From: Verrucomicrobiota bacterium
GTDB taxonomy: Bacteria > Verrucomicrobiota > Verrucomicrobiia > Chthoniobacterales > UBA10450
Reading direction: 5' to 3'
Assembly: GCA_003218135.1 (NCBI GenBank)
Contig: QHNQ01000145.1
Coordinates: forward strand, 1 to 41,183
DNA length: 41,183 nt
Shown: positions 1-41,183 of the stretch, in pieces
How positions within the stretch are numbered: the stretch's first letter is position 1
Layout: every line of letters begins with the position of its first letter
Translations under genes and position numbers: made by a program
The notes under the pieces: generated by a model
What the model saw: only the letters and a program-made list of their open reading frames with translations
What the model was told of the DNA's origin: nothing
Database searches by the model: none

Positions 1-54
1 GGCGCCGCCGGCATCCGCGAATTTACGAACACGAAAACGATCTGGATTTCATAA
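1..54 (+). CDS. Possible C-terminal end of an upstream gene (partial)
   Basis: Frame 1 is open from the window edge to a TAA at 52-54, giving about 17 residues that end in NTKTIWIS. It stops one base before the TTG proposed for the next gene, a spacing typical of co-transcribed genes. The fragment is too short to assign to a family and could be chance open frame. Confidence 0.3.
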   Translation, partial: GAAGIREFTNTKTIWIS

Positions 55-55
55 A

Positions 56-421
56 TTGAAACTATCGAATCTAAGCATCATTCTGATCAGCACGATCGCA
101 ATTGATGCGATTGGGATAGGCTCTGTGATTTATATGATTTCGGTCTTTCCAAGACATCGAGATATACTTCACGAGCGGCAAATTTTTCCGCAAGTTATGG
201 AGAGGTTTCGAAATCAGCCTGCCGACGAGGCACGAGTAAAGTCTCTAAAACTGTTGCAGGATTTGAACCACAGCTTGGATAGCTCAGTAAGCCTAATTGA
301 ATGGCTTACGTATTCTACGCTGACGATCTTGCTACTGAATGCTGGTGTTTTGGTGTTTGCTTTCTTCGAATTTCGGGGGACGCAAAGACCCGCTAGGTCC
401 GCAGCCGCTCCTATTCCGTAG
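56..421 (+). CDS. Small two-helix membrane protein of unknown function
   Basis: This is a 121-residue protein that I do not recognise. Two hydrophobic segments, at about residues 5-28 and 81-104, flank a polar charged loop of about 50 residues, so it is probably an inner-membrane protein with two transmembrane helices. The proposed TTG start follows directly after a stop in frame 1. However, this frame is also open back to the window edge, so the protein may begin further upstream and be truncated here. The C-terminal tail is rich in Pro and Ala. No catalytic motif is visible and the neighbours give no functional hint. Confidence 0.5.
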   Translation: MKLSNLSIILISTIAIDAIGIGSVIYMISVFPRHRDILHERQIFPQVMERFRNQPADEARVKSLKLLQDLNHSLDSSVSLIEWLTYSTLTILLLNAGVLVFAFFEFRGTQRPARSAAAPIP

Positions 422-487
422 CCGCTTTCCGGTGCGAATCGCCGGGCTCAGCGACAAAGATCGCGACCGCCCTCGGAAGATGTATCG

Positions 488-937
488 TTACTTGTCTGCA
501 GAGTTGGGCGAAAGATTTTTTGCAAAGCGGAAGCCAGTTCGGGAGTAACCGAGCGCCTCGTAAAATTGATGCGCGTCTTCGCGGGTGAATCGGGTTGTTA
601 GACTCACTCGCGTAACTCTTTTCTCCACAAAATCTTTCTCAGCTGCGCCAATGAGCGCGCGACCGATGCCGCTGCGCCGATGTTTCCTGGACACAATCAG
701 CGCGGTAATTTTTCCGGTGAAATCGTTATGCTCGTGACTGGCGTGTGTCAGCGTCCCACTCATTCCGCAAACCTGATCGTTGATCTCGGCGACAAATGTG
801 CGAAAGCGCGCATCGCTGAAAATTGATTTCAAACGCCGACGCATTTCGGTGGCGGTTGTTTCGTAGCCGAGCTCGCACATCAGTTGCGCAAGCACTGACG
901 CATCGCCAGGCTCGGCGTATCGAATTCTAAGCTTCAT
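488..937 (-). CDS. GNAT family N-acetyltransferase
   Basis: The product of about 149 residues has the GNAT fold signature. The N-terminus (MKLRIRYAEPGDASVLAQLM) is the usual beta1-alpha1 start. Residues around 90-110 carry the acetyl-CoA pyrophosphate-binding motif RRSGIGRALI. The C-terminal part has the FYEALGYSRTG motif common in this family. It transfers an acetyl group from acetyl-CoA to an amine, but the substrate cannot be read from sequence. The frame is open upstream to 1093, but that stretch is a dispersed repeat, so I place the start at the ATG at 935-937 (an ATG at 943 is also possible). It is co-oriented with cysNC, but the repeat separates them and no functional link is evident. 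Confidence 0.85.
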   Translation of the reverse strand: MKLRIRYAEPGDASVLAQLMCELGYETTATEMRRRLKSIFSDARFRTFVAEINDQVCGMSGTLTHASHEHNDFTGKITALIVSRKHRRSGIGRALIGAAEKDFVEKRVTRVSLTTRFTREDAHQFYEALGYSRTGFRFAKNLSPNSADK

Positions 938-938
938 T

Positions 939-1030
939 GTCATTCCGAGCGAAGTCCAGGAATCCCGTTGAGAAGCCTCAGGGTAATGCCGCGAGCTCTT
1001 TCGACTTCGCTTCGCTCCGTTCAAGATGAC
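939..1030. repeat. Dispersed palindromic repeat, family A, copy 1
   Basis: The element starts GTCATTCCGAGCGAAGTC-like and ends TCAAGATGAC; the two ends are roughly complementary. It fills the gap between cysNC and the acetyltransferase gene and ends just before the cysNC stop codon. Read on the minus strand it encodes VILNGAKRSR...TSLGMT, almost the same peptide as the copy inside cysNC. Confidence 0.8.
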
Positions 1031-1034
1031 GGAA

Positions 1035-3044
1035 TTACTCCTCTGTGCGCAAACGCGATAACAACTGCTCAAGGATCGTCGCGACCGATTCATCGACGGT
1101 TTGCTGGTCCGTGTGCACTACGATCTCGGGGTCGTCTGGAGCTTCGTAGGGGGCATCAATTCCAGTGAACTCACGAATCTCTCCTGCGCGCGCTTTTTTG
1201 TAGAGGTTCTTTGGGTCGCGCGCTTCGCAAACTTCGAGCGGCGCGTCAACGAAGACCTCGATAAACTCCGCGTTGCCCTCGAGCGCGATTTCGCGCGCAC
1301 GGCGGCGATCCATTCGATACGGCGAGATGAACGCGGTGATTACGACCGTACCTGCGTCGGCCATCAGTTTCGCCACTTCACTAACGCGGCGAATGTTCTC
1401 CATCCGATCGTCTGGCGAGAAGCCAAGATTCGAGGTCAAGCCGTGCCGGATATTGTCGCCGTCCAGCACGTAGGTGTGCATGCCACGATGGAACAGATCG
1501 CGTTCGAGTGACTGCGCAATGGTCGATTTCCCGGCGCCGGAAAGTCCGGTCAACCAGATGACTGCTCCCCGATGGCCAGTTCGCAGCGCCCGTTCCCGGG
1601 CTGTAATCTTTTCCTCGGTCCAGAAAATATTTTTGCTTTTTGCGACGGTTCGATCTGTGTAGACGCCGCCGAAAATCGTGCCGCCGCCGCAGATTTTTCC
1701 ATCATCAACGATCACAAATCGGCCAAGATTTGGCACGCGATCGTAATTATCGATGACGAGTGGGCCGCGAGTTTGAATCGCAAGCCGGCCAATCTCGTTG
1801 CGCTGCAACTGTTCGCGCGCGTCGCTTGTCTTTTCGAGCGTGGACGAATCCATCACCTGCTCGATGGAAACGATCTGACATTTCACCTCTTGCGTTGCGA
1901 GGCGCAGATCGTAAAAATGTCCTATCCGTAGGGGTTCGCGCACGATCCAGAACAAATCTGCGTGGAACCGGTTTGTCTCGACCGGTGTTTCGTTCTGGTG
2001 CGATGCGACATAGCCGCGCTCGACAAAAATCTGTTCGGCCAAAGTGATCCCGATCGAATCGCCTGCAACGACTGTCATTCCGGGCGAAGTCGAGGAATCC
2101 CGTTGCGTTACCGTTGAGCTAGCTCTGCGGGATCCTTCTACTCCGCTCAGGATGACCTGTGGCCAGCGCTCAATCGTAGCAACCACTGATGACTTATTTG
2201 CCGGCGAGAATATCAACTCATCTCCCACTCTCAGCGTTCCGGTTTCGATCCGGCCTGCAATGATCCGTCGTCCATCGAAGCGATAAACATCCTGAACACA
2301 AAAGCGCAGCGGAAGATCGACGTCAGACTTTTGCGGCTCCAGCAAGTCGAGCGCTTCGAGAACGTTCGCCGCGCAGTACCATTTCATTTTCATGCTCGAC
2401 CGCGCGACGTTCTCACCTTCACTCGCCGACGCAGGAATAAATGTGTGCGCGTTGAGTCCGAGCTGCTGGAGAAACTTCCGATAGTCCTGTTCGATCTCGC
2501 GAAATCGTTTTTCCGAATAACCCACGAGATCCATTTTGTTTACCACGACGATGAGGTTCCGGATGCCAAGCATACTGAGCAGATAACCGTGACGACGGCT
2601 CTGTTCGCGCACGCCTTCGTCCGCGCCAATCACCAGGATCGCGGCGTCCGCTCTCGACGCGCCGGTGATCATGTTCTTCAAAAATTCCTTGTGCCCTGGC
2701 GCGTCGATAATGGCGTAACGGCGGCGCGCTGTTCGGAAAGGAATCTCCGTCGTGTCGATCGTGACGTTTTGTTTCTGCTCCTCCAGCAGCGCATCGAGCA
2801 GGAATGCAAATTCAAACTCCATCCCTTCCGCCGCGCAGGCCTTCTTAATTTCCTCGATCTTGCCCTCGGGCAGTGAACCGGTGTCATGCAGGATGCGCCC
2901 GATTAGCGTGGACTTTCCGTGATCGACGTGACCAACGAAAACCACGCGCAGCGGAGTAGAAATCGGAGAGCGGATAGCGGATACCGGATAAGATTCTGAT
3001 TCCGACGTGGAGCGTCCTTTCAAATTTCCTTTCGGACGCGTCAT
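1035..3044 (-). CDS. cysNC: Fused sulfate adenylyltransferase subunit 1 / APS kinase (CysNC)
   Basis: This 669-residue protein makes APS from sulfate and ATP (the GTPase subunit works with CysD) and phosphorylates it to PAPS. The N-terminal half is an EF-Tu-like GTPase: P-loop GHVDHGKS at 38-45, DAPGH at 114-118, NKMD at 169-172, then beta-barrel domains to about 465. The C-terminal APS kinase domain runs from about 490 to 669, with Walker A GLSGAGKS at 500-507 and DGDN at 528-531. Two parts look foreign. Residues 297-324 are encoded by a dispersed palindromic repeat, and residues up to about 27 lie in another inverted repeat. Neither breaks the frame. cysD lies 40 bp upstream in the same direction. 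The ATG at 3044 has a GGAAAG seven bases before it, one of few plausible ribosome sites in the window. Confidence 0.93.
2073..2157. repeat. Dispersed repeat family A, copy 2, inside cysNC
   Basis: This copy, about 85 bp, runs from TGTCATTCCGGGCGAAGTCG to GCTCAGGATGAC and lies wholly within the cysNC reading frame. It adds 28 codons (residues 297-324, [10 protein letters not shown]...TSPGMT) to the beta-barrel part of the GTPase half, without stop or frameshift. The sequences on either side (ATIERWPQ and [11 protein letters not shown]) read as continuous EF-Tu-like domain when the insert is removed. Confidence 0.85.
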
Positions 3045-3081
3045 AGTAAAATCTTTCCGGCATCCGCTATCCGCTCTCCGG
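2964..3081. repeat. Inverted repeat spanning the 5' end of cysNC
   Basis: A left arm at about 2964-2990 (GGAGAGCGGATAGCGGAT then ACCGGAT) and a right arm at about 3056-3081 (CATCCGCTATCCGCTCTCCG) are near-perfect complements separated by about 65 bp. The element covers the cysNC start codon and its first 27 or so codons, and fills the whole cysD-cysNC gap. Confidence 0.7.
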
Positions 3082-3084
3082 CTT

Positions 3085-3903
3085 TCATAAAAATCCCTTC
3101 GCCCTTAATTTCTGCATCGCATTCCGTTCGTAATGGTCTTGTGCACGGCCGGCGCGCTCGGTTGTTTTTGTCGCCTCTAGCTCGGCGACGATCTCGTCGA
3201 TTGTAGATGCGTTGCTTTCGATTGGATGCGTAATGGGGCTGCAGCCTAACGAACGGAAACGTTTTCCGTTTCGGGCAAAATACATCTTCGGGATGGGAAT
3301 GTTTTCTCGCTGGATGTAGCGCCAGACGTCGATCTCGGTCCAATCGAGCAACGGTTGCACGCGGACATGTTCGCCCTTTGCTGTAGTGGTAACGAATTGG
3401 CTCCAGAATTCCGGAGGCTGATCTTTGTAGTCCCATTCGAACTGCGCGTTGCGCGGCGAAAAATACCTCTCCTTCGCGCGCGTGGGATCTTCATCGCGGC
3501 GAATGCCGGTGATGAGCGCATCCCATTTATATTCCGCAAGCGCCTGTTGTAACGCGACGGTTTTTAGCTCGTGCGTCACTGTTACCGGATCATTCGTCTC
3601 GTACCCGATGCCGCGTGCGCGCGCCTCGGTATTAATTTTCACGATCAAATTCAGGTTGTGATACTTCGTCGCCCATTCACGGAACTCCAGCATTTCTGGA
3701 AACTCATAAGTCGTGTCGATGTGCAAAATCGGAAATGGTACGCGTCCAAAAAAAGATTTGCGCGCCAGCCAGATGAGAACGTTTGAGTCCTTGCCCATCG
3801 ACCATGGCGTCGCGATGTTTTTGAAAGCGTGATACGCCTCGCGAAAAATAAAAATGCTCTGGTTCTCGAGAGCGTCCAGATGCGTACGCGCTACTTCAGT
3901 CAT
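3085..3903 (-). CDS. cysD: Sulfate adenylyltransferase subunit 2 (CysD)
   Basis: CysD catalyses adenylylation of sulfate to APS, driven by GTP hydrolysis in CysN. This 272-residue product is full length. It has the PP-loop SMGKDS at 35-40 (SVGKDSS-like in other CysD proteins), [16 protein letters not shown] downstream of it, and [15 protein letters not shown] in the middle. The C-terminal [16 protein letters not shown] is the typical family tail. The ATG at 3903 gives an N-terminus ([13 protein letters not shown]) matching known CysD proteins residue for residue; an in-frame ATG at 3924 would add seven residues. It is the first gene of a cysD-cysNC operon. A 288-bp gap separates it from divergent nuoB; I see no riboswitch there. 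Confidence 0.95.
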
Positions 3904-4191
3904 TACAAGAGCGTTTCTATACATTCGAGAGGGGTGTCGCGCAAAATTACGCCGTGAACCGAATACTGTGCCAAATCATCCGACGAAACGGCTAATTTAG
4001 TGGCAGTCTCATTAACAGCGTGTCTTCAGACCGGTGTTTTCACGCACGAAACTGTCGAAAGCCCGTTTAAACGACTTTCCCACACCAGATGTAAAATCAC
4101 CCGGTTAGAACCAGGTGTTACTGAGACAACGCCGAACCAATTACATGCTTGCGGATCTTGCACACCCAATTCTGCACGTTACCCTTTTCGC

Positions 4192-4731
4192 ATGTCAGAG
4201 AAGCGAGCGACGGCCTACGATTCCAAGATCGAAGGCAACATGATTTTTACACGCTTCGATGCGGCGCTGAATTGGGTCCGCAAAAACTCGCTCTGGCCAA
4301 TGCCGATGGGCCTGGCTTGTTGCGCGATCGAGTTGATGGCAACGGCTGCATCGCGCTTTGACATTGCGCGGTTTGGCGCGGAAGTGATGCGCTTCTCGCC
4401 GCGGCAATGCGATGTGATGATCGTGGCCGGCACGGTGACCTACAAAATGGCTCTCGCGGTGAAGCGGATCTATGAGCAGATGCCGGAGCCGAAATGGGTG
4501 ATCGCCATGGGCGCATGCGCTTCCACAGGCGGTATGTACCGCTCTTACGCTACACTGCAGGGAATCGATCAGCTTATCCCCGTCGATGTTTACATCTCTG
4601 GTTGCCCACCGCGTCCGGAAGCGTTGCTAGCTGGTTTGATGAAATTGCAGGAGAAAATTTCCCGGCACCAGTCGTTCAGGGACCAGAAACCGAAGCTCAC
4701 TGAAAAGCTCGAGGAAATGCTCGCATCATGA
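4192..4731 (+). CDS. nuoB: NADH-quinone oxidoreductase subunit B (NuoB)
   Basis: NuoB carries the N2 [4Fe-4S] cluster at the end of the electron path of respiratory complex I, next to the quinone site. The product from ATG 4192 is 179 residues, normal for the family. Visible signatures are [18 protein letters not shown] (with the adjacent Cys pair), MGACASTGG and [13 protein letters not shown], which together supply the four cluster ligands. The frame is open upstream to 4000, but that extension has no family character and would exceed the normal length, so I reject it. nuoA is not upstream. nuoC follows after 98 bp containing a double hairpin. No Shine-Dalgarno sequence is seen. Confidence 0.95.
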
Positions 4732-4753
4732 GCACGCGGGCTGCAACTCGCAA

Positions 4754-4818
4754 TTGTAGGGCAAGCGCATCGCTTGCCTTCTGTCACGATCTCGGCAGGC
4801 GGAGCGCCTGTCCTACAA
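4754..4818. repeat. Double-hairpin dispersed repeat, family B, between nuoB and nuoC
   Basis: The element opens TGTAGGGC and closes GTCCTACA. It contains two stem-loops: GGCAAGCG/CGCTTGCC with a 3-base loop, and GGCAGGCG/CGCCTGTC with a 3-base loop. There is no T-run, so it is not an obvious terminator, though it may modulate the nuoB/nuoC transcript as REP-like hairpins do. Confidence 0.7.
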
Positions 4819-4829
4819 CATAAGCACAG

Positions 4830-5405
4830 ATGACGAGCCAGGAAGCACGCGAATCGCTGAGCAACTCATTTGGGGGAAAAATTCAGCGCGAAACTGAATT
4901 CCGCGGCGAAACGAGTTTTACGATCGCGGCCAGTGATCTCCATGAGATCGCCAAATTCTGCCGTGATGAGCTTTCATTCGATTATTTGCTCGACATCACA
5001 AGCATCGACAATTTCGGCGAAGACCCGCGCTTCGAAATTGTTTATCATCTTTACTCGATGCCGCACGGCGTGCATCTGCGCTTGAAATTAAGAGTTCCCG
5101 AAGAGCTCGGCGCGGTCGACACCATTTCCGACATTTGGCCCACAGCCAACTGGCACGAGCGCGAGGCTTACGACATGATGGGCATCAAGTTTAACGGGCA
5201 TCTCGATCTAAGACGTATCCTGATGTGGGACGGTTATCCGTACTTCCCGTTGCGAAAAGATTTTCCGCTCGAAGGATTGCCGAGCGAAATGCCTGATGTC
5301 GCTTTCACCAAAGTCACACCGATGGAAGGCGGCCCCTTCGTCACGGTTCCGAGCAGTGCCGGCTCAAAGGATCGTGAGCCGCGTGCGCATCCGCCTGAAC
5401 TGTAG
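4830..5405 (+). CDS. nuoC: NADH-quinone oxidoreductase subunit C (NuoC)
   Basis: NuoC is a peripheral-arm subunit of complex I (30-kDa family), structural rather than cofactor-binding. The 191-residue product has the family signature near residues 107-150: WPTANWHEREAYDMMGI, then DLRRILMWDGYPYFPLRKDFPLEG. It is a free-standing NuoC, not a NuoCD fusion. No nuoD follows; the next gene is convergent. The stop codon TAG (5403-5405) lies inside a hairpin repeat that begins at 5401. The ATG at 4830 follows CATAAGCACAG without a clear Shine-Dalgarno sequence. Confidence 0.93.
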   Translation: MTSQEARESLSNSFGGKIQRETEFRGETSFTIAASDLHEIAKFCRDELSFDYLLDITSIDNFGEDPRFEIVYHLYSMPHGVHLRLKLRVPEELGAVDTISDIWPTANWHEREAYDMMGIKFNGHLDLRRILMWDGYPYFPLRKDFPLEGLPSEMPDVAFTKVTPMEGGPFVTVPSSAGSKDREPRAHPPEL

Positions 5406-5425
5406 GGCGTCTGTGTCGGACGCCA
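5401..5425. repeat. Hairpin repeat at the nuoC 3' end (family B-like)
   Basis: The sequence starts TGTAGGGCGTC and forms a stem GGCGTC/GACGCC around a short loop. It supplies the nuoC stop codon and lies in the 32-bp gap between two convergent genes, so it could act as a weak bidirectional transcription barrier. It lacks a clean T-run. Confidence 0.55.
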
Positions 5426-5437
5426 TCTTTGCTGCGA

Positions 5438-7081
5438 TTACGCAGCCGAGATTGGCGGAGCGGTTTCAGGTTTGCGCCTGGCGGCCATCACGTCTGGGCG
5501 CAAGATTTCGTCGCGCGGCACTGCCGGTCTGTGCCCTGCCTTTGGATAAGCGATTCGAGTATGCAACATCGATAGAAGCGTGAATCGGAAACGGTCGGCG
5601 ATTACTTTCAATTCGCCGAGCGTCAGATCGCATTCGTCCAGTTGCCGATCGCTAATGCGCTCGTCGATCAGCTCGTTCACGAGCGCTTCGATTTTTTGCG
5701 GCGTTGGTTTCTCCAGGCTGCGCGAGGCGCTCTCAATCGTGTCGGCCAGACTGACGATCGCGCTTTCCTTCGTCTGCGGTTTCGGCCCGCTGTAACGAAA
5801 ACTCTCCTCGTGCACTTCTGGAATATCGTCCTCGCGCAGCTTCATGATCTTGCCCCCAGCGCGCGCGTCTTCATGCTGCTGGACCGCGCGTTGATAAAAA
5901 TAACGGACGAGCGAGGTGCCGTGGTGCTCCTGGATAATATCGATGATGCGCTGGTTTAGCCGATGCTTCAGCGCAAGATCCACGCCTTCCTTGACGTGCG
6001 CGATGATAATCAGTGCGCTCATCGTCGGCGCGAGTTCATCATGTGGGTTGCGTTCAAAGCTCATGTTTTCGGTGAAGTATTCCGGTTTCACCAGCTTGCC
6101 AACGTCATGGAAGTACGAGCAGACGCGGCAAAGCGTCGCGTTTGCATCGACCGCTTCCGCTGCCGCTTCGGCGAGATTGGCCACAACGAGGCTGTGATGA
6201 TAAGTGCCCGGCGCTTCGATGGTCATGCGGCGCAGCAAAGGGTGATTCAGATCGGAAGCTTCCAGCCACGAAATATCTGTCGTGATTCTAAACAGGTTCT
6301 CGAGCATTGGCAGCGCCCCGCCAACCAGTGTGGCAGTCAAAACCCCATTTCCGATCGCGAGCGCACTCTGCCATCCGAGCATGCCCCAGTCATTGGCCGT
6401 CGGATAAAACCAATTGATAGGTCCGATCAAACCAAACGTCAGCGACAATAACCAGATCGCGAGTCCGACGTAGAGACCAGCCCGAATCAATTTGCTGCGC
6501 CGCCGCACCTGCAACGTTAGAGAGACAGCAGTAAATCCGCTGATCAGACTGGTTAACAAAAGCGGGGCATCAATTGGACCAAACAACATGCTGCTCCATA
6601 AGCTGACGAAGAAGGCAGCATAGAGGCCGTGCTGCCGTCCCAGCAGCACGCTCAGCACGAGCGGCGCAAACGCATAGGGCGTGATCAAGCCGGCCATCTC
6701 CGGCTTTAAGAATCGGTAATCGCCGCTGTTACAAATGACCAGCAACAGTTTTGTAACGGCCAGTTGCGCAAGGATAACGCCAAACACAAGAAGAAGTCGC
6801 GAGTTTTGGTAAAAGCTCTTCGGTTGGTTGATCCAAAGCTGGGTAATCGCCGTGGCCAAAACAAGCAGCGCAATCACGTAATTTTTTGTCGGTTCAGGCT
6901 GTTGACCACTGAAGACTAGAAATGCGAGGCCGGCCGCAAACAGTGCAAGGAGGAATACCCTCACGTAGGTCGCGTTTTCCAGGTTCCGCATGAGCTCGCT
7001 TCGTGCCCGTCGTCGTCGCCGCATCTTGCGTGAGGCCAGTCCGCGTCTGATGAGTCGCCCGCGTTTGAGGAAATCGAACAT
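5438..7081 (-). CDS. 7TM-HD membrane phosphodiesterase (PgpH/YqfF family), short form
   Basis: Members of this family are membrane HD-domain enzymes; characterised ones hydrolyse cyclic di-AMP. The 547-residue product has several hydrophobic segments between about 39 and 265, then a cytoplasmic HD domain: TYHHSLVVANLAEAAAE, HD at H325-D326 (SYFHDVGKLVKPEYF), NPHDELAPTMSA and EHHGTSLVRYFY, so metal ligands are present. The usual large extracellular domain between the first and second membrane segments is missing: the first helix (about 39-58) is followed almost at once by the second. Intact family members are usually roughly 700-850 residues. It lies 9 bp downstream of phoH, as in many bacteria, but no ybeY follows. 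Confidence 0.88.
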   Translation of the reverse strand: MFDFLKRGRLIRRGLASRKMRRRRRARSELMRNLENATYVRVFLLALFAAGLAFLVFSGQQPEPTKNYVIALLVLATAITQLWINQPKSFYQNSRLLLVFGVILAQLAVTKLLLVICNSGDYRFLKPEMAGLITPYAFAPLVLSVLLGRQHGLYAAFFVSLWSSMLFGPIDAPLLLTSLISGFTAVSLTLQVRRRSKLIRAGLYVGLAIWLLSLTFGLIGPINWFYPTANDWGMLGWQSALAIGNGVLTATLVGGALPMLENLFRITTDISWLEASDLNHPLLRRMTIEAPGTYHHSLVVANLAEAAAEAVDANATLCRVCSYFHDVGKLVKPEYFTENMSFERNPHDELAPTMSALIIIAHVKEGVDLALKHRLNQRIIDIIQEHHGTSLVRYFYQRAVQQHEDARAGGKIMKLREDDIPEVHEESFRYSGPKPQTKESAIVSLADTIESASRSLEKPTPQKIEALVNELIDERISDRQLDECDLTLGELKVIADRFRFTLLSMLHTRIAYPKAGHRPAVPRDEILRPDVMAARRKPETAPPISAA

Positions 7082-7090
7082 GGTTGTTTT

Positions 7091-8065
7091 CTATTTGCGC
7101 GGTGACGGCGCGGGCGACCGGTGCAGTTGGTACGCGCCAATGATGGCGCGCACGAGCTCATGGCGCACAACGTCGCGCTCGGTGAAATATACGGTCGCAA
7201 TTCCCGGCACGGTTTTCAATGCCTGTAACGCTTCGACCACACCGGAGCGTTTGTTGGCGGGCAAATCAATTTGTGTGACGTCACCCGTAACCACGCATTT
7301 GGAATTCAAACCGATTCGTGTCAGCAGCATGAACATTTGTTCAGTCGTGGTGTTCTGTGCCTCGTCTAGAATCACAAAAGCATTGTTCAAGGTGCGTCCA
7401 CGCATATACGCCAGCGGAGCCACTTCAATCGTTTGCCTTGAAATCGCCCGCTCCATTTCCTCCGGCTCCAACATTTCATGCAACGCATCGTAAAGCGGGC
7501 GGAGATATGGCGTAATCTTTTGTTCGAGGTCGCCTGGAAGAAATCCCAGCGCTTCACCGGCTTCCACCGCGGGTCGCGTCAAAATAATGCGCGCCACCTG
7601 TTCTTTCTTGAGCGCCGCGACGGCCATCGCCACAGCAAGAAAAGTTTTGCCCGTGCCAGCCGGTCCAATTCCAAATACCACGTCGTGCTTTTGAATTGCA
7701 TCGACGTACGCGCGCTGGTTTGCGCTCCGCGCCACGATCGGCGGCTTGCGTGACGAGGTTGTGATTTTCGTCAATACTATCTCGCCGAGGTTTTCATCCT
7801 GGTCTCCGGTCACGGATTTAAGCGCATAATTGAATTCGTGCCGTTGAATATCGACACCTTGCTGGCGCGCTTTATCAAGCTGTTCGAACACTTGTTGCGC
7901 TTTGTCTAGGCGACCCGGATCGCCCTCGAGTTTCACCCAACCTTCGCGCGTGGTCACTTTTACACCGAGCGAGTCCTCGAGATTCTTCAAAAGCTTGAGA
8001 TCGTTAGCGTAAAGCGATTGCAGAGCGCGTGGGCTTTCAAACTGCAAAGTTCGCGTTTCAGTCAT
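7091..8065 (-). CDS. phoH: PhoH-like ATPase
   Basis: PhoH proteins are cytoplasmic P-loop ATPases of the helicase-like superfamily, linked to RNA metabolism. From ATG 8065 the product is 324 residues, the family norm. It has an N-terminal KH-like segment (about 25-70), Walker A GPAGTGKT at 134-141, ILTRPAVEAGEALGFLPGDL at 160-180, Walker B VILDEAQN at 231-238, and a sensor-like VVTGDVTQIDLP. The frame is open 13 codons further to an ATG at 8104, but MTETRTLQF matches the expected N-terminus better. It is the upstream partner of the 7TM-HD gene (9-bp gap), a conserved pairing. Confidence 0.93.
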   Translation of the reverse strand: MTETRTLQFESPRALQSLYANDLKLLKNLEDSLGVKVTTREGWVKLEGDPGRLDKAQQVFEQLDKARQQGVDIQRHEFNYALKSVTGDQDENLGEIVLTKITTSSRKPPIVARSANQRAYVDAIQKHDVVFGIGPAGTGKTFLAVAMAVAALKKEQVARIILTRPAVEAGEALGFLPGDLEQKITPYLRPLYDALHEMLEPEEMERAISRQTIEVAPLAYMRGRTLNNAFVILDEAQNTTTEQMFMLLTRIGLNSKCVVTGDVTQIDLPANKRSGVVEALQALKTVPGIATVYFTERDVVRHELVRAIIGAYQLHRSPAPSPRK

Positions 8066-8110
8066 TTTCCAAGTAGCATCGGCATCTGCCCGATTCGAAG
8101 CCACTCAGTC

Positions 8111-8560
8111 CTACCGAAAACCATACACCAATGCCCAATGAGTCCGATCCTCTGGCGATTCCTCAACACTGACTATGATGAAGTAGCTGCCGGTCGCTTT
8201 TGGAATAACGTGTGCACCTGCAAAGTGGCCTTTTTCCCATCCGTCCGGCTCTTCGGCGAGTTTCCCATCTGAGTCATAAACGTGAACGGAAACCTTTGCC
8301 TTATCGACTTCCGTTCCCAACCAAAACCAATATTCGTTCCCTTTGAACAATTGCTGTCGGACTGCCTTTTTTTCTCCGGAACCGAGGTCGCCTCCCCAGT
8401 AATCCTCACGCACCTGAAATCCTTGTTTTACATATGGTTCAGCGGCTTGAAGAGCAAACGACTGTGCATCGTCCACCGATGCGAAAATCACAGGTTGAAG
8501 GGCTACTAAAACGAGCAGCAGAGCGCTCGTCTGGAACACGAGTTTCGCGCAGCTTTTCAT
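8111..8560 (-). CDS. Secreted protein of unknown function
   Basis: From ATG 8560 this encodes 149 residues, beginning with a signal peptide (MKSCAKLVFQTSALLLVLVA, cleavage likely after IFA at about 26). The mature part is a compact beta-rich domain with conserved-looking aromatic and Gly residues (YWFWLGTEV, VSVHVYDSDGKL, GSYFIIVSVEES). This style resembles extracellular beta-sandwich domains such as pre-peptidase C-terminal domains, but the resemblance is weak. The start lies 7 bp after the stop of the upstream secreted protein gene, so the two are probably co-transcribed. The frame extends upstream to 8614, but that would bury the signal peptide. Confidence 0.7.
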   Translation of the reverse strand: MKSCAKLVFQTSALLLVLVALQPVIFASVDDAQSFALQAAEPYVKQGFQVREDYWGGDLGSGEKKAVRQQLFKGNEYWFWLGTEVDKAKVSVHVYDSDGKLAEEPDGWEKGHFAGAHVIPKATGSYFIIVSVEESPEDRTHWALVYGFR

Positions 8561-8567
8561 CGAAGTG

Positions 8568-9368
8568 CTAGTCTCTTGTGACGATGCCATGGCCGAGCCG
8601 GGTTGTGATTTCATTGACCTTCTTCACTGATTCGGGCGGAATGCGGCGATCGCCGACATCAATCAAAGGTTTCACCTCGACCAGCGCGTCTTGAATTTGG
8701 CGGATGATGGGCAGGTTAAACTCGGGCATAGCTTGGAGCCTTGTTTGAAAATAGGAAAGCAGATCGGGCTGGTGCAGCAGCTCGGCGCCATCGCTGGAAA
8801 AATGTTCCTTCACAACCGAGGTCAACACCTCTGTACCACGCAGCCATCCGCCCAGGCTTACAAGCTGTGATAATTTTTCATCGTGCACCTCGTTCATCGC
8901 CTGTTGCACGCTGTTTTGGGTGCGATCCAGTTCTCTGCGGACGTTTTCCCAATTACGCTTGTCGGCCGCCTCGATGATCGCCTTGGCATGTGGAGTAATC
9001 GAATTTCCCACGCCGATACCCTTCGCCAGGGCCAGGACGCGCTGGCCAATATCTTTTACGGCGTCCGCGTCTTCCGCCTGCACTGCGATAAAACCATCGG
9101 CGATCACCGTCCCAAGTAAAAGAGCGATACGCGGCCTCTCGGTAAAGTTCGGTCCTTTGTCGCTGCGCACGTGCTGCTTCCAGTTCACCGTGCCCAGTTT
9201 GTTCAGGGCGCCGAAAATTTCGTTCGGCAACGGCACGACAACGTCTTCCACCCTGGTTGCTAATTGTTTAATATTGATGTGCTGTGGCGCTTGAGCGGCA
9301 CCTGCACACAATGCAAGCCCACAGAGGACACCCACGCCTAATTTCAAATATCTGGTAAACGGAATCAT
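8568..9368 (-). CDS. Secreted alpha-helical protein of unknown function
   Basis: From ATG 9368 the product has 266 residues. It begins with a clear signal peptide (MIPFTRYLKLGVGVLCGLAL, cleavage after AQA at about 25). The mature protein is mostly amphipathic helix, without Cys or recognisable catalytic motif, so a periplasmic structural or regulatory role is possible. The frame runs on upstream to 9488, but the extra segment precedes the signal peptide and is rejected. It is divergent from hldA (152-bp gap) and followed after 7 bp by another secreted protein gene. Confidence 0.7.
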   Translation of the reverse strand: MIPFTRYLKLGVGVLCGLALCAGAAQAPQHINIKQLATRVEDVVVPLPNEIFGALNKLGTVNWKQHVRSDKGPNFTERPRIALLLGTVIADGFIAVQAEDADAVKDIGQRVLALAKGIGVGNSITPHAKAIIEAADKRNWENVRRELDRTQNSVQQAMNEVHDEKLSQLVSLGGWLRGTEVLTSVVKEHFSSDGAELLHQPDLLSYFQTRLQAMPEFNLPIIRQIQDALVEVKPLIDVGDRRIPPESVKKVNEITTRLGHGIVTRD

Positions 9369-9520
9369 TGGCACTTTCGACTGTTGATTTCGAGTTCGAT
9401 TTAAGGATTTAATGGAGCGAACTTTAACAGAACCCGCTCCGCGCACAAACGCCGTCAACAAAAATTTGCTTTCCCATAGTCGAACCATCGCGCTGCCTCG
9501 GCGGCATCTTCTGCACTTTT

Positions 9521-10534
9521 ATGAACCTCAACAGACTCAAGACGCTTCTGGATCGTTCGTCATCAATGCGAATACTGGTCATCGGCGATTTGATGCTCGA
9601 TGAATTCGTGTGGGGAAAAGTCGGCCGCATTTCCCCCGAGGCGCCGGTTCCTGTTGTGGAGGTCACCAGAGAGTCGTTCTACCCCGGAGGCGCTGCCAAC
9701 GTCGCACGCAATCTGCGCGAATTCGTAGATTACGTCGCGATCATTGGCTTGCTGGGAAACGATCGCAGTGGCCAGCAACTTCAGGAACTGTTGGCGGAAC
9801 AAAAAATCGATTTCTCCAACGCGGTTAAAGACGAGTCGTTCCGCACGATTGTGAAAACGCGCATCATTGCGCGTCATCAACAGGTTGTTCGCGTCGATCG
9901 TGAACAGTTTACCGGGCCATCGGCACACCAAGTCCAGCATGTGCTCGCGGCGGTCCGAAACACCATTGCGCAGACAGACGCGATTATCTTTGAAGACTAC
10001 GGCAAAGGGTTTTTGTCAGCTGATATGGTTTCGGAGATTACAGATGTTGCGCGCTCGGCCGGCAAGATCGTGGCGGCCGATCCCAATCCCGAGCATCTAA
10101 TGGATTGGCATGGCGCCACAGTGGTTACGCCGAACCGCGCAGAGGCTTTTCTGGCAGCTGGCATTCCAGGGCGCGATCCGGATGCGGTCCCGCCGCACGA
10201 TGTCGATCTCCGGCGCGTCGGCGAAACGCTTCTTAAGAAATGGAACACAAAATATCTCCTTATCACGCTGGGCGAACACGGCATGATGCTTTTTCAGCAG
10301 ATAGAAGAGCCACATTATATTCCAACAAAGGCACGACAGGTTTTTGATGTCTCCGGCGCGGGCGATACTGCCGTTGCGCTCTTTACCCTCGGGCTTGTCT
10401 GCGGAGCAACTCCAATTGAAGCGGCAGAAATCGCCAACCACGGAAGCGCAATTGTGGTTAGCAAACTTGGAACTGCAACCGTGACGCGAAATGAACTTAT
10501 CGCCAGCTTCCGAGAGGACAGCGACCATGACTGA
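9521..10534 (+). CDS. hldA: D-glycero-beta-D-manno-heptose-7-phosphate kinase (HldA / RfaE domain I)
   Basis: The enzyme phosphorylates heptose 7-phosphate at C1 in the ADP-heptose pathway for LPS core. The 337-residue product is a PfkB-family (ribokinase) kinase with GDLMLDEFVWG near the N-terminus, PVPVVEVTRESFYPGGAANVA substrate elements, and the anion-hole/base motif GAGD near residue 281. The C-terminal nucleotidyltransferase domain of bifunctional HldE is absent, so adenylylation needs a separate HldC or RfaE2, not in this window. gmhB overlaps its 3' end by 8 bp, so the two consecutive pathway enzymes are translationally coupled. Confidence 0.92.
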   Translation: MNLNRLKTLLDRSSSMRILVIGDLMLDEFVWGKVGRISPEAPVPVVEVTRESFYPGGAANVARNLREFVDYVAIIGLLGNDRSGQQLQELLAEQKIDFSNAVKDESFRTIVKTRIIARHQQVVRVDREQFTGPSAHQVQHVLAAVRNTIAQTDAIIFEDYGKGFLSADMVSEITDVARSAGKIVAADPNPEHLMDWHGATVVTPNRAEAFLAAGIPGRDPDAVPPHDVDLRRVGETLLKKWNTKYLLITLGEHGMMLFQQIEEPHYIPTKARQVFDVSGAGDTAVALFTLGLVCGATPIEAAEIANHGSAIVVSKLGTATVTRNELIASFREDSDHD

Positions 10535-11060
10535 TGAGCTGTCTCCTGCCGTCTTTGTCGATCGCGACGGCACCATCATGAAGGATTGTGATTATTGTTC
10601 CGACCCGAAAGACGTCAGGATTTTTCCAGGCGTTCCGGAAGCATTGCGGCGTTTGAAAGCGCGTGGTTTCAAACTGATTGTCATTACAAATCAGAGCGGG
10701 ATCGGTCGCGGTCTGATGACAGTCGAGCAATATCGTGCCGTTGACGCGGAGGTCCTGCGACAGTTGGATGATTTGATCGGGGCGACCTATTTTTCCCCCG
10801 ATCTTCCCGGGCAAGATTCCAGCTCTCGCAAACCAGCCCCCGGGATGATCTTGCAGGCCAAGCAAGAACACGGGATTGACCTTTCACGCTCATTTTTCAT
10901 TGGCGACAAGGAAGTCGATGTCGAATGCGGTCGCAACGCTGGCGTGCGCACGATCCGCGTTCAAACCGGTTTTCAACGCGACATTACTAGCAGCAAGGCT
11001 GATTGGATTGCGGAGGATTTCCCCGCAGCGGCGGAGATTATCTTGAACATAACGTCATGA
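10527..11060 (+). CDS. gmhB: D,D-heptose 1,7-bisphosphate phosphatase (GmhB), HAD family
   Basis: GmhB removes the C7 phosphate after the kinase step in ADP-heptose synthesis. The 177-residue product has HAD motif I DRDGT at 12-16, motif II ITNQSGIGRG, RKPAPGM for motif III, and motif IV GDKEVDVECG. The Cys-rich zinc loop of classical GmhB just before RKP is replaced by YFSPDLPGQDSSS, with no Cys, so this is a zinc-free variant or a close HAD relative. Its ATG at 10527 overlaps the hldA stop, which fixes both function and start. A repeat separates it from kdsB. Confidence 0.88.
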   Translation: MTDELSPAVFVDRDGTIMKDCDYCSDPKDVRIFPGVPEALRRLKARGFKLIVITNQSGIGRGLMTVEQYRAVDAEVLRQLDDLIGATYFSPDLPGQDSSSRKPAPGMILQAKQEHGIDLSRSFFIGDKEVDVECGRNAGVRTIRVQTGFQRDITSSKADWIAEDFPAAAEIILNITS

Positions 11061-11067
11061 TTACGCG

Positions 11068-11177
11068 GTCATTCCGAATCAGGGGAGGAACCCCGCCCTT
11101 TGGTTCGTTGCACGGAGACGTCCACTTGCGTAATGCTTCGGCAATCGAGAGATCCTGCGGTTCGCTCAGGATGACAG
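11068..11177. repeat. Dispersed repeat family A, copy 3
   Basis: It begins GTCATTCCGAATC and ends CTCAGGATGACA, with the family-type internal AGGAACCCCG and GAGAGATCCTGCGG. It fills the gmhB-kdsB gap and ends a few bases before the kdsB ATG. Confidence 0.75.
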
Positions 11178-11180
11178 GCA

Positions 11181-11933
11181 ATGAATAAGGCATTGGGCGT
11201 CATTCCAGCGCGTTGGTCGTCTACACGTTTTCCGGGAAAACCACTGCATCGCATTGCCGATAAACCACTTCTGCAACACGTCTGGCAGCGGTGTCAAACA
11301 GCCAAAAATCTAGACCGGCTGATCGTTGCCACCGACGATATGCGCATTGCCGAGGCCGCTTTCAAGTGGGGCGCCGAGGTCGCTTTGACCTCCCCGAGAC
11401 ATCGTAGCGGGACTGATCGGGTGGCGGAAGTCGCACGCCGCGCAAAAGCTTTTTCGTTCGTGCTCAATATCCAAGGGGATGAACCGTTGCTCGATCCCCG
11501 TTTGATTGATGCAGTCGTTGAAAAACTTCGCTCGGGCGTGAAGATCGACATCGTTACTGCCGCGCATCCGTTCCAAAATCCTTCCGAAGCAGAATCACCG
11601 CATCAAAACAAAGTCGTCATAGATCGGCACAATTGCGCTCTCTACTTCTCGCGAAGCGTTATCCCCTACTCTGCCAAACCTTCCCGTGTTCGTTATCTGC
11701 GGCATCAGGGTATTTATGGTTTCCGTCGCGACGTGCTGCTCCAGTTTGTGAAGTGGAAACCGAGTCCACTTGAGCGCGCTGAGTCGCTGGAGCAATTGCG
11801 CGCGTTGGAAAATGGTGTAAAAGTTCATGTGCTCGTCACCAAACATGGTTCGCCCGGCGTGGACACGCCCGCCGACGCAAAATCGCTGGAGCAAAAACTC
11901 GTTCGCGCCCAACAGAGTGCTCGCTCCGGATGA
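11181..11933 (+). CDS. kdsB: 3-deoxy-manno-octulosonate cytidylyltransferase (KdsB)
   Basis: KdsB activates Kdo with CTP to CMP-Kdo for lipid A-core assembly. The 250-residue protein is of normal length. It has the nucleotide-binding N-terminus GVIPARWSSTRFPGKPL, then RLIVATDDMRIAEAA, LTSPRHRSGTDRVAEVA, IQGDEPLLDP, and the Kdo-site element HQGIYGFRRDVLLQF. Its stop overlaps the pyrG start by 4 bp (ATGA). Since pyrG makes the CTP that KdsB consumes, the coupling is metabolically sensible. The start lies just behind a dispersed repeat with only a weak AGG upstream. Confidence 0.95.
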   Translation: MNKALGVIPARWSSTRFPGKPLHRIADKPLLQHVWQRCQTAKNLDRLIVATDDMRIAEAAFKWGAEVALTSPRHRSGTDRVAEVARRAKAFSFVLNIQGDEPLLDPRLIDAVVEKLRSGVKIDIVTAAHPFQNPSEAESPHQNKVVIDRHNCALYFSRSVIPYSAKPSRVRYLRHQGIYGFRRDVLLQFVKWKPSPLERAESLEQLRALENGVKVHVLVTKHGSPGVDTPADAKSLEQKLVRAQQSARSG

Positions 11934-13603
11934 AATACATTTTTGTCACCGGGGGTGTCGTCAGTTCGCTGGGTAAAGGCTTAACCGCAGCCTCACTCGG
12001 GACGCTACTTGAAGCGCGCAAGCTGCGCGTTGTCCTACAAAAGTTCGATCCTTACCTCAATGTCGATCCCGGCACGATGAACCCGTTCCAGCACGGAGAA
12101 GTTTATGTGCTCAACGATGGCGCTGAAACCGATCTCGATCTTGGACATTACGAGCGCTTCACCAACTGCGTCCTCACACGGCACAACAACCTGACCAGCG
12201 GCCAGGTTTACGAGACCGTCATTTTAAAGGAGCGGCGCGGCGATTATCTCGGCAAGACTGTTCAGGTCATTCCGCATGTCACGGACGTGATCAAAAATCG
12301 CATTCGTGAGCTTTCCGACGAAAGCAAATACGACGTCGTTATTACTGAGATCGGCGGAACGACCGGTGACATCGAAGGTCTGCCATTTCTGGAAGCGATT
12401 CGACAATTTATTCTAGAGGTCGGCCCGGAAAACGTGCTGAACATGCACGTGACGCTTGTTCCATACATCAAGGCGGCGCACGAATTAAAAACAAAGCCAA
12501 CGCAGCAAAGCGTGGCGAAGCTCCGCGAGATCGGTTTGCAGCCGCAGGTGTTGATTTGCCGTAGCGAAAAACCGCTGGATCGGGATGTGCGTCGGAAACT
12601 GTCGATGTTCTGCAGCGTTTCTGAAAAAGCCGTGATCGAGGAGCGCGATGTCGAGCACACGATTTATGAAGTGCCGTTAACACTGCATGCTGAGGGACTC
12701 GACCAATTGGTGTGCGATCTTTTGCATCTGCAAACGCCTGCCCCCGATCTGGCAGACTGGCGAAAATTTGTCGAACGCGTTGTAAATCCAAAGCGCCGCA
12801 TCAAGATCGCTGTAGTTGGCAAATACATGGAAGTCCGCGACGCCTACAAGAGCATTTATGAATCACTCACGCACGCCGCCGCGAGCGAGGACTGCGGAAT
12901 CGATCTTAAACTGATTGATGCCGAATCGCTGGAGCACGGCGTGGACTCGCAGTTGAAAGATATTGGCGCCGTCCTGATTCCTGGCGGATTTGGCGCTCGC
13001 GGTGTTGACGGAAAAATCAACGCAGCACGTTTCGCACGGGAGCATAAGATTCCGTACCTCGGTCTGTGTCTTGGTATGCAGGTGGCGACGATTGAATTTG
13101 CGAGGAACGTCTGTGGAATCAAAGACGCTAACAGCACTGAGTTCGACAAGAAAACTCCAGAGCCGGTAATCTCCCTGCTGGAGGAGCAGCGTGGCGTCCG
13201 TAACAAAGGGGCAAGCATGCGACTGGGCACATGGCCAACCAAGGTTGTCCAAGGCACGCTCGCTGAAAAAATCTACGGTGACACCGAGGTAACGGAGCGG
13301 CACCGGCACCGATACGAGTTCAACATGAAGTATCGCGACCGAATGAACGCAAAAGGCTTCGTGATTTCAGGTACATCGCCGGATGGCACCCTCGCCGAAC
13401 TGATTGAGCTGCGCGATCACCCGTATTTCGTCGGTTGCCAGTATCACCCGGAGTTCCAAAGCAAACCAAATAAGCCGCATCCACTGTTTAAAGGATTTAT
13501 TCAGGCATCTCTGGGGCGACAGAGTAGCCGTGCGACGCACGCTCAAGCCGATCAAGAATCGCTGCGCCGAGTCCCTGAGAGGGAACTCGTTCCGCAACGA
13601 TAA
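11930..13603 (+). CDS. pyrG: CTP synthase
   Basis: PyrG aminates UTP to CTP using ATP and glutamine. The 557-residue protein has the synthetase domain first (MKYIFVTGGVVSSLGKGL, then KFDPYLNVDPGTMNPFQHGE) and a class I glutamine amidotransferase domain from about 290. The catalytic Cys is C380 in GLCLGMQ, and the His and Glu of YHPEF are H506 and E508. The family-like sequence ends near SLGRQ; roughly the last 30 residues are extra and lie antisense to the conserved C-terminal part of sua5 (107-bp convergent overlap). It is coupled to kdsB by a 4-bp overlap. Confidence 0.97.
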   Translation: MKYIFVTGGVVSSLGKGLTAASLGTLLEARKLRVVLQKFDPYLNVDPGTMNPFQHGEVYVLNDGAETDLDLGHYERFTNCVLTRHNNLTSGQVYETVILKERRGDYLGKTVQVIPHVTDVIKNRIRELSDESKYDVVITEIGGTTGDIEGLPFLEAIRQFILEVGPENVLNMHVTLVPYIKAAHELKTKPTQQSVAKLREIGLQPQVLICRSEKPLDRDVRRKLSMFCSVSEKAVIEERDVEHTIYEVPLTLHAEGLDQLVCDLLHLQTPAPDLADWRKFVERVVNPKRRIKIAVVGKYMEVRDAYKSIYESLTHAAASEDCGIDLKLIDAESLEHGVDSQLKDIGAVLIPGGFGARGVDGKINAARFAREHKIPYLGLCLGMQVATIEFARNVCGIKDANSTEFDKKTPEPVISLLEEQRGVRNKGASMRLGTWPTKVVQGTLAEKIYGDTEVTERHRHRYEFNMKYRDRMNAKGFVISGTSPDGTLAELIELRDHPYFVGCQYHPEFQSKPNKPHPLFKGFIQASLGRQSSRATHAQADQESLRRVPERELVPQR

Positions 13604-14528
13604 GATCGAGACCAAGTGCATCGAGTTCGCGCAGATATCGAAACAAGTTCGCAGCTGCTTCGCGAAGGTCTTGTTGTTCGCTGAGATTTCGGACTGCGAG
13701 AAATTGCAAGGAGCGGCGGTCTCCAGTCCGCCGCTGGGCGATCTGGAGATCGCCCTTTCTTGGATGCCATGCCAGCAAACCAACGCGTTGGTCGTTTTTC
13801 GGTGAAAATGATTTCGCGTCGTCGATCAAGTCCAATGGTGTTTTGGGCGCATAATGCGATGGCAATTGTCCCGGAGCCGAAATTTTCTGTGTCGACGCCG
13901 CGACGATGTTGATCTTTGCAAATTCCGATAACTGCTCTGCGGTAATCGGCCCACGCCGCAAGATCTGGATGCTGTTTCCCCGCACACGAACAATTGTTGA
14001 CTCAAGTCCATGTTGGGTTCGCCCCGCGTCGATGATTAACTCGATTCGTCCATTGAGTTCAGCGAGCACGTGTTGTGCAGTCGTAGGACTGATGCGGCCG
14101 AATCGGTTCGCGCTAGGCGCAGCAATTGGTTTTCCAAGTTCGGAGATGATTTCGGCAAAAACCGGATGCGAACTCATTCGCACGGCAACGGTGTCGAGCC
14201 CTGCGGTTACAATTTCCGGAACAATCGATCGCCGATCTAAAACTAGTGTGAGCGGTCCGGGCCAGAATCGCGTGACCAACTTATTGATCGGCGCGTGGGA
14301 ACGATTGTCGATCTTTGCTACGCGTTCCAGCCATTCTTCGTTGGGCAAATGCACAATCAGCGGATCGAACCGCGGTCGTTCCTTCGCCTCAAAGATTTTC
14401 GCGACTGCAATCGGGTTCAGCGCGTCAGCAGCGAGTCCGTAAACCGTTTCCGTGGGCAGTCCCACAATCTCGCCTTTGCGCAGCAGTTCAACCGCCGCAG
14501 CGCGGTCGGTTGAAATCACTGTTTTCAC
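13497..14528 (-). CDS. sua5: L-threonylcarbamoyladenylate synthase (Sua5, long form)
   Basis: The enzyme makes threonylcarbamoyl-AMP from Thr, bicarbonate and ATP for the t6A37 modification of ANN-decoding tRNAs. The 343-residue product has the YrdC/TsaC domain ([55 protein letters not shown]) plus the C-terminal Sua5 domain ([11 protein letters not shown] linker and [14 protein letters not shown]), so it is Sua5 rather than short TsaC. The start is GTG at 14528, overlapping the purE stop by 4 bp (GTGA), which indicates translational coupling. Its 3' end overlaps pyrG. Confidence 0.93.
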
Positions 14529-15016
14529 TTTGGCAATTTCGCAGCCAGTACAGCTTCCGACTGTTTCTTACGAAAGGCCTCCAGTTGATGACGAATCGTC
14601 TTATCGGACGTGGCGAGAATCGCAGCCGCGAGAAGCGCGGCGTTTTTCGCCCCCGCCTCCCCGATCGCTAAAGTGCCGACGGGAATGCCCCCCGGCATTT
14701 GAGCAGTCGACAAAAGGGAATCGAGCCCCTGGAGCTTCGATTGAATCGGAACACCGAGCACAGGCAGCCATGTATGTGCAGCAATCACTCCAGCCAAATG
14801 CGCCGCGCCACCCGCGCCAGCGATAATCACCCGTACGCCGCGATCAGCCGCTGTTCGCGCGAACTCCGTAGTCGCGTCGGGAGTGCGATGCGCAGATAGA
14901 ACGCGCGCTTCATTCGCCACACCGAGCTCATCTAGCGTTTCTACGGCGTGCCGCATCGTTTCCCAATCTGATTTGCTGCCCATGATGATGGCAACCAAAG
15001 GCTTCGATTCAGGCAT
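14525..15016 (-). CDS. purE: N5-carboxyaminoimidazole ribonucleotide mutase (PurE class I)
   Basis: PurE converts N5-CAIR to CAIR in de novo purine synthesis. From ATG 15016 the product is 163 residues, typical of class I. It shows [15 protein letters not shown] near the N-terminus, SAHRTPD (substrate loop), [15 protein letters not shown], and [19 protein letters not shown]. The open frame extends upstream through a dispersed repeat to 15445; that extension is artefactual. purK is not adjacent. It is coupled to sua5, and purB lies 7.5 kb away, so the purine genes are scattered. Confidence 0.94.
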
Positions 15017-15128
15017 GGGCAAATTGTAGGGCGTTTGATTCGTTTGCGCCAGCAAACTCACCCTTCGGGCTTCCCGTCCATGTCGCTCGGCTCCCGCCGG
15101 CTCCATTCTGTGAAACGCCAAGCCCTCC

Positions 15129-15216
15129 GTCATTCCGAGCGAAGTGAGGAATCTCTGATTATTGGTTTGGCGGCGAACAGAATAATCCAGAGATGTTTTG
15201 CTTCGCTCTACATGAC
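15129..15216. repeat. Dispersed repeat family A, copy 4
   Basis: It starts GTCATTCCGAGCGAAGTGAG and ends CTTCGCTCTACATGAC. An internal complementary pair (ATCTCTGATTATT and AATAATCCAGAGAT) makes it a long hairpin. It sits in the divergent purE-aroK gap (15017-15269), which otherwise holds nothing I can assign. Confidence 0.75.
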
Positions 15217-15269
15217 AGCAACGCGATGCTGATTCGAAACACAACACGTCTGGCTGAAGCAAGGTGTTA

Positions 15270-15848
15270 ATGAGATATTGTCCTGTGAACGCTGTCGCTG
15301 GATCGATTGTCCTCATCGGCATGATGGGCGCAGGAAAGTCGTCCGTTGGAACTTGCCTGCAGCGGCGCACGGCACTCGTCCTATTCGACACCGACGACAT
15401 CGTTGCGTCGAAATTCGGACTCTCGATCCCGGAAATCTTTTCCAAACACGGCGAGAAGAAATTCCGTGAAGCGGAAACTCAAGCCCTGCGGCAACTGTCA
15501 GAGACAAAGCGGGCAATCATCGTAACCGGTGGGGGTATCGTTTTACGCCACGAGAATCTGCAGATTTTGAAACGGCTCGGCTTAACCGTTTGGCTGGACG
15601 GCAATGAGGAAGCGCTATTCGAACGCGCCTCGCGATCAGGCAACCGACCGTTGTTGCAAGTGAAAAGTCCAAGGCGATCGTTTGCGCGAATGTTGCAGGC
15701 ACGGCAACCACTTTATGGCAGCGTTGCGGATGTCCGAGTCGATACGTCGATGCTTACAAATGAGGAAGTTGCCCTGGCAATTTTGAGCAAACTCGGAAGA
15801 GTTGGCGCCAACCCGCAGCCAGGGACGCCTATGCCGACTACAGCATGA
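15270..15848 (+). CDS. aroK: Shikimate kinase
   Basis: AroK phosphorylates shikimate at O3 in chorismate synthesis. The product of about 192 residues has Walker [10 protein letters not shown], the shikimate-binding Asp in FDTDD, Arg in KKFREAE, the glycine motif VTGGG, and a lid Arg in NRPLL. I prefer ATG 15270, which has AAGG six bases upstream; a GTG at 15264 or 15285 is also possible. The last 15 or so residues are a low-complexity Pro/Thr tail. Its stop overlaps the queG start by 4 bp. Confidence 0.9.
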
Positions 15849-16957
15849 TGACTCAAACTTCGCAAAGAGATTTGAAGGCGCAGCTCGTGTCTTTTGCGCG
15901 GCAGATTGGTTTTGATTCCTGTCGCATAGCAGCTTGCACCGAGCCAGCGCATACAAGTGAATTTCGGGAATGGTTGCGTGACGGCGCGCACGGCGAAATG
16001 CATTACATGCAACGCGGCGAAGAGAAGCGTTGCGATCCGCAGAAAGTTTTGCCCGGCGCGCGATCCATCGTTACTTTGGCGCTGAATTATTTTCAGGGTG
16101 AACAAGTTCGTCGGTCGCCCCGACATGTCGGAGCTACGGGCAGAATCGCGCGCTACGCGTGGGGCGAGGATTATCACGATGTGATCGAGGCGAAGCTCAG
16201 CAAGATCGACCAATTTCTTCGCAGTTTTGGCGGACAGCAGAAATATTACGTGGATACCGGCCCTATTTTAGAGCGCGACCATGCGGCGCAAGCTGGAATT
16301 GGCTGGCATGGCAAAAACACCATGCTGATTGATGAACGGCTCGGGACTTGGTTCTTTCTCGCAGAGCTTTTGACGACGCTTGAACTGTCGGTGGATGAGC
16401 CAGTCGCCGATCACTGCGGAACATGCGAGCGCTGTATCGCTGCGTGCCCGACAGGCGCGATCACTGCTCCGCATCGACTCGACGCACGCCGCTGCATCTC
16501 TTATCTGACGATTGAGTTGAAAGGTTCCATTCCCTTGGAGCTTCGCGCACTTATCGGAGATCGGATCTTCGGTTGCGATGATTGCCTGGATGTTTGCCCA
16601 TGGAACCGGTTCGCTCAAGTTTCTCACCAGACAGCTTTTTCAGCACGCCAATCAACGACGGGTATGTCGTTGCGGGAGTATTTGGAACTCAGTGAAGTAG
16701 AGTTTCGCGCCGTTTTCAAAAATTCCCCAATAAAACGAATCAAGCGCCGTGGTTTTCTACGCAATGTGTGTGTCGCTCTCGGTAACACCGGCGACGTATC
16801 CGATCTTCCGGCGCTCGAACGCGCGGCAGACGATCCGGAGCCTTTGATCGCAGAGCACGCGCTGTGGGCAGTTGAGCAAATTAGGGCTCGCCGCGGCGTT
16901 AAGTCGTGGGATCGACCGACAAGATCAGCGTCATTGAAGGAAGCTGCAATTAGCTGA
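15845..16957 (+). CDS. queG: Epoxyqueuosine reductase (QueG)
   Basis: QueG reduces epoxyqueuosine to queuosine in tRNA, using cobalamin and two [4Fe-4S] clusters. The 370-residue product has the N-terminal cobalamin-binding domain, DTGPILERDHAAQAGIGWHG at about 137-155, and the ferredoxin part with C191, C194, C197, C201 (CGTCERCIAACP), C217, and C244, C247, C251 (CDDCLDVCP). The C-terminal segment (GNTGDVSDLPALERAADDPE) is a HEAT-like repeat, as in other QueG proteins. It is coupled to aroK by overlap; no other queuosine gene is in the window. Confidence 0.95.
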   Translation: MMTQTSQRDLKAQLVSFARQIGFDSCRIAACTEPAHTSEFREWLRDGAHGEMHYMQRGEEKRCDPQKVLPGARSIVTLALNYFQGEQVRRSPRHVGATGRIARYAWGEDYHDVIEAKLSKIDQFLRSFGGQQKYYVDTGPILERDHAAQAGIGWHGKNTMLIDERLGTWFFLAELLTTLELSVDEPVADHCGTCERCIAACPTGAITAPHRLDARRCISYLTIELKGSIPLELRALIGDRIFGCDDCLDVCPWNRFAQVSHQTAFSARQSTTGMSLREYLELSEVEFRAVFKNSPIKRIKRRGFLRNVCVALGNTGDVSDLPALERAADDPEPLIAEHALWAVEQIRARRGVKSWDRPTRSASLKEAAIS

Positions 16958-16993
16958 ATCCAAAGCGGCTTTTCGGCGCATCCCAACGTTGTC

Positions 16994-18430
16994 ATGAATG
17001 GGATTTCGTTTGCAAGAGTCCAACAACCAACTAACCCTGAAGCTTTCACCCCGCGAACCGCTCTCACAATGCACCAAGTTGTAAGCACACCTGCCCCGGC
17101 GCCTTTGACGGCGAAGCAGCGTCGCGCCCGACGCAAAAAGCAAATCATTTGCAGTTCCATCGGCCTGGTCGTGCTTTGCATCGCTGCGTCGATTATCTGG
17201 AGCAAGCGCGAGAAAGCGGTTCCGGTTACCACGGAGAAGGCGATTCGTAAAACTATCGTGCAGACAGTTTCAGCAACAGGAAAGGTGCAACCGGAAACAG
17301 AAGTAAAAATTTCTCCCGAGGTCGCGGGCGAAATCATCGAGCTACCGGTGGAAGACGGAAAGCGAGTCAAGCAAGGCGATCTGCTTGTACGGATCAAACC
17401 GGATTCGTACAAGGCGCTCGTGGAGCAACAGGAAGCGGCGATCAGCGCAGCGAAAGCAACAAATCTTCAGCAGAAGGCGACGATGCTGAAGACCGAGCAC
17501 GATTTCAAGCGAGCGGAAGACCTGTTCAGTAAGAAGCTAATTTCAGAACAGGAATACAATGCAGCTGAAGCAGCGTATGACGTTGCGAAGAACACTTACG
17601 AAAGCTCGCTCCATGAGATTGAGCGCGCGCAGGCTGGCTCGAGTCAGGCGCGCGATCAGCTGTCAAAGACGACAATTTATTCCCCGATCGATGGCACGGT
17701 CACAGTTCTCAACAGCAAACAGGGCGAACGTCTGGTGGCGACAGGGCAATTTGCCGGCACGGAAGTCATGCGCGTTGCTGATCTCAGCCACATGGAAGCG
17801 CGTGTCGATGTGAACGAAAACGACGTCGTAAGTGTCAAGGTGGGCGACAAGGCCGAGATCAAAATTGACGCCTACGGCGATCGGAAATTTCATGGCACGG
17901 TTTATCAAATCGCCAACACTGGAAAAACAACCGGCGCGGGCACTCAGGAAGAGGTCACCAATTTTGAGGTGAAAATTCGAATCGAAGACGCTGCCGTGAC
18001 GTTGAAGCCCGCGCTGAGTTGTACGGCGGAAATCCATACAAACGAGGCGAAAGACGTCGTGGCAGTGCCGATGCAGGCCGTGACCATTCGCACCGGCGAG
18101 AGCAATTTGAGTCCAGAGGAAATCGAAAAGAAAAGGCAGAAGGTCGCGCAGCGCGACAAGGGCGATAACAACGCGGAGTTCGTCAATGAGCGAGCCGAGA
18201 AAGCGGCACAAAAAGAAGAGCGCGAAAAAGTCTCCAAGGTCGTGTTCCTCAAAAAAGGAACCAACGCCCAGATAGTGAAAGTAACGACCGGTATTTCCGA
18301 CGATACTTACACCGAAATCAAAAGCGGTATTCAGCCTGGCGACGAGGTGATCTCGGGAAGTTACAGCGTGATCAGCCGAAAATTGAAAGACGGCATCAAG
18401 GTCACGTACGACAAGGAAGGAATGAAGTAA
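16994..18430 (+). CDS. macA: Periplasmic adaptor of a MacAB-type exporter (RND/HlyD family)
   Basis: This membrane-fusion protein would bridge an ABC exporter and an outer-membrane channel. The 478-residue product has a cytoplasmic N-terminus, one membrane anchor at about 51-69, a lipoyl half-motif (ISPEVAGEIIELPVEDGKRV), a long coiled-coil hairpin (about 145-220), the second lipoyl half (TIYSPIDGTVTVLNSKQGE), and beta-barrel and membrane-proximal domains. An unusual highly charged insert at about 371-420 (many E and K) interrupts the last domain. The start could also be ATG 17069. The ATPase and permeases follow directly, which supports the role. The substrate is unknown. Confidence 0.88.
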   Translation: MNGISFARVQQPTNPEAFTPRTALTMHQVVSTPAPAPLTAKQRRARRKKQIICSSIGLVVLCIAASIIWSKREKAVPVTTEKAIRKTIVQTVSATGKVQPETEVKISPEVAGEIIELPVEDGKRVKQGDLLVRIKPDSYKALVEQQEAAISAAKATNLQQKATMLKTEHDFKRAEDLFSKKLISEQEYNAAEAAYDVAKNTYESSLHEIERAQAGSSQARDQLSKTTIYSPIDGTVTVLNSKQGERLVATGQFAGTEVMRVADLSHMEARVDVNENDVVSVKVGDKAEIKIDAYGDRKFHGTVYQIANTGKTTGAGTQEEVTNFEVKIRIEDAAVTLKPALSCTAEIHTNEAKDVVAVPMQAVTIRTGESNLSPEEIEKKRQKVAQRDKGDNNAEFVNERAEKAAQKEEREKVSKVVFLKKGTNAQIVKVTTGISDDTYTEIKSGIQPGDEVISGSYSVISRKLKDGIKVTYDKEGMK

Positions 18431-18457
18431 TCTCGACGAGCGACTATCGACATTGCG

Positions 18458-19216
18458 ATGGAGACTCGAAACTCAATCAGACCGCCTGGGCCGGTCGTGA
18501 TCGACATTGAGAACATCACTAAAGACTACGTGATGGGCGAGGAAGTGGTTCGTGCGCTGCGCGGTGTCAACCTGAAGATTCATCGCAACGAATACATCGC
18601 CATAATGGGGCCGAGCGGCAGCGGCAAATCCACGCTCATGAACATGCTCGGTTGTCTCGATACCCCGACCTCCGGCCGCTACGAATTCAATGGCAAGAAC
18701 GTTGCCGAAATGGATGACGACGAGCTTGCGGCCGTTCGCAATCGCGAGATCGGCTTCGTGTTTCAAACCTTCAATCTTCTGCCCAGATCGACATCCCTGC
18801 GTAATGTGGAACTGCCGCTCATCTACGCGGGCATCCAGCCCGAGCGGCGTGTAGAACGCGCGACCCAGGTACTGACAGACGTGGGCTTGGGCGATCGCAT
18901 TCATCACAAACCGAACGAACTTTCTGGCGGCCAACGCCAGCGAGTGGCCATTGCCCGCGCGCTCGTGAACGGACCATCGATTATTCTCGCCGACGAGCCC
19001 ACCGGTAACCTCGACTCGAAAACGGGCGAAGAAATCATGGAACTCTTGGAGGATTTATATCGTCGCGGCAACACGATCATTCTCGTGACGCATGAACGCG
19101 ATATCGCTGCGCACGCGCGTCGAACCGTGCATTTGCGCGACGGACTCATCGAGATGGATCACGCCGGATTCATTGCGGAGCTCGATATGCCCGTTGCTAC
19201 ACAAACATCGGCATGA
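18458..19216 (+). CDS. MacB-type ABC transporter ATP-binding protein
   Basis: The 252-residue ATPase of the LolD/MacB class energises the two FtsX-like permeases downstream. Motifs: Walker [10 protein letters not shown] at 51-59, Q-loop FQTFNLLP around 102-109, signature LSGGQ at 155-159, Walker B IILADE at 175-180, D-loop, and switch His H212. It is separate from its permease, unlike E. coli MacB, where both are fused. The permease gene overlaps its stop by 4 bp. Lipoprotein release (LolD) is an alternative, but the adjacent MacA adaptor favours export. Confidence 0.93.
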
Positions 19217-20271
19217 AACGCCTTCTATACGAGCTGAGCGAAAGTTGGAAAATCGCAGCGGCGCAAATGCGCTCGAATCTGACGCGCTCAACACTCACCG
19301 CCCTCGGGGTGATCATTGGCATTATCGCCGTGACGTTGATGGGCACCGCAGTGAACGGGATCTCTATCGGTTTCGACAAAAGCATGGCAGTTCTCGGCGA
19401 CGACGTCTTGTACGTGACGCAATGGCCGTGGAAGCCAGTAGACGACTGGTGGAACTACCGGGACCGCAAAAAGATCAAAACTGACTACACCGAGACATTA
19501 AACAGGATGATCGCGGCAACGCCGAATTCGAACCTAGTCATCGCAGTCCCGACGTCGAATTTGATGCGATCAATCAAATATGGCGGCAACCAGGTCGACA
19601 ACGTCTTCGTGCTCGGGACGACGTCGGACTTCATCGTAATTGGTTTGTTCAGCTGGGACTCAATGGTGGCGATGCCGCTCGGCGCGTTTAACAAATATTT
19701 CTCCGCTAAAAGTGATTCGGACGTGCGTGTGAAAGTAAAAGACAAGACCAGACTCGCCGATGCGAAGGACGAGCTCACTGGTTTGATGCGACGCGTGCGC
19801 GGATTGCCCCCCGAGAAAAAGGACGATTTCTCGATCAACGAGCAACAGGCATTCAAGAGCACGCTCGATCCGGTGAAAAACTCAATTGCGATCGCCGGAC
19901 TGTTCATTACTGGCCTGTCCCTTTTCGTCGGCGCGATCGGCATCATGAACATCACGTTCGTCAGCGTAAAAGAGCGCACAAAGGAAATCGGAACACGCAA
20001 AGCGCTTGGCGCGCGGCGGCGAACGATCCTGCTGCAATTCCTGATCGAATCGACGGCGCTTTGTCTCCTCGGCGGGTTCATCGGGCTGGCGTTTGCCTAT
20101 CTAATGTGCTTCGGAATTGGCAAAGCGTTTCCGTCTTTTCCAATCCATTTCTCGGTGGGCTTGGTGTTTCTAAGCATGATTGTCTCAATACTGACCGGCT
20201 TGTTCTCGGGTTTCGCGCCAGCTTGGACAGCGTCCCGTCTCGATCCAGTAGCGGCACTGAGATATGAATAG
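19213..20271 (+). CDS. MacB/FtsX-family ABC permease 1
   Basis: The 352-residue protein has one membrane helix near the N-terminus (about 23-50), a periplasmic MacB core domain (about 50-220), and three C-terminal helices (about 222-247, 273-305, 312-340), the FtsX/MacB topology. The cytoplasmic loop motif [20 protein letters not shown] is the coupling element typical of MacB. It is translationally coupled to the ATPase by a 4-bp overlap. A repeat with a gene remnant separates it from the second permease. The two permeases share ends such as DPVAALRYE and DPIEALRYE, so they are paralogues and could form a heterodimer. Confidence 0.92.
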
Positions 20272-20275
20272 ACCT

Positions 20276-20433
20276 TTAACCGCAGAGGACGCAGAGGACA
20301 CAGAGACTGTGAAGAATTTGAATCAACTCACGGATGCGATCATTGGTGCCGCTATGGAAGTTGACCGGACGCGGCCTCGTTGAGGAGGTCAGGTTATGAT
20401 TCAGCTCTGCGAACTCTGCGCCCTCTGCGGTAA
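20276..20433. repeat. Inverted repeat element (family C, copy 1) between the two permeases
   Basis: The left end reads TTAACCGCAGAGGACGCAGA and the right end CTCTGCGCCCTCTGCGGTAA, imperfect complements. The interior holds a short remnant of a gene. A second copy of the same end sequences, without the remnant, lies at 27671-27749. Confidence 0.8.
20309..20383 (+). pseudogene. Remnant of a GxxExxxY-family gene inside repeat C
   Basis: From GTG 20309 the frame reads KNLNQLTDAIIGAAMEVDRT and then stops at 20383. This matches the N-terminus of GxxExxxY proteins (PD-(D/E)XK nuclease-like, about 125 residues; typically IIGAAMEVHRELGPGLLE). Shifting the frame after DRT gives RGLVEEVRL, matching the GPGLLE region, then a stop. 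The gene is therefore frameshifted and cut to about 35 codons. The family assignment rests on memory of its N-terminus. Confidence 0.55.
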
Positions 20434-20446
20434 ATAAACGTTTGAA

Positions 20447-21688
20447 ATGCTATTCGGCGAAATCATAAAAATGGCGTGGTCGTCGCTCGGCGCGAATAAA
20501 CTGCGCTCGGCGCTGACAATGCTTGGCATCACCATCGGCGTGTTCTCGGTGATTTCAGTCATGACTGCTATTGGCGCATTGCAATATTCAATTGAGAACG
20601 GCATTAGCTTTCTCGGGTCGAATATTTTCCAGTTTGCCAAATACCCAGCCAATGTCAGTGCGAGCGGCGATGTGCAGGAAAAATTTCGGAACCGCCACAA
20701 TATTTCCTACAAACAGGCGATTCATTATTATCGGTTGATGGAAGGCGAGGCGCGCGAGATTTGCCTCAAGAGTTTTGGTTATGAAGTAAAAGGCCAGGCG
20801 GTTTACAACGGGGTTAAGACGACGCCGAGCCTTCTCATCGTTGGGACGAATCGAAGTTTTCTTACTGCCAACGCGCACACGCTCGGTTACGGCCGCAATT
20901 TGAATGATGAAGATGTCGAGCTTTCGCGGCGCGTCATCGTTGTGGGAAAGGTTGTAGAGAAAAGGCTGTTTCCACACGAAACGCCGATCGGTAAAGTCAT
21001 ACGCGTGAGCGGACACACGTACACAATCGTCGGCGTGCTGGCGGAAAAAGGGACCGCATTCGGCCAGAGCCAGGACGACCTTGTGCTCATGCCGATTACG
21101 CGCTTTTTCGAGGATTACGGCGAGGCCAAACGTACCGTCAACATCGCGACGCAAGCGTTCACGCAAGACACGTACAACCGCACATTTGATCGTGCGATCG
21201 GCGCCATGCGGATCGCCCGCGGCTTGCGCCCCGATCAGCCGAACGATTTCGAGATTTACAGTAACGACTCGCTCAAGAGTGCGTTCGTTAACGTTGCGGG
21301 CTACGTGCGAGTAGGCGCGTTCGTCATCAGTTTCATTGCGCTCGTCGCTGCCGGAATCGGCATCATGAACATCATGCTGGTAAGCGTCACCGAACGGACA
21401 AAGGAAATCGGGGTTCGCAAATCGATCGGTGCCCGCAGTCGCGATATCCTGCGTCAATTTTTAACCGAGGCCGTCTTCATTTCCGAGGCCGGCGGTATGC
21501 TCGGAATCGTTCTTGGAATCATCGTCGGCGACATGCTCGCAGCGTGGCTCAAGGTGGACCTAATTTTCCCTTACGGCTGGGCGATTGCGGGCCTTCTCGT
21601 CTGCTCGGCAATCGGCATCGCCTTTGGTCTCTACCCCGCCTATCGCGCCGCTAACCTCGATCCCATCGAAGCACTGCGTTACGAATGA
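20447..21688 (+). CDS. MacB/FtsX-family ABC permease 2
   Basis: The 413-residue permease has the same plan as permease 1: an N-terminal helix (about 19-45), a larger periplasmic core (about 46-275), and three C-terminal helices with the coupling motif SVTERTKEIGVRKSIGARSR. It retains the complete MacB core including the GYGRNLNDED-type segment (LGYGRNLNDEDVELSRRVIV), so it is the more canonical MacB permease. The ATG at 20447 follows repeat C, so the repeat splits the operon. A lipoprotein gene follows in the same direction. Confidence 0.92.
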   Translation: MLFGEIIKMAWSSLGANKLRSALTMLGITIGVFSVISVMTAIGALQYSIENGISFLGSNIFQFAKYPANVSASGDVQEKFRNRHNISYKQAIHYYRLMEGEAREICLKSFGYEVKGQAVYNGVKTTPSLLIVGTNRSFLTANAHTLGYGRNLNDEDVELSRRVIVVGKVVEKRLFPHETPIGKVIRVSGHTYTIVGVLAEKGTAFGQSQDDLVLMPITRFFEDYGEAKRTVNIATQAFTQDTYNRTFDRAIGAMRIARGLRPDQPNDFEIYSNDSLKSAFVNVAGYVRVGAFVISFIALVAAGIGIMNIMLVSVTERTKEIGVRKSIGARSRDILRQFLTEAVFISEAGGMLGIVLGIIVGDMLAAWLKVDLIFPYGWAIAGLLVCSAIGIAFGLYPAYRAANLDPIEALRYE

Positions 21689-21716
21689 ACAAGCTGACTC
21701 GTTAAGTTTTCGTGCC

Positions 21717-22451
21717 GTGAATCGCTTGGCGGTGATTGCCGTTTTCGCCCTGTGCAGCTGCACGAAATTTTCTGAAACGAGTTTTACTGGCACATGGCGG
21801 GCGGAAACGGCAGACATTGTGCAGGAAATCGCACTCAGCAGAGATCACATGTTTGTTGCATGGGTAAGCGAAAAGAATGCACTAACTACCCCGAGTTGTC
21901 CTACTAGCGCAGGCACGTGGAGGCTGCAAAATGGACAAATTGCCGTTCATTTCACTTCTTCAATTGGGCTCGACAAATGGGAACCCGAGGACAAACAAGT
22001 TCAGTTTATGATCGTGAAGGCCACAGGAGATACATTGGAGCTCGTAGATCCCAACGAAAAACGTGTTCTCAGCTACAAGCGGCTATTTCCTGACTCCACC
22101 GTGAGGGCATGCACACGCGACGTTGTCGATACCGATTTGTTCGGTTCTTGGCGTGTCCACTATAATACGCATGACTACGAAATCGTCCTTGGGCGAGATC
22201 ACAGCATCGGCGTGTTCGCAAACATGCCAAATTGGCGTGAGCCGGGAAAAGGTGACGTAAGAGAGCAGCTCTGGGCAGGTATATGGTGCACGGCAAATGG
22301 AAAACTGCTAACAGAGATGAAAACCGTGCCGAGCTTCAAAGGCGAAGCGATTGAAATGCGGCATCGCCAGTGGCCAATCATCGGCATCGAAACCAGTCGA
22401 ATTGCAGTCCGAGACGGTCCAGTTCGCTACGTGTGGCAGCGGCTGAACTGA
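21717..22451 (+). CDS. Putative lipoprotein of unknown function
   Basis: From GTG 21717 the product has 244 residues. The N-terminus (MNRLAVIAVFALCSCTKF) is a short lipoprotein signal with C15 as likely lipidated Cys (the lipobox LCSC is not ideal). The mature protein seems to contain two related beta domains, each beginning with a GTWRAE- or GSWRVH-type strand (about 25-130 and 140-244), suggesting an internal duplication. The frame is open upstream into permease 2 (to 21585), but that part is antisignal and unlikely. It lies 28 bp after permease 2, so it could be a partner of the exporter; this is inference from position only. Confidence 0.7.
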   Translation: MNRLAVIAVFALCSCTKFSETSFTGTWRAETADIVQEIALSRDHMFVAWVSEKNALTTPSCPTSAGTWRLQNGQIAVHFTSSIGLDKWEPEDKQVQFMIVKATGDTLELVDPNEKRVLSYKRLFPDSTVRACTRDVVDTDLFGSWRVHYNTHDYEIVLGRDHSIGVFANMPNWREPGKGDVREQLWAGIWCTANGKLLTEMKTVPSFKGEAIEMRHRQWPIIGIETSRIAVRDGPVRYVWQRLN

Positions 22452-22503
22452 TTTTATCAACGCAGCGCCGCACCGAGTGGACGCCGCAGTACGGCATGTC
22501 TAC

Positions 22504-23799
22504 CTACTCCAACCCAAGCGCCTTGAAGGTCGAACCGACGTGCTTGAAATGAATGTCGAGCGAGCAAAGGCGATCGATTTCTTCCGGTGAAAGTTTCGCG
22601 ACGATTTCCGCTTCGCATTTTGCGTTTTCGGCAAATGTCCCCTCGCCTTTCCAAGTTTTCATAGCGGCGCGTTGAACCGCTTCATAAGCAGCTTTGCGTT
22701 CCGCACCCGCGTTCGTCAGAGCAAGCAGGACCGACTGGCTGAAATACAGTCCCTTCGTGAGGGCGAGATTCTGCGCCATTCGCTCGGGATAGACCTGCAA
22801 TTTTTCGACGATGTCTCGCAATTTCGCGAGCATGTAATCGAGCAGGATGCATGAATCCGGCAGAATGATTCGCTCGGCGCTCGAGTGACTGATATCGCGC
22901 TCGTGCCAGAGCGCCACGTTCTCCAGCGCAACGACTGCATTCCCGCGAATGACGCGCGCCAAACCGCTCAAGCGTTCGCTTGTGATTGGATTGCGCTTGT
23001 GCGGCATGGCGGAGCTGCCTTTCTGGCCTTCGCCGAAAAACTCTTCAACTTCAAGCACCTCGGTGCGCTGGAGATGACGGAATTCTGTCGCCCAACGATC
23101 GATGCTCGATGCGATGACGGCGAGCGTTGCCATAAATTCCGCGTGGCGGTCGCGCTGCACGATCTGAGTTGAGAGTGTCGCCGGTTTTAGTCCGAGTTTT
23201 TCGCAAACCGCGCGCTCGATCTTAGGATCGATGTGCGCATGAGTACCGACCGCTCCACTGATTTTGCCGACGCGGATGCGTTCGCGCGTTTGGGTGAGCC
23301 GCTCGATGGCGCGGCGGAATTCATCATACATGAGCGCGAGCTTCAGACCGAATGTGATCGGCTCGGCGTGCACGCCGTGGCTGCGGCCGATCATCGGAGT
23401 CATCTTGAACCGGCACGCCTGCCCAGCAATAGCGGTGCGTAGCGTTTGCAGATCGTCGAGCAGAATTTGGCACGACTCGTTCAGTTGGACGGCGAGGGTT
23501 GTGTCCAAAATATCTGATGAAGTCAGCCCCTGATGAATCCAGCGTGCTGCCGGACCGACCGATTCAGCTACGTTCTCTAGAAAAGCGATGACGTCGTGAT
23601 CCGTACGCTTTTCAATTTCCAAGATTTTCGGGATTGAAAATCGCGCCCGCTTGCGAATCTCCGCAGCGTCCTCTTTTGGGATCTGACACAGCTCCGCCAT
23701 CGCCTCGCAGGCGAGCACTTCGATCTCCAGCCAAATCTGAAACTTGCGCTCATCCGACCAGATCTTGCTCATCTCTGGCCGGGAATAACGATCGATCAC
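22504..23799 (-). CDS. purB: Adenylosuccinate lyase
   Basis: PurB cleaves SAICAR and adenylosuccinate, releasing fumarate, in purine synthesis. The 431-residue protein is of normal length for the short (B. subtilis-like) form. It has TDHDV at 67-71, TSSDILDT at 93-100, the general-acid region GRSHGVHAEP at 138-147 (H141), and the mobile signature loop GSSAMPHKRNP at 261-271. The start is GTG at 23799; the family N-terminus (MIDRYSRPEMSKIWSDERKF) leaves little doubt. It is convergent with the lipoprotein gene and has no operon partner. Confidence 0.96.
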   Translation of the reverse strand: MIDRYSRPEMSKIWSDERKFQIWLEIEVLACEAMAELCQIPKEDAAEIRKRARFSIPKILEIEKRTDHDVIAFLENVAESVGPAARWIHQGLTSSDILDTTLAVQLNESCQILLDDLQTLRTAIAGQACRFKMTPMIGRSHGVHAEPITFGLKLALMYDEFRRAIERLTQTRERIRVGKISGAVGTHAHIDPKIERAVCEKLGLKPATLSTQIVQRDRHAEFMATLAVIASSIDRWATEFRHLQRTEVLEVEEFFGEGQKGSSAMPHKRNPITSERLSGLARVIRGNAVVALENVALWHERDISHSSAERIILPDSCILLDYMLAKLRDIVEKLQVYPERMAQNLALTKGLYFSQSVLLALTNAGAERKAAYEAVQRAAMKTWKGEGTFAENAKCEAEIVAKLSPEEIDRLCSLDIHFKHVGSTFKALGLE

Positions 23800-23960
23800 T
23801 GCGTTAAGATAAAAGCGACCGACTCACGCGAAAAGTGTTTTGTTGACGCGATCGACGCTAACATTAGGAGCCGAAACTGAGGCCGAACGCCGTAATGTGA
23901 GCTGTCCTCAGCGCGTTGGATCTGGGGCCGACAACACGAAGTCCGCTGAGACAGAGGTCC

Positions 23961-23998
23961 AAAAACAAAATCGCTCCAGCGACAGAACACGGGAGCGA
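23961..23998 (-). terminator. Rho-independent terminator of the small gene at 24028-24294
   Basis: On the minus strand TCGCTCCC (23998-23991) pairs with GGAGCGA (23977-23971) and is followed at once by TTTTGTTTTT (23970-23961). The hairpin plus T-run lies about 30 bases past the stop codon of the small gene. It is the clearest intrinsic terminator I see in the window. Confidence 0.75.
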
Positions 23999-24027
23999 CT
24001 TCTCAGAATCGTTATTCGGTCCGCCGT

Positions 24028-24294
24028 CTAACAGACGCGCGCGCGCAGGTAACGTCCGTTGTCGTCCAAGCGCACCCGGCCACTGGCAAGAAGATCCGCA
24101 ACGGTTGCGACCGTTTCCCTGCTGCTGTTGGTGCAGGAACTCACTGCCAGGATGAGATCGCCAAGAGACAACCTGGTGCGCCGCTTTAGAATTTGCCGAT
24201 TTCTTTTCATATTGTGTCTGCTTTTCCGGAGAGCAGTTCCGGTGCCATTCCCTGATGCGAATATCTCATCCATAAACCCAATGCAGTTATTCAT
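24028..24294 (-). CDS. Small basic protein of unknown function
   Basis: From ATG 24294 the protein is 88 residues. Its second half is a compact basic domain (KRRTRLSLGDLILAVSSCTN, then ETVATVADLLASGRVRLDD) with the look of a small helical, perhaps winged-helix-like, module. I do not recognise a named family. Support for a real gene: AGGTG nine bases before the ATG, a strong intrinsic terminator just after the stop, and no overlapping alternative. Such a monocistronic unit is rare here. A start at the internal ATG for MKRNRQ (about 24210) would give only the domain. The gaps on both sides (23800-23960 and 24295-24499) hold nothing else I can assign. Confidence 0.65.
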   Translation of the reverse strand: MNNCIGFMDEIFASGNGTGTALRKSRHNMKRNRQILKRRTRLSLGDLILAVSSCTNSSRETVATVADLLASGRVRLDDNGRYLRARVC

Positions 24295-24499
24295 ACTTTG
24301 TTCACCTACCACTGACCGTTGAGCGACACTTTTGTTCAATTTTCAAACACAAATCTTGCGACAGCCTCTCGCTCAGTGAGGCGCCGAGGGAGGCGTCTTG
24401 CGTCAGCCGCCTGCGGAGGTCTTTGGCGGCGGTTAGGAAATTCGGTCTCCGAATATGGGAACGTATGCGGCTTTTTCTGGCAGGTTGCCAGGGCGCTGC

Positions 24500-25132
24500 C
24501 TATGCGCTGGAACGCGGCTTCAGCAACCGCAGAGTGAGCATGTAAAGAGCTGCGAAAAGCGCGATCACCAGCAGGATCCCGCGCGATTGTCCTTGGATAA
24601 AGCGCACAAGCGCATCCGGATTAGTCAAGAGCTCGGGTTCAATGCGATATGCTTTGTCGCCAAGGTAAGCCAGGATCGAGCACCAGAGCGCCGAACCAGC
24701 GATGGTGACGATACTGAAAACGCCGAAGTTCATCCGAACGATCCCCGCCGGGATCGAGATCAAATGGCGAACCACGGGAAGCAGACGCGCGAAAAAGACG
24801 CCCCCTGCTTCATAGCGCGCCAGCCAATTCTCGGCTTGTTCCAGTTTTTTAGGACTGATGAGAACGAACCGACCGTACTTTACGATAAGCGGACGTCCAA
24901 TGAGCCGTGATGCCCAGTACGTGATGGCCGAACCCAAATACGATCCCACTGTCCCGGCCAGCACCACCCCAACAGGATTCAATTTTCCTTGCGCGGCCAA
25001 AAATGCAGCCGGCGGAATGACGATCTCGCTCGGGACCGGAAAGATAGAGCTCTCCATCGCCATCAACACGACAATCCCGGTATATCCACCGGTCAATACC
25101 CAAGAGAACCAAGTTTCAAGAAGATGATGCAT
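24500..25132 (-). CDS. DedA family membrane protein (VTT/SNARE-associated domain)
   Basis: DedA proteins are inner-membrane proteins; some members flip undecaprenyl phosphate or phosphatidylethanolamine. The 210-residue product has the family features: an N-terminal amphipathic helix, a re-entrant loop with MESSIFPVPSEIVIPPAAFL (the conserved acidic residue and E..P motif), GSYLGSAITYWASRLIGRP, and RLLPVVRHLISIPAGIVRM carrying the conserved Arg residues. The C-terminal helices complete the fold. The start at 25132 sits right beside a half copy of the dispersed repeat A. The partner and exact substrate cannot be told from context. Confidence 0.9.
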   Translation of the reverse strand: MHHLLETWFSWVLTGGYTGIVVLMAMESSIFPVPSEIVIPPAAFLAAQGKLNPVGVVLAGTVGSYLGSAITYWASRLIGRPLIVKYGRFVLISPKKLEQAENWLARYEAGGVFFARLLPVVRHLISIPAGIVRMNFGVFSIVTIAGSALWCSILAYLGDKAYRIEPELLTNPDALVRFIQGQSRGILLVIALFAALYMLTLRLLKPRSSA

Positions 25133-25134
25133 AT

Positions 25135-25165
25135 TGTCATTCCGAGCGAAGTCGAGGAATCTCTC
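25135..25165. repeat. Half copy of dispersed repeat family A (copy 5)
   Basis: Only the left end is present, TGTCATTCCGAGCGAAGTCG followed by AGGAATCTC. The right end (GCTCAGGATGAC type) is missing, so this is a truncated copy between divergent dedA and the ABC exporter. Confidence 0.65.
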
Positions 25166-25233
25166 GATTCGGGCCGCAATAAAGTTTGCCCCTAGTTCAG
25201 TCTAAAAACGAAAATCCGCAATCCAAAATTCAC

Positions 25234-26976
25234 ATGTCGATTTATCGGCGCGTTCTCCATTACTACCGACCATTTCTGTGGCAAACGATCTTCGGATTGT
25301 GCCTGGCGTTCGTTGGCATAGGTCTGAACCTGCTCAAGCCGTGGCCATTCAAGATCATCGTTGACGATTTTCTGCGCGCAGGGGCAGCGATACGGCCCGA
25401 CTGGCGCACGTGGGTTCTCCTGCTCTGTCTGGCGCTGATCGGTATCCAGTTTCTTTGGGGAATCATTAATTGGATCACGAATTATCTGTTCGTGAAAATT
25501 GGGTTACAAGCGTTGCTAAAGTTGCGCACCGATTTGTACGCGTATCTGCAATCGCTCTCGCTCAAATATCACGATGCGCGGCGCTCGAGCGATTCCAGTT
25601 TCCGCGTGGCGTACGACTCGCAATCGATTCAGACAATCTACAACAAGGGATTCACCAACATCTTTGCGTCTGTCATCACGTTGATCGGAACTTTCGTTAT
25701 CATGCTGCGACTGGACTGGCAGCTTACGTTGGTCTCGCTTGGGATTGTTCCGTTAGTTGTCGGCGCCATCTATCTCTTTGCCCACAGGATTCGCCGCGAA
25801 TCGACATCCATTCAAGAACAGGAGAGCGCCGTTCTCGCGCAGGCGCAGGAAGGCCTGAGCTCGATCCGAATGGTGCACGCGTTCGGACGCGAGGACTTTG
25901 AAGTGCGGCAATTTCAGCAGCAAGCCCGCCAGAGTCTGCAAGCAAATTTGCGGCTGACTTTGACGAACGTAAACAGCGCCCTCGTGATCAGCACGCTGAT
26001 GGTGGTCGGCACGGCCGTGATGTACTACATCGGTACGCTGCATGTTCTGACGGGTACGCTCACACTGGGCTCGCTTCTGGTCTTCAGCGCGTATCTGCTA
26101 ATGCTTTACCAACCGCTGGAATCGCTCACCTACACGGCATGGGCAATGGAAGGCGCCACCGCAGGCGCGAAACGTTGCTTCGAAGTTTTGGACCGGCAGG
26201 ATGACGTTGTTGATTCACCGAACGCGGTTGCCATTTCTTCCGCGAACGGTGCCATCGCGTTTCAATCGGTAAGTTTTGCTTATGCGGGAGATCGCCAGGT
26301 CTTGCGCAACATCGATCTTCGCATCGAGCCAAACCAGATCATCGGGCTCGTAGGCGGGACTGGCGTGGGTAAGAGCACTTTACTGAGTTTGGTGCCTCGA
26401 TTTTACGATCCCTCGAGCGGTTCTGTCATGCTCGATGACCGTGACGTGCGCGAAATAACGAAAAAATCTTTGCGGGCGCAGATCGCAATCGTGCTGCAGG
26501 ACACATTGCTGTTCTCGACTACAGTTCGCGAAAATATTGCCTATGGCCGGCCGGATGCGACCGAAGAAGAAATCATCGAAGCGGCGCGTCGGGCGCAGGC
26601 CGATGAGTTTATCCGCGAGATGCCTCAGGGATACGGCAGCCTCGTCGGCGAAAGGGGCGGACATCTGAGCGTTGGTCAACGGCAGCGCATTGGAATCGCG
26701 CGGGCGTTTCTGAAAAATGCGCCCATCCTGTTGCTTGATGAACCGACTTCGGCGCTCGATCCGGCTACCGAGGCTGCGATTATGGAGACAATCAAAGAAT
26801 TGATGCGCGGCCGGACAACTTTGATCGCAACACATCGGCTGGCCACGATCCACAATCTCGATCAAATCATCGTGCTCGACCACGGACAGATCATAGAACA
26901 AGGTCGAGGCCACGAACTTGTCGCGCGCGGCGGTGTTTACGCGAAACTTTACAGTTCAGGAAAATTTCCGACGTGA
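25234..26976 (+). CDS. ABC exporter, MsbA/multidrug type (membrane domain fused to ATPase)
   Basis: The 580-residue half-transporter is fused TMD-NBD. About six hydrophobic segments lie between residues 15 and 305. The nucleotide-binding domain has Walker A GGTGVGKS from about 374, a Q-loop (IAIVLQDTLLFSTTVRENIA), signature LSVGQRQR, Walker B ILLLDEPTSALD, and H-loop ATHRLATI. It would work as a homodimer, exporting lipid, glycan or drug. The next genes are an acetyltransferase and a glycosyltransferase-like protein, so a surface-glycan or lipid cargo is plausible, but not shown. I start at ATG 25234 (MSIYRRVLHYYRPF); the open frame upstream to 25186 is low-complexity repeat-like sequence. 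Confidence 0.93.
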   Translation: MSIYRRVLHYYRPFLWQTIFGLCLAFVGIGLNLLKPWPFKIIVDDFLRAGAAIRPDWRTWVLLLCLALIGIQFLWGIINWITNYLFVKIGLQALLKLRTDLYAYLQSLSLKYHDARRSSDSSFRVAYDSQSIQTIYNKGFTNIFASVITLIGTFVIMLRLDWQLTLVSLGIVPLVVGAIYLFAHRIRRESTSIQEQESAVLAQAQEGLSSIRMVHAFGREDFEVRQFQQQARQSLQANLRLTLTNVNSALVISTLMVVGTAVMYYIGTLHVLTGTLTLGSLLVFSAYLLMLYQPLESLTYTAWAMEGATAGAKRCFEVLDRQDDVVDSPNAVAISSANGAIAFQSVSFAYAGDRQVLRNIDLRIEPNQIIGLVGGTGVGKSTLLSLVPRFYDPSSGSVMLDDRDVREITKKSLRAQIAIVLQDTLLFSTTVRENIAYGRPDATEEEIIEAARRAQADEFIREMPQGYGSLVGERGGHLSVGQRQRIGIARAFLKNAPILLLDEPTSALDPATEAAIMETIKELMRGRTTLIATHRLATIHNLDQIIVLDHGQIIEQGRGHELVARGGVYAKLYSSGKFPT

Positions 26977-26985
26977 CGTAGTGCC

Positions 26986-27080
26986 CTGTCATGTTGAGCG
27001 AAGCGAAACATCTCTGGATGCCGAGGCAATCAACGCGGAGAAAGAAATATTGAGATTCTTCGCTTCGCTCAGAATGACAG
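26986..27080. repeat. Dispersed repeat family A, copy 6
   Basis: It starts CTGTCATGTTGAGCGAAGCG and ends CTTCGCTCAGAATGACAG; its ends are complementary. It lies between the ABC exporter and the acetyltransferase gene and ends 10 bp before the latter's ATG. Confidence 0.75.
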
Positions 27081-27090
27081 GAAGACCCTC

Positions 27091-27690
27091 ATGAGCAACG
27101 TCAGAGAAGATCGACACGTGGAAGGCGATTGGTGGCCGGAGCCAATTCCAGGCAATGTTGAGTTCGGAGAAGGATTCTACTGCGAGACAGCGCAAATCTT
27201 CCGAAAGCTCCGGAGCAAAGAGCCGCGAGCAGTAATTATCGGCAAACACGTTTCATGTTACGCGGGCTGCTCATTTGCGATCGGCGAGAATGGTCATTGC
27301 ACAATCGGCGATTTCACGCTGCTCAATGGCGCGTTGATCATGGCGGAGGAAAAGATCGAGATCGGATCGCATTGCCTCGTTTCATGGAACGTCGGTATCG
27401 CCGATTCGGACTTTCATCCGCTCGAGCCCGCACAGCGTCTGATCGATGCACAAGCTCTTGCCCCGTATTACAAAAACCGCCCGGCTCGTCCAAAACTAAC
27501 GACGGCTCCGGTGAAAATCGCGGACAACGTCTGGATCGGCATGAACGCCGTGATTTTGAAAGGCGTCACGATCGGCGAAAACTCGGTTGTCGCCGCAGGC
27601 GCAGTGGTTACCAAATCGGTCGAGCCAAATGTTGTGGTGGCCGGCAATCCAGCCGTAGTCGTCAGAAAATTTAACCGCAGAGATCGCTGA
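27091..27690 (+). CDS. Hexapeptide-repeat acyl/acetyltransferase (LbH family)
   Basis: The 199-residue product is a left-handed beta-helix transferase of the maltose/colanic-acid acetyltransferase type. Hexapeptide turns are visible at IGKHVSCYAGCSFAIGENGH, CTIGDFTLLNGALIMAEEKI, and near the C-terminus VWIGMNAVILKGVTIGENSV. The catalytic His is probably the one in ADSDFHPLEP. Such enzymes use acetyl-CoA to acetylate sugars, as a trimer. The last residues (NRRDR) come from the first bases of repeat C copy 2, which supplies the stop codon. It stands between an exporter and a glycosyltransferase-like gene, consistent with glycan decoration. Confidence 0.88.
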   Translation: MSNVREDRHVEGDWWPEPIPGNVEFGEGFYCETAQIFRKLRSKEPRAVIIGKHVSCYAGCSFAIGENGHCTIGDFTLLNGALIMAEEKIEIGSHCLVSWNVGIADSDFHPLEPAQRLIDAQALAPYYKNRPARPKLTTAPVKIADNVWIGMNAVILKGVTIGENSVVAAGAVVTKSVEPNVVVAGNPAVVVRKFNRRDR

Positions 27691-27749
27691 GTTCGCAGAG
27701 ATGAATTCTTTGTTTGTAACCCTCTGCGTCCTCCGCGCTCTCAGCGGTA
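27671..27749. repeat. Inverted repeat element, family C, copy 2
   Basis: The left end reads TTAACCGCAGAGATCGCTGA and the right end CCTCCGCGCTCTCAGCGGT, the same words as copy 1 at 20276-20433 but without a gene remnant. It overlaps the 3' end of the acetyltransferase gene and fills the gap to the next gene. Confidence 0.7.
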
Positions 27750-27753
27750 GGTC

Positions 27754-28926
27754 ATGAAACGCAAGCGCATCGTCATCATGGGTTTCATGGGATCGATGCC
27801 GATCGCAGGGGTGATCTGGCAGCACATTCACTACATTGTGGGACTGCAACGCCTTGGGCACGAGGTTTTCTTCATCGAGGATTCAGCGCGCTTGCCGTAC
27901 AATCCGGAAACGTTCGAAGTCACCGACGAGTTCGATTACGCAGCAAAAGTTCTCGCCTGCCTGGCGCGCGACTTTGACTTCAAGAATCGCTGGGCATATT
28001 GCGCACGTTATTTGCCCGGTAATCCAACTGCCGGTCTGCCGTTAAAAAAAATTCGTCAACTCTATCGCGAGGCTGATGCGATCCTGAACGTTTGCGGGAC
28101 CCAAGAATTTAATAACGATTTACTTGTTTCCGATCGCATCCTTTACGTCGAGAGCGATCCTGGCGTTGAGCAAATCAAGATCGATAAGGGCGTGAAATCG
28201 ACAATGGAATATCTGCGAGGTCATCGCGCACTTTTTACATTTGGCGAAAACGTCGGGACGAAAAGTTTTCCCGTTCCAACGCATGGATTCAAATGGCTCG
28301 CGACGCGGCAACCGGTGGTGACTGGTTTCTGGAAAACAAAGCGGTCTCCTGCGAGCGCTCCAGTTTTTACGTCAGTAGCAAACTGGTCCACGAGCGGCCT
28401 CAAAGATATTTCGTGGCGTGGAGAGAGATATCTTTGGAGCAAATCGCGAGAGTTTCTTCGATTCGTTTCCGCACCAGCAAAAGCCGGAGAAACATTTGAA
28501 CTGGCAACGAATATCAAAGATTCAAAAACACGCACGAAATTCCAACGAAACGGCTGGCGGCTGCGCTGTCCTCTGCAGATGAGTGTCGATTACTGGCTGT
28601 ACCGCGATTACATTCAGCGATCGAAGGGAGAGTTTACGGTGGCCAAGGACCAATATGTCCGCCTCAACACTGGCTGGTTTAGCGACCGCAGCGCGTGCTA
28701 TCTGGCCGCAGGTCGCCCGGTGATCACCCAGGAAACCGGCTTCACCAAAAATTATGGCGGGAAAGCAGGACTCTTATCCTTCCGATCCGTCGGGGAAATT
28801 GTTGACGCAGTAGAAGAAGTCAATCGCGACTACGCTAACCATTCGCGCGCTGCTTACGACATTGCCCGCGAATTCTTCGAGGCCGAAAAGGTGCTCAAGT
28901 CGATTCTCGATCGTGCTGGTATTTGA
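27754..28926 (+). CDS. Glycosyltransferase-like protein (GT-B style), paralogue 1
   Basis: The 390-residue protein has an N-terminal Rossmann-like start (RIVIMGFMGSMPIAGVIWQH then IVGLQRLGHEVFFIEDS) and a C-terminal half with a sugar-nucleotide-site-like segment: LNTGWFSDRSACYLAAGRPV, VITQETGFTKN, and a terminal helix before FFEAEKVLKSIL. This suits a GT-B transferase, but no donor-specific signature is seen. The C-terminal segment closely resembles that of the protein encoded at 35461-36663, so the two are distant paralogues. It is downstream of an acetyltransferase and an ABC exporter, suggesting surface polysaccharide work. The sequence from 28927 to 29118 holds no gene. Confidence 0.75.
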   Translation: MKRKRIVIMGFMGSMPIAGVIWQHIHYIVGLQRLGHEVFFIEDSARLPYNPETFEVTDEFDYAAKVLACLARDFDFKNRWAYCARYLPGNPTAGLPLKKIRQLYREADAILNVCGTQEFNNDLLVSDRILYVESDPGVEQIKIDKGVKSTMEYLRGHRALFTFGENVGTKSFPVPTHGFKWLATRQPVVTGFWKTKRSPASAPVFTSVANWSTSGLKDISWRGERYLWSKSREFLRFVSAPAKAGETFELATNIKDSKTRTKFQRNGWRLRCPLQMSVDYWLYRDYIQRSKGEFTVAKDQYVRLNTGWFSDRSACYLAAGRPVITQETGFTKNYGGKAGLLSFRSVGEIVDAVEEVNRDYANHSRAAYDIAREFFEAEKVLKSILDRAGI

Positions 28927-29118
28927 TCCCGCTGTGCAACACACATACATTAATGATTGCTTCGAGACTTTGAAGGGGCAACGCTTCGTGCGTCTCGTGA
29001 CACATTTGAACGGGCGAAGCATCTAAAATGTCTGTGTGTCACCAAAAGGGCCAAATGCAAATTCCAATCCGAATGTTGATTTTGGATAACACTGTCTAAG
29101 GTTGCAGGCTTTCCGCCG

Positions 29119-30741
29119 ATGAAGCGTTTTCTTATTGCTACCACTATTGCCTTGTTGCTCTCGCCGGGTTTGCCCGCGCAGGAAAGCACACCGGCGGGGC
29201 CTCCAATGGAGCCGCAAGGTCCACAGGCACCCCAGGCTCCGGGTCCAAGGCGATCGAGCCCACCTGCACAAGAAGTAGTTCCCGTTCCCGTTCTGATTGC
29301 GCCGCCAAAACCAAATGGACCGGTCCAGAAAAGTCTGGTCCGAATCACAGCGACCGCGGTGGAACCTGACTACAGGGCGCCATGGAATGCAGGTGGGCTG
29401 CAACGTGGGGTGGGTGCCGGGTTTGTGATTAGCGACAACCGCATTCTGACAAACGCGCACGTCGTCGCCAATAGCCGGTATCTCACCGTGGAGCGCGATG
29501 GCGATCCCAACAAATATCCGGCCACAGTGCAATTCATCGCGAACGATTGCGACCTCGCACTCATCACGGTATCGGCTCCGGATTTTTTCAAAAACATGAT
29601 CCCGCTGAAATTTGGCGGCATCCCTGCGCTGGAATCGACCGTGTCGGCCTACGGTTACCCAATTGGCGGTGAACGAATGTCGGTCACGACCGGGATCGTG
29701 TCGCGAATTGATTTTCAGCTCTACACGCATTCGTCGATTGACCAGCATCTTGCGATACAGATCAGCGCGCAGATTAACCCGGGCAACAGCGGTGGGCCCG
29801 TGATGCAGGATGGGAAAGTCGTCGGCGTTGCATTTCAGGGCTACAGCGGCGACGTCGCCCAAGGCGTGGCCTACATGATTCCCACACCGGTGATCAATCG
29901 GTTCTTGAAAGATATCAGCAACGGGCATTACGACGAATACCCGGATCTCGCCATCACCTACGCGAAATTGCAAAATCCTGCCCAAAGAAAATTTCTTGGA
30001 TTGAAAGATGATGATCGTGGGGTGCTGGTAAGTTCTGTGGTCGCGGCTGGGCCATCGGACGGTATTCTGCGACCGGGTGACGTTCTTCTAACGATCGACG
30101 GCCATCCTATTGCCAGCGATGCGAATGTCGAACTGGAGGGCGAGCGCGCCCAATTCGAGGAGGTTGTCGAGCGAAAGTTCAAAGGTGATTCGGTCAAGTT
30201 TGATCTCTTGCGGAACAAGCAGCCGATGACTGTGACAATTAAGTTATACAAGCCCTGGCCTTACGCCATCCAAGGCCATAGCTATGATGTGCGAGCACGC
30301 TACGTCCTTTATGGCGGTTTGCTTTTTCAGCCGTTGAACCTCGACATGCTGGAGGCTTATCGCGCGACAGATCTGCGCCTCCGTCATTTCTTCGAGTATT
30401 TCACCGTGGAGCAAATTTATTTACAGCATCCCGACATCATCGTGCTGAGCAACATTTTGCCGGACCCGATCAACACGTACCTCGCGCCTTATCGCGGGGC
30501 GATTGTGGATGAAGTAAACGGCAAGAAAATTCGGACTCTCGACGAATTGGCGAACGCTTTTGCCCAGGCACCGGAACAGCTGGTCATTCGCATGATCGGT
30601 GACGGGCCTCCGTTGGTGCTTGATCGCAACAAAGTGGAGGCTGCACGTGAACGCATCAAGACGCGTTACAATGTAGCGAAGGAACAAAATCTTCGGGAAC
30701 AACCGGAGGCAGGTCCGCCGAAGCAGGCGAACAAGACTTAA
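29119..30741 (+). CDS. Secreted Deg/HtrA-like serine protease with PDZ domains (active triad)
   Basis: The 540-residue product has a signal peptide (MKRFLIATTIALLLSPGLPA), a Pro-rich segment (about 22-65), a trypsin-like domain, and two PDZ-type regions (about 270-375 and 440-500). The triad is intact: H114 (TNAHVV), D145 (CDLALI) and S224 (GNSGGP). It should be periplasmic or outer-surface quality-control protease; the layout resembles plant DEG9-type proteins. A second gene of the same family starts one base after its stop, but that one lacks the triad. A 192-bp gap precedes it, in which I see no sure promoter. Confidence 0.93.
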   Translation: MKRFLIATTIALLLSPGLPAQESTPAGPPMEPQGPQAPQAPGPRRSSPPAQEVVPVPVLIAPPKPNGPVQKSLVRITATAVEPDYRAPWNAGGLQRGVGAGFVISDNRILTNAHVVANSRYLTVERDGDPNKYPATVQFIANDCDLALITVSAPDFFKNMIPLKFGGIPALESTVSAYGYPIGGERMSVTTGIVSRIDFQLYTHSSIDQHLAIQISAQINPGNSGGPVMQDGKVVGVAFQGYSGDVAQGVAYMIPTPVINRFLKDISNGHYDEYPDLAITYAKLQNPAQRKFLGLKDDDRGVLVSSVVAAGPSDGILRPGDVLLTIDGHPIASDANVELEGERAQFEEVVERKFKGDSVKFDLLRNKQPMTVTIKLYKPWPYAIQGHSYDVRARYVLYGGLLFQPLNLDMLEAYRATDLRLRHFFEYFTVEQIYLQHPDIIVLSNILPDPINTYLAPYRGAIVDEVNGKKIRTLDELANAFAQAPEQLVIRMIGDGPPLVLDRNKVEAARERIKTRYNVAKEQNLREQPEAGPPKQANKT

Positions 30742-30742
30742 C

Positions 30743-32242
30743 ATGCTTAGACGCTCTCTTATCGTTTTCGGGGTCATGGTTGTCGCAACCAGCGGGATGT
30801 TGGCGAAAAAAGAACCTACTGTTCCGTCGGCGGCAGGTAAGCAGAAACAACTGGCGTTGGTTCGCGTAAATGTGACCGGCCAATCGTACGATTATTTTCG
30901 GCCTTGGCAAAAGAAAGCGCCGTTTTCAAAACGCGCCCTTGGAGCGGTTTTGTCCAAAGGACGTGTTCTTGTTACCGCCGATCTCGTTGCGAACCAAAAT
31001 TACGTAGAACTGGAGCGCGCGGAATCAGGCGAGAAAACGGCAGCCAATGTGCGGGTGATCGATTACGAAGCGAACCTGGCGCTCCTTGAACCGGCGGAGA
31101 AAACATTCCTCGACGGAATCACGCCGCTCGAAATCACGCCTGATACGGTCGTCGGCGACCGGCTCGCAGCGTGGCAGTTGGAACCAACCGGTGCCTTACT
31201 CGCAACAGAAGGCTTGGTGACAACCGTGCAAATGATGCCTTACCCGATCGAAGTTGGGCAATTCCTTACTTACCGCATTAGCATCCCCATGCAATATCGC
31301 GAGAACAGCTACACGGTTCCCTTGGTTAAAAAGAACAAGCTCGCCGGGCTGCTGTTGCGTTACGATTCGCGCTCGCAGCTGGTTGATGCCATTCCGGCGC
31401 CGATCATCACGCACTTTTTGAAAGAAGCCGAAAGCCAGAACTATCGCGGTTTTCCCTCTGCTGGCTTCTCATTTTTTCCTACGCGCGATCCGCAGTTGCG
31501 CGAATTCGCGGGAGAAAAAGGCAAGGGCGGCGGCGTGTACATTACGAATGTGGAACCAGGCACGCCGGCAATGAAAGCGGGTCTGCAAGTCGGCGATGTC
31601 ATAACAGCGATCGGGAACAATGAAATCGACCAAAATGGTAACTATGTGGATTCGCTTTATGGCAAGATCGAATTCACAAATTTACTCACGGCACACGCGT
31701 ACGCCGGCGACGTTGTCCCTTTCCACATTCAACGCAACGGCAAGCCGATGCAGGTAAACGTCACTCTCGAACATCGCGACGCGAAAGATTACGTTAGCCT
31801 GCCCTATTATCTCGATCAGCCGCCCCGATATTATGTCGTTGGCGGCCTGATTTTTCAGGAGCTGTCCCGTCAATATCTCAAGGAATGGGGACCCAACTGG
31901 CAACGAGAAGCGCCTCAGCGTTTGGTTTATTTCGACCATTTCCAATCCGAGCTCTTTCCAGAGAGGAATCGGCGCATCGTGATCCTCAGCCAAGTCCTGC
32001 CTGCCAACAGCACAATCGGTTACGATGACCTTGCGTATTTGACCGTAAAGAAGGTGAACGGCAGAGAAATCAAATCGTTAGACGATTTGGCAGAAGCCGT
32101 AAAGCATCCAATCGAAGGTTTCATCAAAATCGAGACCGAAGAAGATCCGAAACAGATCGAGCTCGACGCATCGCAAGTCGCCGCCGAAGCCCCCGCGCTC
32201 CAAGAAAACTACGGCATTTCGTCACTGCAAAGACTGCAGTAA
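30743..32242 (+). CDS. Secreted Deg/HtrA-like pseudoprotease paralogue
   Basis: The 499-residue protein matches its upstream neighbour along its whole length: signal peptide (MLRRSLIVFGVMVVATSGML), protease-like domain, PDZ (GGGVYITNVEPGTPAMKAGL) and a C-terminal PDZ-like part (GGLIFQEL and VKKVNGREIKSLDDLAEAV). The triad is gone: the His motif TNAHVVAN is VTADLVAN, the Asp motif DCDLALI is EANLALL, and GNSGGP is ENSYTVP. It is therefore probably catalytically dead and may be a regulator, adaptor or dimer partner of the active protease. The gap to the active gene is 1 bp, so they are almost surely co-transcribed. Confidence 0.88.
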   Translation: MLRRSLIVFGVMVVATSGMLAKKEPTVPSAAGKQKQLALVRVNVTGQSYDYFRPWQKKAPFSKRALGAVLSKGRVLVTADLVANQNYVELERAESGEKTAANVRVIDYEANLALLEPAEKTFLDGITPLEITPDTVVGDRLAAWQLEPTGALLATEGLVTTVQMMPYPIEVGQFLTYRISIPMQYRENSYTVPLVKKNKLAGLLLRYDSRSQLVDAIPAPIITHFLKEAESQNYRGFPSAGFSFFPTRDPQLREFAGEKGKGGGVYITNVEPGTPAMKAGLQVGDVITAIGNNEIDQNGNYVDSLYGKIEFTNLLTAHAYAGDVVPFHIQRNGKPMQVNVTLEHRDAKDYVSLPYYLDQPPRYYVVGGLIFQELSRQYLKEWGPNWQREAPQRLVYFDHFQSELFPERNRRIVILSQVLPANSTIGYDDLAYLTVKKVNGREIKSLDDLAEAVKHPIEGFIKIETEEDPKQIELDASQVAAEAPALQENYGISSLQRLQ

Positions 32243-32409
32243 GCTAACGAGACACAAGATCAGCGACCGCGAGCCCTGTGATGCGCGCCACGCAGGCAAC
32301 GGGTGGATGGCAAACACACAAGACTGAGATCGCAAGCTGGCTCGCGGTTCGCTGCATCGCATGGTTAGGCGCTGGGAGGAAGTTGTGTTGCAGTATCGGG
32401 TGCATCATG

Positions 32410-32835
32410 TTAGGTGGGAATCTCTATGACCCGAAGAACACGCCACCTGAGAAGCTTCTTCCGAGGGTCGTAGGTCGCTTCACGCTCTTCGACCTGATCC
32501 GGCCCCACGGCCTTTGTAGCCTTAAATCGGACGTTTGTAGAGTCTTCGTCCCACCTGATATCTTCAATTGTGTTGTAAACACCAATAAGCGTGTAGGATT
32601 GTCCTTGCTTGAGATAAAGTCGCTTCCACGCGAAATCTTGTTGCTCCCCTTCATCTCGTAAAAGAACCGTATAAGCGCCATTCGGAGAAACGACGGTCTG
32701 AATCGTTTTACCGTTTCCGAGTCGTGTGTTGCTCTGTTCTGGATCGGCCTCCTGCCACGATGACGCAGCGGAGAGTGGGGAGGCCGTGAACTGGAGCGCT
32801 AGAAGCAGAATGATACGAAAGGGCATTGGAATCAT
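32410..32835 (-). CDS. Small secreted protein of unknown function
   Basis: From ATG 32835 the product has 141 residues, with a signal peptide (MIPMPFRIILLLALQFTASP, cleavage after LSA/ASS). The mature part is a single beta-rich domain (TIQTVVSPNGAYTVLLRDEG, then IEDIRWDEDSTNVRF). The SPNGAYTVLLRDEG segment resembles one blade of a WD40/TolB-like propeller, but one blade alone does not make a propeller. It is convergent with the pseudoprotease gene and downstream of pafA on the same strand, separated by 109 bp. Confidence 0.65.
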   Translation of the reverse strand: MIPMPFRIILLLALQFTASPLSAASSWQEADPEQSNTRLGNGKTIQTVVSPNGAYTVLLRDEGEQQDFAWKRLYLKQGQSYTLIGVYNTIEDIRWDEDSTNVRFKATKAVGPDQVEEREATYDPRKKLLRWRVLRVIEIPT

Positions 32836-32944
32836 GTGTCGATTGGTTCTCTGTGATCGGTGTTCTTGGTAAGGAGTGGCACATGCGTCTAACGAGAATT
32901 CGATCCAAATTTTGGGCCTAATCCGGGTCGACTTTAAGAGTTGC

Positions 32945-34375
32945 TCAGTCCCCAGCGACGTTGACCGCGCGCGGCTTTGACAGAAAACGGTCGACTTCAT
33001 CATTGTAAGTCTCAAACGGGTTGCCCATAACAAGAAAATCCCGGCTGTCACAGGCGATCGAGTCCCAGTTAATTACATAGGGGATCCCGCAGGCGCCGGA
33101 CTGGAAAAAAGCAACTGCCCGCGCGCGACCTGAGGCGCGCGTGTTAGCGGGAGGAACGCGCATCGCGCTGGGACGACGTACACTGTTGTTCCACTCAGTA
33201 ATTCGCTTTCCGGGCGTAACGGCAAAGAACAAGCCGCGCCGTGGGTCGATGTTGTGATATTCCAGATCAATGCTTTGCAGCCATGGATCGTCCCAGCTTA
33301 ACCCTTCAGATTCGACAAACGTTTCCAGCAACCATTTCTTTGTTATCCAATCGACGCCGCCGATAAGCGCATGAGGATTATTCGTCAGCGCTTCAAGAAC
33401 GAATCCCCAGTTTTCCAGTAACCAGTTGGTTTCGGCGCTGCTGTTGTGCAGGTACTTCTGCGCCAGTTGATGGAATTCCCACTGCACGTCGATCGCGTCG
33501 ATGGTTTTACCGTTTTCAAGACGCACCGTCCATCGCTGAGTGGGATCGCGAGAAATATCGCGCGTGCTCTGCACTGCATCAGCCAGAATGAGATTTCGCG
33601 GCAAACGGCCCTCTTCCAGCAATGAGAGAACGCAGGCAGTCGTCCCGATTTTCAGCGCATTGGCATAAGGGCTCATGTTGGAATCGCCAATCAGCAAATG
33701 CAGCCGGCGATATTTCCGGTAATCAGCCAGCGGCTCGTCGCGCGCGTTGATGATTGCGCGATTAAATTGCACCCATTGATAAATGTCGTTCACGATATGG
33801 TCGGCGCGCTGACTAAGCTGAAAATTGACATGTGCCTCGGGTTGCGGCGGCTCGAAATCGAATGCCAGCGGGTTGGACTGCCCGACGCGTCCCGAGCCGG
33901 TGAAGATCTGGCGAGTCGCCAGGAAAGTTAGCAGCGTTCCGAGAATTGGAGGCGTGAACTGCGCCTCCCGTTTCATCAGATAATTCTCGTGGCAGCCAAA
34001 CGTGGCTCCGGTGTGATGATCGACGTTATTCTTGATGAAGGACACACGGTCCTCCGCGCCGAGAGCCACCAGCGAAGATTGCAGGAGGTCGTCGCCGGCC
34101 AATTCATAGGTGACCAGATCATGCAGATGCAAACATTCCGGCGACGCGTACTCGATATGGCCCATGTCGAGGTAGAGACGTCCGCCGTTGAGGAGAAATC
34201 CTCCATTGCCAGGGGGTTCCTCGTAATCGCGGTAATGCAGATCGATCGTGCCGGCATCCGCCTTTCGGAACAGATAGTTTTTGACCTTCGCCGGCCATAA
34301 CTCCGAATTAACGTGCGGTTCTTCTTCACTCAGAAGACAGCCGTATTCGGTTTCTACTCCAACGATCCGATCCAT
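32945..34375 (-). CDS. pafA: PafA/Dop-family ligase (PafA-like, Pup or UBact conjugation)
   Basis: PafA joins the C-terminal Glu of Pup to lysines of target proteins; Dop removes it. The 476-residue product has the family N-terminus with acidic residues E8 and E10 (RIVGVETEYG), the conserved Asp D70 in RLYLDMGHIEYASPE, FGCHENYL, NARDEPLADYRKYRRLHLLI, GDSNMSPYANALKIGTTA and RVPPANTRA. The GDSNMS motif and C-terminal GNPFETYNDEVDRFL look more PafA-like than Dop-like. Gram-negative homologues of this system (UBact) are described in several phyla. No Pup/UBact, Dop, proteasome subunit or ARC ATPase is recognisable in the window, so this gene stands alone. The start ATG 34375 is preceded by an AT-rich inverted repeat. 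Confidence 0.88.
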   Translation of the reverse strand: MDRIVGVETEYGCLLSEEEPHVNSELWPAKVKNYLFRKADAGTIDLHYRDYEEPPGNGGFLLNGGRLYLDMGHIEYASPECLHLHDLVTYELAGDDLLQSSLVALGAEDRVSFIKNNVDHHTGATFGCHENYLMKREAQFTPPILGTLLTFLATRQIFTGSGRVGQSNPLAFDFEPPQPEAHVNFQLSQRADHIVNDIYQWVQFNRAIINARDEPLADYRKYRRLHLLIGDSNMSPYANALKIGTTACVLSLLEEGRLPRNLILADAVQSTRDISRDPTQRWTVRLENGKTIDAIDVQWEFHQLAQKYLHNSSAETNWLLENWGFVLEALTNNPHALIGGVDWITKKWLLETFVESEGLSWDDPWLQSIDLEYHNIDPRRGLFFAVTPGKRITEWNNSVRRPSAMRVPPANTRASGRARAVAFFQSGACGIPYVINWDSIACDSRDFLVMGNPFETYNDEVDRFLSKPRAVNVAGD

Positions 34376-34382
34376 TTCAACA

Positions 34383-34456
34383 ATTTAGCGAGTTAGCGAG
34401 TGAGTGATTTAGCAAATTGAAATCACTAAATCATTGAATCGCTAAATCGCTAAATA
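34383..34456. repeat. AT-rich inverted repeat (TTTAGCGAGTTAGCGAG type) upstream of pafA
   Basis: Words of the kind TTTAGCGAGTTAGCGAG on the left and CGCTAAATCGCTAAAT on the right face each other around ATTGAAATCACTAAATC. It occupies the 126-bp divergent gap between pafA and the DUF5069 gene and so lies where promoters for both would be. Confidence 0.7.
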
Positions 34457-34501
34457 TTTCCGCGCGCTTGAACCGCGCGAAAAGCGGCTCAAGTTTCTTC
34501 A

Positions 34502-34924
34502 ATGGTCGCATTTCCACTCCGCAGTCCTACAGAAAAAGTTGGTGGCCTTTTCTATTTTGGTCGGATGCTCGACAAAATCCGACTGCACGCCAAGGGCGAA
34601 TTGCCTCCGGATTACCATGCGAACCTTGGAAAAGGCTTCGATGAGAAGTGTGTCCGCTTTCTCCGAGTAGATTACGATCGATTAGTCGACCGCGTGAGAA
34701 AGGGCGGCACCGACGAGGAGATTTTGCAATGGTGCTTCGAAGTTGGCCGCAGGCCGTCGGAAGACGACCTATACGTTTGGAACGAATTCATGCGCAAGCG
34801 CGGCTGGAACGATGAAGTTTCCGGCATGGTTACGCGCCGCAAAGCGGAGGCAGGGATGAGTGACAGATCGGACATTGAGACATCGTTTCAATTTATCGAT
34901 GCGGACGAAGGACGACTGCCCTAG
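34502..34924 (+). CDS. DUF5069 family protein
   Basis: The 140-residue protein matches the DUF5069 pattern as I recall it: an N-terminal FPLRSPTEKVGGLFYFGRML with an RMLDK motif, an acidic middle, then EEILQWCFEVGRRPSEDD and a C-terminal helix with WNEFMRKRGWND. The family has no known function; I associate it mainly with Planctomycetes and Verrucomicrobia, which agrees with the proposed lineage. No signal peptide, so it is cytoplasmic. It is divergent from pafA across a repeat. Confidence 0.75.
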   Translation: MVAFPLRSPTEKVGGLFYFGRMLDKIRLHAKGELPPDYHANLGKGFDEKCVRFLRVDYDRLVDRVRKGGTDEEILQWCFEVGRRPSEDDLYVWNEFMRKRGWNDEVSGMVTRRKAEAGMSDRSDIETSFQFIDADEGRLP

Positions 34925-34929
34925 GACAG

Positions 34930-35073
34930 AAGCTCCAAATTCCAAACTTCAAATCCCAAACAAATCTCAAACATCCAAATCCAAAAAGCCGTTCCGCAGG
35001 ACGTGGCTGCGTTTGTCGAATTGAGAATTAGAATTTCTTTGGAACTTGGACGTTGGGATCTGCGACTTCGAAT
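34930..35073. repeat. Low-complexity inverted repeat (CCAAATTCCAAACTTC type)
   Basis: A left part made of CCAAA-type words (CTCCAAATTCCAAACTTCAA onward) faces a right part with TTTGGAACTTGGACGTTGGG. The two are partly complementary. It fills the convergent gap between the DUF5069 and pterin dehydratase genes. Confidence 0.6.
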
Positions 35074-35076
35074 CCG

Positions 35077-35361
35077 CTATTCCTCTAGCGTATCGATTCT
35101 CTCGGCGAGATTAAAATCAAGCTCGGTCAAGCCGCCTTTGCTATGAGTTGAGAGGACCAGGCGCACTTTGTTGTAGCGGATGTCGATGTCGGGATGGTGT
35201 TCTTCATCCTCAGCGACTTCCGCCACAGTATTTACGAAATCGATCGCATCGGCAAAATCATCAAACTCAAAAGTGCGCTCGATATGTTTCTTCTCCAGTT
35301 CCCATTCCGGGATCTTTTTAAGCCGTGCTTTCAGCTCCTCTGCTTTGATCAAGTCAGCCAT
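35077..35361 (-). CDS. phhB: Pterin-4-alpha-carbinolamine dehydratase
   Basis: The enzyme dehydrates 4a-hydroxytetrahydropterin formed by aromatic amino acid hydroxylases. The 94-residue product has the family signature EHHPDIDIRYNKVRLVLSTH, with the catalytic His pair and Asp, then GGLTELDFNLAERID. Length is normal. No phenylalanine hydroxylase is in the window, so its partner is elsewhere or it serves another pterin or molybdopterin-related role. A 99-bp gap separates it from the upstream gene. Confidence 0.93.
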   Translation of the reverse strand: MADLIKAEELKARLKKIPEWELEKKHIERTFEFDDFADAIDFVNTVAEVAEDEEHHPDIDIRYNKVRLVLSTHSKGGLTELDFNLAERIDTLEE

Positions 35362-35460
35362 AACGGCACAACGAGTAACACCCGAAAATCGTTTTGCAAC
35401 GCTAAATCGAGCGACTTTTCGTAACAGTCATGTAACGCGGATTGGCGTCTCGTCTGCGGA

Positions 35461-36663
35461 TTAAAGATCAAGAATCGTCTTAAGATTCCTTCGCGAATCG
35501 AAGACCTCGACCGCGCATGCGCGCGCCTTCGCGGACAGCAGCGGCCAATCGCGCAGCACTTCGTTGACGGCGGCTTCTGCCTCGTCTGCATCGCGAACAA
35601 AACTGAATCCATTGTTCGCAGGCAGATGATGTCTGGCGCCAGTGTCTTCGGTGATCACCGGCCGCCCGAGAGCCAGAAATGCTGCGGCGCGATCGCTGAT
35701 CCATCCGGTGCGCCATGCTACGTCAACGCCCTTGATCGCGGTGAATTCAGCGATCGCGCTGGCCAGGTAACGGCGGTAAGCCCGCGGGGTGCGCGCGACC
35801 CGGTGGGGATCGGCAATTTTCCAGCCGAGTCGTTGTAACCGTTTTCTTTCCGGATCCTCGGCGGCGATGTTCATCGCCAGTTCGAAGCACGCCTCCGGTA
35901 CGCGGGTCGGAAGCTCCAGATAAGACTCGAATGCGAATTTTTTTGATAAATCAGGAAATTCACCCGCAACTTCCACGGCTCCGCCCCAATACCATTGGCC
36001 AACGGTTGTGAATTTTGACGCGGGCGGACGCGGTCGCGGCCCGAAAAACTTCGTGTCAACCAATGGATAAAATGTGTTCCACTTTAGCTTTTGTAGAGGC
36101 AGGCGTGTCGCCTGCTCAGAAGGGAAAGCAGCCGGCACGGCTGCCACCACAGGCTTCGGCAGCTGACAATCGTCAGCGTGAACATTGAGTCCAATTGTCC
36201 AGAATTCGTGATGGTACGACTGCCCCATCTCCATCTTGGTCATCCAGTAAAAAATTTCGCTCGGATCGAGATCGCAAAAGATGCGACGCTCAAATTTCAG
36301 CAGCAAAGGCGGATGAATTGAATACGCGAGATTGAGCAGAACACTCGGTCCGGCAAGGCGATCGAGAAGGTCACGTTTTGAAATTCCCATGCAGCGAATC
36401 CCATCCAAATCATGCTCGTCGGATGCAGGTTTCTGATAAAGCAAACAATATCGGCCGGATAATCCGTGCGCGCGCAATAGGTTCTGGAAATTCCTAATTC
36501 TCGCTTCGTCCTCCGCCACATCGTTCGTGGCCGGCAGTAACTCCAACCAAATCGCATCCAGCTTCAGACGCCGCAGCCCAAGCATCCACTGCAGGGGCAC
36601 GGAAAAATTTCCGCCGCCTTCGCGATACTTCGCCGCAAACCCGCAGCCGAGGAAGATGGTCAT
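35461..36663 (-). CDS. Glycosyltransferase-like protein (GT-B style), paralogue 2
   Basis: From ATG 36663 (MTIFLGCGFAAKYREGGGNF) this encodes 400 residues. The C-terminal half carries WRTGWISDRAAAFLALGRPV, ITEDTGARHHLPANNGF and a final helix ending NLKTILDL, closely parallel to the protein at 27754-28926. Both seem to be GT-B transferases of one family with unknown substrate. About residues 173-191 (AAVPAAFPSEQATRLPLQK) are encoded by a double-hairpin repeat of family B without loss of frame. The frame extends upstream to 36723 through another repeat, which I exclude. Confidence 0.75.
   Translation of the reverse strand: MTIFLGCGFAAKYREGGGNFSVPLQWMLGLRRLKLDAIWLELLPATNDVAEDEARIRNFQNLLRAHGLSGRYCLLYQKPASDEHDLDGIRCMGISKRDLLDRLAGPSVLLNLAYSIHPPLLLKFERRIFCDLDPSEIFYWMTKMEMGQSYHHEFWTIGLNVHADDCQLPKPVVAAVPAAFPSEQATRLPLQKLKWNTFYPLVDTKFFGPRPRPPASKFTTVGQWYWGGAVEVAGEFPDLSKKFAFESYLELPTRVPEACFELAMNIAAEDPERKRLQRLGWKIADPHRVARTPRAYRRYLASAIAEFTAIKGVDVAWRTGWISDRAAAFLALGRPVITEDTGARHHLPANNGFSFVRDADEAEAAVNEVLRDWPLLSAKARACAVEVFDSRRNLKTILDL
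36091..36146. repeat. Double-hairpin repeat (family B) inside the glycosyltransferase-like gene
   Basis: It opens TTGTAGAGGCAGGCG and contains two stem-loops, GCAGGCG/CGCCTGC (3-base loop) and GCAGCCG/CGGCTGC (3-base loop), the same layout as the repeat at 4754-4818. It is in frame and adds about 19 residues. Confidence 0.7.
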
Positions 36664-36667
36664 GTAA

Positions 36668-36755
36668 ATGTGAGAGGTGAGGAGTGAGAGGTGAAAAGTA
36701 AAGATCAAACCTGCGTTAATCACTTCTCACTTTTCACCTTTCACTTCTCACATTC
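36668..36755. repeat. Inverted repeat of GTGAGAGGTGA-type words upstream of paralogue 2
   Basis: The left arm GTGAGAGGTGAGGAGTGAGA and the right arm TTTTCACCTTTCACTTCTCA are near complements around about 30 bp. It lies in the 5' region of the glycosyltransferase-like gene, between it and the tRNA. Confidence 0.7.
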
Positions 36756-36812
36756 ACCGCGGGTGTGATTTGACCTCTTTCGCTTGTACCGGCAAGTTGC
36801 TGCTCTTCACGG

Positions 36813-36886
36813 GCGCCCGTAGCTCAACTGGATAGAGCATCTGACTACGGATCAGAAGGTTAGTGGTTCGAATCCTCTCGGGCGCG
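36813..36886 (+). tRNA. tRNA-Arg (anticodon ACG)
   Basis: The acceptor stem GCGCCCG (36813-36819) pairs with CGGGCGC (36879-36885), with discriminator G. The D arm is GCTC/GAGC. The anticodon stem TCTGA/TCAGA encloses CTACGGA, so the anticodon is ACG (36847-36849), reading CGU and, after inosine editing, CGC and CGA. The T arm contains TTCGAAT; its stem AGTGG/CCTCT has one T-T mismatch. CCA is not encoded. A run of six T (36887-36892) follows and may help end transcription. Flanks to 37024 hold no other gene. Confidence 0.95.
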
Positions 36887-37024
36887 TTTTTTCCTCTCGA
36901 ATGCTGAGTCTGGCGCGCGTGCGAAAGCGGCGTCGAGCGCGCCGCACTCCAAAGCGCTTCGCGCGAAATTTTTGCTCAATTCGCGTGATTGGCGAACTAA
37001 AACACTCACGCAACACCACAGCGA

Positions 37025-37972
37025 TTACTGAAAGTATGGCCGGATCTGCGCGTATTTTTTGTCTCCGATTCCGCTCACTCTCTTCAGATCATCAGCGCTG
37101 CGAAATGGGCGCGCTGCGATAATGCGAGTCGCCGTTACACGCCCGATGCCTGGCACCGTCATCAGTTCTTTCTCCGTCGCGGTGTTGATGTCGATCTTGC
37201 CGAGCGGCGTCTTTTCCTTTCGCGGTGACTTTTGCGCACCGCTTGGGCTGCTACTCCTAGCCGGGGCACCAGGCGTCGGCGTTGGAGTAAAGCGGGCAGA
37301 TGGACTCGCCAGTGGCGTTGGGCGTGGCCGAGCCATCGGGGCGAGGGCGAAATGGCTGAAGTCAGACGGCTTTTGTGCACGCGCATTGAGCCGCCCAGCA
37401 GCGATGCCCCAGCCTCCGATTTTCTCTAGTCTGGCTTCATTTTCGAATAGCTGAAGCTTTTCCATTTCCACTCGCGAATTTCTTAATCCCGGTGGTGCCG
37501 CTTTGTATCCATAAATTCGCGCCAACCCGTTGCGAACTAACTGCTCGCCTAGATCGCCGTCCTTCGTCTGAACATAGGCGTAGAACCTCTCGAGCTTGCT
37601 GCGACCCATCGCATCTGACAGATGCGTAAACACTGTGAACGGCTCGGACAATTTCTGCCGTGTGAACTCTTTGGCCGCCTGGCCAACTTCGATGACCTGC
37701 GGCACCGTAACACCAAAATACTTCGCCTGTTCAACGAGACGTCCCGGTGCCAGGGCATCCGTTTCGGGCGCATCGACCAGATAGAGCCGAAAGATGTATT
37801 CCTGCGCGCCTGCGCTCGCGTGAAAACTGTCGCCGTCATTCGCCGGGTTTGTGATAAGCCGGCAATTTTCCAATACAACCCAGTCTTTAGTTCCTTCGCG
37901 TGCGCAAAGATCGACCGCCGAGATCCAAAGAACAGCGACGGCAACGACGGCGATCCCGTGGCGCGATTTCAT
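37025..37972 (-). CDS. Secreted thermonuclease-like protein with C-terminal helix-hairpin-helix domain
   Basis: From ATG 37972 this encodes 315 residues: a signal peptide (MKSRHGIAVVAVAVLWISAV), a staphylococcal nuclease-like domain (about 30-185) with DGDSFHA and RLYLVDAPETDA, a Pro/Ser-rich linker (about 205-255), then a ComEA-type HhH domain (KIDINTATEKELMTVPGIGR and FRSADDLKRVSGIGDKKYAQ). The HhH part probably binds DNA and the nuclease domain cuts it, outside the cytoplasm. Whether all nuclease catalytic residues are kept needs an alignment. It starts 50 bp after the PAP2 gene, likely the same operon. Confidence 0.85.
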   Translation of the reverse strand: MKSRHGIAVVAVAVLWISAVDLCAREGTKDWVVLENCRLITNPANDGDSFHASAGAQEYIFRLYLVDAPETDALAPGRLVEQAKYFGVTVPQVIEVGQAAKEFTRQKLSEPFTVFTHLSDAMGRSKLERFYAYVQTKDGDLGEQLVRNGLARIYGYKAAPPGLRNSRVEMEKLQLFENEARLEKIGGWGIAAGRLNARAQKPSDFSHFALAPMARPRPTPLASPSARFTPTPTPGAPARSSSPSGAQKSPRKEKTPLGKIDINTATEKELMTVPGIGRVTATRIIAARPFRSADDLKRVSGIGDKKYAQIRPYFQ

Positions 37973-38022
37973 AAGCTTCGCTGTCCCAAACTCACAAGTA
38001 CAAACCTTGCGCCACATCACAA

Positions 38023-38673
38023 TCACGATATTTCAAGTCGCGCCAGATGCGCCGCGTATGTAGCGACCAGCGCGCCTAAAACGCTGCCGGCAATTACGTC
38101 GCTGACAAAATGATAATTCATCGCGACAAGGCTCACGAGCATCGGCGCGCAAATCAGCGTGGCTGCGACTCGACTAGGGGGCATCGCAATCATCCACACC
38201 GTGGCGAACCCGAAGATCCTCGCCGCATGGCCAGAGGGGAAGCTGCCAATGTCGTCGCCACGCTGAAACGGATGAAAACCGTACGTGCCGGTGCCGATGA
38301 GCGATGGGTTATCGTGAGTCCAGGTCTCGGGCCAGTAGCGACCGAAAACATCGCCTAACGAGATGCGGAAATCATCGGCAACGATCAAGCTAACACACGC
38401 GACCAGCAGCACCTTTTGCCAGCGCAAAAATGGTCCCCAGGCCCGTCGAAGCACCAAGATCGTTAACATCAGAGCCGACCAATTCTGTACTTCCGGCGGC
38501 GGATAAGTGAACCATCGAAAGACTTCGATCTTGTTGATGTGATGGCCATAAACAAAAAACGCCACAGGACGATCAATCCAGAAGTAACAGATCAAGACGG
38601 CAACAATGCATACTGCCGTTATGATCAACGTGCGCCGCAGCAATCTGCGATACTCGGACTCTTGCATCGTCAT
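38023..38673 (-). CDS. PAP2-family membrane phosphatase
   Basis: The 216-residue protein is an integral-membrane acid phosphatase of the PAP2 type (phosphatidic acid or undecaprenyl pyrophosphate phosphatase class). Signatures are SFPSGHAARIFGF (about 142-154, motif 2 with the His) and MNYHFVSDVIAGSVLGA (motif 3 with the nucleophile His and Asp). Motif 1 is degenerate (RYWPETW). About five to six hydrophobic segments fit the family. Its ATG overlaps the PfkB kinase stop by 4 bp (ATGA), so the two are translated together. Confidence 0.88.
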   Translation of the reverse strand: MTMQESEYRRLLRRTLIITAVCIVAVLICYFWIDRPVAFFVYGHHINKIEVFRWFTYPPPEVQNWSALMLTILVLRRAWGPFLRWQKVLLVACVSLIVADDFRISLGDVFGRYWPETWTHDNPSLIGTGTYGFHPFQRGDDIGSFPSGHAARIFGFATVWMIAMPPSRVAATLICAPMLVSLVAMNYHFVSDVIAGSVLGALVATYAAHLARLEIS

Positions 38674-39590
38674 TCCACGGGCACCTCAAATTGGCTCATG
38701 AGTTTGAATGTCTCGTACCGCCTGGTGATTTCCTCCATTGTGAGCTTGCGCAACCGCTCGAGACTGAAGGCTTCTACGCAAAAACTCGCGAGCACGCTCC
38801 CGTAGATCATCGCTTTGCGCAGATCGTTGAAGTGAACCGTCTTCACTGTCCCAGCGAGATACCCGGCCATGCCGCCAGCGAACGTGTCCCCTGCTCCGGT
38901 TGGATCGTGAATGTCTTCGAGCGGATACGCGCCACAACTGAAGAACTGATCGCCTTCACCGAAGAGCAATGCACCGTGCTCGCCTTTTTTTATCGCCACG
39001 TACTGCGGCCCCATCTTGCGGATGCGCCGGCCGGCCTTGATGAGGCTGGTCTCCTTTGTCATTTCGCGCGCTTCGCTGTCGTTCAGGATGAGCAGATCAA
39101 CACGTTGAAGCAGCGCGTCGAGATCAGCTCGCGCAGACTCGATCCAGAGATCCATTGTGTCCGCGACCACGAAGCGCGGCCGTTTCATCTGGTCGAGCAC
39201 ATGCGCTTGCAATGAGGGTGCGATGTTGGCCAGCAAAACGAACTCGGTTTCACGATATGCTTCCGGGAGTACCGGCTTGAAATTTTCGAAGACGTTGAGC
39301 GCGATCGAGCGTGTCTCACGCGTGTTCAGGTCCCATGAATATTCGCCTGACCAGCGGAAGGTTTTTCCATTCGCTCGCTGCACGCCTTCGCTATCGATCT
39401 TGCGCGACCTCCAAAACTCAAATTCCGATTCAGGAAAATCGTCGCCCACAATTCCGACCAGCCGAACTGGAGAAAAGAAGCTTGCCGCTAGCGCTCCGTA
39501 GCAGGCGGATCCGCCTAACAGATCGGAATGTTCTTCAACCGGCGTCTTAACTGCGTCGATCGCGATTGAGCCAACAACGAGGACGGACAT
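38670..39590 (-). CDS. PfkB-family sugar/nucleoside kinase
   Basis: From ATG 39590 the 306-residue kinase begins MSVLVVGSIAIDAVKTP and has the ribokinase-fold elements: GGSACYGALAASFF near the N-terminus, LILNDSEAREM in the middle, and the catalytic GAGD in DPTGAGDTFAGGMAGYLAG. It may phosphorylate a sugar or nucleoside; the sequence alone does not show which. The frame is open upstream to 39668 through a repeat, which I exclude as untranslated. It heads a likely three-gene operon with the PAP2 phosphatase and the nuclease. Confidence 0.9.
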   Translation of the reverse strand: MSVLVVGSIAIDAVKTPVEEHSDLLGGSACYGALAASFFSPVRLVGIVGDDFPESEFEFWRSRKIDSEGVQRANGKTFRWSGEYSWDLNTRETRSIALNVFENFKPVLPEAYRETEFVLLANIAPSLQAHVLDQMKRPRFVVADTMDLWIESARADLDALLQRVDLLILNDSEAREMTKETSLIKAGRRIRKMGPQYVAIKKGEHGALLFGEGDQFFSCGAYPLEDIHDPTGAGDTFAGGMAGYLAGTVKTVHFNDLRKAMIYGSVLASFCVEAFSLERLRKLTMEEITRRYETFKLMSQFEVPVE

Positions 39591-39594
39591 GATT

Positions 39595-39733
39595 AGAATG
39601 ACGAAGCATAAATGAAGAATGACGAACAAATCCCGAATGATAAACGATGACCTACAAAAGGTTGCCAATGTTTAGTCATTCGGATTTCGTCATTCCTTCG
39701 GCATTCGGTCATTCGTCATTCGTCATGCGTCAT
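39595..39733. repeat. Inverted repeat of GAATGACGAA / TTCGTCATTC words
   Basis: Left words (GAATGACGAAGCATAAATGA and later GAATGACGAACAAATCCCG) face right words (CATTCGGATTTCGTCATTCC, then CATTCGTCATTCGTCATGCG). It fills the thiE-PfkB gap and touches the thiE stop codon. Confidence 0.65.
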
Positions 39734-40357
39734 TTATGCCAGCATATCAGTCACACAGCGTGCATAATCCACAATGCTGTGCGCCTTGATCAACGCGGAA
39801 ACCATTACGACGCGCTTCGCTCCGGCGTCGATCACGCTCTGTAGATTGTCGATGTTGATTCCGCCAATACAGAAAATCGGGATGCTGACTTCTGCGTGAA
39901 CGCGGCTGATGTCCGCAAGGCCAATCGGCGCATAATCGGGTTTCGTAGGTGTAGCGAAGATGGGGCCAAATCCGATATAGTCCGCGCCCTCGCGCTGCGC
40001 TGCGAGTGCTTGCTCGATGCTGTGTGTGGATTTTCCGACTAAAACTTGGCGATGTGCTTTGCGACGCGCTAGTTCGATCGAGTCATCTTCCTGACCGACG
40101 TGCACGCCTTCCGCAGGAATCTCTCTGGCGATCTCCGCATGATCGTTCACGATCAGTGGCGTCAAGGACCTCGCTGTTATTTCGTGCAGCCTGGCAGCGA
40201 ACCCAGCAAGTTCGTCGACGGATTTTTCTTTTCCGCGGAGCTGAATCAGATCAACGCTGCCTTCGATCATTTGCTCCGCGACGCGAGTGACATCTGATAC
40301 TTCAACGTATCCCAAATCAATGATTCCGTAGAGACGGCATTCGCCGATCGCCCTCAT
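39734..40357 (-). CDS. thiE: Thiamine-phosphate synthase (ThiE)
   Basis: ThiE couples HMP-pyrophosphate and hydroxyethylthiazole phosphate to thiamine phosphate. The 207-residue TIM-barrel protein has LIQLRGKEKS near 38-47, LIVNDHAEIA, GVHVGQEDDS, LVGKSTHSIEQA, ADYIGFGPIFATPTK and CIGGI, all in the family order. Length is normal. There is no TPP riboswitch-like sequence upstream, nor other thi genes. A GC-rich repeat separates it from accC. Confidence 0.93.
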   Translation of the reverse strand: MRAIGECRLYGIIDLGYVEVSDVTRVAEQMIEGSVDLIQLRGKEKSVDELAGFAARLHEITARSLTPLIVNDHAEIAREIPAEGVHVGQEDDSIELARRKAHRQVLVGKSTHSIEQALAAQREGADYIGFGPIFATPTKPDYAPIGLADISRVHAEVSIPIFCIGGINIDNLQSVIDAGAKRVVMVSALIKAHSIVDYARCVTDMLA

Positions 40358-40378
40358 GAATTGCGTGTTACAAATGAC

Positions 40379-40494
40379 GTGCTGTAGTGTCCGACTGGTC
40401 CGCCGGAGCCTTGGCGAAGGAGGCTGTCCTCAGCGGATCGTCCCAGCCCCAACCCCAGTGCGCTGGGGACAGCACGCGCCACAGCACACTGCGC
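40379..40494. repeat. GC-rich dispersed-type element between accC and thiE
   Basis: The sequence contains GTGTCCGACTGGTCCGCCGG, GAGGCTGTCCTCAGCG and a hairpin CCCCAGTGCGCTGGGG (40454-40469). It ends next to the accC stop codon. It has the look of the other repeats, though I see only this copy in the window. Confidence 0.5.
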
Positions 40495-40495
40495 T

Positions 40496-41182
40496 TTACT
40501 CATGCAAGCGAATGGGCCGCGAAGCGAGCTCGAGTTTGCCCGCTGAAATGAGGCGGTCCATTAATCCCGTGTCGTAGTTTCCATCGCGGAAATCGCCGTT
40601 TCGCATCATGGCCGCGTGGAACGGCACCGTCGTCTTAATGCCGGTAATATAATACTCGTCGAGTGCGCGACGCATTCGATCAATCGCGTTGATCCGTGTC
40701 GCACCGACTGTGATTATTTTTGCAATCAACGAGTCGTAGTACGGCGGCACTGTATAGCCGGTATAAACATGTGAGTCGATTCGTACTCCCCGGCCGCCCG
40801 GCGCATAGTAAAAATCAATTCGGCCCGGTGTTGGCTGAAAATCATTGGCCGGATCTTCGGCGTTGACGCGGCATTGAATGGCATGCAATCGCGGGACGGC
40901 GTGCGCGATATGCGGTGACAGCGGTTGGCCGGCAGCGATGCGGATTTGCTCCTTTACAAGGTCGCACGCGAACACTTCCTCGGTGATGGTGTGTTCCACC
41001 TGGATGCGCGTGTTCATTTCCATGAAATAGAAATGCCTGTCTTGATCGACCACGAATTCGATCGTGCCTGCATTTTCGTAGCCGACTGACGTCGCCAGCT
41101 TGATGGCGGCGTTTCCCATTTTTTTGCGAAGACTCGGCGTCATCAATGGTGACGGGCATTCTTCAATCACCTACTGGTTGCG
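40496..41182 (-). CDS. accC: Biotin carboxylase (AccC), 3' part, with an in-frame TAG at the window edge
   Basis: AccC carboxylates biotin on BCCP in acetyl-CoA carboxylase, for fatty acid synthesis. The last half of the protein is present: [20 protein letters not shown] (ATP-grasp metal and catalytic residues), [12 protein letters not shown], and the C-terminal GIKTTVPFH. The end IRLHE is followed by TAA. Reading upstream, the frame is RNQ, a TAG stop (41173-41171), then VIEE. Known AccC has RHQKVVEE, so the stop replaces the conserved Lys. One base change (AAG to TAG) explains it. The rest is intact, so this is either a recent nonsense mutation or a sequence error near the contig end. The gene's start lies outside the window. 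Confidence 0.85.
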
Positions 41183-41183
41183 T

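Follow-up and report, generated by a model that had tools for sequence, protein, structure and literature searches.

A TGTC-headed palindromic repeat lies in frame within a predicted loop of CysNC in a verrucomicrobial genome

The cysNC gene and its insert

The window, by which we mean the whole stretch of DNA analyzed here (41,183 nucleotides), carries a cysNC gene with a palindromic repeat inside it.

1035–3044, minus strand: cysNC, a fusion of the sulfate adenylyltransferase large subunit with adenylylsulfate kinase, 669 amino acids; the frame is open across the repeat
2073–2157, minus strand: in-frame REP dimer in cysNC, encoding V297–T324

The insert is 85 nt long, and its 28 codons (2073–2156) encode residues V297–T324. 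An initial annotation of this DNA had described a dispersed palindromic repeat in frame within cysNC. That observation is confirmed, as the frame 1035–3044 runs through the repeat, and the interpretation attached to it is partly supported. Read from the translation, GHVDHGKS and GLSGAGKS, which we take to be the motifs of the GTPase part and the kinase part of CysNC, are both intact.

The insert had been assigned to the GTPase domain. However, the Pfam GTP_EFTU match spans residues 33–234 and the insert comes after it, in domain 2; a weak Pfam domain-2 match stops at residue 292, immediately before the insert. The predicted structure of CysNC, built with 44 relatives, has strands at residues 284–293 and 330–335 and a pLDDT below 50 over residues 296–320. 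This predicts a floppy, disordered loop for the insert. The whole model is moderate (mean pLDDT 80.6, pTM 0.56), and Foldseek retrieves EF1A chains with it, the CysN chain 1zun_B ranking 11. According to the model, the insertion site is a loop between two strands of the EF-Tu-like domain 2. Folded as RNA, the stretch gives a z score of −3.57, and as single-stranded DNA one of only −1.35. Rfam shows no match in 800–3200 up to E = 1.

A second inverted repeat straddles the start of cysNC (2964–2988 and 3056–3080), with arms of 25 nt that are 96% complementary. Of the two arms, one is translated, close to the N-terminus of CysNC, where some relatives have a similar peptide (e.g., NPQSAIRNPQS). 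The fetched stretches of this genome, 92,355 bases in all, contain no further copy of this repeat at up to 5 mismatches.

The repeat unit and its copies

The repeat in cysNC is composed of two opposed hairpin units that follow the pattern GTCAT-NNN-GAGCGAAG(T)CGA-N'N'N'-ATC. The units and copies in the window are as follows.

2131–2156, minus strand: hairpin unit 1 in the reading direction, stem CCT/AGG, 2 mismatches to the pattern
2074–2099, plus strand: hairpin unit 2, opposed to unit 1, stem TCC/GGA, 1 mismatch
938–1030, minus strand: repeat copy directly before a GNAT acetyltransferase gene, in the same frame and ahead of the Pfam domain
11151–11175, minus strand: single unit, 2 mismatches
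15129–15216, no strand assigned: opposed unit pair
25136–25161, plus strand: single unit, exact pattern match
26988–27078, no strand assigned: opposed unit pair with differing stems, GTT/AAC and TCT/AGA

At up to 3 mismatches, two versions of the pattern match the window 4 and 5 times, whereas shuffles lead one to expect 0.00 and 0.01 matches. For the analysis of pairing, 52 units were chosen by their fixed positions alone from the window and from fetched stretches of the same genome; these stretches were located with the cysNC copy as query, which biases the set towards its stem types. The free stem positions are paired in 144 of 156 cases, against 86.2 ± 5.7 after shuffling; none of 10,000 shuffles reached 144. 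The stem types include TCC/GGA, CCT/AGG, GTC/GAC, GTT/AAC, and TCT/AGA. Additionally, 28 of the 52 units form 14 opposed pairs, with GTC facing outward in every one.

At up to 1 mismatch, the unit is matched 38 times in the window's genome. Of the genomes searched, it is present in 37 of 37 from the family and in 1 of 21 from the rest of the order, and the reversed pattern, used as a control, matches none of them. The initial annotation had proposed that its view would fall if the segment were found in CysN of lineages that otherwise lack the repeat; the near absence of the unit outside the family and the rarity of the insert among relatives leave that view intact. A second, GTAG-type unit is also dispersed: the window's genome holds 31 matches, and the unit occurs in 37/37 family genomes and 3/21 others, with 2 matches altogether for its reversed control. 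Its stems covary as well (32/34 paired positions against 18.8 ± 2.5, among the 17 exact matches that were listed from the window's genome). The window itself holds no GTAG unit at up to 3 mismatches.

By BLAST, 30 repeat sites were located in fetched stretches of the window's genome. We translated 23 open frames that cross such sites and, leaving out partly overlapping genes, scanned 10 of them with Pfam; a Pfam family is present in 5, in each of which the best domain stretch is downstream of the repeat, and absent from the other 5. Among the examined sites of this genome, cysNC harbors the sole TGTC copy within a conserved gene. A GTAG-type copy lies inside the RNase D gene of the same genome, so the count of intragenic copies depends on the repeat family.

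The copy ahead of the GNAT gene was said to encode, in the same frame (939–1030), a peptide nearly identical to the one in CysNC. The frame is indeed the same, but the peptide is 57% identical. Within 938–1093, this copy ends in ATGACA, followed by ATGAAG, and it may thus supply the start codon. In four species (L090, L092, L093, and L109), a TGTC repeat stands immediately before a gene starting MxYxELHxxSAFSFLRGG, presumably the start of a DnaE-type polymerase.

The reading frames of 19 repeat copies are open in 49 of 114 cases, and shuffles give 50.4. Because of this and of the differing frames used in different proteins, the repeat shows no special fitness for translation, contrary to the idea that the element is suited to being read through.

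Filled and empty cysNC sites among relatives

Among relatives of the window's gene, we compared the 27 in which the loop is covered; 26 have no insert, and only one genome, G034, has it, with a spacer between the units nearly identical to that of the window's copy. The insert-free relatives mostly hold ~8 residues (NAPANGPA type) between ERW and VAGDS. The net gain is therefore 23 residues, and ~5 native codons appear to have gone. The earlier count of 28 extra residues thus holds for the codons of the insert and not for the lengthening of the protein, and the flanks that had seemed to join smoothly once the insert is removed are not the original ones.

A wider search in named genomes, for the most part records of Verrucomicrobia from soil and freshwater, yielded 80 loci, a set that overlaps the one of 27 relatives. 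The site is empty in 79 of the 80; the exception, L243 (QHQU01000148.1), carries a REP at this position of cysNC, again in the same frame, and its close kin are without it. The expectation that most relatives would lack the insert is accordingly borne out (present in 1/27 and 1/80, in overlapping sets). A cysNC tree of 41 rows needs two changes, which are forced by well-supported branches. By this comparison of sequences, the window's gene and the G034 gene share one insertion, and the more distant L243 gene gained its REP independently.

Two side observations concern these genomes. G034 has two CysNC genes (G034:C97 and G034:C179), one with the insert and the other without it and containing a stop, so the bin may be mixed. 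L253 (QIAJ01000090.1), labelled Acidobacteria, has a CysNC that falls within the verrucomicrobial clade, through mis-binning or transfer.

Repeats in loops of other core proteins

Profiles of the repeat-encoded peptides were searched in 35 genomes of the genus, and 20 of the listed matches were fetched, with few exceptions as open frames of at least 300 residues (one with an inner stop was taken and several others of that sort were passed over). In 5 of the 20, the repeat lies within a conserved protein: PheT (two genomes), UvrC, RNase D, and a FadB-like protein. In the other 15, it lies by eye at or ahead of the gene start, L091 and L105 being ambiguous. Since the searches list the best matches, there are at least this many in-frame genes; since peptide searches are blind to out-of-frame copies, we claim no in-frame excess. 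At least two frames of the repeat are read in different proteins. In UvrC, the Pfam RNase H domain (337–544) encloses the insert (442–464), and in PheT the insert falls between two domain matches. RNase D and the FadB-like protein each have their best domain stretch to one side of the insert.

To compare the loops across species, orthologs of these four proteins were gathered by gene, not by repeat, and aligned. Loop DNA was scored for the TGTC unit (up to 3 mismatches), the GTAG-type unit (up to 4), and heptads (up to 3 in 21 bases), thresholds that were chosen after some loops had been inspected. The counts are alignment rows, not genomes, so that one genome may give two rows, and only rows with at least 17 loop residues were kept. 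The TGTC unit occupies the loop in 6/28 rows of UvrC, 5/28 of PheT, 4/30 of RNase D, and 3/29 of the FadB-like protein; the GTAG-type unit is found in 12/30 rows of RNase D, including that of the window's own genome, and in 6/29 of the FadB-like protein; and heptad repeats fill the UvrC loop in 11/28 rows. None of these three kinds of repeat was recognized in 11 rows of UvrC, 23 of PheT, 14 of RNase D, and 20 of the FadB-like protein. Of 1400 same-length windows elsewhere in these genes, 3 passed the TGTC threshold and none the GTAG or heptad thresholds; the TGTC threshold was also reached by one control genome window of PheT and two of the FadB-like gene. The UvrC rows G029 and G016 (5 mismatches) and G018 (6) resemble decayed copies and were left uncounted. 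Collectively, the aligned sequences indicate that the same loops hold unrelated repeats in different species: TGTC or GTAG units in RNase D and the FadB-like protein, and TGTC units or heptads in UvrC.

The PheT tree needs three changes with L164 scored as insert-free; the other piece of L164 carries the insert. With L164 relabelled, two changes would suffice by a hand count without a rerun: a gain shared by G015/G028/G033/G023 and another in G014. Resolution is poor in the UvrC tree, which needs five changes, two of them forced.

In the FadB-like protein (L200–L229), the aligned stretch measures mostly 59–65 amino acids in the TGTC and GTAG loops and mostly 60–65 in native ones. It is as if the repeat had replaced native sequence instead of lengthening the loop. 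We also considered whether a FadB-like loop bearing the motif LHGEPEGAEGPN is a further repeat and rejected this: a search with the DNA of a single loop of this kind hits mostly the fadB site, once in each genome, and the other matches are short, weak, and confined to the middle of the loop, so that it looks native. In the RNase D loops L171 (G015) and L173 (G034), the repeat seems to contain a second, nested insert, the two differing in sequence.

Selection on the inserts and their similarity

To reveal how selection acts on the inserts, we compared the cysNC genes of G000 and G034. Outside the insert, 13% of bases differ, with a dS of 0.662 and a dN of 0.038; within the insert, there are 1 synonymous difference (23.3 sites) and 8 nonsynonymous ones. 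These values indicate that cysNC outside the insert is under purifying selection and that the insert peptide is not visibly so.

Third-position differences in the insert are below those of all other windows of equal length in the PheT, RNase D, and FadB-like pairs (0/717, 0/293, and 0/605 windows as low, respectively). In cysNC, 67/556 windows are as low as the insert, and in three UvrC pairs, 238/457, 51/459, and 7/459. The windows overlap one another and so are not independent trials, and the set of inserts is biased to recognizable copies, hence to conserved or young ones. The inserts are more similar between species than synonymous sites predict, with a mixed picture in the UvrC pairs. This extra similarity could come from recognition bias, from exchange of short tracts, or from a constraint on the DNA or RNA.

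Search for a mobilizer

Y1 transposase matches occur in 33 of the 35 genus genomes. At 8 loci and 4 further stretches, taken from far more Y1 matches, no TGTC unit adjoins a Y1 gene; at L067, one TGTC pair lies ~1.8 kb from the Y1 gene. By eye, no target-site duplication is seen next to the cysNC inserts, and the native loop is partly replaced. REPtrons, in which a Y1 transposase stands beside the units, are described for GTAG REPs. Two REPtron-like arrangements were observed here: a Y1 match (4254–4547) with GTAG-type units on both sides at G024:C67:4112-4768, and a Y1 match (3233–3514) adjoining a GTAG-type unit at G009:C132:3004-3514.

Origin and fate of the insert

Starting from the observed insertion and frame, the covarying hairpins, the shared and independent gains, and the unrelated repeats in one loop, we consider the cysNC segment most probably a REP dimer of the CGTC/TGTC type that is a tolerated passenger in a permissive loop. 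A REP dimer would have entered cysNC in the common ancestor of the window's and G034 genes, displacing perhaps five native codons, and would by chance have come to lie in frame and stop-free within a permissive loop of domain 2. For these reasons, it would be translated in the cell as a disordered loop of 28 residues. The rest of the enzyme, presumably active, would remain under purifying selection, and the insert peptide would be a passenger of which the open frame alone is kept. Such landings would recur in the lineage and last mainly in a few tolerant loops that are used by different repeat families in different species; no mobilizer of the repeat was found at the Y1 loci examined.

The similarity of the inserts speaks against a passenger, as a neutral insert as old as the split should differ more between the species. 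It might instead be kept for use, either as a hairpin of mRNA or DNA (pausing, RNA stability, or protein binding) or because the loop peptide is selected, and the strong RNA fold (z −3.57), the low number of third-position changes seen in inserts from several genes, and the single synonymous difference at 23.3 sites, compared with the dS of the remaining cysNC, would agree with such a role. However, 8 of the 9 changes in the cysNC insert alter the peptide, the frames differ between proteins, and sister species have the same loops without a repeat or with another one, which makes retention for use unlikely. Two gains of the repeat by cysNC, both in one frame, would suit a dedicated protein-coding palindrome, evolved for translation as are the Rickettsia elements with their conserved peptide; we judge this highly improbable, because the frames are open no more often than in shuffles, at least two of them are used in different proteins, and the examined sites of the window's genome are mostly outside genes.

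An assembly or binning artefact would have to produce the insert in frame in a second genome, in a gene that differs at 13% of its bases outside the insert, and a different copy at the same site in L243. It is hardly plausible, even with a draft genome of 214 contigs and 86.65% completeness and with two CysNC genes in a possibly mixed G034 bin. We give practically no credence to a segment ancestral to CysN and lost elsewhere. Its presence in three genes of two clades could be read in this way, but the segment copies a repeat with 38 such units in the genome, and many losses would be required.

Beyond the tolerated passenger that we favor in cysNC, a wider proposition is possible, though rather doubtful: loops of core proteins in this family of soil Verrucomicrobia may be standing landing sites, filled and overwritten in turn by TGTC REP dimers, GTAG REP dimers, and heptads, with native sequence replaced and exchange between copies or species keeping the inserts more alike than the gene around them. 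If this were true, it would amount to a continuing, repeat-driven engine of loop diversification. Filled and empty orthologous sites, in a lineage represented here by soil metagenomes, capture genome repeats turning into protein sequence. Moreover, one loop with several repeat families in many species forms a natural series in which to ask whether repeat-derived residues are merely tolerated or taken into use. They also call for caution, as annotated protein loops from such genomes may be repeat DNA.

Comparison with known repeat systems

CGTC REPs, with TGTC named as a variant head, are described by Di Nocera and colleagues (2013; PMC3733652), and the comparison below refers to the excerpted parts of that paper. 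In these, the head is unpaired and often TGTC, as in the cysNC copy; GTC is fixed by the pattern in our 52 units. The first stem pairs are A–T and T–A, and the AT...AT found here agrees with this, although the agreement is not independent, having been used for unit selection. CGTC REPs are mostly opposed dimers and lack association with a transposase, both of which apply here (the latter at 12 loci or stretches and L067). In contrast, their stem of 8–9 bp and loop of 4–5 are not found; the stem here has five Watson–Crick pairs (two fixed and three covarying), followed by GA opposite GA, and later pairs are uncertain. Likewise, their tail of three bases is mostly CCA, whereas the cysNC copy and most listed copies continue CC/TC. 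Given the agreement in head, first pairs, dimers, and transposase and the disagreement in stem length and tail, we call the repeat a variant of the CGTC/TGTC-type REP dimer. Unlike the CGTC REPs in those parts of PMC3733652, the TGTC unit comes from soil Verrucomicrobia.

The repeat resembles MITEs in being short, dispersed, palindromic, and without a transposase of its own; no target-site duplication was seen by eye beside the cysNC inserts, and no matching transposase was found at the Y1 loci examined. Intragenic REPs are known in several species, and in the same excerpts, GTAG ones are most numerous in Opitutus terrae, a verrucomicrobium. Similar to these, the repeats here are REPs in frame in a verrucomicrobium, and a GTAG family fills some of the same loops; the cysNC repeat, by contrast, belongs to another super-family. 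That insertions of this kind could be neutral where they fall in linkers or loops is already suggested there. Unrelated repeat families in one loop across orthologs were not found in the literature searched, which covered few subscription papers.

Finally, the initial annotation had likened the element to the Rickettsia RPE, and the likeness holds: in both, palindromes lie in frame in unrelated conserved genes (here CysNC, UvrC, PheT, RNase D, and the FadB-like gene), and the protein tolerates them. RPE are reviewed, in the portion of PMC10969869 consulted, as ~150 bp long with a conserved encoded peptide; the repeat here is ~85 bp, is read in more than one frame, and shows neither signs of coding adaptation nor a single conserved peptide. 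In its excerpted parts, PMC3733652 equates RPE-4 and RPE-6 of Rickettsia with CGTC REPs.
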